From NCBI RefSeq assembly GCF_025813715.1, contig NZ_CP107532.1, positions 5,056,001 through 5,120,000 of the forward strand: a DNA stretch of 64,000 nucleotides. The letters are read 5' to 3'. Positions 1 to 64,000 of this stretch are shown piece after piece. This stretch comes from Methylobacterium sp. FF17. Its GTDB lineage: Bacteria > Pseudomonadota > Alphaproteobacteria > Rhizobiales > Beijerinckiaceae. The position numbers and the translations under genes were made by a program. A model generated the notes under the pieces. That model was given only the letters and a program-made list of their open reading frames with translations. It was not told the origin of the DNA and did no database searches. Numbering within the stretch: position 1 is the stretch's first letter; each line of letters begins with the position of its first letter.

Positions 1-1444
<1,444 letters not shown>

Positions 1445-1577
1445 GCACGGTCCCGCCCGCCGGGTCTCCGGTACGGAGCAACCCTTAACTGCATCTCCAC
1501 GAACCGGCGTCTATCTTCCGGCGATGCGGGGACGCTCCGCCCGACGAGGTCGGGCGGATGGGACGGTTGGACGAACG

Positions 1578-2630
1578 ATGGACGGCAATCACGGCGATCG
1601 CGACCGGAGCTTCGCGCTGGCCGAGCGCGTCAGCGCACTGATGCGGGATTACGGCCCCTCGGCCGAGCCCCGTTCCTACGCCGTCTGGTATGCTCACGTC
1701 TCCGGCGCGCAGCCTCGGATGAGCGAGGCGGTCAGGCGTCTCACGGCGGAGTCCGGGGGCCTGACGACCCAGGACGTCGACGCGCTCTACGAGGCCCATC
1801 TCGATCCGACGCGTCTCTCGGTCGCCACCGAGCAGGCCAGCCACAACGTCCTGTCGGAGATCGCGGGGGTGATGGAGGTGCTGAACCTCTCGCTCGATTC
1901 CACGGCACAGTACGACGCGTCGCTGCGCACCCTGGCGCATGACCTCGACGGGACCGCGTCGAAGCCGGCCAGCGTGCACAAGGTGGTCGCGGCCCTGGTG
2001 GCGACCACGCGGGAGGTCCGGGCCAGCAACCGCACCCTCGAGGCGCGGATGCGCGAGAGCCGCAGCGAGATCGAGGCCCTGCGCGCGACCCTCGAGGCGA
2101 CGCGGCTCGAGAGCCTCACCGACCCGCTCACCGGATTGTCGAACCGCAAGCATTTTGAGGACAGCCTGTGTCGGCTGGTGCAGGACGCATCCGCAGCCGA
2201 GCCTGCCTGCCTGATCGTGATCGACGTCGATTCGTTCAAACGGTTCAACGACGTCTACGGCCATATCACCGGCGATCAGGTCCTGCGCCTGGTGGCGGGC
2301 GTCATGCGCGAGCAGATCAAGCCCCGCACCGTCCTGGCCCGGTTCGGGGGCGAGGAATTCGCCATGCTGCTGCCGAACACTGGCCGGGCGGCGGCTTGCG
2401 CCATCGCCGAAGCGGTTCGCACCAGCGTAATGGCCCGAGACCTCGTGAAGCGCTCCACCGGCGAATCGCTTGGCAAGATCACGATTTCCCTCGGGGTGGC
2501 GATGCACCGGCCGGGGGATACGGCGGTCTCGCTCCTGGAACGCGCCGACCAGTGCATGTTCAAGGCCAAACGCGACGGCCGAAACCGTACGGTCGCCGAG
2601 GCCGAGGAGCCCCTCCCGAACGTCGCCTGA
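1578..2630 (+). CDS. Diguanylate cyclase (GGDEF domain) with N-terminal helical region
   Basis: Predicted synthesis of cyclic di-GMP from two GTP. Residues 1-180 form a mostly helical region of no recognised sensor family. Residues about 185-345 are a GGDEF domain with DPLTGLSNR, DVDSFKRFND and an intact active-site loop GGEEF (257-261). The usual allosteric I-site RxxD just before the loop is replaced by KPRT, so product inhibition through that site is unlikely. The start at 1578 (MDGNHGD) was chosen because longer versions run back into the helicase gene; an ATG at 1524 is a possible alternative. No transmembrane segment or EAL domain is seen. Confidence 0.9.
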   Translation: MDGNHGDRDRSFALAERVSALMRDYGPSAEPRSYAVWYAHVSGAQPRMSEAVRRLTAESGGLTTQDVDALYEAHLDPTRLSVATEQASHNVLSEIAGVMEVLNLSLDSTAQYDASLRTLAHDLDGTASKPASVHKVVAALVATTREVRASNRTLEARMRESRSEIEALRATLEATRLESLTDPLTGLSNRKHFEDSLCRLVQDASAAEPACLIVIDVDSFKRFNDVYGHITGDQVLRLVAGVMREQIKPRTVLARFGGEEFAMLLPNTGRAAACAIAEAVRTSVMARDLVKRSTGESLGKITISLGVAMHRPGDTAVSLLERADQCMFKAKRDGRNRTVAEAEEPLPNVA

Positions 2631-2638
2631 CGTTCGGG
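2615..2638. terminator. Perfect hairpin between convergent genes
   Basis: A 10-bp perfect stem with a 4-nt loop (CCCGAACGTC, gcct, then its complement) overlaps the stop codon of the GGDEF gene and lies between it and the end of convergent sufA. It could end transcription from both sides. There is no U-tract, so the termination role is inferred from position and stem strength. Confidence 0.5.
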
Positions 2639-2662
2639 CGCGACCGCGCGGAGCCTTTTGCG

Positions 2663-3040
2663 TCAGGCGCCCGCGTGCACCATCTCCGGGTTCACCGGAG
2701 TGATCGCCACGGATTCCCCACAGCCGCAGGCGGAGGTCTGGTTCGGGTTGTTGAACACGAACTGCGACGACAGCTTGCTGGTCTGGAAATCCATCTGCGT
2801 GCCGAGCAGGAACAGCAGCGCCTTCGGGTCCACGAAGACGGTGACGCCGCGATCCTCGACCCGGTCCTCGCCGGGCTTCTGCGCCTCGGCATATTCCATG
2901 GTGTAGGACATGCCGGCGCAGCCGCCGTTCTTCACGCCGACCCGCAGGCCTGCGATGGGCCGATCGGCATCCGCGATGATCGCCTTGATGCGCTCCGCCG
3001 CCGCGTCGGTCAGCGACAGAACCTTGAACTTCGATGCCAT
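2663..3040 (-). CDS. sufA: SufA/IscA-type A-type Fe-S carrier
   Basis: A-type carrier that receives Fe-S clusters from the SufBCD scaffold and passes them to client proteins. It has 125 residues, slightly longer than the usual 107-120. The three conserved ligands are present: Cys41 in GGCAGMSY, and Cys105 and Cys107 in ACGCGES near the C terminus. It is the last gene of the suf operon, 172 bp after sufT. Confidence 0.93.
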   Translation of the reverse strand: MASKFKVLSLTDAAAERIKAIIADADRPIAGLRVGVKNGGCAGMSYTMEYAEAQKPGEDRVEDRGVTVFVDPKALLFLLGTQMDFQTSKLSSQFVFNNPNQTSACGCGESVAITPVNPEMVHAGA

Positions 3041-3212
3041 GAGGTCTCTCCGACGGCCGGGTTCAAGGCCCGGGCAGGTGAGGATGATGGGACCTGCTTA
3101 AGATAAGGATCGCAGGGGCCGCGGTCCATCCATGGACCGTGCATGGATAGCCGTCGTCGACGCGGGCCAGTCCCGGTGCGTCGGGATCGCGCCAGCGCGG
3201 GCCGACAGTCCG

Positions 3213-3593
3213 CTACCACATGTCCAGGGCGACGCGGGCCTCGTCGGACATGCGGCTCTGGTCCCACGGCGGGTCGAACACCATGGTGACGGCGCAGGAC
3301 TGCACGCCCGGCACGGCGGCCACCGCCGTCTCGACCCAACCCGGCATCTCGCCGGCCACGGGGCAACCCGGCGCGGTCAGCGTCATGTCGATGGCGACCT
3401 TGCGGTCGTCGGCGATGTCGACCTTGTAGATCAGGCCGAGCTCATAGATGTCGGCCGGAATCTCGGGGTCGTAGACGCTCTTCAGGGCGACCACGATGTC
3501 GTCGGTCAGGCGGTCGAGCTCCTCGGGCGGGATCGCCGAGTCGCTCGCGATGGTGGGGGTGTTGGCCCCACCCGTGATGGCTGCGTCGCTCAT
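3213..3593 (-). CDS. sufT: SufT-like DUF59/MIP18 Fe-S assembly protein
   Basis: MIP18/DUF59 family protein of 126 residues that assists Fe-S maturation. It has the DPEIP signature near residue 43 and the conserved Cys in TAPGCPV near 76, followed by the typical FDPPWDQSRMSDEAR tail. It sits 47 bp after sufS in the operon, the usual place for sufT in alphaproteobacteria. Confidence 0.92.
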   Translation of the reverse strand: MSDAAITGGANTPTIASDSAIPPEELDRLTDDIVVALKSVYDPEIPADIYELGLIYKVDIADDRKVAIDMTLTAPGCPVAGEMPGWVETAVAAVPGVQSCAVTMVFDPPWDQSRMSDEARVALDMW

Positions 3594-3640
3594 GGGTCTG
3601 TCCTCGTCTCGGCCGCGATCTCCGCGCCGTGGAATAAGCG

Positions 3641-4885
3641 TCAGGCGAACATCATCTCGGCCTTGGCTAGGGCCTCGGCGAGGACGTCCACCTCCTGGGT
3701 CGTATTATACAGGCCGAAGGAGGCGCGACAGGTGGAGGTTGCGCCGAAGCGGGTGAGGAGCGGCATCGCGCAATGCGTCCCCGCCCGGATCGCGACGCCG
3801 TAGCGATCGATCACGGTGGCGATGTCGTGGGCATGCGCCCCCTTCATCTCGAAGGCGATGACGCCGCCCTTGCCCTTGGCGGTGCCGATCATGCGCAGCG
3901 AATTCATCGCGCCGAGGCGCTCCTGGGCATAGGCGAGGAGCGACGCTTCATGCGCCGCGATCCGGTCGCGCCCGACCCCCATCATGAATTCGAGGGCCGC
4001 ACCGAGGCCCACCGCCTCGATGATCGCCGGTGTGCCGGCCTCGAAGCGGTGCGGCGGGTCGTTGTAGGTGATGCTGTCCTGGCTGACCGTGCGGATCATC
4101 TCGCCGCCACCCTGATATGGGGGGAGCCGCTCCAGCCATTCCCGCTTGCCGTAGAGGACGCCGATCCCGGTCGGACCGTAGACCTTGTGGCCGGTGAAGA
4201 CGAAGAAGTCGCAATCGAGCGCCTTCACGTCGATGGGCCCATGCACCGCACTCTGCGCCCCGTCGAGGAGCACCGGCACGCCGTGCGCATGGGCGATCCG
4301 CACGATTTCGGCCGCCGGCGTCACCGTGCCGAGCACGTTCGACATGTGGGTGATCGCCACCATCTTCGTGCGCGGCGTGAACAGCTTCTCGTACTCCTCG
4401 ACGAGGAAGTTGCCGGCGTCATCCACGGGCGCCCACTTGATCACCGCACCGCGCCGCTCGCGCAGGAAATGCCAGGGCACGATGTTGGAATGGTGCTCCA
4501 TGATCGAGAGGATGATCTCGTCCCCCTCCCCGATCTGGCCGAGCAGGCCCATGGAGGAAGCCACGAGGTTGTAGGCCTCGGTGGCGTTGCGGGTGAAGAT
4601 GATCTCGTCGGTGGAGTCGGCGTTGAGGAATTGCCGCGTGGTCTCACGCGCGCCCTCGAAGCCTTCCGTGGCGGCGTTCGCCATGAAGTGCAGTCCGCGA
4701 TGGACGTTGGCGTAGCCCGTCTCCATGCAGTTCACCATGGCGTCGATGACCGCACGCGGCTTCTGCGACGAGGCCGCGTTGTCGAGATAGACCAGCGGCT
4801 TGCCGTAGACCTTCTGCGACAGGATCGGGAACTCGGCTCGGATCGCCTGGACGTCGTAGGGGGTGTTCAGGACGGGTGCGTTCAT
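3641..4885 (-). CDS. sufS: Cysteine desulfurase SufS
   Basis: PLP-dependent group II cysteine desulfurase that mobilises sulfur from cysteine for the SufBCD scaffold. It has 414 residues when started at MNAPVLNTP (4885). The frame stays open another 93 bp upstream, but that stretch covers a hairpin and is probably untranslated. The PLP lysine is Lys234 in FTGHKVYGPTG. The persulfide Cys372 is in RAGTHCAMP, the class II motif. DGAQ (208-211) holds the PLP-contacting Asp. It lies 71 bp after sufD. No separate sufE or sufU was seen here. Confidence 0.95.
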   Translation of the reverse strand: MNAPVLNTPYDVQAIRAEFPILSQKVYGKPLVYLDNAASSQKPRAVIDAMVNCMETGYANVHRGLHFMANAATEGFEGARETTRQFLNADSTDEIIFTRNATEAYNLVASSMGLLGQIGEGDEIILSIMEHHSNIVPWHFLRERRGAVIKWAPVDDAGNFLVEEYEKLFTPRTKMVAITHMSNVLGTVTPAAEIVRIAHAHGVPVLLDGAQSAVHGPIDVKALDCDFFVFTGHKVYGPTGIGVLYGKREWLERLPPYQGGGEMIRTVSQDSITYNDPPHRFEAGTPAIIEAVGLGAALEFMMGVGRDRIAAHEASLLAYAQERLGAMNSLRMIGTAKGKGGVIAFEMKGAHAHDIATVIDRYGVAIRAGTHCAMPLLTRFGATSTCRASFGLYNTTQEVDVLAEALAKAEMMFA

Positions 4886-4915
4886 GGCGATACCTGTTGG
4901 GTGTCGGACGTGCGC

Positions 4916-4942
4916 GACCCTCCCCCTCTGCGGGGAAGGGTC
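4916..4942. repeat. GC-rich hairpin between sufD and sufS
   Basis: GACCCT and CCCC arms pair with GGGG and AGGGTC around a short CTCTGC-type loop. It resembles the first hairpin in the sufB-sufC gap (7074-7097), so both probably belong to one dispersed palindromic repeat family. It could modulate mRNA decay inside the operon; that is inference. Confidence 0.55.
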
Positions 4943-4956
4943 TCGGCAGGGTGCGT

Positions 4957-6279
4957 TCAGGCTCGCGCCTTCAGCCACGCCTCGATGGTGCCGATCAGCG
5001 CCTCACGGGCGCCCTCGTGGCTCACCGACTCGATCGCCGCCCCAAGGAAGGCCTGCACCAGCAGGCTCTCGGCTTCCGCCTTCGGCAGGCCGCGCTGCAT
5101 CAGGTAGAACAGCAGATCCTCGTCCAACGCGCCGCAGGTGGCGCCGTGGCCGCAGGCGACGTCGTCGGCGAAGATCTCCAGCTCGGGCTTGTTCATCATC
5201 TGGCCGGCATCGGACAGGATGAGGCAGGCCGACATCATCTTGCCGTCGGTCTGCTGGGCGGCCTGCTGGACGATGATCTTGCCCTGGAACACACCGGTCG
5301 CCTCACCGTCCACCACGGTCTTGAACAGCTCGCGGCTGACCCCGCCGGTGGCGGCGTGGTCGGCGAGGAACGTGGTATCGGCGAGCTGCTTGCCGTTCAG
5401 CATGGCCGCGCCGTTCACCACCGCGCGGCCGTCGGCGCCGGCGAAGTTCAGGTAGACCTGATGGCGCGAGAGGACGGCGCCGACGACCACGTTGACGGTC
5501 TCCACCGACGCAGCGGCGCCGAGCTTCACCGATAGGGTCGACAGGGCCACGGCCTCGCGCCCTTCCGCGTTCAGGCGGGCGTGCCGGAAGGTGGCATTGT
5601 CCGCCACCGTCACGTCGAGGGCGTCGTTGGGCTGGTAGGCGATGCCGTCCGGTCCCTCGTGGCTCTCGAGCACGGTGATTTCCGCGCCCTCCCCCAGCGT
5701 CACCAGTCCGCGGGTCGCGGTGGAATAGGCCTCCGTGCCCGTGCCGATGAAGCGCAGGTGCAGCGGGGTCTCGACCTTGGCGCCGGCCTCAACCGCGATC
5801 AGGACGCCGTCCGCCAGGAAGGCGGTGTTGAGCTGGTAGATCGCGTTCTCGGCGGCCTGACGTACGGGCGTCAGCCGGTCCAGGAGCGCGTGGCCCTCGG
5901 TGAGCGCCTGAGTCAGCGGGGTCACGGTGACGCCAGCCGGGATACGACCGAGGTCGGATTCGTCTTCGATCAGGTGGCCGTTGACGAAGGTGAGGCGCAC
6001 GGCCTCGATGCCAGCAAAGCCTTTCGCCTCTTCAACCGCCGCCTTGGCGGTGCCAGCGGATGGCATCTCGGCCGGATGGGCAGCATCGCGAAATGCCGAG
6101 CGCAGGTCGGTGTACTTGAACGCCTCGACGCGGCGGGTCGGCAGGCCGACCGCCTCGAAGTAGCGGAAGGCCTCCTCTCGGGCGATGGACACGCCCGTAG
6201 GGTACTTCATCTTCGTGGCTTCGAAGAGCTTGGAGAGCCCGGTCTCGGCCGCGGTGCGGAGCGGGGTGATGTCGGCCAT
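4957..6279 (-). CDS. sufD: Fe-S cluster assembly protein SufD
   Basis: SufD subunit of the SufBC2D scaffold, 440 residues, the normal size. It shows the family N terminus (PTRRVEAFKYTDLR near residue 48) and the C-terminal beta-helix region with CGHGATCGALDEDLLFYLMQRGL, including the conserved His/Cys area used at the SufB-SufD interface. The start codon is 2 bp after the sufC stop codon, which indicates translational coupling. Confidence 0.95.
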   Translation of the reverse strand: MADITPLRTAAETGLSKLFEATKMKYPTGVSIAREEAFRYFEAVGLPTRRVEAFKYTDLRSAFRDAAHPAEMPSAGTAKAAVEEAKGFAGIEAVRLTFVNGHLIEDESDLGRIPAGVTVTPLTQALTEGHALLDRLTPVRQAAENAIYQLNTAFLADGVLIAVEAGAKVETPLHLRFIGTGTEAYSTATRGLVTLGEGAEITVLESHEGPDGIAYQPNDALDVTVADNATFRHARLNAEGREAVALSTLSVKLGAAASVETVNVVVGAVLSRHQVYLNFAGADGRAVVNGAAMLNGKQLADTTFLADHAATGGVSRELFKTVVDGEATGVFQGKIIVQQAAQQTDGKMMSACLILSDAGQMMNKPELEIFADDVACGHGATCGALDEDLLFYLMQRGLPKAEAESLLVQAFLGAAIESVSHEGAREALIGTIEAWLKARA

Positions 6280-6281
6280 GA

Positions 6282-7034
<753 letters not shown>

Positions 7035-7073
7035 TGCAGCAAAGTCCGTTCTAAAACTTGAAACGCGGAGCGA

Positions 7074-7215
7074 CCCTCTCTCCTCTGCAGGGGAGGGTGC
7101 CTGCGGAGCAGGCGAGCCGGGACGAAGTCCCGCATCAGGGGGCGACCTCCTCGGATCGCGCGCTCCCCTGATCCGACCCGCTTCGCGGGCCACCTTCTCC
7201 CACAGGGGGAGAAGG
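7074..7215. repeat. Multi-hairpin palindromic repeat region between sufB and sufC
   Basis: Five hairpins lie in about 140 bp: 7074-7097 (CCCTC...GAGGG type), 7099-7113 (GCCTGC/GCAGGC), 7119-7131 (GGGAC/GTCCC), 7177-7189 (CCCGC/GCGGG) and 7193-7215 (CCTTCTCCC/GGGGAGAAGG). This looks like a mosaic REP-type intergenic element. It sits inside the operon and separates sufB from sufC by 192 bp, although neighbouring suf genes are closer. It may affect mRNA stability or subunit stoichiometry (inferred). Confidence 0.65.
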
Positions 7216-7226
7216 GAAAAACCGCC

Positions 7227-8696
<1,470 letters not shown>

Positions 8697-8763
8697 TAGG
8701 CGTCTCCTGACATGCCCGGCGTCAAGGGCCGGGTGTTGGTGAGATGGCTTGGGAATTCGGCGC

Positions 8764-9924
8764 TCACGCCGCGCGCCCCTGCCGTCGATATAGGGTCTCC
8801 AGCACGCGTTCGCAGGCGGCCAGACAGCGCGCCACGTCGCTTTCCGTGCTGTTCCACCCGAGGCTCACGCGCAGCGCCCCTGCGGCCAGCGCAGGGGACA
8901 CCGCCATGGCCGCGAGCACGGGTGAGCGCGCGACCTTGCCGGAGGCGCAGGCCGACCCCGACGAGAGCGCGAGCCCGGCGAGATCCAGCGCCATCAGCGC
9001 CGTCGGAGCGTCCAGCCCCGGCACGGCGAAGCACAGGGTGTTGGGCAGGCGCGGAGCGCCCGCGCCGAACACCGTGAGGTCGGGCGCGCGGGCGCGCAGG
9101 CCCAACGCGATGCGGTCGCGCATGGGGGCGAGGCGGGCCGCCTCGGCGGGCTCGGCCAGCTCCGCCGCCACCCCGAGCCCGACGATCCCGGGCAGGTTCT
9201 CGGTGCCGCCGCGCAGGCGCCCCTCCTGGCTGCCGCCGCGCAGCAGGGGCTCGCTCAGGCCGACCCCCTCCGCCAGCACCAGGGCGCCGATCCCCTTCGG
9301 CGCGCCGAACTTGTGGCCCGACAGGGTCAGGGCATCGAGCCCGAGGCCCGCGCAATCGAGGGGGATCTTGCCCACCGCCTGGACGGCATCGGAATGCACC
9401 AGGGCCCGCCCATGCGCCCGGGCCAGGGCCACGATGGCGCCGAGCGGCTGGATCACCCCGGTCTCGTTGTTGGCCGCCTGGACCGAGATCAGCACACCCG
9501 TCTCGGCGTGGCGCGCCAGCAGGGCCGCAAGGACGCCGAGATCGACAAGCCCGGCCGTGTCGACCGGGATCAGGTCGACCGCATCCGCCGGGAAGCGGTG
9601 CCCGGCCGCGATGCACGGATGCTCGGTGGCGCTCATCAGGAGGCGCGTCGGTGCGGGTTGTCCCGCCCGCGTCAGGGCGCCGGACAGGACTGCGTTCGCC
9701 GCCTCGGTTCCCCCGCTGGTGAAGACCACGCGGCCCGTGCCCGCCCCGACCCGGCGCGCCACGGCGTCGCGCGCCGCCTCCAGGGCCGCCCGGGCCGCGC
9801 GCCCTTCCCCGTGGATCGAGGAGGGGTTGCCGACCAGGGTGAGCGCCTGCGCCACGGCCGCCGCCACCTCGGGCCGAACCGGCGAGGTCGCGTTGTGGTC
9901 GAGATAGACGCGGGGCGAAGTCAT
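8764..9924 (-). CDS. IscS/NifS-type cysteine desulfurase heading the suf operon
   Basis: PLP-dependent group I cysteine desulfurase of 386 residues. It has Lys205 in [11 protein letters not shown] (PLP Schiff base), the PLP-contacting HSDAVQ motif, and Cys326 in the [10 protein letters not shown] loop of the IscS/NifS class. It is the first gene of the suf operon, so the operon carries two desulfurases of different classes, a common arrangement in alphaproteobacteria. Whether both feed SufBCD or this one serves tRNA thiolation cannot be told from sequence. Confidence 0.93.
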
Positions 9925-10073
9925 CCGGGAAAAACCACTGGCGGCGTCAAGGGCGGAAGCGACAAATCCTTGCTTTTGCCCCCCACGATCATGTTAAGGC
10001 CCGGGCACGATACGTGTTCCGGTCGCCCATCGCGGGGAACGCGCCGATCCGAAGCAGGCTCGAACGACGCTTG

Positions 10074-10109
10074 TTTAGAATGATTCTAGTCAGCTAGAAT
10101 TATTCTAAG
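10074..10109. promoter_or_regulatory. Tandem Irr-like iron control boxes
   Basis: Two near-identical palindromes, TAGAATGATTCTA (10076-10088) and TAGAATTATTCTA (10095-10107), have centres 19 bp apart, about two helical turns. The first is preceded by TT, giving TTTAGAANNNTTCTA, close to the iron control element bound by Irr in rhizobia. They lie between the suf operon start (9924) and the divergent hydrolase (10249). Irr control of suf is known for the group; its action here is inferred from motif and position. Confidence 0.72.
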
Positions 10110-10248
10110 AGCGCTTTTAAGTTCGTCGCCGGCCGAGTCAAGGCAGGCCTCGCGGCTTTGCCCCGGCATCGGATGCGCGCGTTCCCGGCGTTTGGCGCGA
10201 CCCTCGTGACGGGCCCGGCGGGCTCGCCGCTCAGGAGTTTTGATTCCG

Positions 10249-10908
10249 ATGCCCGAGGTCATTTTCACCGGTCCGGCCGGCCGTCTCGAAGGGCGCTATC
10301 AGGCCCCCAAGAAGAAGGGCGCGCCCATCGCCATCGTGCTGCATCCGCATCCCCAGTTCGGGGGCACGATGAACAACCAGATCGTGTACAACCTGTTCTA
10401 CACCTTCGCCAATCGCGGCTTCGCGGCCCTGCGCTTCAACTTCCGCGGCGTCGGCCGCAGCCAGGGCGCCTTCGACCACGGCACCGGCGAACTTTCCGAC
10501 GCCGCCTCGGCCCTCGACTGGGTGCAGTCGGTCAACCCCGAGGCCCGTGCCTGCTGGATCGCCGGTGTCTCGTTCGGCTCGTGGATCGGCATGCAGCTGC
10601 TGATGCGCCGCCCCGAGATCGAGGGCTTCATCTCGATCGCCGCCATGGCCAACCGCTACGACTTCACCTTCCTGGCCCCTTGCCCCTCCTCGGGCCTGTT
10701 CGTGCACGGCTCCGAGGACCGGGTCGCCCCGGCCCGCGAGGTGATGCCGGTGATCGAGAAGGTGAAGACCCAGAAGGGCGTCATCATCGAGCACCAGATG
10801 GTCGAGGGCGCCAATCACTTCTTCGACGGCAAGGTCGACGAACTGACCCAGACCGTCGACACCTACCTCGACAAGCGCCTCGGCCCGAAGGACGAGCCGA
10901 AGGCCTGA
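10249..10908 (+). CDS. Alpha/beta hydrolase (dienelactone-hydrolase-like, small)
   Basis: Cytosolic alpha/beta hydrolase of 219 residues. It has HPHPQFGGTMNN near the N terminus, the nucleophile elbow GVSFGSW, and a candidate catalytic His in GANHFF. The ATG at 10249 has AGGAG 11 nt upstream; a TTG at 10240 is possible but too close to that site. It is divergent from the suf operon across the Irr-like boxes, so it may share iron control. Its substrate cannot be predicted. Confidence 0.85.
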   Translation: MPEVIFTGPAGRLEGRYQAPKKKGAPIAIVLHPHPQFGGTMNNQIVYNLFYTFANRGFAALRFNFRGVGRSQGAFDHGTGELSDAASALDWVQSVNPEARACWIAGVSFGSWIGMQLLMRRPEIEGFISIAAMANRYDFTFLAPCPSSGLFVHGSEDRVAPAREVMPVIEKVKTQKGVIIEHQMVEGANHFFDGKVDELTQTVDTYLDKRLGPKDEPKA

Positions 10909-11242
10909 GACGGCCTCCGTCGCCGAGGTCGTGCACGAAGGTCGTGACGGAATCCCCCGAGAGCGACGCGCCGCACAGACCCTGTCCGGGCCGGGCGGCG
11001 CCCTCCCCTTCACCGATGCGGAACGAAGTTCGGTGACGGGGATGCCGATCCGCTTCCGGACGGCGGATTGAAGGAAGTCGACGCTCACCACGCGGGTGGC
11101 GCAGGACGACCCTGTGCCGACAGCGAGCGTCGTCCCCGTGGTGGGGGACCCTGCGCATCAAACCTCGATGAGACGTTCGCCACATCGACGGCGGCGTCTG
11201 CAATCCCGCAACCCCGATGCCAGCCGCCTGGCGTCGGATGGC
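10909..11242. other. Intergenic region, no gene seen
   Basis: Lies between two convergent genes. I see no convincing coding frame. It holds a loose inverted repeat (CCCCttCACCG near 11005 with CGGTGacGGGG near 11031) that could act as a weak terminator for the hydrolase gene. Confidence 0.4.
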
Positions 11243-12190
11243 TCAGAGGTCGAGGGTCACGCACCCCCGAGCGCGCGAGACGCACGGGGTCATCCGATCC
11301 TGGCGCTTCGCGACCGAAAGCACCGCATCGCGGTGGATCACCGCGCCGTCGCGGTAGCCGCACTCGCAGGCCCCGCAGACTCCGAGCTCGCACGAGGAAG
11401 GCTGGGAGACGCCGTACTCCCGCAGGACGTCGAGGAGCGAACGGTCCGCCGGCACGGGGAGCACGGCGCCGGTGGATGCGATGCGTGCCTCGAACGCCTC
11501 GGGTACGAAGGTCTCGTCCGAGACGGCGCCGAAGTGCTCGACATGAACCTGCTCGGACGGCCAGCCCTTCGCGTCGAGGGCAGCCTGGACCGCCTCGGTG
11601 AGACGCCGCGGGCCGCAGGCGTAGACGTGGGTGTCCACAGTCGAATCGTGCAGGAGCGCGGCATCGAAGCGCCGGCCTTCGTCGGAGAACCAGGCCTGCA
11701 GGCGATCGCCGCAGACGGCACGGACCTCCGCGAGGAGGGGCGCTTCGGCCGCGGAGCGCGCGCAGACGTGCAGCGCGAAGTCGGCCTCGTCCGCCGCGAG
11801 CGTCCGGGCCATGGCGAGGAGCGGCGTCACGCCGATCCCGCCCGCCACGAGGACGTGCCGCCGTGCGGCGGGTGCGAGGGGAAAGTTGTTGCGGGGCGCG
11901 GAGATATCGACCGCCGAACCAACGGCCAGGTTTCCGTGCACCCAGGCCGAACCCCCGCGTCCCGCATCCTCGCGCTTGATCGCGATCTCGTAGCGACCGC
12001 GATCGGTAGGGTCGCCGCAGAGCGAGTACTGGCGCACGCGTCCATCCGGAAGCCGAAGGTCGACATGGGCGCCGGCCGTCCAGGACGGGAGTTCCGGCCG
12101 TCGCGGATGAACCAGGGTGAGATGCAGCACGTCGGGCGTCGTTGCCACCGCCGCCGCGACCTGCAGCTTCATGACCAGGCGTGCGCTCAC
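11243..12190 (-). CDS. PDR/VanB-type ferredoxin-NAD(P)H oxidoreductase
   Basis: Phthalate-dioxygenase-reductase-type electron transfer protein, 315 residues. Order: flavin-binding barrel with RQYSL (53-57), NAD-binding domain with GGIGVTP (117-123) and YACGP (190-194), then a C-terminal plant-type [2Fe-2S] ferredoxin with Cys267, Cys272, Cys275 and Cys303. The GTG start at 12190 follows the stop of the MOSC gene by 3 bp; ATG at 12172 is an alternative. No terminal oxygenase gene is next to it. Its likely partner is the adjacent MOSC protein, since fused MOSC-reductase-ferredoxin proteins exist; this pairing is inferred. Confidence 0.88.
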   Translation of the reverse strand: MSARLVMKLQVAAAVATTPDVLHLTLVHPRRPELPSWTAGAHVDLRLPDGRVRQYSLCGDPTDRGRYEIAIKREDAGRGGSAWVHGNLAVGSAVDISAPRNNFPLAPAARRHVLVAGGIGVTPLLAMARTLAADEADFALHVCARSAAEAPLLAEVRAVCGDRLQAWFSDEGRRFDAALLHDSTVDTHVYACGPRRLTEAVQAALDAKGWPSEQVHVEHFGAVSDETFVPEAFEARIASTGAVLPVPADRSLLDVLREYGVSQPSSCELGVCGACECGYRDGAVIHRDAVLSVAKRQDRMTPCVSRARGCVTLDL

Positions 12191-12193
12191 GAG

Positions 12194-12763
12194 CTAGTCC
12201 ACCATCTCGATCGTATCGCCGACGCGGATGATGCCGCCGCGCTCGATCCCGCAGTTCAGGCCCGAGCGGTTGTAGAGCGGCAGGTAGACCGGCTGGCCCA
12301 GCAGTTCCTCGAGATACTTGCAGGGGAAGTTCAGCCGTCCGCCGCGCAGGATCACCTCGCCCACCCGAAAGCGTCGACCCACGAGGTGGTTGAGCGGAAC
12401 GCCGCGGACCGTGAGGTTGCGGCGGTGGTCGATGGGCGCGATCTGGATGGGGCCGCCCTGGAGCGGCGGATCGTTCCGGTTGATCGCGTCCAGCGCCTCC
12501 TGCTCGATCAGGGTCACCTCACGGGTGTCGGGCTTGGGCGAATAGGTGCCCGACCCGAGATAGTAGCGGTCGCCCTCGATGCCGCGCCCGGCGACGCACC
12601 GGGCCTCGGTGCGTTCCTCCATCTCGTAGCTCGCCGCCGAAGCCGTATGGATGTTGAGCAGCGCGCCCCGCCATCCCGTCGCGCCGCCCGGAACGCCGAC
12701 CGCGATCGAACCGGCGGGATGGGCGAAGGCCTCGACCATGCGCGGTGGCGATGCGTCCGTCAT
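12194..12763 (-). CDS. MOSC domain protein, putative molybdenum-cofactor reductase
   Basis: 189-residue MOSC-family protein (YiiM/mARC-related), a family that binds molybdenum cofactor and reduces N-hydroxylated compounds. GIEGDRYYLG (61-70), RRNLTVRGVPLNHLVGRRF (114-132) and Cys148 in NFPCKYLEELLG, a candidate Mo ligand, support the assignment. It overlaps the ridA-like gene by 4 bp and is followed at once by the PDR-type reductase, so the three are one translationally coupled unit. The substrate is unknown. Confidence 0.85.
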   Translation of the reverse strand: MTDASPPRMVEAFAHPAGSIAVGVPGGATGWRGALLNIHTASAASYEMEERTEARCVAGRGIEGDRYYLGSGTYSPKPDTREVTLIEQEALDAINRNDPPLQGGPIQIAPIDHRRNLTVRGVPLNHLVGRRFRVGEVILRGGRLNFPCKYLEELLGQPVYLPLYNRSGLNCGIERGGIIRVGDTIEMVD

Positions 12764-13158
12764 CGCGCGGTCTCCGGCCGTGTCGCGAGGGCGATGGCTT
12801 CGATCTCGACCAGGGCGTCACGGGGCAGCCGGGCGACCTCGATCGTCGAGCGCGCCGGGGCCTCGCCGGGGAAGTGCTCCGCGTAGACCGCGTTCATGGC
12901 GCTGAAGTCGTTCATGTCCTTCAGGAACACGGTCGTCTTGGCCACGCTCCCCAGGCTCGCGCCGCCCGCTTCGAGAACCGCCGCGAGGTTGGCCAGCGAG
13001 GCCCGGGTCTGCGCCGCGATGCCGTCGGGAAATCCGCCCGTCTCCGGGTCGATCGGGAGTTGCCCGGAGGCGAAGACCAGATCGCCGACGCGGGTCGCCT
13101 GGGCGTAGGGACCGGCGGCCGGAGCAGCCTTGTCCGTCTTGATGATCGTCCTGTTCAT
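12760..13158 (-). CDS. RidA/YjgF-family imine/enamine deaminase
   Basis: 132-residue RidA-family protein. It contains GPYAQATRVGDLVFASGQL and the C-terminal ARSTIEVARLPRDALVEIEAIA, with the conserved Arg that binds the imino acid carboxylate. Stand-alone RidA hydrolyses reactive enamines/imines; copies inside catabolic operons often act on pathway intermediates. First gene of the ridA-MOSC-reductase operon, with a candidate operator 46 bp upstream. Confidence 0.9.
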   Translation of the reverse strand: MNRTIIKTDKAAPAAGPYAQATRVGDLVFASGQLPIDPETGGFPDGIAAQTRASLANLAAVLEAGGASLGSVAKTTVFLKDMNDFSAMNAVYAEHFPGEAPARSTIEVARLPRDALVEIEAIALATRPETAR

Positions 13159-13203
13159 CCATCCTCCTCGGAGCCGGCAGGGCTCCCGAACGCGTCTACG
13201 ATA

Positions 13204-13229
13204 CTAGAGAATTTTCCACTGTGAAGGAG
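13204..13229 (-). promoter_or_regulatory. Candidate operator copy 1 upstream of ridA-like gene
   Basis: Core GAGAATTTTCCACTG matches the second copy at 14631-14656 at 20 of 26 positions, including the outer CT and GGAG. The core is a near-palindrome (tAGAgAATTtTCCA). Placed between the ridA-like start and the end of the MHS transporter gene. Probable binding site for the neighbouring XRE-cupin regulator (inferred). Confidence 0.55.
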
Positions 13230-13280
13230 CCGAGAGCGGCGATTCTTACCCACGGCTTCAGAAAGCGCCGATCCCGTCGC

Positions 13281-14609
13281 TCAATCGATCTGCCGCCGCG
13301 CGGTTTCGGGCGACAGGAACGCGGCGGTCAGCGTCACGCAGGCGAGCACGATCAGGTAGATCGAGATCGGCCAGGTCGCGCCGCTGCTCCAGGTCAGCAG
13401 GGCGGCGGCGATGAGCGGCGTGAAGCCACCGCTCAGGGCCGCCCCGACCTGGAAGCCGAGCGACGCGCCGCTGTAGCGCAGGCGCGCATCGAACAGCTCC
13501 GACATCCAGGCTGCGCCCGTTCCGAACATGATGCCCTGGCCGAAGCTCAGCGCCACCGCGACGGTGAGCGTGATGATGGTCGGGTCGCGGGTGTCGAGAA
13601 GCTGGAACAGCGGGAAGGCGAAGACGATGGAGAACAGGCAGGCGGCCACGAACAGCGTACGGCGCCCGTAGCGGTCCGAGAGCCACCCGAAGACCGGGAT
13701 CGTGAAGAGTTCGATGATCGCCGCGATCAGGATGCCGTTGAGGATGACGCTGCGCGGCAGGCCGAGTTGCCCCGTCACGTAGGAGATCGAGAACACCGTG
13801 ACGATGCTGACATAGGCGATCTCCGACACCTTCAGCCCGACGGCCTTCAGGAAGGTGCGGGGATGCTCGGTGAGGATCTCGACGACCGGGATCTTGGCGA
13901 AGGCGGCCCGCTGCTTCACGCGCTGGAAGGAGGGTGTCTCGTGCAGGCGCAGCCGTATGAAGAGCCCGACCCCGACGAGGACGGCACTGGCCAGGAACGG
14001 CAGGCGCCAGCCCCAGGCCAGGAACTCGGCCTCCGGCATGAGCCCGGCCAGTGCGAAGGCCCCGATGGAGAGGATGACGCCGAGCGGATATCCGAGCTGG
14101 ACGATGCTCCCGAAGAAGCCCCGTCGATGGGCCGGCACGCTCTCGACCACCATCAGGACCGCGCCGCCCCACTCCCCGCCGATGCCGATGCCCTGGACCA
14201 GCCGCAGGGTGACGAGCAGGATCGGCGCCCAGACGCCGATCTGGGAATAGGTCGGCAGGCAGCCGATCAGGAAGGTGCCGAGGCCCATGATGATGATCGT
14301 CAGGGACAGCATGGCCTTGCGGCCGATCTTGTCGCCGAAATGACCGAAGACGACGCCGCCCAGGGGGCGTGCCAGGAAGCCGACCGCGTAGGAGCCGAAG
14401 GCGGCGATCGTCCCGACGACGGGGTCGATGCTCGGGAAGAACAGCTTGTTGAACACCAGGGCACTGGCCGTGCCGTAGATCAGGAAGTCGTACCACTCCA
14501 CCGTGGTGCCGATCACGCTCGACCAGACGATCTGTCGTCGGTCCGCGAGCGACACCTCATTCCGGTCGAGACCGGCCTCGACCTCCACCGCGATCGCCGC
14601 ACTGGCCAT
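13281..14609 (-). CDS. MHS-family (MFS) metabolite:proton symporter
   Basis: Inner membrane transporter of the metabolite:H+ symporter branch of MFS, 442 residues from MASAAIAVEVEAG. It shows the diagnostic WYDFLIYGTAS in TM1, GRKAMLS in the TM2-3 loop, RLVQGIGIGGEWGG in TM4, and RYGRRTLF in the TM8-9 loop. Such proteins import organic acids, aromatic acids or betaines. The start was chosen over a 100-residue longer version because a GGAGG-type ribosome site precedes 14609. It has its own candidate operator 22 bp upstream. Confidence 0.92.
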   Translation of the reverse strand: MASAAIAVEVEAGLDRNEVSLADRRQIVWSSVIGTTVEWYDFLIYGTASALVFNKLFFPSIDPVVGTIAAFGSYAVGFLARPLGGVVFGHFGDKIGRKAMLSLTIIIMGLGTFLIGCLPTYSQIGVWAPILLVTLRLVQGIGIGGEWGGAVLMVVESVPAHRRGFFGSIVQLGYPLGVILSIGAFALAGLMPEAEFLAWGWRLPFLASAVLVGVGLFIRLRLHETPSFQRVKQRAAFAKIPVVEILTEHPRTFLKAVGLKVSEIAYVSIVTVFSISYVTGQLGLPRSVILNGILIAAIIELFTIPVFGWLSDRYGRRTLFVAACLFSIVFAFPLFQLLDTRDPTIITLTVAVALSFGQGIMFGTGAAWMSELFDARLRYSGASLGFQVGAALSGGFTPLIAAALLTWSSGATWPISIYLIVLACVTLTAAFLSPETARRQID

Positions 14610-14630
14610 GATGTTCAGCCCTCCACCAAT

Positions 14631-14656
14631 CTGGAGAAATTTCCACTGATGTGGAG
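14631..14656 (-). promoter_or_regulatory. Candidate operator copy 2 upstream of MHS transporter
   Basis: Core GAGAAATTTCCACTG; the near-palindrome TGGAGAAATTTCCA spans 14632-14645. Same sequence type as 13204-13229. It would let one regulator control both the transporter and the ridA-MOSC-reductase operon, and possibly the divergent regulator gene. Confidence 0.55.
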
Positions 14657-14860
14657 GCAATCGGCGTGCCAGATGCGGGATCGCTCTTCCGACGCGCCGA
14701 GGGCGTGCAACGTCGGGCGCGGCGGCACGCCCCGCGCCGCGCGGGCCGGGACGCGGCGGATGGAGCGCGTGCAAACCGCGGCACGATCCCCTATTCAGGG
14801 GCAACGCTGACCCGCACGGCCATGCTGCCGGTCTACCGGGGGATGGGAGTGGATGACGGC

Positions 14861-15469
14861 ATGTCGGTGAGGGAGATGGTCGTCCCGGCGCAGATCGCGG
14901 CGGAGGCAAGTTCTCAGCTCTACGTGTCCGAGGAGATCCGCCGCCGCCGCAGGGAGCTCCACCTGTCCCTGGAGGCGCTGGCGACGCGATCGGGCGTGAG
15001 CCGCTCGATGATCTCGAAGATCGAGCGTGCCGAGGCGGTGCCGTCGACCGTCGTGCTCTCGCGCTTGGCCGAGGCGCTCGGGGTGACCTTCTCGCGCCTG
15101 ATGTCGCCCGCGACCGAACTCGAGGTCCTGCTGATCCCCGCGCGCCGCCAACCCATCCTTCGGGACGAAGAATCGGGCTACCTGCGGCGATGCCTCTCGC
15201 CGGTGCTACCGGGCCGGGGCATCGACCTGGTGCTCAACACCCTGCCGCCCGGCGCCAGCACGGGCGAGTTCACCGCTCATCGCCCCGGCGTCTCGGAATA
15301 CATCTACATCCTACGCGGCCGCCTGCGCGCCGTGATCGGCGACCGGACCGTTATCGCGGAGACGGGGGACAGCCTGTACTTCGAGGCCGATGCCGGGCAC
15401 GCCTTCACCAATCTCGGGACGGAACCCTGCGAGTACATCCTGGTGATCGATCCGTCCCGCGCGCGGTAG
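14861..15469 (+). CDS. XRE-family regulator with C-terminal cupin sensor
   Basis: Transcription regulator of about 202 residues: N-terminal HTH (IRRRRRELHLSLEALATRSGVSRSMISKIERAEAVPS) and a C-terminal cupin_2 fold (GVSEYIYILRGRLRA, GDSLYFEADAGHAFTN). Proteins of this layout usually sense a pathway metabolite with the cupin and regulate adjacent catabolic genes. It is divergent from the MHS transporter. The start is uncertain: in-frame ATGs exist at 14822, 14843, 14861 and 14876; 14861 has a GGAG 11 nt upstream. Confidence 0.88.
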   Translation: MSVREMVVPAQIAAEASSQLYVSEEIRRRRRELHLSLEALATRSGVSRSMISKIERAEAVPSTVVLSRLAEALGVTFSRLMSPATELEVLLIPARRQPILRDEESGYLRRCLSPVLPGRGIDLVLNTLPPGASTGEFTAHRPGVSEYIYILRGRLRAVIGDRTVIAETGDSLYFEADAGHAFTNLGTEPCEYILVIDPSRAR

Positions 15470-15538
15470 CGAGGCGGTGCCCGCATCCCCGTGCCGGACC
15501 GGGCTGTTCGATCGCGGGCACAGGACCGGATCACACCG

Positions 15539-16705
15539 TCAGAGGGGCATCGGGAAGCATGTGATGGTCCGGGTGCCACGCTCCGGCGTGCCGCGCGCCA
15601 CCCGTCCGCCGAGCTGCAGCGCGAACCCCTCCACGAGGGTGAGACCGAGGCCGCCCTCGCGCGGCGGTCCCAGCCCCTTCCCGTCGTCCTCGACCGTGAG
15701 GCATATCTCGCCGAGGTCCGGATGCTGCTCGATGACGACGCGGATCCGGCCCGTGCCGTCCTCGTCGAAGGCGTATTTCAGCGCGTTGGTGACGAGTTCG
15801 TTGACGATGAGCCCGGCCGGCACCGCCCGGTCCAGGGGCAACGTCGCGTTGCCGTCCACGACCTCGATGGTCACGCCGTCCCGGCCCGGATCGATGTTGG
15901 CGCACAGGGCCCGGACATAACCACCGAACTCGACCTCGGCCCCGCCCTCGCGCATCGAGAGCTGGTCGTGCGCCAGCGCGATGGCGTGCACCCGGTCCAT
16001 CACCGTGCCGAAGCGCTCGCGCACGTCCGGCGCCTCCACGTAGCGCCGCTGGAGCGTGAGGAAGGACAGGATGACCTGAAAGTTGTTCTTCACGCGATGC
16101 TGGAGCTCGCGCAGGAGCATCTCGGCGCGCTCGGCGGCCCGCGCGTTCTCCGCGAGGACCTCCGTGGTCCTGTCCTGCGCTTCCTGGCGCTGCATGGCCA
16201 TGCCGAGCAGGTTGGCGAACGCGGTCAGGAAGCCGATGTCGGCCTCGTCGAACGTCCGGGGCTGGTCGGCATCGACCTCGAACACACCCCAGACGCGGCC
16301 ATCGAACATGATCGGCACGTTGACGACCGAGATGATCCCATGATCGCGCAGTGTCGGCGAATAGCGGAAGTCCGGGTCGTTCGGCAGGTCCTCGATGACG
16401 ACCGGAGAGGCGGTCTGCAGAGTGCGGCCGGGGGGTGAAGCGCGGTCGATGGCCAGCGAGACCTGTCCGACCACGCCCGGCTTCCAGCCGACCCCCGCCT
16501 CGACCAGGAGGTCGCCCGGGTCGGTACGGTAGCGCATGATCTTGATGCGCCGGACCTGGAACGCCCGGGACATCAGGGCGGTGGCGTGCTGCATCAGCCG
16601 TTCCCGCGACAGGGGCTCGGAGGCGATCCTGGCGAAGGCGCCCATGATGCGCTGGCGATCCAGGACGCTTTCCAGGCGCGCCTCGGGTGTCATGTCGTTC
16701 GGCAT
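15539..16705 (-). CDS. HisKA_2/HWE-type histidine kinase with GAF sensor
   Basis: Cytosolic sensor kinase, 388 residues. A GAF domain (about 15-175, with VVNVPIMFDGRVWGVFEVD) is followed by a HisKA_2 dimerisation domain with His203 in LRELQHRVKNNFQ, then a HATPase domain with NELVTNALKYAF, DDGKGLG and GLGLTLVEG. Start at MPNDMTPEAR (16705). No transmembrane segment is seen. A minus-strand frame shifted from this one is also open along the gene but has no family motifs. The partner response regulator is not adjacent. Confidence 0.88.
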   Translation of the reverse strand: MPNDMTPEARLESVLDRQRIMGAFARIASEPLSRERLMQHATALMSRAFQVRRIKIMRYRTDPGDLLVEAGVGWKPGVVGQVSLAIDRASPPGRTLQTASPVVIEDLPNDPDFRYSPTLRDHGIISVVNVPIMFDGRVWGVFEVDADQPRTFDEADIGFLTAFANLLGMAMQRQEAQDRTTEVLAENARAAERAEMLLRELQHRVKNNFQVILSFLTLQRRYVEAPDVRERFGTVMDRVHAIALAHDQLSMREGGAEVEFGGYVRALCANIDPGRDGVTIEVVDGNATLPLDRAVPAGLIVNELVTNALKYAFDEDGTGRIRVVIEQHPDLGEICLTVEDDGKGLGPPREGGLGLTLVEGFALQLGGRVARGTPERGTRTITCFPMPL

Positions 16706-16837
16706 GCTCACGGCGGCGCCCGAGGTTGAGGATGGCCACCCCGCACCCCGGCGAGGATGATGCACCCTGCCCGAGCCCGGGAATCCCGGCACTCACATCG
16801 AGCAATCCGACCCGTGCCCGCCCGGGACCCTCCGGCG

Positions 16838-17710
16838 TCAGCGCCGCCCGTTATGGCGCGGGATGGCCAGCGCCTCGATGAAGTTGACGATCTCCCTCTG
16901 GCGATGGGCTTCGTCCGTGACCTGGTCGTCGAGCCCGAGCCGCCACGCGAGGTCGCGCCTCCCGGGCTCGCTGTGGAGGGCCTCGACGAGGTCGGCCTGA
17001 TCCTCGACCTCGCGCCGGGAGCGTGCCAGGCCGCTCTCCACCAGATCGTCGGCTTGGCGGCGCAGCGCTCCGGTCACCTCGTCGAGGCCGATCTCGGGGT
17101 GGTATTGGACGCCCCAGAACGTGCCGCCGTCGTGCCGGATCTCCGCCGCCTGCACCACCGTGGCCCGGTTGGACGCGAGCAATGTGGCGCTGTCCGGAAG
17201 GCTCTCGACCTCGTCGGTATGGATGCTGGGCGCGTCGTAGGCGGCGGGCCGCCCCCTGAGCAGGGGGTGGGACCTGCCGTCTCCGGTCGGGACGATGCGA
17301 CGGGCGAACCCGGCCTCGGGCCCGTTCCGGTTCCGCCGGACCGTGCCGCCGGCGGCGACGGTGGCGAGCTGCAGGCCGGCGCAGGATCCGAGCGAAGGCG
17401 TCTCCGAGGCGAACAGCGCGCGCATGAAGGCCAGGGAGCGCCGGACCTCCGGCGTGTCCTCGTACAGGGACAGGGGCGATCCGGACAGGAAGACCCCATC
17501 GTACCCGGCCAGGGTCTCGCCCGCCGGAAGCCCGCCATCGGCGTCGGCCGGGGTGATGCGGTGGCACGTGCAGCCGGGCGCGAGACGCTCCAGGATCTCG
17601 ACATAGGTCTCGCCGGATGAGCGCCCGACACTCTCTCTTCGGGTCTCGCGGGCGTCCGGTGGTTCGGTCTCCGCGACGAGGAAACGCAGCCGTGATGTCG
17701 ATGCCTGCAA
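16838..17710 (-). CDS. Class I glutamine amidotransferase-like protein (GuaA-type domain)
   Basis: Stand-alone glutamine amidotransferase-like protein of roughly 285 residues. It has the oxyanion strand GVFLSGSPLS, the nucleophile Cys in LGSCAGLQL, and the His-Glu pair in GVQYHPEIG. Such proteins act on small amides (for example gamma-glutamyl conjugates) or donate ammonia. No ATG fits the expected N terminus (LRFLVAETEPP); TTG at 17710 is the best candidate, and CTG or GTG starts nearby are possible. The open frame runs much further upstream but antisense to the next kinase gene. Confidence 0.78.
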   Translation of the reverse strand: MQASTSRLRFLVAETEPPDARETRRESVGRSSGETYVEILERLAPGCTCHRITPADADGGLPAGETLAGYDGVFLSGSPLSLYEDTPEVRRSLAFMRALFASETPSLGSCAGLQLATVAAGGTVRRNRNGPEAGFARRIVPTGDGRSHPLLRGRPAAYDAPSIHTDEVESLPDSATLLASNRATVVQAAEIRHDGGTFWGVQYHPEIGLDEVTGALRRQADDLVESGLARSRREVEDQADLVEALHSEPGRRDLAWRLGLDDQVTDEAHRQREIVNFIEALAIPRHNGRR

Positions 17711-18031
17711 GGGATCCGTACTCCGGGGACCTTGTCCCGGGGACCCGAACCGGTGGCGACGGCACTCGTTCCGCACCCGGCGAACCTGCCGCAGGGCGCT
17801 TCGGCCGCGTTCGGAGTGTTCCGCTGCGCAATCCCGGAAGCCGCTGAGCGACAGACGCAGGCAGGACCTCGCCGACCGGGACCAGACCATCGTCGTGGAG
17901 CGTGCCGGGAAGGTCGCCCCACGTTGGGAAGGACCGACGCCGATCCGGGGGAGCAAACCGTGGCCATGGGATTTGTACCCCCGGGCGCCGCGGCCTTCGC
18001 CGTCGAAGCCCGGGACCACCCCAGGGAATGC
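17711..18031. other. Divergent promoter region
   Basis: Separates the divergent amidotransferase-like and kinase genes. In-frame ATG 17966 could extend the kinase by 22 residues. No confident promoter or repeat was recognised. Confidence 0.35.
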
Positions 18032-19009
18032 ATGTCCGAGACCCATGACCCGAACGGCTACGTGTGGACGCTCGCGAGCTTCACCGACACCATCCACCGC
18101 GGCGGGGTCGCCCTCTGGGCCTGGTCGCCGACGCGTCGGCTGGCCCAGCTCGATGGGCTCTGCCAGGAGTTCTGGGAGACATCCGATTCCATCGTCCCCA
18201 TCGACGACCTCTTCGCCCGCGTGAACCCTGAGGACCGTCACACGATGATGCTCGATTGGGCGGCGAGCGAGACCGAGCCGCAGCCCTACAGCTTCGACTT
18301 CCGCATCGGTGCCGGCCCAGCTGCGCGCTGGGTCTCGGCCCGTGGTGTGGGCGGGGAGGCCGGCAAGGTCGGCGATTGGGTCCAGGCCATCTTCCTCGAC
18401 GTCACCCGACAGAAGCGCGCCGAGGAAGCGGAGCGGCTCCTGACCGCCGAGCTCGCCCACCGCGTCTCGAACATGTTCACCGTCGCCCGTTCGCTCACGG
18501 CGATCGTCGCCCGCGGCGCCACCTCGACCCCAGACTTCGCCGAGGACCTCTCCAAGCGCTTCGGCGTCCTGCACGAGGCGACCGCCCTGGCGACGCGGGC
18601 GCAGATCGGGGACCAGGGCATCGTCCGGCTGCGGACCCTCGCCGAGCGGATCCTGTCCCCTTACCTGAATGGCGGCAACATCGGGATCGACATCGATGAC
18701 GCCGCCGTGGCGGCCCCCGGCACGGTCAACGACTACGCCATGATCCTGCACGAGCTCGCCACCAACTCGGCCAAGTACGGCGCCCTGTCCGGCGGGGGAA
18801 CCCTGACGGTGACGGGTCGCGTCACCGGCGACGCCCTGACGCTGGCCTGGGTCGAGGAATCCGCGCCCTCCGGGGCGGTCGCATCCGATGGCGGCGGTTT
18901 CGGGTCTCGCTTGCTGCGGCAGACCATCGAGCGAAGCCTCGGCGGCAGCTTCGTGCGCGAGATCGGCGGAACGGGCCTGCGCTTCGAGATGCGCGTGCCG
19001 GCTGCCTGA
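18032..19009 (+). CDS. PAS-HWE histidine kinase
   Basis: Sensor kinase of about 325 residues. An N-terminal PAS-like domain (VALWAWSPTRRLAQLD to IFLDVTRQKRAEEAE) is followed by an HWE-type kinase core with phosphoacceptor His143 in ELAHRVSNMF and N-box LHELATNSAKYGALS, then GGGFGSRLLRQTIERSLGG. HWE kinases lack the usual F box and are abundant in Methylobacterium-like bacteria, often for light or general stress. Start at 18032 has AGGGA 4 nt upstream; ATG 17966 is an alternative. Confidence 0.87.
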   Translation: MSETHDPNGYVWTLASFTDTIHRGGVALWAWSPTRRLAQLDGLCQEFWETSDSIVPIDDLFARVNPEDRHTMMLDWAASETEPQPYSFDFRIGAGPAARWVSARGVGGEAGKVGDWVQAIFLDVTRQKRAEEAERLLTAELAHRVSNMFTVARSLTAIVARGATSTPDFAEDLSKRFGVLHEATALATRAQIGDQGIVRLRTLAERILSPYLNGGNIGIDIDDAAVAAPGTVNDYAMILHELATNSAKYGALSGGGTLTVTGRVTGDALTLAWVEESAPSGAVASDGGGFGSRLLRQTIERSLGGSFVREIGGTGLRFEMRVPAA

Positions 19010-19067
19010 ACCTTCTCCCGCGACGAATATCCGTCTCGGCCACCCCCCCATCTCCAGGAAAACCGAC

Positions 19068-19703
19068 ATGGCCCACGTCCTCGTCATCGGCGCCAGCCAG
19101 GGCATCGGCCTGGAGACCGTGAAGGCGGCCCTGGCGGCCGGCCACCGCGTGCGGGCCTTCGCGCGATCCGCCGCGGATATGCCGCTGTCGGGCGAGGGCC
19201 TGGAACGCTTCCCCGGCGATGCGGTGGACGCCGGCGACGTGGCCTCCGCCCTGGAGGGGATCGACGTCGTGGTGCAGGCGCTGGGCGTTCCGGCGAAGAA
19301 CCTGCTCGGACCGGTGACCCTGTTCTCGGACGCGACCAACGTGCTGGTGCCGGCCATGGAGAAAGCCGGAATCCGGCGCATCCTCGCCGTCACGGGCTTC
19401 GGTACGGGTGACAGCCGCGATGCCATCGGCCTGCTCCAGCGCGTGCCCTTCCGCCTCGTCCTGGGGCGGGCCTACGACGACAAGGACGCCCAGGAGATGC
19501 GCATCCGCAGGAGCGGTCTGGACTGGACCTTCGTCCGGCCCGGCGTCCTGACGCCCGGCCCGGCAACGGGACGCTACAAGGTCCTGACGGAGCCCTCCTC
19601 CTGGCGGAACGGCCTGATCTCACGGGCGAACGTGGCGCACTTCATTGTCGGCGAGATCGACACGCCGGGCCATGTCGGAAAGGCGGTCGTGCTCGTCGGA
19701 TAG
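19068..19703 (+). CDS. NAD(P)-binding atypical SDR (NmrA/YwnB-like)
   Basis: 211-residue Rossmann-fold protein beginning at the nucleotide-binding motif VLVIGASQGIGLETV, with later DWTFVRPGVLTPG typical of SDR_a5 NAD(P)-binding proteins. The family has oxidoreductase or redox-sensing roles. It follows the kinase gene by 58 bp and may be co-transcribed. The substrate is unknown. Confidence 0.85.
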   Translation: MAHVLVIGASQGIGLETVKAALAAGHRVRAFARSAADMPLSGEGLERFPGDAVDAGDVASALEGIDVVVQALGVPAKNLLGPVTLFSDATNVLVPAMEKAGIRRILAVTGFGTGDSRDAIGLLQRVPFRLVLGRAYDDKDAQEMRIRRSGLDWTFVRPGVLTPGPATGRYKVLTEPSSWRNGLISRANVAHFIVGEIDTPGHVGKAVVLVG

Positions 19704-19837
19704 GTCCCAATGTCGGCTCGGTGTGCCCATCCGCGACCCGGAGCGGGGAACGTACGCTGGCGTCCGATACCGCTCTGGGCTCCGAAAGAAACCTTTGTTG
19801 CGCGGCAACCTCTCGTCCGGGCGCGCCTTTGGTTCAT

Positions 19838-20248
19838 ATGACTTTGCCTTCCTCGTCCGACGCTCCCTGTGCCCTCGTCGTCGACGACGATGCCCTGATC
19901 CTCATGGACGCGACCAGCATCCTCGAGGACGCCGGGTTCGAGGTCCTGGAAGCCATGAATGTCACCCAGGCGATGACGGTGCTGGGTGAGCATCACGACA
20001 GGGTGGATCTGCTGTTCACCGACGTGCAGATGCCGGGGGACGGGGATGGGTTCGACCTCGCGCGTCGCACGGCCGAGAAGTGGCCCCACATCGCCATCGT
20101 CGTCGCTTCGGGTCACGTCAAGCCGGGAGACGACGACCTGCCCGAGGGGGCGACGTTCATCGACAAGCCGTTCAGCTCGAATCTGATCCGCCATCACGTC
20201 CGGATCACGATGCCCGCGGAAAAACATCCCGGGCCGCTCCGGAAGTAG
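19838..20248 (+). CDS. Single-domain response regulator (receiver only)
   Basis: 136-residue lone REC domain with no output domain. It has the acidic pocket VVDDD (residues 14-18), phosphoacceptor Asp in FTDVQMPG and the conserved Lys in IDKPFS. Single-domain receivers next to HWE kinases usually act as phosphate sinks or phosphorelay shuttles. The start ATG at 19838 (MTLPSSSDAP) was chosen over an upstream ATG at 19721 because only the later one gives a normal receiver length. Confidence 0.88.
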   Translation: MTLPSSSDAPCALVVDDDALILMDATSILEDAGFEVLEAMNVTQAMTVLGEHHDRVDLLFTDVQMPGDGDGFDLARRTAEKWPHIAIVVASGHVKPGDDDLPEGATFIDKPFSSNLIRHHVRITMPAEKHPGPLRK

Positions 20249-20525
20249 GCTCCGGCGCCGTGGTCCGAACCGGATCGGACGAAGACCAGCGAACCGCCGA
20301 CCGTACCTTCGACGCGCGGTCGCCGCGGCACGATCGAGATGGCGGTACGCTTCGAGCCTCCCCGCGATGTCGTGCTCCGGTTCGACCTCGCCGGGACGGG
20401 CCTGGGTGCCTCTCGCGCCGCGCCGTTGACAGGGCGCGGGGCGGCCCGTCTTAGTCCCCCCGCGACGATGGATCGAACCGTATTCGGAAGTCGTCGGGAC
20501 ACCCCGTTCCGGTGGCGGCGTCCGA

Positions 20526-23297
20526 ATGCGGACGATGAGAAGAAAACGGACGGCACGGGGCATGGTCGACCGAAGCGTTGGGATCGAGGCGCGCAGGCAT
20601 GCCGCGCTGGCCGGCTACGACATCCTCGACACGCCCGCCGAGGCCGAGTTCGACGATCTCGTGAAGGTGGCGTCCGAGGTCTGCGGCATGCCCGTCTCGC
20701 TGATCTCGCTCCTCGATGGCGAGCGCCAGTGGTTCAAGGCCGAACTCGGCTTCGACCAGAGCGAGACGCCCCTGTCCCAATCGATCTGCGCCCTCACGGT
20801 CCGACAGGATGACGTGTTCGAGATCGAGGATCTGACGCGTGACCCGCGGACCTCGGCAAATCCGCTCGTCACGGGTGGGCCCGAGGTTCGGTTCTACGCG
20901 GGCGCCCCGCTCAGGACCGCCGATGGCGTCGCTCTCGGTGCGTTGTGTGTCCTCGACACCAAGCCGAACAAGCTGACGACGTCGCAGGCCTTCGTGCTGC
21001 GCACGCTCGCGCACCAGGTCGTGACGACCCTGGAGCTGCGACGCTCCATGCGCCTGCGACGGGAGGAGGACCGGCGTAACAAGGCCATCCTGGAAAGCGC
21101 CATCGACTACGCCATCGTCTCCATGGACCTGAAGGGCCTCGTGACGAGCTGGTCCCCGGGGGCTGAACGGATCCTCGGCTGGTCCGAGGCCGAAATGCGA
21201 GGCCGGCCGGCGGGGGTGTTCTTCACCGAGGAGGACGTGGCCGAGGGCATCCCCGAGAAGGAGATGGGTGCGGCCCTTCTGCACGGGCGCGGCGCCGACG
21301 AGCGCTGGCACCTGCGCAGGGACGGGACCCTGTTCTGGGCCAACGGCGAGATGATGCCGCTGATGGACGAGGGCGGCCGGCACGAGGGCTTCCTGAAGAT
21401 CCTGCGGGATCGTACGGCCGAGCGGAACGCTGCCGCCAAGGAGCAGGCGGATGCCGCGTTCATGCGCGGCGTTCTCGCCTCCTCGGCCGACTGCATCAAG
21501 GTGCTCGACCCCGACGCCCGGCTGACCTTCATGAACGAGGGCGGCCTCGCCGTGATGGAGGCCGACGCCTTCAGCCAGGTCGAGGGCCGCGACTGGACCG
21601 GGTTCTGGCAGGGACAGGCGCAGGCGGACGCCAGGGCGGCGTTCTGGACGGCCCTGTCGGGGGGCACGGGGCATTTCCAGGGACCCGCCGAAACCCTCAA
21701 GGGTACGCCGAAGTGGTGGGACGTGCAGGTCACGCCGATCCGGGGGGCTGACGGTCGGCCCGAGCGCCTGTTGGCAGTCTCGCGCGATATCACCCGGCAA
21801 AGGGCCTCCGAGCAGTCGATCGCGGAGAGCGAGCGGCGCTGGGGCCGCCTGTTCGAAGGCATGCAGGAGGGCTTCTTCAGCGGCAAGATTCTTCGCGATG
21901 CTTCTGGGCAGGCAACGGATTATCGGTTCATCGAGATCAACCCGGCCTTCGCGGCGCAATCCGGACTGCCCGTCGAGACGGTGGGACGCACCGTGCGGGA
22001 GGTCATCCCGGGTATTCCCGACTGGCTGATCGAGACCTACGCCCGGGTGGTCGATACCGGCACCCCGGAGGTGTTCGACATCGCGGTGCCCGAGCTCGCG
22101 CGCGTGTTCGAAGTCCGCGCCTATCGCGAGACGGAGGACCGCTTCGCCGCGATGTTCATCGACGTCTCCGAGCGCAAGCAGGCCGAGGCCAGGCGGACCG
22201 CCCTCGCGGAGCTCGGCGACCGCCTGCGCAACACGGACGACAAGGCCGAGATCGCACGGGTGGCGGCCGGGATCCTCGGCCGGACGCTGGGCCTGTCCCA
22301 TGCCGGTTACGGGGCCGTGGACCACGACCGGGAAACCATCGCCGTCGGGGAGGGCTGGACCGCCCTCGGGTTGACCAGCATCGGCGGGGTGCACGGGTTC
22401 CGGGATTACGGCACTTACATCGACAACCTCAAGGCCGGTCAGGCCGTGGTCATCGACGACGTCGCCAGGGATCCCCGCACGGCGGCTGACGCGGATGCGC
22501 TCTCGGCCATCCACGTGCAGGCGCTCCTGAACCTGCCGCTGATGGAGCACGGCCGGTTCGTCGCCCTGCTGTTCGCCCTGAAGGTCGAGCCGTATGCCTG
22601 GACGCCGGAGGAGATCAGTTTCGCCAATAACATCGCGGACCGGACTCGGGCCGCGCTCGCCCGGATCGAGGCCGAGGAGCGGCAGCGCACGCTCAACCTC
22701 GAACTCGGCCACCGCATGAAGAATATGCTGGCCATGGTCCAGGCCATCGCCACGCAGACCATGCGCAATGCCACCGATCTCGACACGGCCAAGGACGTGC
22801 TGGCCGGGCGCCTCATCGCCCTCGGGAAATCCCATGACCTGCTTCTCGGCGGCTCCATCGGTTCGGCCCCCATCGGGACCGTTGTCGAGGGCGCCCTGAG
22901 GAGCCACGAGGACAACCCGGGCCGCTTCGTCGTGGAAGGGCCGACCTTCACCGTCGGCGCCAAGGCGGCGATGTCGCTGTCGCTGATGCTGCATGAGCTC
23001 GCGACCAACGCGGCGAAATATGGCGCGCTCTCGACGGCCGAGGGCAAGGTATCGGTGACCTGGGAGGTCCGTGACGAGGGCGGCGAACTTCGCTGCGCCC
23101 TGCGCTGGTCGGAAGAAGGCGGGCCCATCGTGGTCCCCCCGACGCGCACCGGCTTCGGGTCGCGCCTCATCGGCCGCGGACTGGCCGGCAGCTTCGGCGG
23201 GGAGGTCGACCTGACCTACCCGATCACCGGCGTCGTCTGCACCATCGATGCGCCGCTCGGCGGCCTGCAGGCCGAGGACGCACCGCCGGCCCACTAG
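20526..23297 (+). CDS. Large GAF-PAS-PAS-PAS-GAF HWE histidine kinase
   Basis: Multi-sensor cytosolic kinase of 923 residues. Order: GAF (30-190, starting at EARRHAALAGYDILDTPAEAEFDD), three PAS domains (about 195-320, 325-435, 445-560), a second GAF (about 570-715) and an HWE core with His729 in LELGHRMKNMLAMVQAIA, N-box LHELATNAAKYGALS and TGFGSRLIGRGLAGSFGG. The first GAF is the type found in phytochrome-like alphaproteobacterial kinases; no chromophore Cys could be assigned. Met at 20562 is an alternative start. It converges with a NepR-like gene, which makes a link to the general stress response plausible. Confidence 0.88.
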   Translation: MRTMRRKRTARGMVDRSVGIEARRHAALAGYDILDTPAEAEFDDLVKVASEVCGMPVSLISLLDGERQWFKAELGFDQSETPLSQSICALTVRQDDVFEIEDLTRDPRTSANPLVTGGPEVRFYAGAPLRTADGVALGALCVLDTKPNKLTTSQAFVLRTLAHQVVTTLELRRSMRLRREEDRRNKAILESAIDYAIVSMDLKGLVTSWSPGAERILGWSEAEMRGRPAGVFFTEEDVAEGIPEKEMGAALLHGRGADERWHLRRDGTLFWANGEMMPLMDEGGRHEGFLKILRDRTAERNAAAKEQADAAFMRGVLASSADCIKVLDPDARLTFMNEGGLAVMEADAFSQVEGRDWTGFWQGQAQADARAAFWTALSGGTGHFQGPAETLKGTPKWWDVQVTPIRGADGRPERLLAVSRDITRQRASEQSIAESERRWGRLFEGMQEGFFSGKILRDASGQATDYRFIEINPAFAAQSGLPVETVGRTVREVIPGIPDWLIETYARVVDTGTPEVFDIAVPELARVFEVRAYRETEDRFAAMFIDVSERKQAEARRTALAELGDRLRNTDDKAEIARVAAGILGRTLGLSHAGYGAVDHDRETIAVGEGWTALGLTSIGGVHGFRDYGTYIDNLKAGQAVVIDDVARDPRTAADADALSAIHVQALLNLPLMEHGRFVALLFALKVEPYAWTPEEISFANNIADRTRAALARIEAEERQRTLNLELGHRMKNMLAMVQAIATQTMRNATDLDTAKDVLAGRLIALGKSHDLLLGGSIGSAPIGTVVEGALRSHEDNPGRFVVEGPTFTVGAKAAMSLSLMLHELATNAAKYGALSTAEGKVSVTWEVRDEGGELRCALRWSEEGGPIVVPPTRTGFGSRLIGRGLAGSFGGEVDLTYPITGVVCTIDAPLGGLQAEDAPPAH

Positions 23298-23411
23298 AGC
23301 CCTTCCCAGTCGCGTTGCGATGAGGGTCAGCCCTGAATCTCGCTGCCGATGCGCCTTCCTGTTCCGAGCCGGTATCCGCTTCGGCGAAGAGCGCGCCCGG
23401 CAGGGGTAAGC

Positions 23412-23612
23412 CTACTGGACGTCGTCCCCGGGTGGCGCGTCGAGCCGGCGCAACAGAGCGCAGAGGTCATCGGAGGGCGGCACCGACGGCATGGCGTCGT
23501 ACATCGCGCGCAGGGTCCGCCCGAGATGGCGCTCGGTGGCGTTGCGGGTCGTCGTATGAAGCCAATTGCTTTCGAAACGGGGCACGGCATCCTCGCCTTC
23601 GGCGTCCGACAT
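23412..23612 (-). CDS. NepR-like anti-sigma factor (66 residues)
   Basis: Small protein whose core HLGRTLRAMYDAMPSVPPSD followed by DLCALLRRLDAPPGD matches the NepR pattern (GRxLRxxYDxxxxEPxPxxxxxLLxxLD). NepR sequesters the ECF sigma factor EcfG and is released by phosphorylated PhyR in the alphaproteobacterial general stress response. The usual EP before the second helix is VP here, so it is a divergent paralogue. No ecfG or phyR lies in the window. It sits convergent with the large HWE kinase. Confidence 0.72.
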   Translation of the reverse strand: MSDAEGEDAVPRFESNWLHTTTRNATERHLGRTLRAMYDAMPSVPPSDDLCALLRRLDAPPGDDVQ

Positions 23613-23686
23613 GGGGTGTCCCGGCGATCGTGCCTGCTCCGGGACTGCGATCGGCCAGGTCCGTCGGAGCCGAGGCCGGCATGCGC

Positions 23687-23712
23687 AAAGTCCGTTGGTG
23701 TCCCATGGTTCC
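23687..23712 (-). promoter_or_regulatory. Candidate EcfG-type promoter before NepR-like gene
   Basis: On the minus strand GGAACC is followed after 16 nt by CTTT, versus the EcfG consensus GGAACC-N16-CGTT (one mismatch in the -10). It ends about 75 bp upstream of the NepR-like start codon. Auto-control of nepR by EcfG is known elsewhere; here it is a weak motif match. Confidence 0.35.
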
Positions 23713-23828
23713 GGAAATATCCGCGATGCCCGCCGCCGCGCGCGTGGGCGCTGGTGCGGAACGGCGAGAAGGGGCGGTCGAGCGTCCTTCCGTTCGCGTC
23801 CGCGCCTGAGCCATTCGCGTCCTGCTGC

Positions 23829-24021
23829 CCTGATCGTCGCCGAACCGCAGTTCCGGCTCCTCGGCGCAGATTGCGGCGAGGAAGTCGATGAACCGTCGCA
23901 CGCGGACGGGCATGCGCCGTCCGGCAGCGGTGACCGCGTTGATGGGAAAAGACGGGGGCGCATACGCGTTCGGAACCTGGACGACTGCGCCCGAGGCCAT
24001 CTCACGCGTGAACAGCCAACT
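23829..24021 (-). pseudogene. C-terminal remnant of a LysR-family regulator
   Basis: The minus-strand frame encodes WLFTREMASGAVVQV, then YAPPSFPINAVTAAGRRMPV, then RVRRFIDFLAAICAEEPELRF, the typical end of a LysR effector-binding domain. The DNA-binding half is missing. Homology stops at about 24021, exactly where a repeat end (TGTGGATCGG) begins, so the gene was probably cut by an insertion. No ribosome site or start is available. Confidence 0.72.
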
Positions 24022-24210
24022 TGTGGATCGGCGTCGCATCATGACCCTGGCAGAGGTGTTCCTAACGCCTTAATAGGACGAGTAAATCTAGGTTTTTCGT
24101 GGGGTCACGATCGGCGCCGATCGTGACCCTCCCTCCAAGAAATTTTTGGCGTCATTCGCAATGACTTAAGCAGAGTTTCGGGAGGGATCAGGCTTCAATG
24201 CCGATCCACA
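24022..24210. mobile_element. 189-bp MITE-like element with imperfect terminal inverted repeats
   Basis: Left end TGTGGATCGGCGTC... (24022-24047) and right end ...ATGCCGATCCACA (24184-24210) are inverted copies: 11 outer bases identical, about 20 of 26 overall. The centre holds a perfect 28-bp palindrome (24102-24129; half-site GGGTCACGATCGGC) that repeats the inner part of the ends (ATCrTGACCC). There is no coding capacity. Short TG...CA ends with internal repeats suggest a non-autonomous derivative, perhaps of an IS21-like element; that family is a guess. No clear target duplication was found. Confidence 0.62.
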
Positions 24211-24274
24211 TCCTGGCCGCCGCCATGATCCCCGCCTGACGGGCTCGTACGGAAGCAACGAAGCAGGGGCTCGC

Positions 24275-25108
24275 TCAGGCTTGCCGTTGAGCCGACAAGG
24301 GCACGCCCGGCACGATGATCGCCGGCTCATTCGAACGGCGCGGTCCAGGCGGCGGACCTGGAGGCGGGCTGCCGGGACGAGCCACGTCGGGACCTCCGGA
24401 CAGGACCACGCCCTGGCGATCCACACCCACGATCAAGGTGGCCGCGTAATGATCGGCGGCCTCCTTCACGTCACAGAACGCCAGACGGCCCGGGTCCATT
24501 CGCGCAAGCATATCCGTGCTGTTATACGTATCGCGGGCCTGCGATCGACCGCGATAGGCCGAAACGTTGGAGAATAGGTACTCGCTCAACGCGTCTGGGA
24601 AATAGGTCTGGCCCATGAGTACGTTGCGGTCATCCAAGAACACCTTGAAATGGATGTGCGGCGTGCGTCCGGGATAGTAGGCAGGGTAAACCGTGCGGAA
24701 CACGACCTGCCCGATTGCATCCGTCACTTGCGTGCCGCGCAAGAACGTCCCGGCCGACCCGGATCCGCCGGGTCCTCCCGTATAACCCGAGTACTCGCCA
24801 TCGGCACCGGCACTCCAGATGTCCACCCGCGATCCGCCGAGAGGTGTGCAGGGCCCGGCTTCGAGTATGATCATGCGAAGCACCAATGGGACCCCTGGAC
24901 GTCCTTCCGTCACGTCTGACCGCACGAGATGCGGATCGAAGTAGAAGGGCCCCTCGACCGATTGCGGGGTCAGAATGCATGATCGCCCTGAAGGTGCGAG
25001 ACCCGCTCCCGCCGCGCCGCCGCCGATCACGGCGAAGGGCAGGACGACGGCGGCACCGAGCGCCCGGCGTCGGTTCAGGTGGGAATCAGGCTTGAGTGCA
25101 TCGTCCAT
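24275..25108 (-). CDS. Intradiol-dioxygenase-like protein with N-terminal export signal
   Basis: 277-residue protein of the intradiol ring-cleavage dioxygenase superfamily. N-terminal RRRALGAAVVLPFAVIGGGAAGAG looks like a Tat-type signal. The core has TPQSVEGPFYFDP, VDIWSAGADGEYSGY and FRTVYPAYYPGRTPHIHFKV, containing the expected Tyr and His iron ligands. The C terminus is Pro/Gly rich. Exported dioxygenase-like proteins of this type are common but their substrates are mostly unknown, so catechol cleavage should not be assumed. It lies between copies of the TGTGGATCGG repeat, suggesting past transfer. Confidence 0.82.
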   Translation of the reverse strand: MDDALKPDSHLNRRRALGAAVVLPFAVIGGGAAGAGLAPSGRSCILTPQSVEGPFYFDPHLVRSDVTEGRPGVPLVLRMIILEAGPCTPLGGSRVDIWSAGADGEYSGYTGGPGGSGSAGTFLRGTQVTDAIGQVVFRTVYPAYYPGRTPHIHFKVFLDDRNVLMGQTYFPDALSEYLFSNVSAYRGRSQARDTYNSTDMLARMDPGRLAFCDVKEAADHYAATLIVGVDRQGVVLSGGPDVARPGSPPPGPPPGPRRSNEPAIIVPGVPLSAQRQA

Positions 25109-25588
25109 ATCTTCAATCTAGACGAGAAATGCACGAAATCATGGCGTGCACGGCCACCCTCAGGACACGCGGTGCGTTCGACCCAGGATCCTCGGGGGAT
25201 CGGGGACCGTCGGTGCCTCCCTGACGGAACCGCGTCGATTGCCGCGCTTGCATCCAAATCCGGGGTTGGTCGCGGCGACCGCCTGCCGCGGCGCGCGGGA
25301 GAGGAGGACCGAACGTCCCGCGCAGTCCAGCGATTGGCAATGTGGATCGGCGTCAAATCATGACCCGAGCAGAACGGAGCAGGATCGGTCGGCTGCCGAG
25401 ATATCCTCGGGCAATCCCTCCCCGTACTCCACCGCGTCGGGATCGACTTCGTTGATCCGCCTGCCGGGCGGGGCCCAGCGCGGCGTCACGCTGGAGCCCG
25501 GCCCTTGTGTGTTCCGCCGACGCGTCGGCCCTCGCTGTCGAGGCCGGCCGAAACCGAGCCGCCGTTCACGGGGACGGACGGTTCGGCC
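25109..25588. other. Scarred intergenic region
   Basis: No convincing gene. Contains a solitary repeat end (25341-25366). A minus-strand frame near 25370-25500 encodes a peptide with VDPDAVEYGEGLPEDIS that looks protein-like but has no recognisable family and ends within the repeat, so it may be a gene fragment. Confidence 0.4.
25341..25366 (+). repeat. Solo copy of the TGTGGATCGG repeat end
   Basis: TGTGGATCGGCGTC followed by AAATCATGACCC matches the left end of the 189-bp element at 24 of 26 positions, in the same orientation. No matching right end was found further along, so it is a relic. It brackets the dioxygenase gene together with the element at 24022. Confidence 0.65.
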
Positions 25589-26302
25589 TCAGCCGGCGCT
25601 TGCAGGGGCTGGGTTTGCTGCCAACCGTTCCGTGATCACCAACAGAGCCTTGGCGGCCGGGCCGGAGGAGGCTGGGTTCTGCCCGGTGATCAGGAGGCCG
25701 TCCTCTACGACATAGGGCTGCCAGTCGGAGACCTTGCTGTAGTCGCCGCCGAGCCGCCGCAACTCGTCCTCCACGAGGAACGGCACCACCTGCGTGAGCT
25801 GGACGCCATCCTCCTCGGAGTTCGTGAAGCCCGTCACCTTCCGGTCGCGGACGAGCGGAGCGCCGTCCTCGGCCGTGACGTGCCGCAGGACGCCCGGCGC
25901 GTGGCAGACGAGGGCGACGGGCTTGCCGGCTGCAAGCGTCGTCTCGATGATCCGCCGGGAGGCGGCATCCTCCGCCAGATCCCAGAGCGGACCGTGACCG
26001 CCCGGGTAGAACACCGCGTCGAATCCGTCCTGCGTCACGGTATCGAGCGGCACCGTCCGGGCAAGGGCGGCCGTCGCCTCGGTATCGGCCTCGAGGCGGT
26101 GCGTCGCCTCGGTCTGGTTCGCCGGCTCGTTGCTCTTGGGATCGAGGGGTGGCTGGCCACCCTTCGGCGAGGCCAGCACGATCTCCGCGCCCGCATCCTT
26201 GAAGACGTAGTAGGGAGCGGCGAGCTCTTCCAACCAGAAGCCGGTCTTGCGGCCGGTATTCCCGAGCTGGTCGTGCGAGGTCAGAACAATGAGGATCTTC
26301 AT
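25589..26302 (-). CDS. DJ-1/PfpI-family protein (Hsp31/glyoxalase III-like)
   Basis: 237-residue class I amidotransferase-fold protein. It has the acidic residue region KTGFWLEELAAPYYVF, YPGGHGPLWDL and nucleophile Cys in LVCHAPGVL, typical of Hsp31-like chaperones that also convert methylglyoxal to lactate. Started at MKILIVLTS (26302). A candidate TetR operator lies 60 bp upstream and the tetR gene follows at 26412-27014, so it is probably a reactive-electrophile stress gene under that regulator. Confidence 0.88.
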   Translation of the reverse strand: MKILIVLTSHDQLGNTGRKTGFWLEELAAPYYVFKDAGAEIVLASPKGGQPPLDPKSNEPANQTEATHRLEADTEATAALARTVPLDTVTQDGFDAVFYPGGHGPLWDLAEDAASRRIIETTLAAGKPVALVCHAPGVLRHVTAEDGAPLVRDRKVTGFTNSEEDGVQLTQVVPFLVEDELRRLGGDYSKVSDWQPYVVEDGLLITGQNPASSGPAAKALLVITERLAANPAPASAG

Positions 26303-26361
26303 GTCGGTGGCTCCTGGTGATGCGGTCCTGAGGGGATCCGACTGGCTGGACCATCTTTGAG

Positions 26362-26378
26362 TAGACCAGTCGGCTTGA
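26362..26378 (-). promoter_or_regulatory. Candidate TetR operator upstream of DJ-1/PfpI gene
   Basis: TAGACCAGTCGGCTTGA matches the operator before the tetR gene (27035-27051) at 14 of 17 positions. The sharing of this motif by both promoters is the main evidence. Confidence 0.55.
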
Positions 26379-26411
26379 AAGCTGGCGCGATGGAGAGCGG
26401 ACACGCTTCCG

Positions 26412-27014
26412 TCAGTCCTCGGGACACCCGAGGATGCGCCGCGTCGTGGCCATCGCCGCCTGGAACGGCGCGTCCGTGCGGTTGATCTTCGCCATGAGGC
26501 TCGCGCCGAGCCAGACGTGATACAGTGTCTCGGCAGTGATAGGCGGCTCGTCCGCGACCTTCAGCGAACCCTCGGTGATGCCCGCCGCGATGGCGGCCGA
26601 CAGCCGGGCGAGGATCCCCGCTGTCCCGCTCTTGAGCGCGAGACGCATGGGTTCGGAGAGGTCGGAGACCTCTGCCGCAAGCTTCACCGCGAGGCACTTG
26701 CGCTGATAGTCGATGCTCCCCTGCGTCGCTTGCCACTTGCCCCAGTAGTTCATCAGGCGCTCGGCATGGGTCAGGCCGGGCTCCGCGAGAGTGGCGTCGA
26801 TATCGGCGAGGTAATCCGCGAAGTAGTCCGCCAGCAGCGCCTCGCCGAAGGCCTCCTTCGAGCCGAAGTAATGGTAGAACGACCCCTTCGGCACCCCGGC
26901 CGAAGCCAGGATCTCGTTGAGGCCGACGCCGGAGAACCCCTTGGCACCCACGATGCGGTGGGCGGTGTCGAGGATGCCTTGTCGGACGTCGGTGTTGCCG
27001 TTGACCTGTGCCAT
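26412..27014 (-). CDS. TetR-family repressor
   Basis: 200-residue regulator from MAQVNGNTDVRQG. N-terminal HTH: DTAHRIVGAKGFSGVGLNEI, ASAGVPKGSFYHYFGSKEAF. The C-terminal part with YQRKCLAVKLAAEVSDLSEPMR resembles TetR_C regulators such as AcuR/NemR-like proteins, which sense electrophiles; Cys in QRKCLAVKL may be relevant. It lies directly upstream of and in the same direction as the DJ-1/PfpI gene, with a shared operator type at both promoters. Confidence 0.9.
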   Translation of the reverse strand: MAQVNGNTDVRQGILDTAHRIVGAKGFSGVGLNEILASAGVPKGSFYHYFGSKEAFGEALLADYFADYLADIDATLAEPGLTHAERLMNYWGKWQATQGSIDYQRKCLAVKLAAEVSDLSEPMRLALKSGTAGILARLSAAIAAGITEGSLKVADEPPITAETLYHVWLGASLMAKINRTDAPFQAAMATTRRILGCPED

Positions 27015-27034
27015 GACCCGGATATAACCCTGAT

Positions 27035-27051
27035 TAGACCGGTCGTCTAGA
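27035..27051 (-). promoter_or_regulatory. Candidate TetR auto-operator
   Basis: TAGACCGGTCGTCTAGA contains the inverted repeat TAGAC-N5-GTCTA, ending 21 bp upstream of the tetR start. Similar to the site at 26362-26378. Position fits autorepression. Confidence 0.6.
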
Positions 27052-27313
27052 GACGTCGCGACATTTTTCGGAGCAGGCCGGCACTCTGAGTCGGGCAACG
27101 TCAGGCCGGCAGGAGGCCGGGAATGCCGTCGCTCTCGATCTTCGCTGGCCGGCATCCCGTGGCCCGGAGCCGAAGTCCGGGAATCGTCGGTTGTGTGATG
27201 ATGGCGGAACGAGCGAAAGGCGCTGGGGCGCTCAATTCAGTCGGCGAGGTTACGACCTCTGCCGCAGGCAAATGGTATCCGACGTTGCCGAAACAACGAC
27301 CTCCCCTCCCCGA

Positions 27314-27598
27314 TCATGCCGCATGATCCGTCTGGGGAGATTTGAGCATCACCCTGCCGTCGATCAGGAAATCGGCTCCCGCCGCTTCCAGCGACTTGGC
27401 GAGAACATGCAATGTCAATTTCTGTGGCGAGCGGCCGGATTCGATGCGGGTCACGGTCGCGCGACTGACACCGGCAGCTTCGCTCAATTGAACGACGGTG
27501 AGGTTCAGAAGCTTCCGTGCACGCAGGATCTGGGACGGTGTCGGCAGCATGCGGTCTACGAGCCATGGGTTGCGGTAGCGAGCAGTCGAATTGCTCAT
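27314..27598 (-). CDS. Small XRE-family HTH regulator
   Basis: 94-residue Cro/C1-type DNA-binding protein: ILRARKLLNLTVVQLSEAAGVSRATVTRIESGRSPQKLT is a clear HTH_3, followed by a short tail ADFLIDGRVMLK that resembles single-domain regulators of phage or toxin-antitoxin origin. No partner gene is adjacent. Function beyond DNA binding unknown. Confidence 0.82.
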   Translation of the reverse strand: MSNSTARYRNPWLVDRMLPTPSQILRARKLLNLTVVQLSEAAGVSRATVTRIESGRSPQKLTLHVLAKSLEAAGADFLIDGRVMLKSPQTDHAA

Positions 27599-27707
27599 GA
27601 CAAGGGTGGTTTACTGCTCGGTATTCGAATTTCATCACGACATAGATAGTATCTGAGTCGTGTCTGCGTGTGCGGTCAGGCTACGGACGTTCCGTTGAAC
27701 CTGTGTT

Positions 27708-28772
27708 TCACGCCCCTCGAACGTCCTGAACGAGCCGGGCGATGAGCGCGGCCGCCGGCATTTCCCGAGCCAGGGGGGCACCTTGCCCGGCCCAATGTGC
27801 CGCGGCGGCATCGCTCCCCCGGCTCGCAGCGGCTGCGTGGAGGATTTTCGCGGCATCGTACGCGAGCGGGTAGGCACAGGCCGGCGGACAGCCGGGGGCG
27901 ATGCCGTGGAGGATCAGGCGGTTGGTGAGACCGCGCGCAGGGCGGCCGGAGATCGCCGTGGTCAGGCGGGTATCATAGGCTCGGTCACTCCGGAGCGCGG
28001 CGCGGTAGGCTTCGTTGGCCGCGCTTTCCGGGCACAGGATGAACGCCGTGCCCAGCTGCGCACCCGCAGCGCCCAGTTCGAGTGCCGCGCGGATCCCCCG
28101 CCCGTCCATGATCCCACCGGCGGCGACCACCGGCAGGCCGGTCCGCCGCACCAGCAGGCTGACGAGGACGGCGGTGCTCAAGCCCGGGTCATGGGCTTCG
28201 GTGTCGAACGTGCCGCGATGCCCACCAGCCTCGATGCCCTGGGCGATGACGATGTCGATGCCGGCGGCCTCGATCAGGGCGGCCTCATCGGGATTGGTCG
28301 CGGAGGCCATGGTCCGGATGCCGGCCTCGCGCAAGGCGGACAGGCGGCTCGAATGCGGAAGTCCGAAATGGAAGCTCACCACCGGTGGCCGGGTCTCCAG
28401 CAGCAGCGCGAAGGCTTCCTCGTCGTCGAGGTGGCTCTTGTAGATCTCGTTGAGGGTTTCCGGAACGGCGGCATCGAATTCCGCGAACAGAGGCGCGAGG
28501 TGCGCGAGCCAGGCGGCTTCGCCCGCCGGATCGCGCCTGGCGGCCGGATGGCAGAAGACGTTGACGTTGAACGGTCTGTCGGTCCGGGCGCGGGTCTCCT
28601 CGATCATCCGTCGCGCCTGGCTCACCGTGCTGGCCCCGATGCCGATCGAGCCCAGACCGCCGGCGTCGGAGACGGACGCCGCCAACTCCGGCGTGGAGAC
28701 GCCGGCCATCGGGGCCTGCACGATCGGGTGAACCACCCCGAGCAGATCGATTAGGCGCGCCATCTGAGACAT
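27708..28772 (-). CDS. Nitronate monooxygenase / NPD-family flavoprotein 1
   Basis: FMN-dependent TIM-barrel enzyme of 354 residues, class I-like nitronate monooxygenase: HPIVQAPMAGVSTPELAASVSDAGGLGSIG, IVIAQGIEAGGHRG with the catalytic-type His, and VVAAGGIMDGRGIRAALELGAAGAQLGTAF for FMN phosphate binding. It oxidises alkyl nitronates to carbonyl plus nitrite. Start at MSQMARLID (28772) with AAGGA upstream. It follows an 82-residue gene by 14 bp, forming a two-gene operon with a LysR-type operator upstream. Confidence 0.9.
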   Translation of the reverse strand: MSQMARLIDLLGVVHPIVQAPMAGVSTPELAASVSDAGGLGSIGIGASTVSQARRMIEETRARTDRPFNVNVFCHPAARRDPAGEAAWLAHLAPLFAEFDAAVPETLNEIYKSHLDDEEAFALLLETRPPVVSFHFGLPHSSRLSALREAGIRTMASATNPDEAALIEAAGIDIVIAQGIEAGGHRGTFDTEAHDPGLSTAVLVSLLVRRTGLPVVAAGGIMDGRGIRAALELGAAGAQLGTAFILCPESAANEAYRAALRSDRAYDTRLTTAISGRPARGLTNRLILHGIAPGCPPACAYPLAYDAAKILHAAAASRGSDAAAAHWAGQGAPLAREMPAAALIARLVQDVRGA

Positions 28773-28786
28773 GTGGTCCAATCCTT

Positions 28787-29035
28787 TCAGCGACGGGATC
28801 GCTCGTCGCCGATCCCTGAATCGAGGGAATCGAACGTCACCGTGACGTCGGACCAGTCCGAGGCGCGGCCGCAGGCCGTCACCGTCGTTCGCATAAGCCG
28901 TGGTGCGAGGCCTTCGCCCAGGGGTGGCTCCGCGTCGTAGTCGATCGTGTCCTCGTCGAGCGCAGCGACGATCTCGCGGACCCGCGCCGCGACGGCATGC
29001 GCGCCGACCGACTTCGCGAACAGCGTGAAGATCAT
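28787..29035 (-). CDS. Hypothetical 82-residue protein co-transcribed with nitronate monooxygenase
   Basis: Small soluble protein starting MIFTLFAKSVGAHAVAARV, with AGGGA 8 nt upstream of 29035. It has no recognised domain, no Cys-pair motif and no membrane segment; a single Cys lies in VTACGRASDW. Sits 14 bp before the monooxygenase start, so it is very likely in the same transcript and may have a related role. Confidence 0.65.
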   Translation of the reverse strand: MIFTLFAKSVGAHAVAARVREIVAALDEDTIDYDAEPPLGEGLAPRLMRTTVTACGRASDWSDVTVTFDSLDSGIGDERSRR

Positions 29036-29109
29036 GGCCGCATCCCTGGCGTGGCCCCATCGCGGCGCAGGCAACCGAGTGGGCTGGCATGTAGTCGACC
29101 GAGGCGGTC

Positions 29110-29142
29110 AGGTATAATGGTTCCTACAGATGCCCCCCATCG
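29110..29142 (-). promoter_or_regulatory. LysR-type operator copy A upstream of nitronate monooxygenase operon 1
   Basis: 33 bp match the operator at 32861-32893 at 28 positions. Includes AGGTATAATGGTTCCT (degenerate version of AGGAAT-N4-ATTCCT) and GATG-N6-CATC. Ends 75 bp upstream of the 82-residue gene, nearly the same distance as copy B from the second monooxygenase gene. Confidence 0.62.
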
Positions 29143-29160
29143 GAAATCCGGATGCCTTGG

Positions 29161-29202
29161 CCACGGGATCGTGCCGACCACGGCGGATCCCGTGGTCGGC
29201 AC
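29161..29202. terminator. Strong hairpin, with an alternative fold, downstream of symporter gene
   Basis: GTGCCGACCACGG (29171-29183) pairs perfectly with 29190-29202 around a 6-nt loop. An alternative stem pairs CCACGGGATC (29161-29170) with 29186-29195, so the two folds exclude each other. It lies just past the minus-strand symporter stop at 29221 and likely ends that operon. Confidence 0.55.
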
Positions 29203-29220
29203 CTGCAGGCGGTCGGCGGA

Positions 29221-30843
29221 TCAGGCGGCCTGCTGCTGGAGGTCGAAGCGTTCGCGGTCGTTGGCGGCCTGAGCGCTCCTGTCGAGACGGGAGACAAGCC
29301 AGCAGGTCGCGAAGGCCAGCGGCAGTGTCACCAGCGTCGGCGGGTCCATGGAGAACAGGGGCGCCGGATTGCCCAGCACCTTCACCCAGACCGCCGGTCC
29401 GACCAAGGTCAGTCCAAGGGCACTCAGGAGCCCGACGGTACCGCCGGCCACGGCGCCGGCCGTCGTCAGTCCACGCCAGTAGAGCGCTAACAGGAGGACC
29501 GGGAACGTCGAGGAGCAGGCCACCGCGAACGCGAGGCTGACCATGTAGGCGACGTTCTGACCCTTGAAGGCGATGCCGAGGCCGATGGCGACCAGACCGA
29601 GCACGAAGGTCGCGATGCGTGAGATGCGCACCTCGCTCTTCTCGTCGAGGCGCCCGCGGCGGATGACGCCGGCGTAGAGATCATGGCTGACCGCCGAGGC
29701 GCCGGCCAGCGTCAGGCCGGAGACCACCGCCAGGATCGTCGCGAAGGCCACCGCCGAGATGAACCCCATCATCGCGTTGCCGCCCACCGCATGGCTGAGG
29801 TGGATCGCCGCCATGTTGCCACCGCCCCGCAGCGCGCCGCCCACATCGATGTAGGCCGGGTTGCCGGCGGTCATGACGAGCGCGCCGAAGCCGAGGACGA
29901 AGACCAGGGCGTAGAAGTAGTTCATGAACGTCGCCGCCCAGAACACCGATACGCGCGCCGCCCGGGCATCCGGCACGGTGAAGAAGCGCATCAGGATGTG
30001 CGGCAACCCGGCGGTCCCCAGCATCAGGGCGAGGCCCAGCGACAGCGCCGAGAGCGGGTCCTTGGGGGCGGCCTGCGGCGCCAGGATCGCGGTGCCCTTG
30101 GGATGGACCGCGGTCGCCTGCGCCAGCAAGGCCCCGAAGTCGAAGCTGTAGGCGGCCAGCACCAGGACCACGATCAGCGTCGCGCCGGCGAGGAGCAGGC
30201 CGGCCTTGATGATCTGCACCCAGGTGGTGGCGACCATGCCACCGAACATGACGTAGCAGACCATCAGCACGCCGACGAGGAACTCCGCGTAGAGGTAGTC
30301 CAGGCCGAACAGCAGCTGGATCAACTGACCGGCACCGACCATCTGGGCGATCAGGTAGAAGGCCACCACGACGAGCGAGGCGCAGGCTGCGAAGATCCGG
30401 ATCGGGCGTTCGCTGAGCCGCGAGCAGACCACGTCCGTGAAGGTGTAGCGTCCGAGCTTGCGCAGGCGCTCGGCCAGCAGGAACACCACGATCGGCATGC
30501 CGGTGGTGTAGCCGATGGCGTAGATCAGCCCATCGAAGCCGGAGGAGAAGACCAGGGCCGTGAGCCCCAGGAAGGCGCCGGCCGACATCGCGTCGCCGGC
30601 GATGGCGAGGCCGTTCTGAAATCCCGTGATGTTTCCGCCGGCCGCGTAGAAGTCGTCGGTCGACTTGGTGCGCTGGGCCGCCTTCCACGTGATCCAGAGG
30701 GTCAGCAGGGCGAAGGCGAGAAAAAGCCCGATCGCCGTGAGGTTGAGACCGGAGTTCCCGCCCGCCGCCGCCAAGGCCGGCGTGGCCAGCCCAAGGGCCG
30801 CGGCGCTGAGGGCGGCGCGGGCCGCGTGTTGATGCACGGACAT
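29221..30843 (-). CDS. Sodium:solute symporter, ActP-like (acetate/monocarboxylate)
   Basis: Inner membrane SSS-family permease of 540 residues, about 13 TM segments, with a cleavable-looking N-terminal hydrophobic stretch. Motifs [35 protein letters not shown] and [15 protein letters not shown] are typical of ActP/YjcG cation-acetate symporters. ATG 30843 has AGGGAA 9 nt upstream; a GTG at 30852 overlapping the previous stop is possible. Follows the DUF485 gene, the usual pairing. Confidence 0.92.
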
Positions 30844-30848
30844 GGCGC

Positions 30849-31118
30849 TCACTTCCCTGACAGGCGCGCGTCGGCGCGGTTGACGGCCAGCACGTAGATG
30901 CCCGTCAACACGACGCCGAGGACGATGACGAACAGGCCATAGGCGAATGCCCAGGTGACGGTGCCGCCGGACAGGACCGGTTTGGCCAGCAGCGCGGGCG
31001 CGAACGCCCCCATCGCCACGAAACCGAAATAGGCCGCCATCAGAATGACGGTGAGAGTCACGCCCAGATGAACGTTCTGCGTATCGGGCGCGCGCAGCGG
31101 TGGTTTGCCCGGTTCCAT
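30849..31118 (-). CDS. DUF485 membrane protein (YjcH-like)
   Basis: 89-residue two-TM protein of the DUF485 family, almost always encoded directly before ActP-type symporters as here. Segments [24 protein letters not shown] and [25 protein letters not shown] are hydrophobic. Probably assists the symporter. Start at [11 protein letters not shown]. Confidence 0.9.
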
Positions 31119-31267
31119 GATGGTCTGCCTCCGATGATCCGATGATGGAGACCGCAAAGGCACGTCATGCGCCAACTGCTGCCCGATACAGTGCCTCAAG
31201 ATATTTTATATTTGAATATTCGGCAGACTTCCTGCAGATAGATTTTATCTTCTGCTTGCAGAGGGAT

Positions 31268-31657
31268 TTAGAGTTCGCCGGTCAGGAACTGCGCCCGGCC
31301 GTGGCCGAACGACCAGTCGTCGTCGGTATTGCTGATCATGGATACCACCACGTCGGTGGGCGGAATCCCGCACTTTTCCTGCAGGGACTGACAGAGGAGC
31401 CGGTAAAAGGCTTCCTTCATCTCGCGGCTGCGAGGCCTGGTCGTCACCTGCAGGACCACGCGCTTGTCCGTCCGCGGGATGCCGAGGCCCGTGTCCTCGA
31501 CCACTAAGTGCGCGGGCGGATGCTCGTGCACGATCTGGTAGCGGTCGCCGGGCGGCACCTCGAAGGCCTCCAGCATGGCCTGGTGGGCCGCGTCGAGCAG
31601 CGTCTGCAGCTCGGCGGGGCTGCGGCCCTGGACCAGATCGAAACGTAGCAGGGGCAT
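31268..31657 (-). CDS. Tautomerase-superfamily protein (MSAD-like)
   Basis: 129-residue protein with Pro directly after the initiator Met (MPLLRFDLVQGRS), the catalytic amino-terminal Pro of the tautomerase superfamily. The C-terminal SMISNTDDDWSFGHGRAQFLTGEL is typical of tautomerase_2 members related to malonate semialdehyde decarboxylase. Substrate unknown. Neighbouring carboxylate transporter and nitronate monooxygenase genes suggest catabolic use. Confidence 0.87.
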   Translation of the reverse strand: MPLLRFDLVQGRSPAELQTLLDAAHQAMLEAFEVPPGDRYQIVHEHPPAHLVVEDTGLGIPRTDKRVVLQVTTRPRSREMKEAFYRLLCQSLQEKCGIPPTDVVVSMISNTDDDWSFGHGRAQFLTGEL

Positions 31658-31801
31658 GGTTCACCTCGTTGCGTGGGAGGATGTCAGACCAGGCCTCGAT
31701 GAGCCCACCCCATCGAGGTCCGACCGCGCGACGGCGCGGTGGCGGCCGTCCGCCGGACCTCGACGGGCCCGACCAGCGGTTCGGGTCCGTGAGACACGGT
31801 A

Positions 31802-32785
31802 TCAGGCGGCGATCAGGGCGCGGGAGACCGATGCGAGCTGCGCCTCGGTCTCGGCGGCCAGGCGCTCGACGAGCGCACCCGCCGGCGGCAGGTCCCGGAC
31901 GAGGCCGATCGCCTCGCCGACGGTGACGTTCGAGATGTCGTGGTCGCCGCTCCGGTCCGCAGCCTCGACCTTCTCGCGCTCCTCGGCCGCCAGACCGCGC
32001 AACTCCTCCTCGCGGCCGTGCCAGGTCTCGATGAAGCGATTGCGCATCAACCGGCCGGTGTACTCGGCCGGCCAGGCACGATTGCGCACGATATCATAGA
32101 CCGACGTCCGCACCGTCTCGTCGCCGGTCGCGGCGAGGATACGCGCCTTGGCGGAGGGGTGGATCAAGGCTTCCTGCGTGGCCCAGAACCGGGTTCCGAG
32201 CAGCGCGCCGTCCGCCCCGAGCATCAGCGCCGCCGCGATGCCGCGTCCATCGGCGATGCCGCCGGCCGCGAGCACCAGAACCTCCGGGCGCTCCCGTGCG
32301 ACCATGTCCGCCACGCTCGGGACGAGGGTGACGGTGCCACGCGTCGTGAGGCCGTGACCGCCGGCATCCGTGCCCTGGGCCACCAGGACGTCGGCGCCGG
32401 CATCGAGTGCGCGACGGGCATGCTCCAGGTTATGCACCTGACAGATCATCGGGACGCCGGCTGCCCGGATCTTCGCCGCGAAGGGTGCGGGATCGGCGAA
32501 GGACAGCATCATCGCCGCGGGCCGGTGCGCCAGCGCCATGTCCAGCAGCACGGGATCCTTTGCCATCGACCAGGTGATGAACCCGCAACCGACGCGCTGA
32601 TTACCCGCCTTGGCGAACTCGCTCTCGAGAAGCTCACGGTTGCCGTAGCCGCCGCCGATGAGTCCGAGGCCGCCGGCGGCACTGACCGCGGCGGCGAGGG
32701 CGCCACCCGAAGCCGGGTCCATGGGGGCGAGAACGATGGGATGACGGATCCCGAACGCCTCGGTCAGACGGGTTCGCAGTGCCAT
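31802..32785 (-). CDS. Nitronate monooxygenase / NPD-family flavoprotein 2
   Basis: 327 residues from MALRTRLTEAFG. FMN barrel with HPIVLAPMDPASGGALAAAVSAAGGLGLIGGG, VLVAQGTDAGGHG and VLAAGGIADGRGIAAALMLGADGALLGTRF. Same family as the gene at 27708-28772 but clearly diverged, so not a recent duplicate. A LysR gene is divergent, with a palindromic operator in the shared promoter region. Confidence 0.9.
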   Translation of the reverse strand: MALRTRLTEAFGIRHPIVLAPMDPASGGALAAAVSAAGGLGLIGGGYGNRELLESEFAKAGNQRVGCGFITWSMAKDPVLLDMALAHRPAAMMLSFADPAPFAAKIRAAGVPMICQVHNLEHARRALDAGADVLVAQGTDAGGHGLTTRGTVTLVPSVADMVARERPEVLVLAAGGIADGRGIAAALMLGADGALLGTRFWATQEALIHPSAKARILAATGDETVRTSVYDIVRNRAWPAEYTGRLMRNRFIETWHGREEELRGLAAEEREKVEAADRSGDHDISNVTVGEAIGLVRDLPPAGALVERLAAETEAQLASVSRALIAA

Positions 32786-32860
32786 GATTGCCTCCGGCGC
32801 CCGTCGGGCTCTTCTGCCGACTCGGTCCTGGGGAAAATTATGTAGCCGAGCGTAGATTTC

Positions 32861-32893
32861 AGGAATAATGATTCCTTCAGATGGCACCCATCG
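32861..32893. promoter_or_regulatory. LysR-type operator copy B between nitronate monooxygenase 2 and lysR
   Basis: AGGAATAATGATTCCT (32861-32876) is a perfect AGGAAT-N4-ATTCCT inverted repeat, followed by GATGG-N3-CCATC. This is the T-N11-A style LysR site, 76 bp upstream of the monooxygenase start and 15 bp upstream of the lysR start at 32908. Confidence 0.65.
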
Positions 32894-32907
32894 CGGATCG
32901 AGATGTC

Positions 32908-33849
32908 ATGAATAGTGCAGACCTGATGTTTTTCGCGGCTGTCGCTGAAGCAGGCGGGATCGGTCGAGCCGCGACTGTGCTGAACACGGTGCAATCCAAC
33001 GTCACCGGGCGCATCCGCGCGTTGGAGCAGGCCCTGCGCACCCCCCTGTTCTACCGCGGCACGCGGGGGGTCACGCTGACCAGGGCCGGTGAGCGCCTGC
33101 TTCCCTACGCGACACAGGTGGCCCGTCTGTTGGCCGACGCCGAGCAGGCCGTCCTGTCCGACGAGACCCCGCGCGGATCGCTGCGCCTGGGCTCGATGGA
33201 AACCACGGCGGCGCTCCGGCTGCCCCGTCTGCTGACGACCTATACCGGCAAGTATCCGGAGGTGGATATCGAGTTGGAACTCGGGCCGACCAAGTCGCTC
33301 ATCGCCGCGGTGCTGGACCGGAAGATCGAAGCCGCGTTCGTCTCCGGGCCGATCAGCCAGGACGACCTGACCGCCGTCCCGGTGCTGGACGAGGAACTCG
33401 TGCTCGTCGCCGGCACGAAGCTCCGCAGTCACGACGAGGTCGTGGCCATGCTGGCGAGCAAGCAGGAAGCCCGTGTGCTGGTGTTCAAGACCGGCTGTTC
33501 CTACCGCCTGCGGCTGGAAGGGTTCCTCGGCGCCCATGGTCTGGTGCACGTTCGCCGGATGGAGTTCGGGACCCTGGACGGGATCATCGGCTGCGTCGAG
33601 GCGGGCATGGGCATCTCGTTGCTGCCACGGGTGGTCGCCGAACCGATGCAGCGCAGCGGGCGGGTCTCGATCCATGCCCTTCCGGATGGGGCGGGCATCG
33701 CACAGACGTTGATCGTCTATCGCCGGGACAGTTTGCTGACCGCCGCGTTCGAACGCTTCCTGGACTGCACCTATGAGCTCTTCGATCTCCTGCCGAAGGA
33801 GGGCCTTGAACTCGCTACGCTCCGGACTGGCCTTCAGGTCGCGGAATAG
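32908..33849 (+). CDS. LysR-family regulator of nitronate monooxygenase genes
   Basis: 313 residues from MNSADLMFFAAVAEAGG, the usual LysR start; the ATG at 32881 would add 9 residues and overlap the operator. HTH: GGIGRAATVLNTVQSNVTGRIRALEQALRTPLFYR. Effector domain follows, with GIIGCVEAGMGISLLPRVV. Likely controls the divergent monooxygenase and, through operator copy A, the first one. The 3' end overlaps the next convergent gene by 35 bp. Confidence 0.9.
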   Translation: MNSADLMFFAAVAEAGGIGRAATVLNTVQSNVTGRIRALEQALRTPLFYRGTRGVTLTRAGERLLPYATQVARLLADAEQAVLSDETPRGSLRLGSMETTAALRLPRLLTTYTGKYPEVDIELELGPTKSLIAAVLDRKIEAAFVSGPISQDDLTAVPVLDEELVLVAGTKLRSHDEVVAMLASKQEARVLVFKTGCSYRLRLEGFLGAHGLVHVRRMEFGTLDGIIGCVEAGMGISLLPRVVAEPMQRSGRVSIHALPDGAGIAQTLIVYRRDSLLTAAFERFLDCTYELFDLLPKEGLELATLRTGLQVAE

Positions 33850-34744
33850 TCCCTGCTCCCCGGGGGAGGAAGCGTCGTCTCTCTTCGCGGACGCGTTGCA
33901 GGATGAAATCGCGGCAGGCCGCGACGCGGCGGACCTCGTGGCTCTCGGGATGTGAGAGCAGCCAGTAGGTTCGCTGGAACACGATGGACGGCAGCACGCG
34001 GACGAGGTCGGGGCACTCGGACACGGCGAAGTCGTGGAGGATGCCGATCCCGGCCCCGGCGCGAACCGCCTCCAGTTGACCGATGGCACCGGCGCAGCGG
34101 AACACGCTCCGTGCCCGGCCTTGCAGGAAGGCCATGTAATCGAGGGCCGACGCATAGGCGTAGTCGTCCACGCCGATGACGGCGGCATGGCCAGCGAGAT
34201 CGTCCTCGTTCGCCACCGGTCCTGCGCGCTCGAGATAAGTCCGCGCCGCATAGAGTCCGAGCGTGTAGTCCGTGAGCTTCGAAAGTGTGAGGCGCCCATG
34301 TGCCGGTCGGTCGAGACCGATCGCGAGATCGGCCTCCCGTCTCGACAACGAGAACGAGCGGGGCAGCGGGACGAGCTCGATCACCAGGTTCGTGTATCGC
34401 GTCGCCAGCAGGCCGAGCTCGCGCGCCAGGAACAGGTTGCCCAAACCGTCCGGCACGCCGATGCGAACGGTCCCGCTCGGCTCGGCTTCCGTCGCGCGGA
34501 GCCGTGCCGCAGCCGCCAGGATCTCCGCCTCGACCCGCTCGGCCGTGGGGACCAGGTGCTCGCCGGCATCGGTCAGCGCCGAACCGTTGGGTCGCCGGTG
34601 AAACAGCGGGGTGCCGAGCGCACTCTCCAAGGCCTCGATGCGGCGCGCCACAGTCGCGTGATTGAGGCCGAGCTTGCGGCTCGCCTCCAGCATCTGGCCC
34701 TGCCGGGCGACCGCGAGGAAGACCTGCAGGTGGTCCCAGTTCAT
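33815..34744 (-). CDS. LysR-family regulator divergent from mmsA
   Basis: 309-residue LysR protein: [50 protein letters not shown], then an effector domain typical of the AaeR/DsdC-like subgroup that has a Trp/Asp in helix 1. It is divergent from the semialdehyde dehydrogenase gene with 118 bp between, so it probably regulates it. An ATG at 34750 is an alternative start. Confidence 0.9.
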
Positions 34745-34862
34745 GGACATTATTTTGCGCACATCGGTTTGGCGTAGACCGCTATTGAACAGCAAAAAAT
34801 GTAGGGTGAAAAGGTCCGACCACACCGGCGGTGATACGCGCCGCCCATCACGGGAGGATCAA

Positions 34863-36368
<1,506 letters not shown>

Positions 36369-36382
36369 GCCCGCACGATCAC

Positions 36383-36408
36383 CGATCGGCGGCTTTTGCC
36401 GCCGATCG
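36383..36408 (+). terminator. Hairpin terminator after mmsA
   Basis: An 11-bp perfect stem (CGATCGGCGGC) with a TTTT loop, 15 bp after the mmsA stop. No U-tract follows. Confidence 0.6.
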
Positions 36409-36443
36409 CGCGCCGATGCCGATCGACGGGGATCGTGCCACCC

Positions 36444-36815
36444 TCATGCGGCGGTGAGCCGCCGCATGAGCCTGGCCAGCGCGCTGACCAGGCTCAGGGC
36501 GTCCAAGTCGGCCCAGGCCTTGGCCCCGATGATCCAGATCGATACCGGTCCGCCGATCCGCCCGGCGGCGAAGGCTGCGGTCAGCCGCGCCAGCAAGGGG
36601 GTGCGTTGTCGGGGCGCTACACGCGCGCTGTAGGCCCGCCATACTGACGACCATGAACGTACCGCTCACGAGAGCCGCCGACGCGGCGATGGCCCAGAGT
36701 GTCGGGGCGGTCAGCGGCAACGCGGTCCCGAGGACCAGCGTCCCCTGTGCCACGGCTCAGAGCCGCTTGCGCGACCACATCGGGAGCCAGCGCGACGGCC
36801 ACGAGGGCGACCATA
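36444..36815 (-). pseudogene. Fragment of a YbfB/YjiJ-type MFS transporter
   Basis: Two minus-strand pieces in different frames read LPLTAPTLWAIAASAALVSGTFMVVSMAGLQRA and, nearer the end, ARLTAAFAAGRIGGPVSIWIIG, the order seen in the C-terminal half of YbfB/YjiJ permeases. At least one frameshift lies between them near 36600 and the N-terminal half is absent. A perfect hairpin at 36444-36469 (11-bp stem, TGAG loop) covers the stop. The rest of the 36369-36974 gap holds no recognisable gene. Confidence 0.6.
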
Positions 36816-36974
36816 CCGCTGCCGACGACCGGCCACGACGACGGGTCGGGTCCCGGGGGAGGAGGCCGCTCCGGGACTCATGGATCTCTGTCCCGGTGGA
36901 CCTCGTCGGATCGGGACGAGGTCCTTCAAGCTTGGCGAGGTCGGACCTCGGCGGCGGCGGTGGCCGGGACGCGC

Positions 36975-38222
36975 TCAGGCGGCCTGTCTCGGTGCCTCGA
37001 TCAACTCATCGGCGGGGCCGAAGAACTCGAAGCGGATCCGCTCAAGGGGGACTCCGTTGCGCAGGAGACCGTTCACGAGTGCGCCCAGGAAGGGTTTGGG
37101 GCCGCACAGATAGTAGGTCGCCTGCTCCCGCGGGGTGTGCGTCACCAGCCATTCCGCCGTGATCAGGCCGGCCTCGGCGGGCTGTCCGTCCGTGCCCTCC
37201 TGCGCGTGCCCCTCCGCATAGAAGACCTGGGCGTGCAGGTTCTCGTGGCCGTCCGTCAGGGCCCGCGCATGTGCGCCCATGGCGTGGACATGTCCGTTGA
37301 GGGCGCCGTGGACGAACCAGGTCGGACGCTCCGGCGCGGTCGCGGCGATCGTCTCCAGTATGCTGATCATGGGGGTCAGCCCAACGCCGCCGCTGACCAG
37401 GACGACGGGCGCGTCGGTGCCCCGATCGAGGAAGAAATCCCCGGCCGGCGGAGCGGCCCTGACCGACGTGCCCGGCCCGGCATGGTCGTGCAGCCAGTTC
37501 GAGACGATGCCCGCCGGCACATCCGGGGAAGCTTCCCGCTTCACGGTGATGCGATAGGCGCGGTCGTTCGGGGCGCAGGAGATGGAATAGTTGCGCCGGA
37601 GCGCGCCCCGACCGGGGATGTCGAACAGGAGGCCGAGATATTGGCCCGGCTCGTGCTGCAACACCGGCTGCCGATCGGCCGGCACCAGCACGAAGGAACG
37701 GATCGTCGCGCTTTCCTGGGTGACGCTTTCGACCATGAACTCGCGCCAGCCATTCCAGCCGCCGGACTTCCGGGCGAGATCCCGATAGATCGTGGCCTCA
37801 CGTCCGATCAGTAGCTCTGCGAGGAACCAGTACGCCTCTCCCCAGGCCGCGCAGATCTCCGGCGTGGCGGCTTCGCCGAGCACGTCCTGGATCGCGCCGA
37901 GCAGGGCATCGGCGACGTAGGGGTAATGCTCCGGCAGGATGTTCAGGGCGACGTGCTTCTGCGCGATCCGCTCGACGGCGCCTGCGAGGACGCCGAGGTT
38001 GTCGATGTTGCGGGCGTAGGCGAGCACGGCTTGCGCCAGCGCCTTGGGCTGCGACCCGGTCTCGCCATGGTGCGACTGGTTGAAGAGTTCACGGATGCCG
38101 GCATCGGCGAACAGGCGTTCGTACATGCGGCTGGTGATGGTGAGCCCGTGTCCCTCCAGGGCCGGTACGGTGGCCTTGATCAGGGCGATGGTGGCCGGAG
38201 CGAGAGGGGTCGGCATCTGCAT
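36975..38222 (-). CDS. hmp: Flavohemoprotein, nitric oxide dioxygenase
   Basis: Detoxifies NO to nitrate using O2 and NAD(P)H. It has 415 residues. The globin domain (1-140) has the proximal heme His90 in IAQKHVALNI. A FAD domain follows with RRNYSISCAP, then the NAD domain with LVSGGVGLTPM and YLCGPKPFL. Faces nsrR across a 90-bp region with two NsrR-like sites, the standard hmp-nsrR arrangement. Confidence 0.95.
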   Translation of the reverse strand: MQMPTPLAPATIALIKATVPALEGHGLTITSRMYERLFADAGIRELFNQSHHGETGSQPKALAQAVLAYARNIDNLGVLAGAVERIAQKHVALNILPEHYPYVADALLGAIQDVLGEAATPEICAAWGEAYWFLAELLIGREATIYRDLARKSGGWNGWREFMVESVTQESATIRSFVLVPADRQPVLQHEPGQYLGLLFDIPGRGALRRNYSISCAPNDRAYRITVKREASPDVPAGIVSNWLHDHAGPGTSVRAAPPAGDFFLDRGTDAPVVLVSGGVGLTPMISILETIAATAPERPTWFVHGALNGHVHAMGAHARALTDGHENLHAQVFYAEGHAQEGTDGQPAEAGLITAEWLVTHTPREQATYYLCGPKPFLGALVNGLLRNGVPLERIRFEFFGPADELIEAPRQAA

Positions 38223-38229
38223 CTCTCAT

Positions 38230-38292
38230 AAGGTTCATTGGATATGGACCTTATACGACGCCGATTGAAAAGGTGCAAACGAGATATACCTT
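38230..38292. promoter_or_regulatory. Two NsrR-type 23-bp operators
   Basis: Two inverted repeats of the form AAGGT-N13-ACCTT occupy 38230-38252 and 38270-38292, with centres 40 bp apart. Total length 23 bp equals the 11-1-11 NsrR site, and the first also shows the internal CATT...ATATG pattern. They flank the divergent hmp and nsrR promoters, so both genes are expected to be repressed until NO damages the NsrR cluster. Confidence 0.72.
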
Positions 38293-38312
38293 AGCCGGCG
38301 ACGGGAGCTGCC

Positions 38313-38846
38313 ATGCGTCTGACGCGCTACACCGACTACGCCCTCCGGACCCTCATCTTCGTCGGCCTGAACGAGCCGCGACAGAGCTCGATCGCCGAGA
38401 TCGCGCGGGCCTACGGCATTTCCGAAAGCCATCTCACGAAGGTGGTGCACCAGCTCGGACGCCTGGGACTGATCCGTACCATCCGAGGGCGCGGTGGCGG
38501 ATTGCGGCTCGCCAGGCCCCCTGCGGAGATCGTCGTCGGAGCCGTGGTGCGCCAGACCGAGGAAGACCTCGCGCTGGTCGAGTGTTTCGCGAGCGGTGCC
38601 TGCGCGATCACGGCACCGTGCCGCTTGCGGCGCGCCCTCGGGGAGGCGCTGGCCGCATTTCTTGCCGTTCTCGATCGCTATACCTTGGCGGACCTGCTGG
38701 GCGGATCGGACGGGATTGCGATCGCCACCCTGCTGGGCCTGCCTTTGCCGACCCCGGAAGCGGCGGAACGCGGGGAAGCACGCCGACCCGTCGACGTGGC
38801 CCGGGCAGAACTCGCTGGCCGAAACGAGGGCGGCGGCACGCAATAG
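38313..38846 (+). CDS. nsrR: NsrR, Rrf2-family NO-sensing repressor
   Basis: 177 residues. Winged helix MRLTRYTDYALRTLIFVGL with ISESHLTKVVHQLGRLGLIRTIRGRGGGLRLA is typical NsrR. Three Cys (91, 97, 103; C-x5-C-x5-C) are the Fe-S ligands that sense NO. The C-terminal tail after residue 150 is longer than in the E. coli protein. Divergent from hmp. Confidence 0.93.
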   Translation: MRLTRYTDYALRTLIFVGLNEPRQSSIAEIARAYGISESHLTKVVHQLGRLGLIRTIRGRGGGLRLARPPAEIVVGAVVRQTEEDLALVECFASGACAITAPCRLRRALGEALAAFLAVLDRYTLADLLGGSDGIAIATLLGLPLPTPEAAERGEARRPVDVARAELAGRNEGGGTQ

Positions 38847-38911
38847 GGCCGCGCCGAGGCCGTCACGCGGAATCGGCGACCCGTTCGGGGCCGCACCGCG
38901 CTCGGCGTATC

Positions 38912-40273
38912 TCATCCGCTGTCGGTGCGTCTTCCCTTCGACCGGATCCGATAGAATTGGGACCGGCTGATCCCGAGCTGGCGGGCCGCGTCGTCCACGT
39001 CGCCGCCGGCCTTGGCCAGAGCTTCTTCCGCCGTCTGGGAGCGCTGGCGATCCGTGAGCGCCTTCAGGTTGCCGGTCGCCTCCGCTTCGCCGATGGAATC
39101 TGTACCGGGGATCCGGCTGATCTCAATATCACCCATCACCAGAAATCGGGTGAGGACGCTTTCGAGTTCGCGTACGTTTCCCGGCCAGCGGTGGGACTGC
39201 AATCGGCGCATTTGCGGCTCCGTCAGCGCCCGGTTCACGATGCCGCTCGTTTCGCGGATACGGCCGAGCAATGCGTCCACCAGCATCGTGAAGTCGTTGC
39301 GTTCGCCCAAGGCGGGCATCCGGACCCTCAGGACGGCGATGCGATAGAAGAGGTCGCTTCGGAAGGCTCCCGTCGCCAGCCATTCCTCGAGCTTCCGGTG
39401 CGTGGCGCAGACCAGCCTGAAGTCCACCGGAATCGGCCGCGTACCGCCCACCCGCACGATCTCCCCGGTCTGCAGCACCCTGAGCAGGCTGCCCTGAAGG
39501 CGAAGCGGCATGTCGCCGATCTCGTCCAGGAAAAGCGTACCCCCGGAGGCGAGTTCGATCTTCCCCACCTTGCCGGTGCTCGCCGCACCGGTGAACGCGC
39601 CCCCCTCGTAACCGAACAGCTCGGAATCGACGAGTTCGGCGGGAATGGATGCGCAGTTGACGGTGACGAACGGTCCGTCGGCTCGGGACGACGCGGCGTG
39701 AAGGGCGTGGGCGGCGAGCTCCTTGCCGGTCCCCGTCTCGCCATCGATCAGCACCGGGAAGTCCGTGTCGGCCGCCGATCTCAGGCGTGACCTGCATTCC
39801 TCCATCGCGGGGTCGTCACCGATCAGGTGACCGAGATCGAATTTCGCCCGCCAGGCTGCCGTCGTCGCCGGAACCGCGACGGCGCTCTCGAAACGCTGGT
39901 AGGCACGACGGAGGGCGGAGGAGCTGGAGAACAGAGCTACGCCGATGGCCCCCACCGGCTTTCCATCCTTCAGGACCGGGGTCTGGCGCGCCAGCAGCTT
40001 GTGACCGCGTACCTCCAGGGGAAAGGGTGACATCGGCTTGTCACCCTGGGCGACGAGATGGAGGCGCGTCTGGGGTCCGATGACGTCGGTGATGTGCCGG
40101 CCGAGGAAGTCCTCCTCCCGGCCACCCAGCAAGGTGCAGTAGGAGCGGTTGATCAGGACGATCAGCCCGGCGCCGTCGACGGCGACCAGGCAATCCGAGA
40201 CGTGGTCCAGCAGGAGACGAAGCATCTGTGCGTCGTCCGTACCCGCTGCGGGCCATGCGAGCGGAACGTGCAT
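38912..40273 (-). CDS. Sigma-54-dependent activator with PAS sensor
   Basis: Bacterial enhancer-binding protein of 453 residues: PAS domain (15-125), AAA+ domain with Walker A GETGTGKE, sigma-54 contact loop GAFTGA, GGTLFLDEIGDMP (Walker B) and an Arg finger region FRSDLFYRIAVL, then a Fis-type HTH (DVDDAARQLGISRSQFYRIRSK). No receiver domain, so it responds to a ligand or redox signal through PAS. A sigma-54 promoter lies 147 bp upstream, facing away, before the divergent hydrolase gene. Confidence 0.92.
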   Translation of the reverse strand: MHVPLAWPAAGTDDAQMLRLLLDHVSDCLVAVDGAGLIVLINRSYCTLLGGREEDFLGRHITDVIGPQTRLHLVAQGDKPMSPFPLEVRGHKLLARQTPVLKDGKPVGAIGVALFSSSSALRRAYQRFESAVAVPATTAAWRAKFDLGHLIGDDPAMEECRSRLRSAADTDFPVLIDGETGTGKELAAHALHAASSRADGPFVTVNCASIPAELVDSELFGYEGGAFTGAASTGKVGKIELASGGTLFLDEIGDMPLRLQGSLLRVLQTGEIVRVGGTRPIPVDFRLVCATHRKLEEWLATGAFRSDLFYRIAVLRVRMPALGERNDFTMLVDALLGRIRETSGIVNRALTEPQMRRLQSHRWPGNVRELESVLTRFLVMGDIEISRIPGTDSIGEAEATGNLKALTDRQRSQTAEEALAKAGGDVDDAARQLGISRSQFYRIRSKGRRTDSG

Positions 40274-40419
40274 GACGTCTCAGATCTGCGACAGAAGTGT
40301 CATCGATGCGACGATACGGGGCGCCCCGCGCGCCGTCAATGCGTCGCCGATCACCGAGTTCGCGAAATTACCCTCACGAAATCAATATCTTGATCTATTT
40401 CAGGCTGGCCGTTCCGATG

Positions 40420-40434
40420 TGGCGTCCGAGTTGC
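40420..40434 (+). promoter_or_regulatory. Sigma-54 -24/-12 promoter
   Basis: TGGCGTCCGAGTTGC has GG and GC separated by 10 nt, matching TGGC-N7-TTGC. It ends 39 bp before the GTG start of the hydrolase gene. Upstream, GACA-gaag-TGTC near 40289-40300 could be part of an activator site. Direction and neighbour activator fit. Confidence 0.66.
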
Positions 40435-40473
40435 CCTGTCTCAGCAGGTCCAGCAACCCTCCGGAGCATCGGC

Positions 40474-41262
40474 GTGACGAAGAATCAGCGGCGAGTGATT
40501 GGCGACAGCGTCGTCGAGATCACGGGTCAGGGACCCGCGATCGTGTTCGTTCACGGCTTCACGACCACCGCCGAATTCTGGAAGGAGCAGGTCGCGCCTT
40601 TCTCGCAGGATTGGCGCGTCATCCGCATCAACCTTCCGGGCCACGGCGTCTCACCGCATCCGGACGACCGGTTCTACACGATCGACGCATTCGTGTCGGA
40701 CGTGGACCGGGTGTTGTCGGAGCTCGAGATCGAGTCCTGCGTGCTCGTCGGACTCTCCATGGGCGGCACCATCGCCCAGCGCTTCACGCTCCAGTACCCG
40801 GACCGCGTCACGTCGCTCGTGCTGGTGGGTGCGACCCCGCATGGCCTCGGACCCGACGTGAAGGTCGAGAACGTGATCGCCGCCATCGACAGCGTCGGCG
40901 TCGCCACGGCGAGCCAGAACGTCATCGAAAAATCCTTCGCCGCCTGCGCCCCCGCCGCGCTCGTGCAATGGGCCAAGAACGAGGTCATCCAGACCCCGGA
41001 TCACGTCGCGCGCACCGCGATTCGGTCCCTCAACGCGAGCGACAGCCGGTCCGAACTCGCCTCGATCGCGGTGCCGACACTGGTGGTCGTCGGTGCCGAG
41101 GATGCCATCACGCCGCCGGCCCAGTCCCGCGCGCTCGCCGACGGCATTCCCGGAAGCATGCTCACGGTGATCCCCGATGCGGCGCATTTCCCGATGATCG
41201 AGCAGCCCGACGCCTTCAACGCGGTCTTCCGCGAGTTCCTCGGCCGTTACGCGCTCCGCTGA
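40474..41262 (+). CDS. Alpha/beta hydrolase under sigma-54 control
   Basis: 262-residue alpha/beta hydrolase from a GTG start (GGAG 8 nt upstream). Oxyanion motif VFVHGFTTTAEFW, nucleophile Ser in GLSMGGTIAQ, catalytic Asp in GAEDAIT and His in DAAHFPMIE. Resembles 3-oxoadipate enol-lactonase or arylesterase-like enzymes, but the exact substrate cannot be assigned. First gene after the sigma-54 promoter and probably co-expressed with the MHS transporter 67 bp later. Confidence 0.88.
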   Translation: MTKNQRRVIGDSVVEITGQGPAIVFVHGFTTTAEFWKEQVAPFSQDWRVIRINLPGHGVSPHPDDRFYTIDAFVSDVDRVLSELEIESCVLVGLSMGGTIAQRFTLQYPDRVTSLVLVGATPHGLGPDVKVENVIAAIDSVGVATASQNVIEKSFAACAPAALVQWAKNEVIQTPDHVARTAIRSLNASDSRSELASIAVPTLVVVGAEDAITPPAQSRALADGIPGSMLTVIPDAAHFPMIEQPDAFNAVFREFLGRYALR

Positions 41263-41329
41263 CCTCGGTTCCGGACCGGGCCGTCACGCTCCATTCAAGG
41301 CAAGTCATCATCAGAACGAGGGGATACCG

Positions 41330-42967
41330 ATGTCGACCAGCGCCACGACACCCATCAGCGGCCAGGGCTCCACGCTCGATCAACCGTCTCCCGGGATCCA
41401 TGATCCGGCCGACACCCGCCGCGTCGTGCTCGCCGCCGCCCTCGGCACCGTGTTCGAATGGTACGACTTCTTCATCTACGGAAGCCTCGCGGCCTTCTTC
41501 GGGGTCCTCTTCTTTCCGCCCGGCAACGAGACCGCGGCCTTCCTCGCTTCGCTGGCCACTTTCGGAGCCGGGTTCGTGCTCCGGCCGTTCGGCGCCCTCG
41601 TCTTCGGTCGTCTCGGGGATGTCGTCGGCCGCAAGCGCACGTTCCTCATCACGATGCTGATCATGGGGCTGGCGACGGCGGTCGTCGGCCTCCTGCCGAC
41701 CTTCGCTCAGATCGGCTGGTGGGCGCCCGTCATCCTGGTCCTTCTGCGATTGCTGCAGGGATTGGCGGTCGGCGGCGAGTTCGGCGGCGCCGTCACCTAC
41801 GTGGCGGAACACGCCTCGAGCGGACGTCGCGGATTCCTCACGAGCTGGATCCAGATCACCGCGACCGGCGGCCTCCTGCTCTCGCTCCTCGCGATCCTCG
41901 TCTGCCGCAACGCGATGTCGCCCGAGGCCTTCGCCTCCTGGGGCTGGCGCATCCCGTTTGTCGGTTCCGTCGGCCTGCTGCTGCTCTCGCTCTACATCCG
42001 GCTGAAGCTGCACGAGTCGCCGGTCTTCAAGCAGATGCAATCGGAGGGCAAGACCTCGAAGAACCCGATCAAGGAAGTCCTCGGCGAGAAACGCAACCTG
42101 AAGATTGTCCTGATCGCGATCTTCGGCGCCGTCGCGGGTCAGGCCGTGATCTGGTATACGGGCCACTTCTACAGCCTGTACTTCATGACCAATACCCTGC
42201 GGCTCGATGCGAGCACGGCGTACGTCTACCTGACGATTGCCCTCGTTCTCGGAACGCCGTTCTTCGTGGTGTTCGGGTGGCTCTCCGACATCATCGGCCG
42301 CAAGTGGATCATCATCGCCGGCTGCGCCTTGTCCGCGTTCCTCTTCATCCCGGTCTTCAACGGGCTGATGACCTACGGCAATCCGCGCCTTGCGGCGTTC
42401 CGGGCGAGCCACGCGGTCGCGCTCCAGGGAGCCGAGTGCATCGCCGAGCAATCGGTCGTCACGCAGCTGTTCACCCCTGCCAAGACCACGCCCTGCTCGA
42501 AGGCCAAGTCGTTCCTGACGGCCTACGCCGTGCCGTACACCGTCGAGCCCGGCGACCGTTTCACCCTGCGTCTCGGCGACCGTGCCTTCGAGGGCTTCGA
42601 CGAGCCGGCGCTCAAGGCCGCCCTCGTCGAGGCGGGAATGCCGCTCAAGGCCGATCCGGCCCAGGTCAACGCCCCGATGATGGTGGGGCTGCTGTTCGTC
42701 CTCGTCTTCCTCGCGACCATGGTCTACGGCCCGCTCGGGGCGATGCTGGTCGAGCTCTTCCCCACCCACATCCGCTACAGCGGCGTGTCGGTGGCGCTGC
42801 AGTTCGGCAATGGCTGGATCGGGGGCTTCGCTCCCCTGATCGCCGCCTCGATGGTGGTGAGCGCCGGCGATGTCTTCGCGGGCCTCTGGTACACCGTCGT
42901 CATCGCCGCCGGCACCGCCATCATCGGGGCCCTGCTGCTGCGCGAGACCAGCACCGCACGCCTCTGA
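41330..42967 (+). CDS. MHS-family (MFS) metabolite:proton symporter with long internal loop
   Basis: Membrane transporter of 545 residues: TM1 FEWYDFFIYGSLAAFFG, LRPFGALVFGRLGDVVGRKRTFL, RLLQGLAVGGEFGGA, then a hydrophilic insert of about 110 residues (roughly 355-450, Cys-containing) before the last TMs, as seen in a subset of MHS proteins. Likely imports the organic acid or ester product handled by the preceding hydrolase (inferred). Confidence 0.9.
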   Translation: MSTSATTPISGQGSTLDQPSPGIHDPADTRRVVLAAALGTVFEWYDFFIYGSLAAFFGVLFFPPGNETAAFLASLATFGAGFVLRPFGALVFGRLGDVVGRKRTFLITMLIMGLATAVVGLLPTFAQIGWWAPVILVLLRLLQGLAVGGEFGGAVTYVAEHASSGRRGFLTSWIQITATGGLLLSLLAILVCRNAMSPEAFASWGWRIPFVGSVGLLLLSLYIRLKLHESPVFKQMQSEGKTSKNPIKEVLGEKRNLKIVLIAIFGAVAGQAVIWYTGHFYSLYFMTNTLRLDASTAYVYLTIALVLGTPFFVVFGWLSDIIGRKWIIIAGCALSAFLFIPVFNGLMTYGNPRLAAFRASHAVALQGAECIAEQSVVTQLFTPAKTTPCSKAKSFLTAYAVPYTVEPGDRFTLRLGDRAFEGFDEPALKAALVEAGMPLKADPAQVNAPMMVGLLFVLVFLATMVYGPLGAMLVELFPTHIRYSGVSVALQFGNGWIGGFAPLIAASMVVSAGDVFAGLWYTVVIAAGTAIIGALLLRETSTARL

Positions 42968-43081
42968 CCGACCATCCCCGCCGTCCGACCCTCGGGCGGC
43001 GCGGCCCTGCTTCCGGTCGGAGCGGCATCGGCCGTTCCGACCGGCGCCATCGACCCGTTCACGTCCCGGCACAGTAGACCG

Positions 43082-44119
43082 ATGTCCGATCCCGAACGCC
43101 GCGTGATCAACGTCGGCATCGTCGCCCCGGGCGGATCCCCGGCCCTCGACATCGTCGGTCCGGTGGATACGTTCGCTCAGGTCGACCGGATCCCCGACGC
43201 ACCGGTCCACTACGCGGTCTCCCTGCTCGGCACGGCCCCCGGCCCGATCCTGGCATCGTCCGGCCTTCGCATCCTCCCGGATCGGCTCATCGGCGAGGCC
43301 CGCGAAATCTTCGATACCCTCCTCGTCGTGGGCAGCCCCGCCATCGAAGGCGGGACGCAGGAGCCGGCCCTGAGGGCCTGGCTCCTGGAAAAGGCACCGA
43401 CGACGCGGCGGATCGCCTCCATCTGCAACGGAGCCTTCATCCTGGCTGAGGCCGGCCTCCTGGAAGGCCGGCGCGCAACCGCGCAGGGGCGGGACGCCGA
43501 CGCATTGGCGGCGCGTTACCCGGGGGTCCGGGTCGAACCCGACCGGATCTTCGTCCGCGACGAACACATCTACAGCGCGTCGGGCGTCACCGCGGGCATC
43601 GACCTCGCCCTCGCCCTCATCGAGCAGGATTGCGGATCCGGCGTTTCGCGCGCCGTCGCCCGGGCCCGCGTCGTCCCCCTGCCTCGGCCGGTTGGGCAGT
43701 CGCAGTTCGGCGTGCACCCCCGGGTCCTTCTCGCGGAACAATCCCAGCTCGGCGAGATAGCGGATTTCGTGCGCACCAACCTGTCCGCGGACCTCTCCCT
43801 CGCCAATCTGGCGCGCCGGGCGGCCATGAGCGAGAGAAGCCTGATGCGCCTCTTCAGGGAGGCGATGCACACGACGCCGGCCCGATACGTCGAGGCGGCA
43901 CGGGTCGAGGCCGCCCGCAACTGCCTCGAAACCGGGACGACGGGAATCCAACAGGTCGCCCATCAGTGCGGCTTCGGATCGACCGATACCCTGCGCCGTG
44001 CCTTCCTGCGCCATCTCGGGACCTCCCCGGGCGACTATCGGCAGCGTTCCCAGGGGACCGCGCGAACCGCCGGTGCGCAGTCCGATCCGGCGGGCGCGCC
44101 CATCCTGCAAATTCGGTAG
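43082..44119 (+). CDS. GlxA-type AraC regulator (DJ-1/PfpI plus HTH_18)
   Basis: 345-residue regulator: an N-terminal DJ-1/PfpI-like domain (INVGIVAPGGSPALDIVGPVDTF, ASICNGAFILAEAG with the conserved Cys) and a C-terminal AraC HTH (LANLARRAAMSERSLMRLFREAMHTTPARYVEAARVEAARNCLE). GlxA-like regulators commonly control nitrogen-compound catabolism and sit beside nitrile hydratase or aldoxime genes. Its position directly upstream of the cobW-nth genes makes it a candidate regulator of them. Confidence 0.9.
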   Translation: MSDPERRVINVGIVAPGGSPALDIVGPVDTFAQVDRIPDAPVHYAVSLLGTAPGPILASSGLRILPDRLIGEAREIFDTLLVVGSPAIEGGTQEPALRAWLLEKAPTTRRIASICNGAFILAEAGLLEGRRATAQGRDADALAARYPGVRVEPDRIFVRDEHIYSASGVTAGIDLALALIEQDCGSGVSRAVARARVVPLPRPVGQSQFGVHPRVLLAEQSQLGEIADFVRTNLSADLSLANLARRAAMSERSLMRLFREAMHTTPARYVEAARVEAARNCLETGTTGIQQVAHQCGFGSTDTLRRAFLRHLGTSPGDYRQRSQGTARTAGAQSDPAGAPILQIR

Positions 44120-44270
44120 GCAGGGGATGTCCAAGCTTGCGGCAGCATGGAGAGACTGTCGCGATCTGCAGTCCGTTTGGCGGAAACTGCCGCCTCGTCA
44201 AGCTGGCCATCAAGGTTCGATGGTCCTAGCCTTGCTTTCGAAAGTGCAAGACTTCTGAGGAGTGTGTCTG

Positions 44271-45281
44271 ATGTCGGAGACCAACGGCAAAGTCCCGGTG
44301 ACGGTTCTCACGGGCTTCCTCGGCTCGGGCAAGACCACCCTCCTGAACCAGCTGCTGGCCCAGGAGGGGGCGGAAGGGACCGCCGTCATCGTCAACGAGT
44401 TCGGGGCGGTCGGCATCGACGGCCAACTCGTCGTCGGCGTCGACGAGGACATCATCGAGATCAACAACGGCTGCATCTGCTGCACGGTGCGGGCGGATCT
44501 CGTCTCGACCATCGAGCGTCTGCTCGCGCGGCCCCAGCGGGTCCGCCGGATCCTGATCGAGACGACGGGCCTCGCCGATCCGGCGCCGGTCATCCAGAGC
44601 TTCATCCTGGACGAGCGGCTGCGGGCGAGCACGGAACTGGACGCGCTCGTCACCGTCGTCGATGCGCTCCACAATCCGATCTGGCTCGCCATGGGCGCGG
44701 AGGCCGAGGCGGCCGGCGGCGAGAACATCGCGGCCGAGCAGATCGCCTTCGCGGACCTCCTGGTGCTGAACAAGACCGATCTCGTCGATGGAGACACGCT
44801 CGCGCTGCGCGAAACGGACCTGCGCCGCCTCAATCCCCTCGCGCGCATCCTGCGCGTCCGGGACGGGACGGTGCCGGCCGCCGAGGTGCTGGGCATCCGG
44901 GCCTTCGACCTCAAGAACGCCCTCGCCATCGAGCCCGAGCTCCTGTCCGATCTCGAGCACGAGCACGACGACGCGATTACGAGCGTCGCGCTGACGATCG
45001 AGGACGACCTGGACCCGGCGCCGTTCTTCAAATGGCTCAACACCTTCGTCCAGGCCAAGGGCTCCGATATCTTCCGGATCAAGGGCATCGTGCCCGTGCG
45101 GGGCGAGGCGCGCCGCTACGTCTTCCACGGCGTCCACATGACGCTGGACGGCCGGCCCGGGCGTCCGTGGCGGCCAGGTGAGATGCGACGCGGCGAGATC
45201 GTCTTCATCGGGCGCAACCTCGACCGGACTGCGATCGAGGCCGAGGTGCACGCCTGCATCGCGCGCCGCGCCGCCGCCTGA
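44271..45281 (+). CDS. CobW/P47K-family GTPase, nitrile hydratase metal chaperone
   Basis: 336-residue G3E GTPase with Walker A GFLGSGKT (15-22), GCICC metal motif (67-71), and NKTD guanine-specificity motif; the C-terminal CobW_C domain has GRPWRPGEMRRGEIVFIGRNLD. Proteins of this type insert the metal into nitrile hydratase. ATG 44271 has GAGGAG 8 nt upstream; GTG 44262 is the alternative. It is the first gene of the nitrile hydratase operon. Confidence 0.9.
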   Translation: MSETNGKVPVTVLTGFLGSGKTTLLNQLLAQEGAEGTAVIVNEFGAVGIDGQLVVGVDEDIIEINNGCICCTVRADLVSTIERLLARPQRVRRILIETTGLADPAPVIQSFILDERLRASTELDALVTVVDALHNPIWLAMGAEAEAAGGENIAAEQIAFADLLVLNKTDLVDGDTLALRETDLRRLNPLARILRVRDGTVPAAEVLGIRAFDLKNALAIEPELLSDLEHEHDDAITSVALTIEDDLDPAPFFKWLNTFVQAKGSDIFRIKGIVPVRGEARRYVFHGVHMTLDGRPGRPWRPGEMRRGEIVFIGRNLDRTAIEAEVHACIARRAAA

Positions 45282-45318
45282 AGACACGTACCGCCCCGTT
45301 CCGACAGGAGTGCCCCGA

Positions 45319-45828
45319 ATGTCCCCGACACTTGCCCTGGCCACCAGCATCGCCGTCCTCGGAGGGCTCGACACCTATCTCACGGCCACCGCGCTTCCGA
45401 TCCCCGTCTGGGTCACCTTCATCGCGTGGGCCTCGTTCTTCGCCTGCGGTGGCGGCGTTCCCGGGCTCGTCAAATCGGTCGCGTCGAACTGGATCGGCAT
45501 CGTCATCGCGAGCCTGTGCCTGCTCGTGATCTCGCTCGCACCGGGATCGCCCGTCGTCGCCGCCGTCTCGGTGGGCGTCGGCAGCGGCCTCATGATCCTG
45601 GCCGCATCGGCGGGGTTCCTCGGCTATCCACCGGCCATCGTCTTCGGCTTCGCCTCCCTCGTCGGCACGACGCAGGCGACCGGCCACGGCGTGCTCGACG
45701 GAGGGATCACCCATCCCACCCTCGTGGCCGGGTTCTCGATGCTGGTGGGAGCCCTCTTCGGCATCGTCTCGGAGATGCTGGCACAGGCGCTGACGCAACG
45801 TTCCACCGCCCCCGCGACGGTTCGCTAA
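45319..45828 (+). CDS. DUF1097-family membrane protein
   Basis: 169 residues with about five hydrophobic segments (for example VWVTFIAWASFFACGGG and IFGFASL-type stretches) matching the DUF1097 family, whose function is unknown. AGGAG precedes ATG 45319. It is 37 bp after the cobW-like gene and 13 bp before nthB, so it is part of the nitrile hydratase operon. It may help nitrile or amide uptake; that is speculation. Confidence 0.82.
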   Translation: MSPTLALATSIAVLGGLDTYLTATALPIPVWVTFIAWASFFACGGGVPGLVKSVASNWIGIVIASLCLLVISLAPGSPVVAAVSVGVGSGLMILAASAGFLGYPPAIVFGFASLVGTTQATGHGVLDGGITHPTLVAGFSMLVGALFGIVSEMLAQALTQRSTAPATVR

Positions 45829-45841
45829 AACCGGAGGTCAC

Positions 45842-46576
45842 ATGAAACTTCAGCACACCCTCGGCGGCCTCGAAGGCCTCGACCCCGTCGTTCCGGAACT
45901 CCGCGTCTTCGTCGAGCCCTGGGAGGAACGCATCTTCGGCATCCACACCGCGATGATGGCGCTCAGCCCGCAGCTGAACCTGCCGCAGACATCGAGCACC
46001 TTCAAGACGATCTGGACCTGGGCCGACCTTCGCAAGGGCGCGGAGGCGATGAATCCGTTCGATTACTTCAAATACCGCTACTACGAGAAGTGGCTCGGCG
46101 GAATCTCGGGCTACTTCGTCGCCCACGGCTACATCACGCAGGCGGAGCTCGACGCCCGGACGGACGAGTACCTCGCCGATCCGGCAAAGCCTCTGTCGTC
46201 CGGCGGTACGCCGGAGGTCGACGACCGCATCCACACGTACCTCATCGACGGGGACTCGCCCTGGCATCAATGGGCGGACAAGCCTCGCTTCGCCGTCGGC
46301 GACACCGTCCTCATCGGCGACCCGCCCACGGTGGAGCATACCCGCCTGCCCGGCTACCTGCGCAACAAGGTCGGTGTCGTCGAGACCGTCTACGACGACG
46401 CGTTCAGCTACCTGTGCTCGACCGGCCCGGACGGCATCGGCCCGGCGATGCCGGTCTACTGCATCAAGTTCGATCCGCAGCACCTGTGGCCGGGCAATGC
46501 CGAACCCGGCTTCTTCCTCTACGCGGACCTGTTCGACGCCTACCTGCGCCCGGTGGCGCAGCAGGCCGCCGCCTAG
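45842..46576 (+). CDS. nthB: Nitrile hydratase beta subunit
   Basis: Structural subunit of the nitrile hydratase that hydrates nitriles to amides. It has 244 residues. N-terminal alpha-helical region with LGGLEGLDPV, EPWEERIFGIHTAMMAL and YYEKWLGGISGYFVAHGYI; C-terminal SH3-like barrel with PRFAVGDTVLIGDPP, HTRLPGYLRNKVGVVETVYD and FFLYADLFDAYLRP. Beta before alpha is the gene order of cobalt-type enzymes. Confidence 0.94.
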   Translation: MKLQHTLGGLEGLDPVVPELRVFVEPWEERIFGIHTAMMALSPQLNLPQTSSTFKTIWTWADLRKGAEAMNPFDYFKYRYYEKWLGGISGYFVAHGYITQAELDARTDEYLADPAKPLSSGGTPEVDDRIHTYLIDGDSPWHQWADKPRFAVGDTVLIGDPPTVEHTRLPGYLRNKVGVVETVYDDAFSYLCSTGPDGIGPAMPVYCIKFDPQHLWPGNAEPGFFLYADLFDAYLRPVAQQAAA

Positions 46577-46582
46577 ATCCGA

Positions 46583-46609
46583 TCCTCGACGAGACGCACT
46601 CGTCGAGGA
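46583..46609 (+). other. Hairpin between nthB and nthA
   Basis: TCCTCGACGAG, a 5-nt loop ACGCA and the perfect complement (11-bp stem) begin 6 bp after the nthB stop. It lies in an unusually long 132-bp gap between the two subunit genes, so it may set relative expression by attenuation or mRNA processing. Confidence 0.6.
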
Positions 46610-46708
46610 CCCCTCACCCGCCCGCCCCGCGAAGACCTTCGCCCGGACCCTTTCGCCCGCGATCACCCGTCGACGGCAGCGAACCGGCATCGACAAGGTA
46701 GGAACCCC

Positions 46709-47332
46709 ATGACTGATCGTTTCGCCTATTCCGAGGACCGCGAGAAGCGCAACGCGGCGCGCGTGCGGGCGCTGGAAGCCCTGCTGATCGAGAAGGGCGT
46801 CATCACGGACCAGACCGTCGACAAGGTGATGGAGACCTTTGCGACCGAGATGGGGCCCTTCAACGGCGCGAAGCTCGTCGCCCGGGCCTGGGTCGACGAC
46901 GCCTTCAAGGCCCTGCTCGTGACCGATACCATGGCGGCCGTCGCGCAACTCGGGCTCCCGACGGGAGCGGCAGGGGCCGAGGGCGAGCACATGCGGGCCG
47001 TGGCGAACACGCCGGACGTCCACAACCTCATCATCTGCACGCTTTGCTCGTGCTATCCGTGGCCGGTCCTGGGTCTCCCGCCCTACTGGTACAAGGACCC
47101 ATCCTTCCGTGCCCGCGCGGCCCGTGAGCCGCGTGCCGTGCTCAAGGAGTTCGGGCTGGAGGTCGCGCCGTCGAAGGAGATCCGGACCTGGGACAGCTCG
47201 GCCCAGATCCGCTGGTTCGTCGTGCCCGAGCGGCCGGACGGCACCCAGGGCATGAATGAGGACGAACTCGCGGCGCTGGTCACCCCGGAGACGATGATGG
47301 GTGTCGCCATCGCGTTGCCGCAGGCCGCCTGA
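46709..47332 (+). CDS. nthA: Nitrile hydratase alpha subunit, cobalt type
   Basis: Catalytic subunit, 207 residues. The metal-claw motif CTLCSC has Cys110, Cys113, Ser114 and Cys115; Thr at 111 marks the cobalt class (Ser marks iron). It is followed by YPWPVLGLPPYWYK and RAREPRAVLKEFG-type residues typical of the family. The two outer claw Cys are oxidised post-translationally in the mature enzyme. Starts MTDRFAYSEDRE after GGTAGGA. Confidence 0.95.
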   Translation: MTDRFAYSEDREKRNAARVRALEALLIEKGVITDQTVDKVMETFATEMGPFNGAKLVARAWVDDAFKALLVTDTMAAVAQLGLPTGAAGAEGEHMRAVANTPDVHNLIICTLCSCYPWPVLGLPPYWYKDPSFRARAAREPRAVLKEFGLEVAPSKEIRTWDSSAQIRWFVVPERPDGTQGMNEDELAALVTPETMMGVAIALPQAA

Positions 47333-47342
47333 GGCGTCCCCC

Positions 47343-47660
47343 ATGCAGACGAGCTTCGAGCACTTCGCCGTCGCCAGCATGTTGGGGCAGTCCGATACGC
47401 CCCCCCGGGCCAATGGCAGCCTCTGCTTCCATCAGCCCTGGGAGCGGCAGGCGTTCGGCCTGGCCGTGGCGCTCGCCCGGGACGGGCACTTCGAATGGGA
47501 GGCGTTCCGGCAGGCGCTGATCGCCGAGATCACCGCGTGGGAGGCGTCCCACGCCCGCGACGACCCGGACTGGGACTACTACGAGTGCTGGCTGAACGCC
47601 CTCGAACGCGTGATGCCGCCCGAGATCCTGCCCGGCATCGCAACGGGGTCTCGGGCCTGA
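47343..47660 (+). CDS. Nitrile hydratase activator (P14K/NhlE-like)
   Basis: 105-residue accessory protein homologous to the N-terminal half of the beta subunit: CFHQPWERQAFGLAVALARDGHFEWEAFRQALIAEI, DDPDWDYYECWLNALERVM. In cobalt enzymes this protein pairs with the alpha subunit to load cobalt and is swapped for beta. ATG lies 10 bp after nthA. Confidence 0.9.
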   Translation: MQTSFEHFAVASMLGQSDTPPRANGSLCFHQPWERQAFGLAVALARDGHFEWEAFRQALIAEITAWEASHARDDPDWDYYECWLNALERVMPPEILPGIATGSRA

Positions 47661-47827
47661 CCGCGCGTGGATCGAGAGATCCGGGCGGACGATGCCTCAT
47701 CCGACGCATCTCCGCCTCCATCCCGGGGCAATCCTCGGCCGCGGGCAGACAGCCTGCCCGTATGGAAGCGGTGACCCTGCCGCGATGACGGGCTGCCGTG
47801 GCCAGGACGGCCAACCGGAGTGAACTC

Positions 47828-48982
47828 TTGACCGCCACCCGTCCGACCGACCCTCACCTGCCCGGCTCGGTGCGGCGGAAGATCGGCGTGCTGTACCTGT
47901 TCCTGGTTTCCGCGAACGTCGCGGTCTGGGCCTGGGCGTACGATCTCTTCGCCGGCAACCCGGCCCTGCTCTCGACGGCATTCCTGGCCTATGTCCTCGG
48001 GGTGCGGCACGGCGTCGATCCGGATCACATCGCGGCGATCGACAACGTCACGCGCAAGCTGATGCAGGAGGGCCAGCGACCGATCGCCGTCGGTCTCTGG
48101 TTCGCGCTCGGTCACTCCACCGTCGTCGTCGTCGCGGCCACCTTCGTCGCGCTCGCCACGACCAGCATGCTCGATGTCCCGGGGCGATACCGGGAGCTGG
48201 GAAGCCTAGTCGGGACGGGCGTGTCGGCGACGTTCCTGATCCTCATCAGCCTCGTCAATTGCGTGGTTCTGGCCGGCGTCTGCCGCGCCTTCTGGCGCCT
48301 GCGCCGGGGGCGGGACGTCCCCCGGGATCCCGAGCGCATGCCGCCCGCGCATCAGGGTCTCCTGACCCGGATCCTGCGTCCCCTGTTCGGGCTGATCACG
48401 CGGTCCTGGCAGATGTACCCGTTGGGCCTGCTCTTCGCGCTCGGCTTCGAGACGGCCACGGAAGTGAGCCTGTTCGGCCTCTCGGCGGCACAGGCCGGGA
48501 GCGGGGCGGATCTCTGGCTCGTCCTCGTGTTCGCAGCCCTCTTCACCGCCGGCATGACGCTGGTCGATGCCACCGATGGCGTGCTGATGCTCGGGGCCTA
48601 CAGCTGGGCGTATGTGCAGCCGCAGAGGAAGCTTCTCTACAACCTCGTCGTCACCCTCCTGTCCGTCGTGGTCGCCCTGGTGATCGGCACGTCGGAGGCC
48701 ATCGATATCGTCGCCGACCGGTTCGGATCACAGAGCGGGCACGGGACCTGGCTCGGCAGCATCTCCGACCATTACGATACGCTCGGGTTCGGAATCATCG
48801 GCGCTTTCGTCCTGGCCTGGGCGGTGTCCTGGCTCATGCACCGCCGTGACCGGTCCGGTTCCGACAATCCCGGGTTCTGGCTCGACCGTTCGCGAGCCGC
48901 GCCTGACGCCTGTACGCGCGCCGCACTTGCCGGGCCTCCGATCGGCTTGGCTTCTCCGCCCCGACCCGCTCCGCCGGGCTGA
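47828..48982 (+). CDS. nhlF: NiCoT-family cobalt/nickel permease (NhlF-like)
   Basis: Inner membrane permease of about 384 residues with the NiCoT signatures RHGVDPDHIAAIDNVTR (HX4DH), LGHSTVVV, LGFETATEVSLF and GMTLVDATDGVLM. It supplies Co2+ for the cobalt nitrile hydratase, as NhlF does in Rhodococcus. TTG 47828 has GGAG 7 nt upstream; GTG 47798 is the longer option. The last 50 residues are a polar Pro/Ala-rich tail. Confidence 0.91.
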   Translation: MTATRPTDPHLPGSVRRKIGVLYLFLVSANVAVWAWAYDLFAGNPALLSTAFLAYVLGVRHGVDPDHIAAIDNVTRKLMQEGQRPIAVGLWFALGHSTVVVVAATFVALATTSMLDVPGRYRELGSLVGTGVSATFLILISLVNCVVLAGVCRAFWRLRRGRDVPRDPERMPPAHQGLLTRILRPLFGLITRSWQMYPLGLLFALGFETATEVSLFGLSAAQAGSGADLWLVLVFAALFTAGMTLVDATDGVLMLGAYSWAYVQPQRKLLYNLVVTLLSVVVALVIGTSEAIDIVADRFGSQSGHGTWLGSISDHYDTLGFGIIGAFVLAWAVSWLMHRRDRSGSDNPGFWLDRSRAAPDACTRAALAGPPIGLASPPRPAPPG

Positions 48983-49026
48983 CGACCTGGCGCTCGAAGG
49001 AGGCCGGGTGGCCGCTGGGGTCCGCC

Positions 49027-50115
49027 CTACCGCAGATCCCCGTCCATCCGAACACCGTTCGAACGGTCGTGCCCAAGGGCGGGGGCGGGCAAGGATTCGG
49101 CCGTCGCGCGCCCCGTCTCGTCCGTCGCTGCAGCATCGCCGTCGTGGAAGGTGGCGGGCTGCTGGCGCCGGCGTCGAACCGTGAGGTCGAAGATGTCGAA
49201 GCGATTGTAATACCCGACGACATCGTGGAACTGCTTCGGCTCGATGCAGGCGTTGAGGTCGATGTCGGCGTAGACGATGCCTTCCTCGTTCTGAAGGACT
49301 TCGCTGATCTGGCGTCCGGTGGGATCGATGACGAAGGATGCGGCGCGCGGCGTTTCGTCGAGGACGCGCGCGGCCCTTGCGTCGCGTCCGACGAGGGCGT
49401 CCCGCATGGCACTGTCCATGAAGCCGGCGGTCACGATGCCGAAGGCCTTGGCTTCGAACGAATGGGCGCTCGCCCGGATCCGGTTGGCCGCAACGTTGTC
49501 GAAATTGCCGTCTTCCGCCGGCGGACGCGTCGGCTAGATCGGCGGCCAGGACGAGACGTGGACCTGCTCGCCCTGCGCCATCAGCGCGAACCGCGCGAGG
49601 GGGTTGGTGTTCTCGCCGCAGATCAGCCCGCCGAGGCGCCCGATCCGGGTGTCGGCCACGCGCAGACCCTCGCCGTCCCCGGCAGCCCAGACGAGCTTCT
49701 CATAGAAGGTCGGCACCAGCTTGCGGTGGTGAACGAGGATGGCGCCGTCATCGCCGATGAGAAGGTTGGTGTTCCACAGGCAGCCGACGCTGGCCGGCGA
49801 GCGCTCGCTGATGCCGATGGAGACGAAGACGCCGAGTTGCCGGGCCTGGTGCCGGATCTCGGTCACTTCCGGCCCGTCCACGAAGACGGATTCGGTCACC
49901 ATGCGCTGGAACAGGTCGTGGTTCTCGATGGGCGCCCACAGGGCCGCCCAGACGGGAAAGGCCGGGATGTAGGTTTCCGGGAAGGCGATGAACTCCGCGC
50001 CGGCGCGAGCCGCTTCCCGAAGAATCGAAACGGCCTTTCGGGTGGTCGCGGCCTTGTCGAGAAAGACCGGGGCGGCGTGCACGGCCGCGACCTTGAAGCG
50101 TGGAAGCTGACCCAT
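49027..50115 (-). pseudogene. Nitrilase interrupted by one in-frame amber codon
   Basis: Carbon-nitrogen hydrolase of the nitrilase/cyanide-hydratase class. Read through, it encodes 362 codons, the usual nitrilase length. The first 193 residues hold the full triad: Glu47 (FPETYIPAFPVW), Lys132 (HHRKLVPTFYEK) and Cys166 (LICGENTNPLAR). Codon 194 is TAG (49534-49536), after SSWPPI and before PTRPPAEDGNFDN; relatives have Trp here, so one TGG-to-TAG change explains it. The same frame continues cleanly to 49027 with RIRASAHSFEAKAFGIVTAGFMD. No other damage is visible. A functional protein would need readthrough or suppression. Confidence 0.88.
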
Positions 50116-50364
50116 CTGCGACCTCTCTGCCTGGGTGATCCGCGAAAGTTCGCCGATGCCGCCGTGCGGGTTTTTCTCCCCGGCGCGGAACCGCGATGTC
50201 TCGCCCGTTCCACCTCGAACCGGTTCGACCTTGGGACCTTCGGGGGAACCGATAACAGGGGGCCGCGACCGCCGTTGAGAGCCTTTCGCTGCAAAGGGGT
50301 TTGCAGACCTGCACGGGGCTGACCCGGTATGCGCCGGCGATCGCGGCCTCGCCCACGGAGCCGG

Positions 50365-51261
50365 TCAGAAGCGTGTCAGATACGCGTTCTCGCGATCGAA
50401 CAGCCCGGTGAGGAAGCGGGTCACCGCACGGACGCGACCGAGATGTTCGATGTCCTCGTGCACGGACAGGTACACGTCCCGCATGACGACGGCGGTGTCG
50501 GGAAGGACGGGCACCAGACTAGGCTCGCGCTTCGAACAGAACAGCGGCAACAGCCCGATCCCGAACCCGGCGGCCACCGCGTTCTGCTGTGCGGCGAGGC
50601 TCGTCGACCGGAAGACCACGCTCTCCGGCTGCAGGATGTCCAGGAGCCAGTGCACCGTGTCTATGGCGAGGAGATCCTCCACGTAATCCACGAAGTCGTG
50701 CCGCTGGAGTTCACATCGCTCCGTGGGTGTACCCCGATCGGCCAGGTAGGCTGGCGCGGCGAACAGGGCGAGGCGGATCGCCCCGATCCGCTGGACCTTC
50801 AGGCGCGGCCCCTGGGGTGGGACGAAGCTGACGGAGATGTCGGCCTCGCGCTTGGTGAGGTTGATCAGGTGGCGTTCGGTGACGAGCTCGATCACGATGC
50901 CCGGATGGGTCCGGGCGAGTTCGCGGAAGCGCCCGCTGAGATAGAAGGCCGCGATTCCCTCCATGCTCGCCACCCGGACCCGCCCGGCGGGTTCCGTCCC
51001 GACCGACGAGCCGAGCACCCCGGGGACCGAGAGCGCCTGCGCCTCGATGGCCTCCGCGACCGCCAGCAGCCTGTGCCCGTGCTCGGTCAGGATGAAGCCA
51101 TCGGGGCGGCGGTCGAAGAGTTTCGCGTCGATGGAGCGCTCGAGCTCGGCGACGCGACGGCTGACCGTCGTGTGGTCGACCCTCAGCCGCTTGGCCGCCG
51201 GCATGAGGCGCCCATGCCGGGCGAGTTCCAGAAAGAACGTCAGGTCGTTCCAGTCGAACAC
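50365..51261 (-). CDS. LysR-family regulator
   Basis: 298 residues from GTG 51261 (VFDWNDLTFFLELARHGRLMPAAKRL); the frame is open further upstream but that part has no LysR similarity. HTH RLRVDHTTVSRRVAELERSIDAKLFDRRPDG. Divergent from the amide-type ABC transporter genes with 286 bp between, and next to the nitrilase, so it may regulate either. No ribosome site clearly fixes the start. Confidence 0.87.
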   Translation of the reverse strand: MFDWNDLTFFLELARHGRLMPAAKRLRVDHTTVSRRVAELERSIDAKLFDRRPDGFILTEHGHRLLAVAEAIEAQALSVPGVLGSSVGTEPAGRVRVASMEGIAAFYLSGRFRELARTHPGIVIELVTERHLINLTKREADISVSFVPPQGPRLKVQRIGAIRLALFAAPAYLADRGTPTERCELQRHDFVDYVEDLLAIDTVHWLLDILQPESVVFRSTSLAAQQNAVAAGFGIGLLPLFCSKREPSLVPVLPDTAVVMRDVYLSVHEDIEHLGRVRAVTRFLTGLFDRENAYLTRF

Positions 51262-51547
51262 GGACGACTCGGGTGTGAGGCCACGGATGCCGAACGGTAC
51301 CTCGGCGTGCGGCAAGCGCCTAGCAGTGACAGGGACCGAGCGTTCGATGCGCCGAGCACGGATCGACAATGGGCCCCAAGGGAGCGTCGGACCAATCGGC
51401 ATCGCTTAAACGGGCGGCGTATTGATGCAAGAAGTGGCAGGGCGCGCTGCAGTTTTCAGCGGAACTTCCGCAGGGGGCTGTGCGCGTTTTTCCAGTCCCG
51501 CGTCGCTCGGGCTGCGGTTACCCTCGCGTCGAATTGGGGGGATCCAC

Positions 51548-52711
51548 ATGCTTCGAGTACTGGCGAACACGCTGCTGGCGGCCGTGACCGTTCTGGGCCC
51601 GGCGCGGATGGCGGAAGCGAAGGATACGGTGAAGATCGCCTTCATCGGGCCGTTGACGGGCGGCAACGCCGCTGCCGGCATGGGTGGGCGCAACTCGTCG
51701 CTGCTCGCCGTGCAGATCTGGAACGCGGATCCGAAGAGCCGATACCTCTACGAGCTCGCCGTCTTCGACGACGAATGCAAGCCGAACATCGGCGTCCAGG
51801 TCGCGACCAAGGCCGCCGCGGACCGTTCGGTCACGGCCGGCATCACCCATTACTGCTCGGCCGTCGGGATCGCGACCGTCGACACCTACGCCCGCTTCAA
51901 GCTCCCGGTGGTGGTCTGGGGCGCCATCCTGCCGGAGATCACCTACGGCAACGCGCATAAACAGATCCACCGTGTGAACGGCACGATGATCAACGAAGGC
52001 AAGCTCGCGGCGTCGTTCCTCTCGGAGCACGGTTTCAAGACCGTCGCGGTGATCCACGACACGACGGATTACGGCAAAGGACAGAACAAGTACTTTTCCG
52101 AATATCTCAAGCCGGCCGGAGGCGAGATCCTGGCGACCTTCGCGGTCGCGCCCGACCAGCAGGATTTCACGGCGGAACTGACGCGGATCAAGGAGCTGAG
52201 GCCGGACCTCGTCTTCATCGGCGGCCTGACGCCCCTCGGCGTCCGCGTCCGCTCGCAGATGGAGCGTCTCGGGATCGAGGCCCGCATGGCGGGGGTCTCG
52301 GGGATCATGACGGCGGGCTTCCTCGAAGGTGCGGGCGCCGCCGCAGAGGGAACCGTCTCGTTCCATAACGGCGCGCCCCTCTCGAAATACGCCAACGGTC
52401 AGGCCTTCACCGAAGCCTACGGGAAGGCCGGGTTCCGGGAGGATCCCGATGCCTACGGCCCGTTCGCCTATTCCGCCGCGAACCTGATCATGGATGCCGT
52501 CGAGAAGGTCGGGCCCGATCGGGCGAAGGTCACGACCGAGCTGAACGGCACCAAAGGCTACCCGTCCCTCATCGGCGAGATCAACTTCGACGATCACCGT
52601 CAGAACCTCGTGAACGCGAACGTCTACGTCGCGCAGGGTGGGAAGTGGGTCTACTGGCCGGACAGCGACTATGCGGCCGGAAAGAAGGCCCTGGTGCCCG
52701 CCCGGCGCTGA
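51548..52711 (+). CDS. ABC transporter substrate-binding protein, LIV/amide type
   Basis: Periplasmic type 1 binding protein of 387 residues with a signal peptide (MLRVLANTLLAAVTVLGPARMAEA). Mature start KDTVKIAFIGPLTGGNAAAGMGGRNS and FGY-type later motifs match the LivJ/AmiC/urea family (Peripla_BP_6). Located in the nitrile island, so it may bind a nitrile, amide or aldoxime rather than branched-chain amino acids (inferred). First gene of the five-gene transporter operon. Confidence 0.92.
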   Translation: MLRVLANTLLAAVTVLGPARMAEAKDTVKIAFIGPLTGGNAAAGMGGRNSSLLAVQIWNADPKSRYLYELAVFDDECKPNIGVQVATKAAADRSVTAGITHYCSAVGIATVDTYARFKLPVVVWGAILPEITYGNAHKQIHRVNGTMINEGKLAASFLSEHGFKTVAVIHDTTDYGKGQNKYFSEYLKPAGGEILATFAVAPDQQDFTAELTRIKELRPDLVFIGGLTPLGVRVRSQMERLGIEARMAGVSGIMTAGFLEGAGAAAEGTVSFHNGAPLSKYANGQAFTEAYGKAGFREDPDAYGPFAYSAANLIMDAVEKVGPDRAKVTTELNGTKGYPSLIGEINFDDHRQNLVNANVYVAQGGKWVYWPDSDYAAGKKALVPARR

Positions 52712-52769
52712 TGAACAGGGCCGGTTAGGCCCGCCCCTTCGATCATCTCGTAACACGCGGGAGCACAGG

Positions 52770-53687
52770 ATGGATTTCGGCTTTCTGGCCCAGCATCTGT
52801 TCAATGGACTGATGCTGGGCGTCATCTACGCGATGATCGCCGTGGGGTTCTCGCTGTTCTTCGGCGTCCTCGACGTGATCAAGTTCTCGCACGGCGATGT
52901 CGTCACCCTCGGCGCTTTCGCGGCCCTCGGTGCCGTCGCCTTCGTGGGCTCCCTCGTTCCCGTGCCGGGCCTCGCCCTGATCCTCGGGCTCCTGGCCGCC
53001 ATCGCGGCCGGCATGGCGGCGGGCGTCCTGATCGGCGGCACCCTCGTGCTGCCCCTGCGCAACGCGCCGCCCGTCAACGTCCTGCTGATCACCCTGATGG
53101 CCGGCACCATCCTGCGCGAGGCGATCCGCCTCGGCGTGCCGAACGGCGGCAACCCCAAGCCGTTCCCGGCCCTGCTTCCGGAACAGCGCATCACGGCGGG
53201 CTCCTTCAGTGTCGGGCTCGACAGCGTGATCATCCTCGTGGCGGGCCTTGCGGTGATCTTCGCCACCCATCGCCTCGTCACGCGCACCCGTCTCGGGCTG
53301 GCGATCCGTGCGGTCGCCCAGGATCCCGAGGTGGCCTGTCTGTCCGGCATCGATTTCCGCCGCACGGTGCTCGGGACTTTCGCCCTCGGCTCGGCGCTCG
53401 CCGCCATCGCGGGCTGCATGCTCGGGCTCTACTACCGCGAGATCAACTTCAGCATGGGTCTCGTTCTCGGCGTGATCGGCTTCGCCGCCGCTGTGGTGGG
53501 CGGGCTCGGCAGCCTGCTCGGACCCATCCTCGGCGGCTTCCTGTTCGCCGGCGTCCAGACTCTCGTCACGATCTCCGTGCCCTCCGCCAGCGCCTACAAG
53601 GACGTGGCGGCCTTCGCGGTGGTGATCGTGCTTATCGGCCTGTTTCCCACGGGCCTGATCTCCGAACATTCCAGCGAGCGGGTCTGA
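52770..53687 (+). CDS. ABC transporter permease, LivH type
   Basis: 305 residues, about eight TM segments, LivH/UrtB family: QHLFNGLMLGVIYAMIAVGFSLFFGVLDVIKFSHGDVVTLGAF and the EAA-like loop IRAVAQDPEVACLSGIDFRR. ATG overlaps the AGG of a GGGAGCACAGG ribosome site. Follows the binding protein gene by 58 bp. Confidence 0.92.
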   Translation: MDFGFLAQHLFNGLMLGVIYAMIAVGFSLFFGVLDVIKFSHGDVVTLGAFAALGAVAFVGSLVPVPGLALILGLLAAIAAGMAAGVLIGGTLVLPLRNAPPVNVLLITLMAGTILREAIRLGVPNGGNPKPFPALLPEQRITAGSFSVGLDSVIILVAGLAVIFATHRLVTRTRLGLAIRAVAQDPEVACLSGIDFRRTVLGTFALGSALAAIAGCMLGLYYREINFSMGLVLGVIGFAAAVVGGLGSLLGPILGGFLFAGVQTLVTISVPSASAYKDVAAFAVVIVLIGLFPTGLISEHSSERV

Positions 53688-53689
53688 CC

Positions 53690-54883
53690 ATGAACTCTGC
53701 CGAGATCCAGCTCTCCGGCGCTGCCCCTGCGGCCGCGGGCGCCCCGTTCGAACGCATCGCCGCGGTCGCGGTGCCGATCCTGAGTTTCGCCGCCCTGGCC
53801 TGTCTCCTGGGGGCCGAGCGGGAGTGGGAGATCCTCGGGATTCTCCTCGCCTTCCTGGCCGCCCTCGTCGTCCTCGACCGGACGCCGACCGGCCGAGCGG
53901 CGGTCGCCGCCTGCCGCAGCCAGCGCGGGATCGCGAACGCCACCGCGGCCCTGGCGACCCTGGTTCTCCTGTGGATCTTCCGCGAGGAGCACTACGCCCT
54001 CCTCATGGTCGCGACGGTGGCGCTCTCCGCCACGGCCTGCATCGGCCTCAACATCCAGATGGCGCTCGGCGGCATCGCCAACTTCGCCTCGGCGGCGTTC
54101 TTCACCCTCGGTGCCTACACCGCCGCCGTGCTGGCGGGACACACCGCGCTCCCGCACCTCGCGGTGCTCGCGGCGGGCGGACTCGTGACCGCCGCCCTCG
54201 GCCTGCTCCTGCTGCTGCCCGTCCTGCGGACGCGTGGCCACTACGTGGCCCTCGTGACCATCGCCTTCGGCGTGCTGCTGCGCAACCTGCTGGAGGTGAA
54301 CGATACCCTTGGCGGACCCCAGGGCCTGAAGATCCCGAGTTTCGCGCCGTTCGGCCTCGATTTCGGGGCCGTCAGTGCCGTGGCCGGCTACGAGGTCTCG
54401 TTCTACCTGCCCTACGCCCTGGCGGCGGCGATCCTCTTCGCCCTGGCCTTCGCGGCGATGCGGTGCCTGGAGCTTTCCTGGATCGGCATCGCCATCGACG
54501 CCGTGCGCACCGACCCCATCGCGGCGTCCACCTTCGGCCTGTCGCCGGCGCGCTGGAAGGCCACCGCCTTCCTGTTCGGCAATGCCATGATCGGCGTCGC
54601 CGGCGCGCTCTACGGAATGATGAACGGGTTCGTGAACCCCAACGGCGCAGGCTTCGGCGAATCCCTGACCCTGCTCTCCATCGTGGTCCTCGGCGGCCTC
54701 GGCAACGTCTGGGGGACGGTGGCGGCCGCGGCCATCATCCTCGTCCTCCCCGAGAAACTTCAGGCGATCCAGGAGTACCGCCTGCTGATCTTCGCCGCCG
54801 TGGTGATCGCGATCCTGCGCTTCCGCCCGAGCGGTCTTCTGCCGCGCCCCTTGCGCATCCTCGGCGGCCGGACGGGAGGCTGA
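53690..54883 (+). CDS. ABC transporter permease, LivM type
   Basis: 397-residue membrane protein of the LivM/UrtC family with about ten TM segments: LNIQMALGGIANFASAAFFTLGAYTAAVL, the cytoplasmic loop LRTRGHYVALVTIAFGVLLRNL and GGLGNVWGTVAAAAIILVLPEKL. Begins 2 bp after the LivH-type stop, so the two are translationally coupled. Confidence 0.92.
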   Translation: MNSAEIQLSGAAPAAAGAPFERIAAVAVPILSFAALACLLGAEREWEILGILLAFLAALVVLDRTPTGRAAVAACRSQRGIANATAALATLVLLWIFREEHYALLMVATVALSATACIGLNIQMALGGIANFASAAFFTLGAYTAAVLAGHTALPHLAVLAAGGLVTAALGLLLLLPVLRTRGHYVALVTIAFGVLLRNLLEVNDTLGGPQGLKIPSFAPFGLDFGAVSAVAGYEVSFYLPYALAAAILFALAFAAMRCLELSWIGIAIDAVRTDPIAASTFGLSPARWKATAFLFGNAMIGVAGALYGMMNGFVNPNGAGFGESLTLLSIVVLGGLGNVWGTVAAAAIILVLPEKLQAIQEYRLLIFAAVVIAILRFRPSGLLPRPLRILGGRTGG

Positions 54884-54887
54884 GACC

Positions 54888-55682
54888 ATGACTGCGTCCC
54901 TCATGACCGCGCCCCTGCTCACCTGCTCCGGCCTGACCATGCGTTTCGGAGGCCTCACCGCCCTCGACGGGCTCGACATTTCCGTCGACCCCGGCACGAC
55001 CATCGGCCTCGTCGGCCCGAACGGATCGGGCAAGACCACGTTCTTCAACGTGCTCACCGGCCTCTACCGCCCCTCGGCGGGCACGGCGGCCCTCGCCGAG
55101 GCGGACATCTTCGGAAAATCGCCCCAGGCGATCGGACGCGCCGGCGTGGCGCGCACCTTCCAGAGGTGCCGGCTCATGCTCGACCAGAGCGTATTCGACA
55201 ACATCGCCCTCGGTGCCCTGCGCCACCAGGATCTCGGCCTCGCGGCCCAGTTGTTCCGTCGGCGCCGGCTGCGCGCGGAGATCGACGCCCTGGTCGAACG
55301 GGTGCACGGCATCGCCATGCGGTTCAACCCGGCTATCGCCGCGTCCCTGTTCGAGCCGGCGGGGAGCTTCACGATGATCGACCGCCGCCGCATCGAGATC
55401 TGCCGCGCGCTGATCGCCAATCCGCGCCTCCTCCTCCTCGACGAACCGTCGGCGGGCATGACCCCGGAGGAGACGCGCCGCCTGATGGACGACCTCCTCG
55501 ATTTCCGGCGGGAGGCTCCGGACCTCGCGGTGATCCTCGTGGAGCATGAGATGGACGTGATCCGCCGGGTCTCGAACCGCTGCGTCGTGCTGAATTTCGG
55601 CCGCAAGATCTTCGAGGGGTCCTTCGAGGACCTGATTGAGGACCGGGACGTCCAGACCGCCTACCTGGGGAGCGGACATTGA
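54888..55682 (+). CDS. ABC transporter ATP-binding protein, LivG type
   Basis: 264 residues. Walker A GPNGSGKTT, Walker B LLLLDEPSAG and the H-loop VEHEM are canonical. The signature region reads SFTMIDRRRIEICRAL, where an LSGGQ-like motif is degenerate (FTMIDRR), which is unusual for a LivG protein. It overlaps the LivF gene by 4 bp. Confidence 0.9.
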   Translation: MTASLMTAPLLTCSGLTMRFGGLTALDGLDISVDPGTTIGLVGPNGSGKTTFFNVLTGLYRPSAGTAALAEADIFGKSPQAIGRAGVARTFQRCRLMLDQSVFDNIALGALRHQDLGLAAQLFRRRRLRAEIDALVERVHGIAMRFNPAIAASLFEPAGSFTMIDRRRIEICRALIANPRLLLLDEPSAGMTPEETRRLMDDLLDFRREAPDLAVILVEHEMDVIRRVSNRCVVLNFGRKIFEGSFEDLIEDRDVQTAYLGSGH

Positions 55683-56416
55683 GCACGGTGCGCAAGGCCG
55701 CCTCGCGGCACCTCTCGGTCTCCGGGGTCAGTTCGGGCTACGACCGCGCCGATGTGCTCAAGCAGGTCTCCCTGGACGTCCGCCCCGGCGAGGTCACCTG
55801 CATCCTCGGGGCCAACGGCGCCGGCAAGAGCACGCTCATCCGGACGATCCTGGGGTTGAACCGGGTCCGTTCGGGCACGATCCGCTTCGGGACCACGAAC
55901 CTCGACGGGCTTCCCCCGCACAGGATCGTGGCGCTCGGCATCGGCGTCGTCCCGGAGGGCAACCGGGTCCTGCCTCGGATGACGGTCGCGGAGAACCTCG
56001 AAGTCGGCGGACTCCTCGATCCCGACCCCGGCAAGGTCGCCGAGCGGATGGAAGCGATGTTCGCGGTGTTTCCGCGCCTCAGGGAGCGGCGCACGCAGCT
56101 CGCCGGCACCCTGTCGGGGGGCGAGCGCTCGATGCTCTCCATCGCCCGCGGCCTCATGACCGATCCCGAACTCGTGGTGTTCGACGAACCGTCGCTCGGT
56201 CTCTCGCCGCTGTTCGTCTCCGAGGTCTTCGGCATCGTCCGGCGCCTCAAGGAGACGGGCCTGACGATCCTGCTCGTCGAGCAGAACGTGCGCCAGACGC
56301 TCGACGTCGCCGATCACGGCTACGTCCTCTCCCAGGGGAGCGTCGTGGCCTCGGGAGAGACGCGGGCGCTCCGGGAGGACGCCGAACTCCACAAGGCCTA
56401 CTTCGGCGTGCATTGA
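55679..56416 (+). CDS. ABC transporter ATP-binding protein, LivF type
   Basis: 245 residues from a TTG start that overlaps the LivG stop (ATTGA), with GGGGAG 6 nt upstream. Walker A GANGAGKST, signature LSGGERSML, Walker B VVFDEPSLGLSP, H-region VEQNVRQTLD. The next gene's ATG overlaps its stop. Confidence 0.93.
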   Translation: MSTVRKAASRHLSVSGVSSGYDRADVLKQVSLDVRPGEVTCILGANGAGKSTLIRTILGLNRVRSGTIRFGTTNLDGLPPHRIVALGIGVVPEGNRVLPRMTVAENLEVGGLLDPDPGKVAERMEAMFAVFPRLRERRTQLAGTLSGGERSMLSIARGLMTDPELVVFDEPSLGLSPLFVSEVFGIVRRLKETGLTILLVEQNVRQTLDVADHGYVLSQGSVVASGETRALREDAELHKAYFGVH

Positions 56417-56817
56417 TGGACGACACCGGCAGCCTGCGCGCGATCTGGCTGGATGCTCCGCCCGGCCTGACGGCTCCGAGCCCTCGGAGCGCTCTCGAGC
56501 TTCGCGCCGGGGGGCCGGTGACTGAGGGGGAGGATCTCGCGACTATCCTCACCGGCCGGGCGATCGTGGTGACCGCCCACGTGCCCTTGCGCGCGCCCCT
56601 GCTCCGGCGCTGCCGCTGGGTCCGGGGCATCGTCGGGATCGGCCCCGGCGCCCCGGTGGACTGGGAGGAAGCCTCCCTCATGTGCCTCCTGACCGCAAAG
56701 GTCGGGCTCGAAAGCAGTCCGCCCCTGATGGCGAGCCGCGTGAGGGAGGCGGTCACCGCGATGGCGATTCGCCTGCGCATCCTCGATGATCTCGCGGACG
56801 GCTGGGAGGGCACGTGA
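56416..56817 (+). CDS. Unknown 133-residue protein in the nitrile island
   Basis: No family is recognised with confidence. The middle part (AIVVTAHVPLRAPLLRRCRWVRGIVGIGPGAPVDWEEASL) is faintly like the N-terminal substrate half of 2-hydroxyacid dehydrogenases, but no NAD domain follows. Its ATG overlaps the LivF stop (TGATG), so it is translated with the transporter and lies between it and the aldoxime dehydratase. Cys residues occur in RRCRW and LMCLL. A role in the aldoxime-nitrile pathway is suggested by position only. Confidence 0.6.
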   Translation: MDDTGSLRAIWLDAPPGLTAPSPRSALELRAGGPVTEGEDLATILTGRAIVVTAHVPLRAPLLRRCRWVRGIVGIGPGAPVDWEEASLMCLLTAKVGLESSPPLMASRVREAVTAMAIRLRILDDLADGWEGT

Positions 56818-56865
56818 GGTTGCCGGGGCCGACGTTTCGGATCTGCATGCGGCTTCCGGGGCCAT

Positions 56866-56899
56866 GGGCACCCGGCCAAGGTTGGGCGCCCGGCCAAGG
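56866..56899. repeat. Short tandem repeat upstream of aldoxime dehydratase
   Basis: GGGCACCCGGCCAAGG and GGGCGCCCGGCCAAGG are repeated with an 18-bp period, about 150 bp upstream of the dehydratase start. Could be a regulator site or simple low-complexity DNA. Confidence 0.4.
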
Positions 56900-57050
56900 C
56901 CGGGGCGCAACCTCACCCAACTGCGACGATGACGGCGGACCTCGCCCGGTCGACGTTTGCGCACGGATCGTTGCGGCGAACGCGTGCTGATTCCGACGCC
57001 GATCCTGGGCATGCTCCGTCCCGAGGTTCCAGAGCTCAGAGAATGCCGTC

Positions 57051-58175
57051 ATGACCCTTCGTTCGGATGAAGCGCCACGGCACGGTGGTGCACGGATCCT
57101 CGATGCGGTGCCCCCCGAAGCCTTCGGGGCGCTCGAACGCATCGCGCCGCTGCGCAAGCCACCGGGCTTCACGCCCGCGGTCCAGCGCTGGTCGTTCCTC
57201 CTTCCGGAGGGTGAGACGGGACTGCACGTCGCCTTCTTCGGGGCCCAGGCCGATGCCCAGGCCGAGCTCGACGGCCACCCGATGCGGCACTGGATCGACA
57301 CCCATCTCGTCGGCCATGCCGACGGGCCGACCTGCCTCGACCATGCACGCGCGCCCCTGTCCGGCGGACGCGTGGAGCATGTCGTCTGCGCGTACTGGGT
57401 CTCGGCGGCGCGGTTCGCGCGCTGGGCCGCGGACCCGGCGGCGGAAGGCTGGTGGCACGACCCGAAGCGGCTCACCGGCCGCCACGGCGCTTGGCGCGAG
57501 GTTCTCTGGGTGCCGCGTGCGCGCCAGGAGAGCATCTACTGGAAAGATTATCCCGCCGGCCTGATGGCGAGCCCGGAGGTTGCGATCTTCCCGACACCCT
57601 TCTGTGGATATTACGGCGCCATGCGCGACCGACTCCCGGCGGCCGCGACGGATCGCCTGGACGCCCCTCCGGGCGCCGAACTCGCGGTCCGGTCCGAGCG
57701 GCGCGGCTATGGCGAGCACTGGTCGGTGCGTCCGCCGCACAACCTCGCGCTCATCCGCTCCGCGAACAGCTGGGCGCGCATGGATGGGGAGCAGCGCGCC
57801 GATTACGACGCCAAGCTGCGCGATCCCCTCGCAGCCGGCATGGACTACCTCGGCGAGAATCCCCTGCCCTCCGGCTGCGCCTGCATGCGCTGGCAGGGCA
57901 CGACGGACACGGAGGGAGCGCCCCAGCCGGAAGCGCACGCACACGCCTATTTCCTCTCCCTCAGCCACATGGAGCGCTGGGCGGAGGGCCATGCCACGCA
58001 TGCCGCGATCTTCAGGGCTGCGATCCAGCGCTACCGTCACTACGGCTCCGCCAACCAGCTCCGGACCTGGCACGAAGTCTATGTGCTTCCGGAGGACAGG
58101 CAGCGGTTCGAGTACCTGAACTGCGATCCGCAGACAGGCCTGCTGCGCTGGTTCGAGGCCGATCGACTGGCGTGA
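57051..58175 (+). CDS. Aldoxime dehydratase, heme-dependent (phenylacetaldoxime dehydratase family)
   Basis: 374-residue OxdA/OxdRE-type enzyme that dehydrates aldoximes to nitriles with heme b. The proximal heme ligand is probably His306 in LSLSHMERWAEGHATH, and Ser225 in EHWSVRPPHNLALIRS corresponds to the active-site Ser. Other family marks are CGYYGAMRDR, GCACMRW and EYLNCDPQTGLLRW. Its product is the nitrile hydratase substrate. Start at MTLRSDEAPRHG; the ribosome site is weak (AGAGAA). No repeat or IS is adjacent. Confidence 0.94.
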   Translation: MTLRSDEAPRHGGARILDAVPPEAFGALERIAPLRKPPGFTPAVQRWSFLLPEGETGLHVAFFGAQADAQAELDGHPMRHWIDTHLVGHADGPTCLDHARAPLSGGRVEHVVCAYWVSAARFARWAADPAAEGWWHDPKRLTGRHGAWREVLWVPRARQESIYWKDYPAGLMASPEVAIFPTPFCGYYGAMRDRLPAAATDRLDAPPGAELAVRSERRGYGEHWSVRPPHNLALIRSANSWARMDGEQRADYDAKLRDPLAAGMDYLGENPLPSGCACMRWQGTTDTEGAPQPEAHAHAYFLSLSHMERWAEGHATHAAIFRAAIQRYRHYGSANQLRTWHEVYVLPEDRQRFEYLNCDPQTGLLRWFEADRLA

Positions 58176-58484
58176 AGCGCGAGAACGCAGACTTCGGATC
58201 GACAATCATCCCGCCTGCCTGTCCCCGTCCGGGGGCGCGATCGTGTTGCCGGCCCTCTCCTTTCCCGAATCGGCTGCGGGTGGCGGCTCTCTGAGCTTGC
58301 CAGCATTCGTCTCGAGTGTCGGCCGGATTACGAACCCTCGCCGCCGGGTCACGGGTGGGGACTGCGTCGGAATCCTGATGAGACCCTGATGCGGAAGCCC
58401 CGGGCTCCCGCTCGAACCCTGATGCGCCGGGGTCCAGCTTACGGGGGCGGTCCAGCCACGGATCGCGCGAACCCCCGACGTTCC
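58176..58484. other. Intergenic region after the aldoxime dehydratase
   Basis: No gene recognised. The right half repeats CCTGATG three times (about 58375-58424). A longer version of the following small gene could start at 58389. Confidence 0.35.
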
Positions 58485-58715
58485 ATGCCCCTCACCAGCC
58501 CGGCCGCTATCGTCTCCGAGGCGGCCCCGTCCCCATCCACACGGTTCATCGTCGGCCAGGATCCCCAGGGGCGCTGGGTCGCCATGGAGGTCCACGGCCT
58601 GGGGGGTGGCCTGTTCCGCACCCGGAACGACGCACTCCACTACGCGACCGACGTCACCGACCATCGTCCGGACGCGGTCGTGATCTCGACCGACCGTGTC
58701 GAGCTTCGGCTCTGA
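58485..58715 (+). CDS. Hypothetical 76-residue protein
   Basis: Small soluble protein from MPLTSPAAIVSEA; core STRFIVGQDPQGRWVAMEVHGLGGGLFRTRNDALHYATDVTDHRPDAVVIS is compact and protein-like and resembles short hypothetical proteins of Methylobacterium, but no function is known. Longer starts (58389) are possible. Confidence 0.55.
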   Translation: MPLTSPAAIVSEAAPSPSTRFIVGQDPQGRWVAMEVHGLGGGLFRTRNDALHYATDVTDHRPDAVVISTDRVELRL

Positions 58716-58822
58716 GATAGGTGCCATCCTGCATAGGACCGGTGCCCGCGGGTGCGGCCTTGCCCGCCTCGCGCACGCCGATGGTGACCTGATCGGGCGA
58801 GGGAAGCCCATCGATGGTCATT

Positions 58823-58860
58823 CGGCTCGGTCGCGGGATTGCGGCTCGGTCGCGGGATTG
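58823..58860. repeat. 19-bp perfect tandem repeat
   Basis: CGGCTCGGTCGCGGGATTG occurs twice in direct succession between the small gene and the end of kdpE. No role assigned. Confidence 0.7.
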
Positions 58861-58944
58861 CGGGTCGGGTCGATGGGTTCGCTCCGACGCGCCCTGCATC
58901 GAGGGATCGCGCGGGAACAATCTCTGCGCGCGCGGACGCCACCC

Positions 58945-59636
<692 letters not shown>

Positions 59637-59640
<4 letters not shown>

Positions 59641-62372
59641 GCGGCGATGTCCGAATGCGCGTGTCCCGCCGGGGGGATGGGCAGGAGGATGGTGAAGACG
59701 GCGCCAAGGCGCTCGCGGCGATTTCCGGCTGTGAGCGTGCCGCCCATGGCCTCGATGAAGCCGCGCGCGATGGCGAGGCCGAGCCCGGTTCCGGCCCGGA
59801 CACTGTCGGACTTGTGGACCCGGTAGAATTTGTCGAACACCCGCTCCCGGTCGGCCTCGGGCAGGCCCTCGCCCTCATCGAGGACCTGGAGCCGGACCTG
59901 CCCACGCTCCACTGCGCCCCGGATGGTCACCGTCGACCCGTCCGGCGCGTACTTGGCGGCGTTGTCGAGGAGGTTGACCAGGACCTGCTCGAACAGGACC
60001 GGATCGAGCCGCAGGGCCGGCAGGGTGGTCGGAAGCTCCAGGCGCACCCGGTGCCCGGCGAGGATCGAGCCCAGCCGGCGCAGGGCGGTGTCGACGCTCT
60101 CGCCGACGTCCTGCGGGGTGAGGCTCGCCGCCACGGCACCCGCCTCCAGCCGGGTCATGTCGAGGAGGTTGACGATGAAGCGGTTCAACCGTTCCGATTC
60201 CGCGATGACGGTGGTGAGGAGGTCCGCCTTGGCGTCGCGGGACAAGGCCTCGTCGAGGTCGCGCAGGGTCGTGGCCGCACCCAGCACCGATGACAGCGGG
60301 GTGCGCAGATCGTGGCTGATCGAGGTGAGCAGGGCCTGCCGCAGCCGGTCGGTCTCGGCGGCGCGCTCGGCCCGGTCGAGATCCTCCACCAGCCGGACCC
60401 GCTCGACGGCGAGCGCCGCCATGTCGGCGAGCGCGTCGAACAGGCGACGGTCCTCGGGCGAGAGGATCGGGCCGGTGCCGTCGGCGTCGAGGCCGATCAC
60501 CCCGACGATGCCGCGCCCCGTGCGCATCGGCAGGAACAGGCGCCTGGCCCCCGGCAGGGTGTCGGCGCCCCGCCCCGCCGGCCTCTCGTTGTCGAAGGCC
60601 CAGGTGGCGGCACCGAGGTCGGCCGCGTCGAGACTGTCCTCGGGCGGGAAGCCGGCGCGCACCGAGACCGCACCGTCCTGGGGCAGCAGCAGAACGACGC
60701 GAACCCGCAGCATCGCGGCGATCTGGGCCGAGGTCGCCCAGAGCACGTCGTCGAGGGTGCCGCAGCCGGCGAGCTTGCGGCTGAAGCCGTAGAGCCGCTC
60801 CGTGGCCCGGGCCCTGCCCTGCGAAACCACGGCCTCGCGCCGGGAGCGGGAGGCGAGGTTCGAGACGGCGACGGCCACCACCGTGAACAGCAGGAACGCG
60901 GCGACGTTGGTCGGGTCGGCGATGGTCAGCGTGTAGACCGGCGGCAGGAAGAAGAAGTTGTAGGACAGCGAGGCCGCGACGACGGCGGCCAGCGACGGTC
61001 CCAGGCCGAAGCGCACGGCGACCGCGACGATGGCGGTCAGCAGGATGAGGTCGGCGTTCTCCACGCCGAGATACGGTTCGACCACGAGGGCGAGCCCGAG
61101 GGCTGCGGCGGTGGCGAGGACGCCCACCATGTAGGGCAGCGGCTGGAACGATGGGCTGGCCCGGGCCGTGGCGACCGTCTTCGCCGGGATCGTATCCGTC
61201 TTCGCGGCCTCGCCGGCGATGACGTGGATGCTGATCGTGCCCGAGCGCCGGACGATGTCGTGCACCACCGAGCCGTTGAGAAGCTCGAACAGCGGCGAGC
61301 GGTCGGCCTTGCCGAGGATGATGTGGTTGACGTTGGTCGAGCGGGCATATGCCAGGATGTCGTCGGCCACGCGCCGTCCGCCCGGGAGGGTGACGGCGTC
61401 TCCGCCGAGGCGGTCGGCCAGCCTCAGGGTGTCGGCGATGCGGTCGTGCGCGGCCTCGTTCAGGGAGAGGCTGCGGGGCCCCTCGACCGTGATGGCTGTC
61501 CAGGGGGCGTGCAGCCGGTCGGCGAGGCGCTTGGCGTGGCGCACGAGGCCGGCCGAGCGGGGATCCTCGCTGATGCAGACCAGTACCCGCTCGCCGGCGC
61601 CCCAGGGGCCCGCGATGGCGTTGGCCCGCATGTGGCTGAGGAGTTCGTCGTCGACCCGGTCGGCGGTGCGGCGCAGCGCCAATTCGCGAAGCGCCGTCAG
61701 GTTGCCGCGCGAGAAGTAGTGCTTGAGGGCGCGTTCCGCATTGCCCTTCACATAGACCTTGCCGTCGCGCAGACGCTGGATCAGGTCGTCCGGATTGAGG
61801 TCGACCACCTCGATGTCGTCCGCCCGGTCGAGGATGCCGTCCGGCACCGTCTCCCGCACCCGGATGCGGGTGATCTGGGCCACCACGTCGTTCAGGCTCT
61901 CCACGTGCTGGATGTTGAGGGTCGTGTAGACGTCGATGCCGGCGTCGAGGAGTTCTTCCACATCCTGGTAGCGCTTCGGGTGTCGCGAGCCCGGCGCGTT
62001 GGTGTGGGCGAGTTCGTCCACCAATGCCAGCGCCGGCCGGCGGGCGCGCAGCGCGTCGAGGTCCATCTCCGCCAGGACGGCACCGTGATACGGGACCTGG
62101 CGTCGCCCCAGGATCTCGAAGCCCTCGAGGAGGGCCTCCGTCTCGGCCCGGCCATGCGTCTCGACCACCCCGACGACCACGTCGGTCCCGGCCTTGAGCC
62201 GCGCACGCCCGACGGTCAGCATTTCGTAGGTCTTGCCGACGCCGGGCGCCGCCCCGAGGAAGATCTTGAGGCGGCCGCGATGGCCCTCTTCCCGGTGGGC
62301 GGCAGTCAACAGCGCCTCGGGCGACGGACGGTCCGGATCGCGAGGGGGCGTCGACATGGTGTGGCCTGTCAT
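59637..62372 (-). CDS. kdpD: KdpD sensor histidine kinase
   Basis: 911 residues. N-terminal KdpD domain with Walker A GAAPGVGKT, a USP-like region (FDNE-type segments, VLVCISEDPRS), four TM helices (about 405-500), a GAF domain, HisKA with the phosphoacceptor His in TSISHDLRTPLSSV, and HATPase with NLLDNAAKYAPDG and GTGLGLAIARG. Senses low K+ or turgor. MSTPPRD at 62357 is an alternative start. Minus-strand neighbours are kdpC upstream and kdpE downstream. Confidence 0.95.
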
Positions 62373-62381
62373 CCGGCGGGC

Positions 62382-62987
62382 TTACTGGGTTCCCAAGTCG
62401 TCCAGGGCAAGGTTGAGGGCGAGCACGTTGACCCGGGGTTCGCCGAGGATACCAAGAAGACGGCCCTGGGTCCCGGCCTCCACGAGGGCGCGCACCCGAT
62501 CCTCGGACAGGCTGCGCGCCCTGGCGACGCGGGGCACTTGGAACAGGGCAGCGTCCGGCGAGATGTCCGGGTCGAGGCCCGAGCCGCTCGCCGTGACGAG
62601 GTCGACCGGGACGGGTTTGCCGGGGTTCTCGGCCTGGCGCGAGGCGAGGTCGGCCTTCACGCGCTCGGCCAGCGCGGCACTGGTCGGACCGAGGTTGGAG
62701 CCCGAGGAGTTCGCTGCGTTGTAGGGCGCCGACACCGTCTTGGTGGCGTCCGCCGGGTCGACGGCGCTCGTGGCGGAGGGGCGGCCCTGGAAGTAGCGCT
62801 CGCTGGTGAAGGATTGCCCGATCAGGCTGGAGCCGACGATCCTGCCGTCGCGCTCGATCAGGCTGCCGGCGGCCTTGGCGGGGAAGATGGCTCCGGCGAG
62901 GCCGGTCATCGCGAGGGGGTAGGCAAGCCCGGTGAGCGCCGTCAGGGCGATCAGCAGGACGAGGGCGGGGCGAAGCTGGTTCAGCAT
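62382..62987 (-). CDS. kdpC: Potassium-transporting ATPase subunit KdpC
   Basis: 201 residues from [25 protein letters not shown]: one N-terminal TM helix, then a periplasmic domain with [22 protein letters not shown] and a C-terminal [18 protein letters not shown], the normal KdpC pattern. Longer open frame upstream overlaps kdpB in another frame. It stabilises the KdpFABC complex. Confidence 0.95.
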
Positions 62988-63016
62988 GGTGGATCTCGAG
63001 GTTGGGAAGGGACGGC

Positions 63017-64000
63017 TCAGACGAGGTGCAGGGCGGTGATGGCGAGATCGATGGCCTTGATGCCGATGAAGGGCACCAGGATGCCGCCGAGGCCGTAGAG
63101 AGCCAGGTTGCGCCGGAGGAGCGCGCCCGCCCCCACCGCCCGGTAGGAGACGCCGCGGAGCGCCAGCGGGATCAGCGCGACGATGATGAGCGCGTTGAAG
63201 ATGATTGCCGAGAGGATCGCGCTCTCGGGCGAGGCCAGCCGCATGATGTTGAGGGCCTGGAGCTGCGGGTAGAGCACCAGGAACATCGCCGGGATGATGG
63301 CGAAATACTTGGCGACATCGTTGGCGATCGAGAAGGTGGTCAGCGCTCCCCGGGTCATCAGGAGCTGCTTGCCGATGCCGACGATCTCGATGAGCTTGGT
63401 CGGATCGCTGTCGAGGTCGACCATGTTGCCGGCCTCGCGGGCCGCCACCGTGCCGGTGTTCATGGCGACACCGACATCGGCCTGGGCCAGCGCCGGGGCG
63501 TCGTTGGTGCCGTCGCCGCACATGGCGACGAGCTTGCCCTGCGCCTGCTCCTTGCGGATCAGCGCCAGCTTGTCCTCCGGCGTGGCTTGAGCGAGGAAAT
63601 CGTCGACGCCGGCTTCCGCCGCGATGGCGGCGGCGGTCATGGGATTGTCGCCGGTGATCATCACCGTGCGGATGCCCATTCGGCGGAGTTCCGCGAAGCG
63701 CTCGCGGATGCCGCCCTTCACGATGTCCTTCAGGGTGACGACGCCGAGGAGTTGCCCGTCGCGGGCGACCGCCAGGGGCGTCCCTCCGGCCTTGGCGACC
63801 TCCTCGGCGATGGCCTGGATCTCGCGCACGGTCTCGGAAGGAACACCGGGGCTGTAGGCCAAGGCCGTGCTGGCGCCGCGCGTGGCCATCGGCTGCGGGC
63901 TCACCGAGGCGACGATGGAATCCACCGCGCCCTTCCGGATCGAGGCGCCGTCGAGGTCGACGCCGCTCATCCGGGTCTGCGCCGTGAACGGCACGAAGGT
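63017..64000 (-). CDS. kdpB: Potassium-transporting ATPase ATP-binding subunit KdpB, C-terminal part
   Basis: P-type ATPase subunit of KdpFABC; the 5' part is outside the window (frame open to base 64000). The visible 327 residues contain [14 protein letters not shown], the hinge [23 protein letters not shown], and the C-terminal TM helices ending in [27 protein letters not shown]. The phosphorylation motif DKTGT and N-terminal half lie beyond the right edge. Confidence 0.95.

Follow-up and report, generated by a model that had tools for sequence, protein, structure and literature searches.

A single in-frame amber codon interrupts the nitrilase gene of an aldoxime-nitrile locus in Methylobacterium sp. 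FF17, probably as a recent null allele

In the stretch of DNA analysed here (the window: 64,000 nucleotides of Methylobacterium sp. FF17, positions 5,056,001 to 5,120,000 of contig NZ_CP107532.1, assembly GCF_025813715.1), a nitrilase gene carries a stop codon within its reading frame. This contig is 5,735,273 bases long and is one of seven in a genome of 5,991,529 bases. The locus raises the question of whether the gene has been inactivated, whether the stop codon is an error in the sequence, or whether the codon is read during translation.

Translation of the minus strand from 50115 to 49027 gave a single nitrilase frame of 362 residues with one internal stop. This stop is a TAG at codon 194 (49536-49534, minus strand), flanked by SSWPPI and PTRPPAEDG. 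The frame is made up as follows:

49537..50115, minus strand: nitrilase 5' part, 193 codons with Glu47, Lys132, Glu139 and Cys166 (Pfam CN_hydrolase, 1.2e-30, profile positions 1-171 of 256)
49534..49536, minus strand: in-frame TAG, nitrilase codon 194 (where 79 of the 80 homologous loci encode Trp by TGG)
49027..49533, minus strand: nitrilase 3' part, 168 codons followed by a TAG stop of its own (Pfam CN_hydrolase, 3.4e-5, profile positions 192-253 of 256; dN/dS 0.082 against the Methylorubrum rhodinum locus L002, residues 195-320)

When the strain's own genome was searched for CN_hydrolase, a single match spanned both pieces, with '1 TAG' counted inside it; the whole domain does not lie on an uninterrupted frame, owing to the TAG at codon 194. 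The 168-residue piece by itself scored 23.7 bits, barely above the Pfam cut-off of 23.2. Since long open runs after TAG are common in this GC-rich genome (at least 168 open codons followed the stop in 9 of the 29 other sampled TAG-ended genes, or 10 of 30 with the nitrilase included), openness alone is weak evidence of an interruption, and it is the homology of the second piece that counts. The nitrilase frame is thus confirmed to be broken by one in-frame stop; an earlier note on this DNA had described a single amber codon in an otherwise intact frame, and both the translation and the domain match across the two pieces bear this out.

Glu47, Lys132 and Cys166, which that note had placed before the stop, do lie upstream of it, together with Glu139. 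The four columns were invariant in all 239 proteins compared (see below), and we take these residues to be the Glu-Lys-Glu-Cys active site of nitrilases. Hydrolysis of nitriles to acids is, for this gene, a predicted trait of its family. The frame's own terminal stop is also TAG. Internal restart at GTG 49434 (135 aa) was considered as a route to activity and rejected, the resulting piece having none of the four active-site residues.

A genome collection was scanned with the 193-residue piece, which gave 168 loci with a relative, and the best 80 of these were kept. Codon 194 was TGG in 79 of these best 80 of 168 loci and TAT (Tyr) in one (L053); none had a stop. The closest named relative among them was that of M. 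rhodinum (94%), followed by those of Bosea, Azorhizobium and Bradyrhizobium. A set of 239 proteins was also assembled from two database searches (best 120 of 527 matches and best 120 of 2,266 matches, with one protein common to both). Among these listed proteins, residue 194 was Trp in 234, a gap in 3, Ile in 1 and Cys in 1. Trp at this position in the relatives means that the nitrilase family does not end at codon 194. The alignment also agrees with the residue that the earlier note had given for the relatives, and a single base change, as it had proposed, is enough to turn the TGG of the relatives into the TAG found here.

The protein database contains an intact near-twin of the window frame, P0121 (362 aa, 13 member sequences), which differs from it only at residues 194, 308 and 346 and has Trp at residue 194. 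The window frame and P0121 also have in common Asp202, where the usual residue is Gly, and no other of the 239 listed proteins has it; Asp202 is therefore most likely older than the stop. The nearest named nitrilase, that of M. rhodinum (L002; P0122), shows 94% identity in its first 193 residues and has the same catalytic residues. Its gene is an open frame with Trp at codon 194, whereas the window gene has TAG. In a survey of the genus (111 genomes, one per species, matches counted at E <= 1e-60), nitrilase was found in 31 genomes, with 34 matches in total. The strain's own copy is the sole shortened one, its open frame being 276 aa long compared to 339-750 aa for the other 33 matches. Among the best 120 of 527 matches to the 193-residue piece, in a search that took in lengths of about 106-337 aa, none was more than 79% identical to it, so that no record of the truncated protein was seen there. 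The nitrilase DNA had no match in the plasmid collection.

The genes around the nitrilase are as follows:

50365..51402, minus strand: LysR-type regulator, upstream of the nitrilase (Pfam HTH_1 and LysR_substrate; same place in L002, 81%)
51422..56416, plus strand: divergent ABC transporter, branched-chain-amino-acid type, with one binding protein, two permeases and two ATPases (Pfam matches for the binding protein, one permease and one ATPase)
57051..58175, plus strand: aldoxime dehydratase (Pfam Dehydratase_hem, 6.3e-68; NCBIfam aliphatic aldoxime dehydratase, 173.5 bits, below the cut-off of 600)
47798..48982, plus strand: NicO-type Ni/Co transporter, convergent with the nitrilase (Pfam NicO, 1e-85)
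45842..47660, plus strand: genes for the beta and alpha subunits of nitrile hydratase and for its accessory protein, all with open frames (NCBIfam TIGR03888, TIGR01323 and TIGR03889, above cut-off)
44262..45281, plus strand: CobW-type GTPase (Pfam cobW, 1.6e-56)

M. rhodinum L002 has the same LysR and ABC-transporter neighbours; the order of regulator, transporter and nitrilase is the same there, and so is that of the five transporter genes (84-93%). Aldoxime dehydratase makes nitriles from aldoximes. The family scored above cut-off in 13 of the 111 genus genomes, with the whole length matched in 6. In G044, the genome with the closest nitrilase, the aldoxime dehydratase gene lies about 7 kb from the nitrilase. 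An aldoxime dehydratase was seen on the nitrilase contig in G044 and G102. The nitrilase of the window sits in an aldoxime-nitrile locus.

Aldoxime-nitrile pathway clusters in plant-associated bacteria, as described in PMC8955678, have an aldoxime dehydratase gene near a nitrilase or a nitrile hydratase gene, and it is in this proximity that the window resembles them. Compared with those clusters, the window has both nitrile-using enzyme genes near the dehydratase gene, one of them interrupted. The word Methylobacterium is absent from the main text of PMC8955678. A literature search found no paper joining Methylobacterium, nitrilase, nitrile hydratase and aldoxime dehydratase; in a search for bacterial nitrilase pseudogenes with premature stops, the only match concerned plant glucosinolates.

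Substitution rates were compared on the two sides of the stop. Between the window and L002, dS was 0.515, dN 0.028 and dN/dS 0.055 before the stop; after it (residues 195-320), dS was 0.824, dN 0.068 and dN/dS 0.082. Pairs of intact genes gave, before and after codon 194 respectively, dN/dS values of 0.052 and 0.096 (L005-L007), 0.069 and 0.097 (L013-L020), and 0.051 and 0.105 (L003-L004). By these values, the second half evolves faster in the nitrilase family as such, and both halves of the window gene show purifying selection like that of the intact pairs. When L003, L004 and L032 were used as outgroups, second-half dN/dS was slightly higher for the window (0.147, 0.114 and 0.119) than for L002 (0.115, 0.084 and 0.096), though second-half dN was lower for the window than for L002 each time, with dS above 1, near saturation. 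The same outgroups served to assign amino-acid changes to branches. On the window branch, one clear change fell before the stop and one after it, compared with three on either side for L002; likely changes before and after the stop numbered 1 and 3 for the window and 1 and 1 for L002, and 5 and 7 were unassignable.

All 139 core columns with at least 90% conservation were unchanged in the window (92 before and 47 after the stop, column 194 being left out). At the 80% level, the sole change after the stop was Gly202 to Asp, which is absent from L002. Selection on both halves, together with the unchanged conserved columns, indicates that the stop is either very young or an assembly error. On this evidence, selection would have acted on the nitrilase until very recently, and would still act on it if the TAG is an error. 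That the mutation is very recent, as the earlier note had suggested, fits with the near-twin P0121 and with the conserved columns.

The structure predicted for P0121 (mean pLDDT 79, pTM 0.79, 59 sequences; poor at residues 137-147, which include Glu139, and at most residues beyond 299) places three of eleven strands after the stop (225-230, 260-263 and 279-286), as well as helices 207-222, 235-244 and 248-254. The solved nitrilases NitA (6zby) and 3wuy match P0121 in sequence over residues 6-317 and 7-317, respectively. Both align on either side of residue 194, whereas the product of the window gene would end at 193. The 193-residue piece is expected, from the model, to be inactive.

The conservation of the rest of the gene would be just as expected if the gene still worked, its TAG being either an error or a codon that is translated, and both of these readings have to be weighed. 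A base-calling or assembly error, with an intact nitrilase in the strain itself, would account for a gene that otherwise looks intact and selected; the near-identical intact protein P0121 exists, and one transition suffices to explain the TAG. We nevertheless consider such an error unlikely. A scan by codon usage for same-frame stops, covering 464,000 bases of the strain's own genome (the window and 20 stretches of 20 kb; 10,000 bases were N), gave nine candidates with a coding signal on both sides. Six of them read as boundaries between neighbouring genes, by eye and without a homology test for each; L188:9376-9378 was not decided by reading as either a boundary or an interruption. Only the nitrilase and an acetyltransferase looked interrupted, again by reading. 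So few interrupted genes imply that false nonsense codons are not common in the assembly.

If the amber codon were read through or recoded, some full-length nitrilase would be made, and this would likewise agree with the conserved downstream half. The base after the TAG is C, and a C after the stop codon makes a weaker termination context. Against this, no stop was present at codon 194 in any of the 80 homologous loci, which argues against conserved recoding; release factor 1 is present, above cut-off; the frame's own end is also TAG; and recency of the stop accounts for the downstream conservation without any read-through. The stops of 191 long sampled genes were TGA in 151, TAG in 30 (one being the nitrilase piece itself) and TAA in 10, so that TAG ended 29 of 190 sampled genes with the nitrilase piece excluded. 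For amber-suppressor tRNA genes, for which the earlier note had advised a check, no CTA anticodon was found among the 45 ARAGORN-named tRNAs of 46 Rfam tRNA matches, a list that is incomplete (for example, it is without Ile-GAT and Ala-TGC). A search pattern matching a CTA anticodon arm, restricted to one T-loop form, occurred at three places, none of them a CTA tRNA (one was tRNA-Arg(TCT) and two gave no tRNA by ARAGORN); the reversed pattern occurred at 41. Translation past the stop, which the earlier note had allowed for, is disfavoured, and we regard it as very unlikely. In a variant of this reading, which we hold to be very improbable, low-level translation of the TAG in this strain would throttle nitrilase output without abolishing it, and most of the nitrile would go to the hydratase.

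Some further observations were made during these scans. A 28-base 3' part of tRNA-Arg(TCT) is repeated exactly about 126 kb away (L159 and L160; G000:C1:113806-113833 and C1:240144-240171). The second copy gave no tRNA by ARAGORN, and the pattern is as at the ends of integrated elements. Besides the normal tRNA-Trp, a second tRNA-Trp(CCA)-like match of low score (30.6 bits) was seen at L154 (G000:C1:3359404-3359473). At L186:2176-2178 (minus strand), a TAA lies within the acetyltransferase-like frame, perhaps marking a second interrupted gene; the relative found in G079 shows 87% identity and has no stop, and the codon there, read by eye, is CGT, which is not one step from TAA. A same-frame TAG at 12194-12196 of the window (minus strand) might have pointed to amber codons being used more widely, a reading that we rejected: the codon separates a MOSC-like protein from an oxidoreductase-like frame that has a GTG start of its own (names by reading). 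A boundary such as this one, at 12190-12196 (minus strand), can pass for an interruption when frames are scanned.

Probably the right explanation is that a recent nonsense mutation, specific to this strain, inactivated the ordinary nitrilase of the aldoxime-nitrile locus. As expected of a recent pseudogene, close relatives have intact orthologues (P0121 and L002, with all 33 other genus matches open at 339 aa or more), and further decay, judged by dN/dS and the conserved columns, is slight. Release factor 1 would end translation at codon 194. Although it would retain the four active-site residues, the 193-residue piece would probably fail to fold or assemble, since it would be missing three of the eleven strands in the model and the intervening helices. 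Nitriles made by the aldoxime dehydratase would then be handled by the nitrile hydratase and by an amidase encoded elsewhere in the genome.

As to the cause of the loss, the earlier note had suggested that the hydratase route replaced the nitrilase. A hydratase that made the nitrilase dispensable, leading to its loss, would be a cause of the null allele and not an alternative to it. The distance from the 3' end of the nitrilase to the nitrile hydratase genes is 1.4-3.2 kb, and the strain's own genome has a second gene for the alpha subunit and nine amidase-family matches, so that a hydratase-amidase route in this genome is possible. However, none of the nine amidase-family matches lies in the window, and across the genus nitrile hydratase is equally common with and without a nitrilase, in 25 of 31 nitrilase-bearing genomes and 64 of 80 others (G101 was counted as without hydratase, being absent from the 89 genomes listed with a match). 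G044 keeps both an open nitrilase frame and a nitrile hydratase, about 30 kb apart. Replacement by the hydratase is thus not borne out by the genus, and we consider it quite unlikely as the cause of the loss.

Ordinary gene inactivation, and not a new way of reading the code, is the most likely meaning of the codon. The gene should be annotated as interrupted, and not be counted as a working nitrilase. By its appearance a clean and very young null allele, it would provide a natural experiment on which of the two enzymes, nitrilase or nitrile hydratase, bears the flux in bacteria of this kind.
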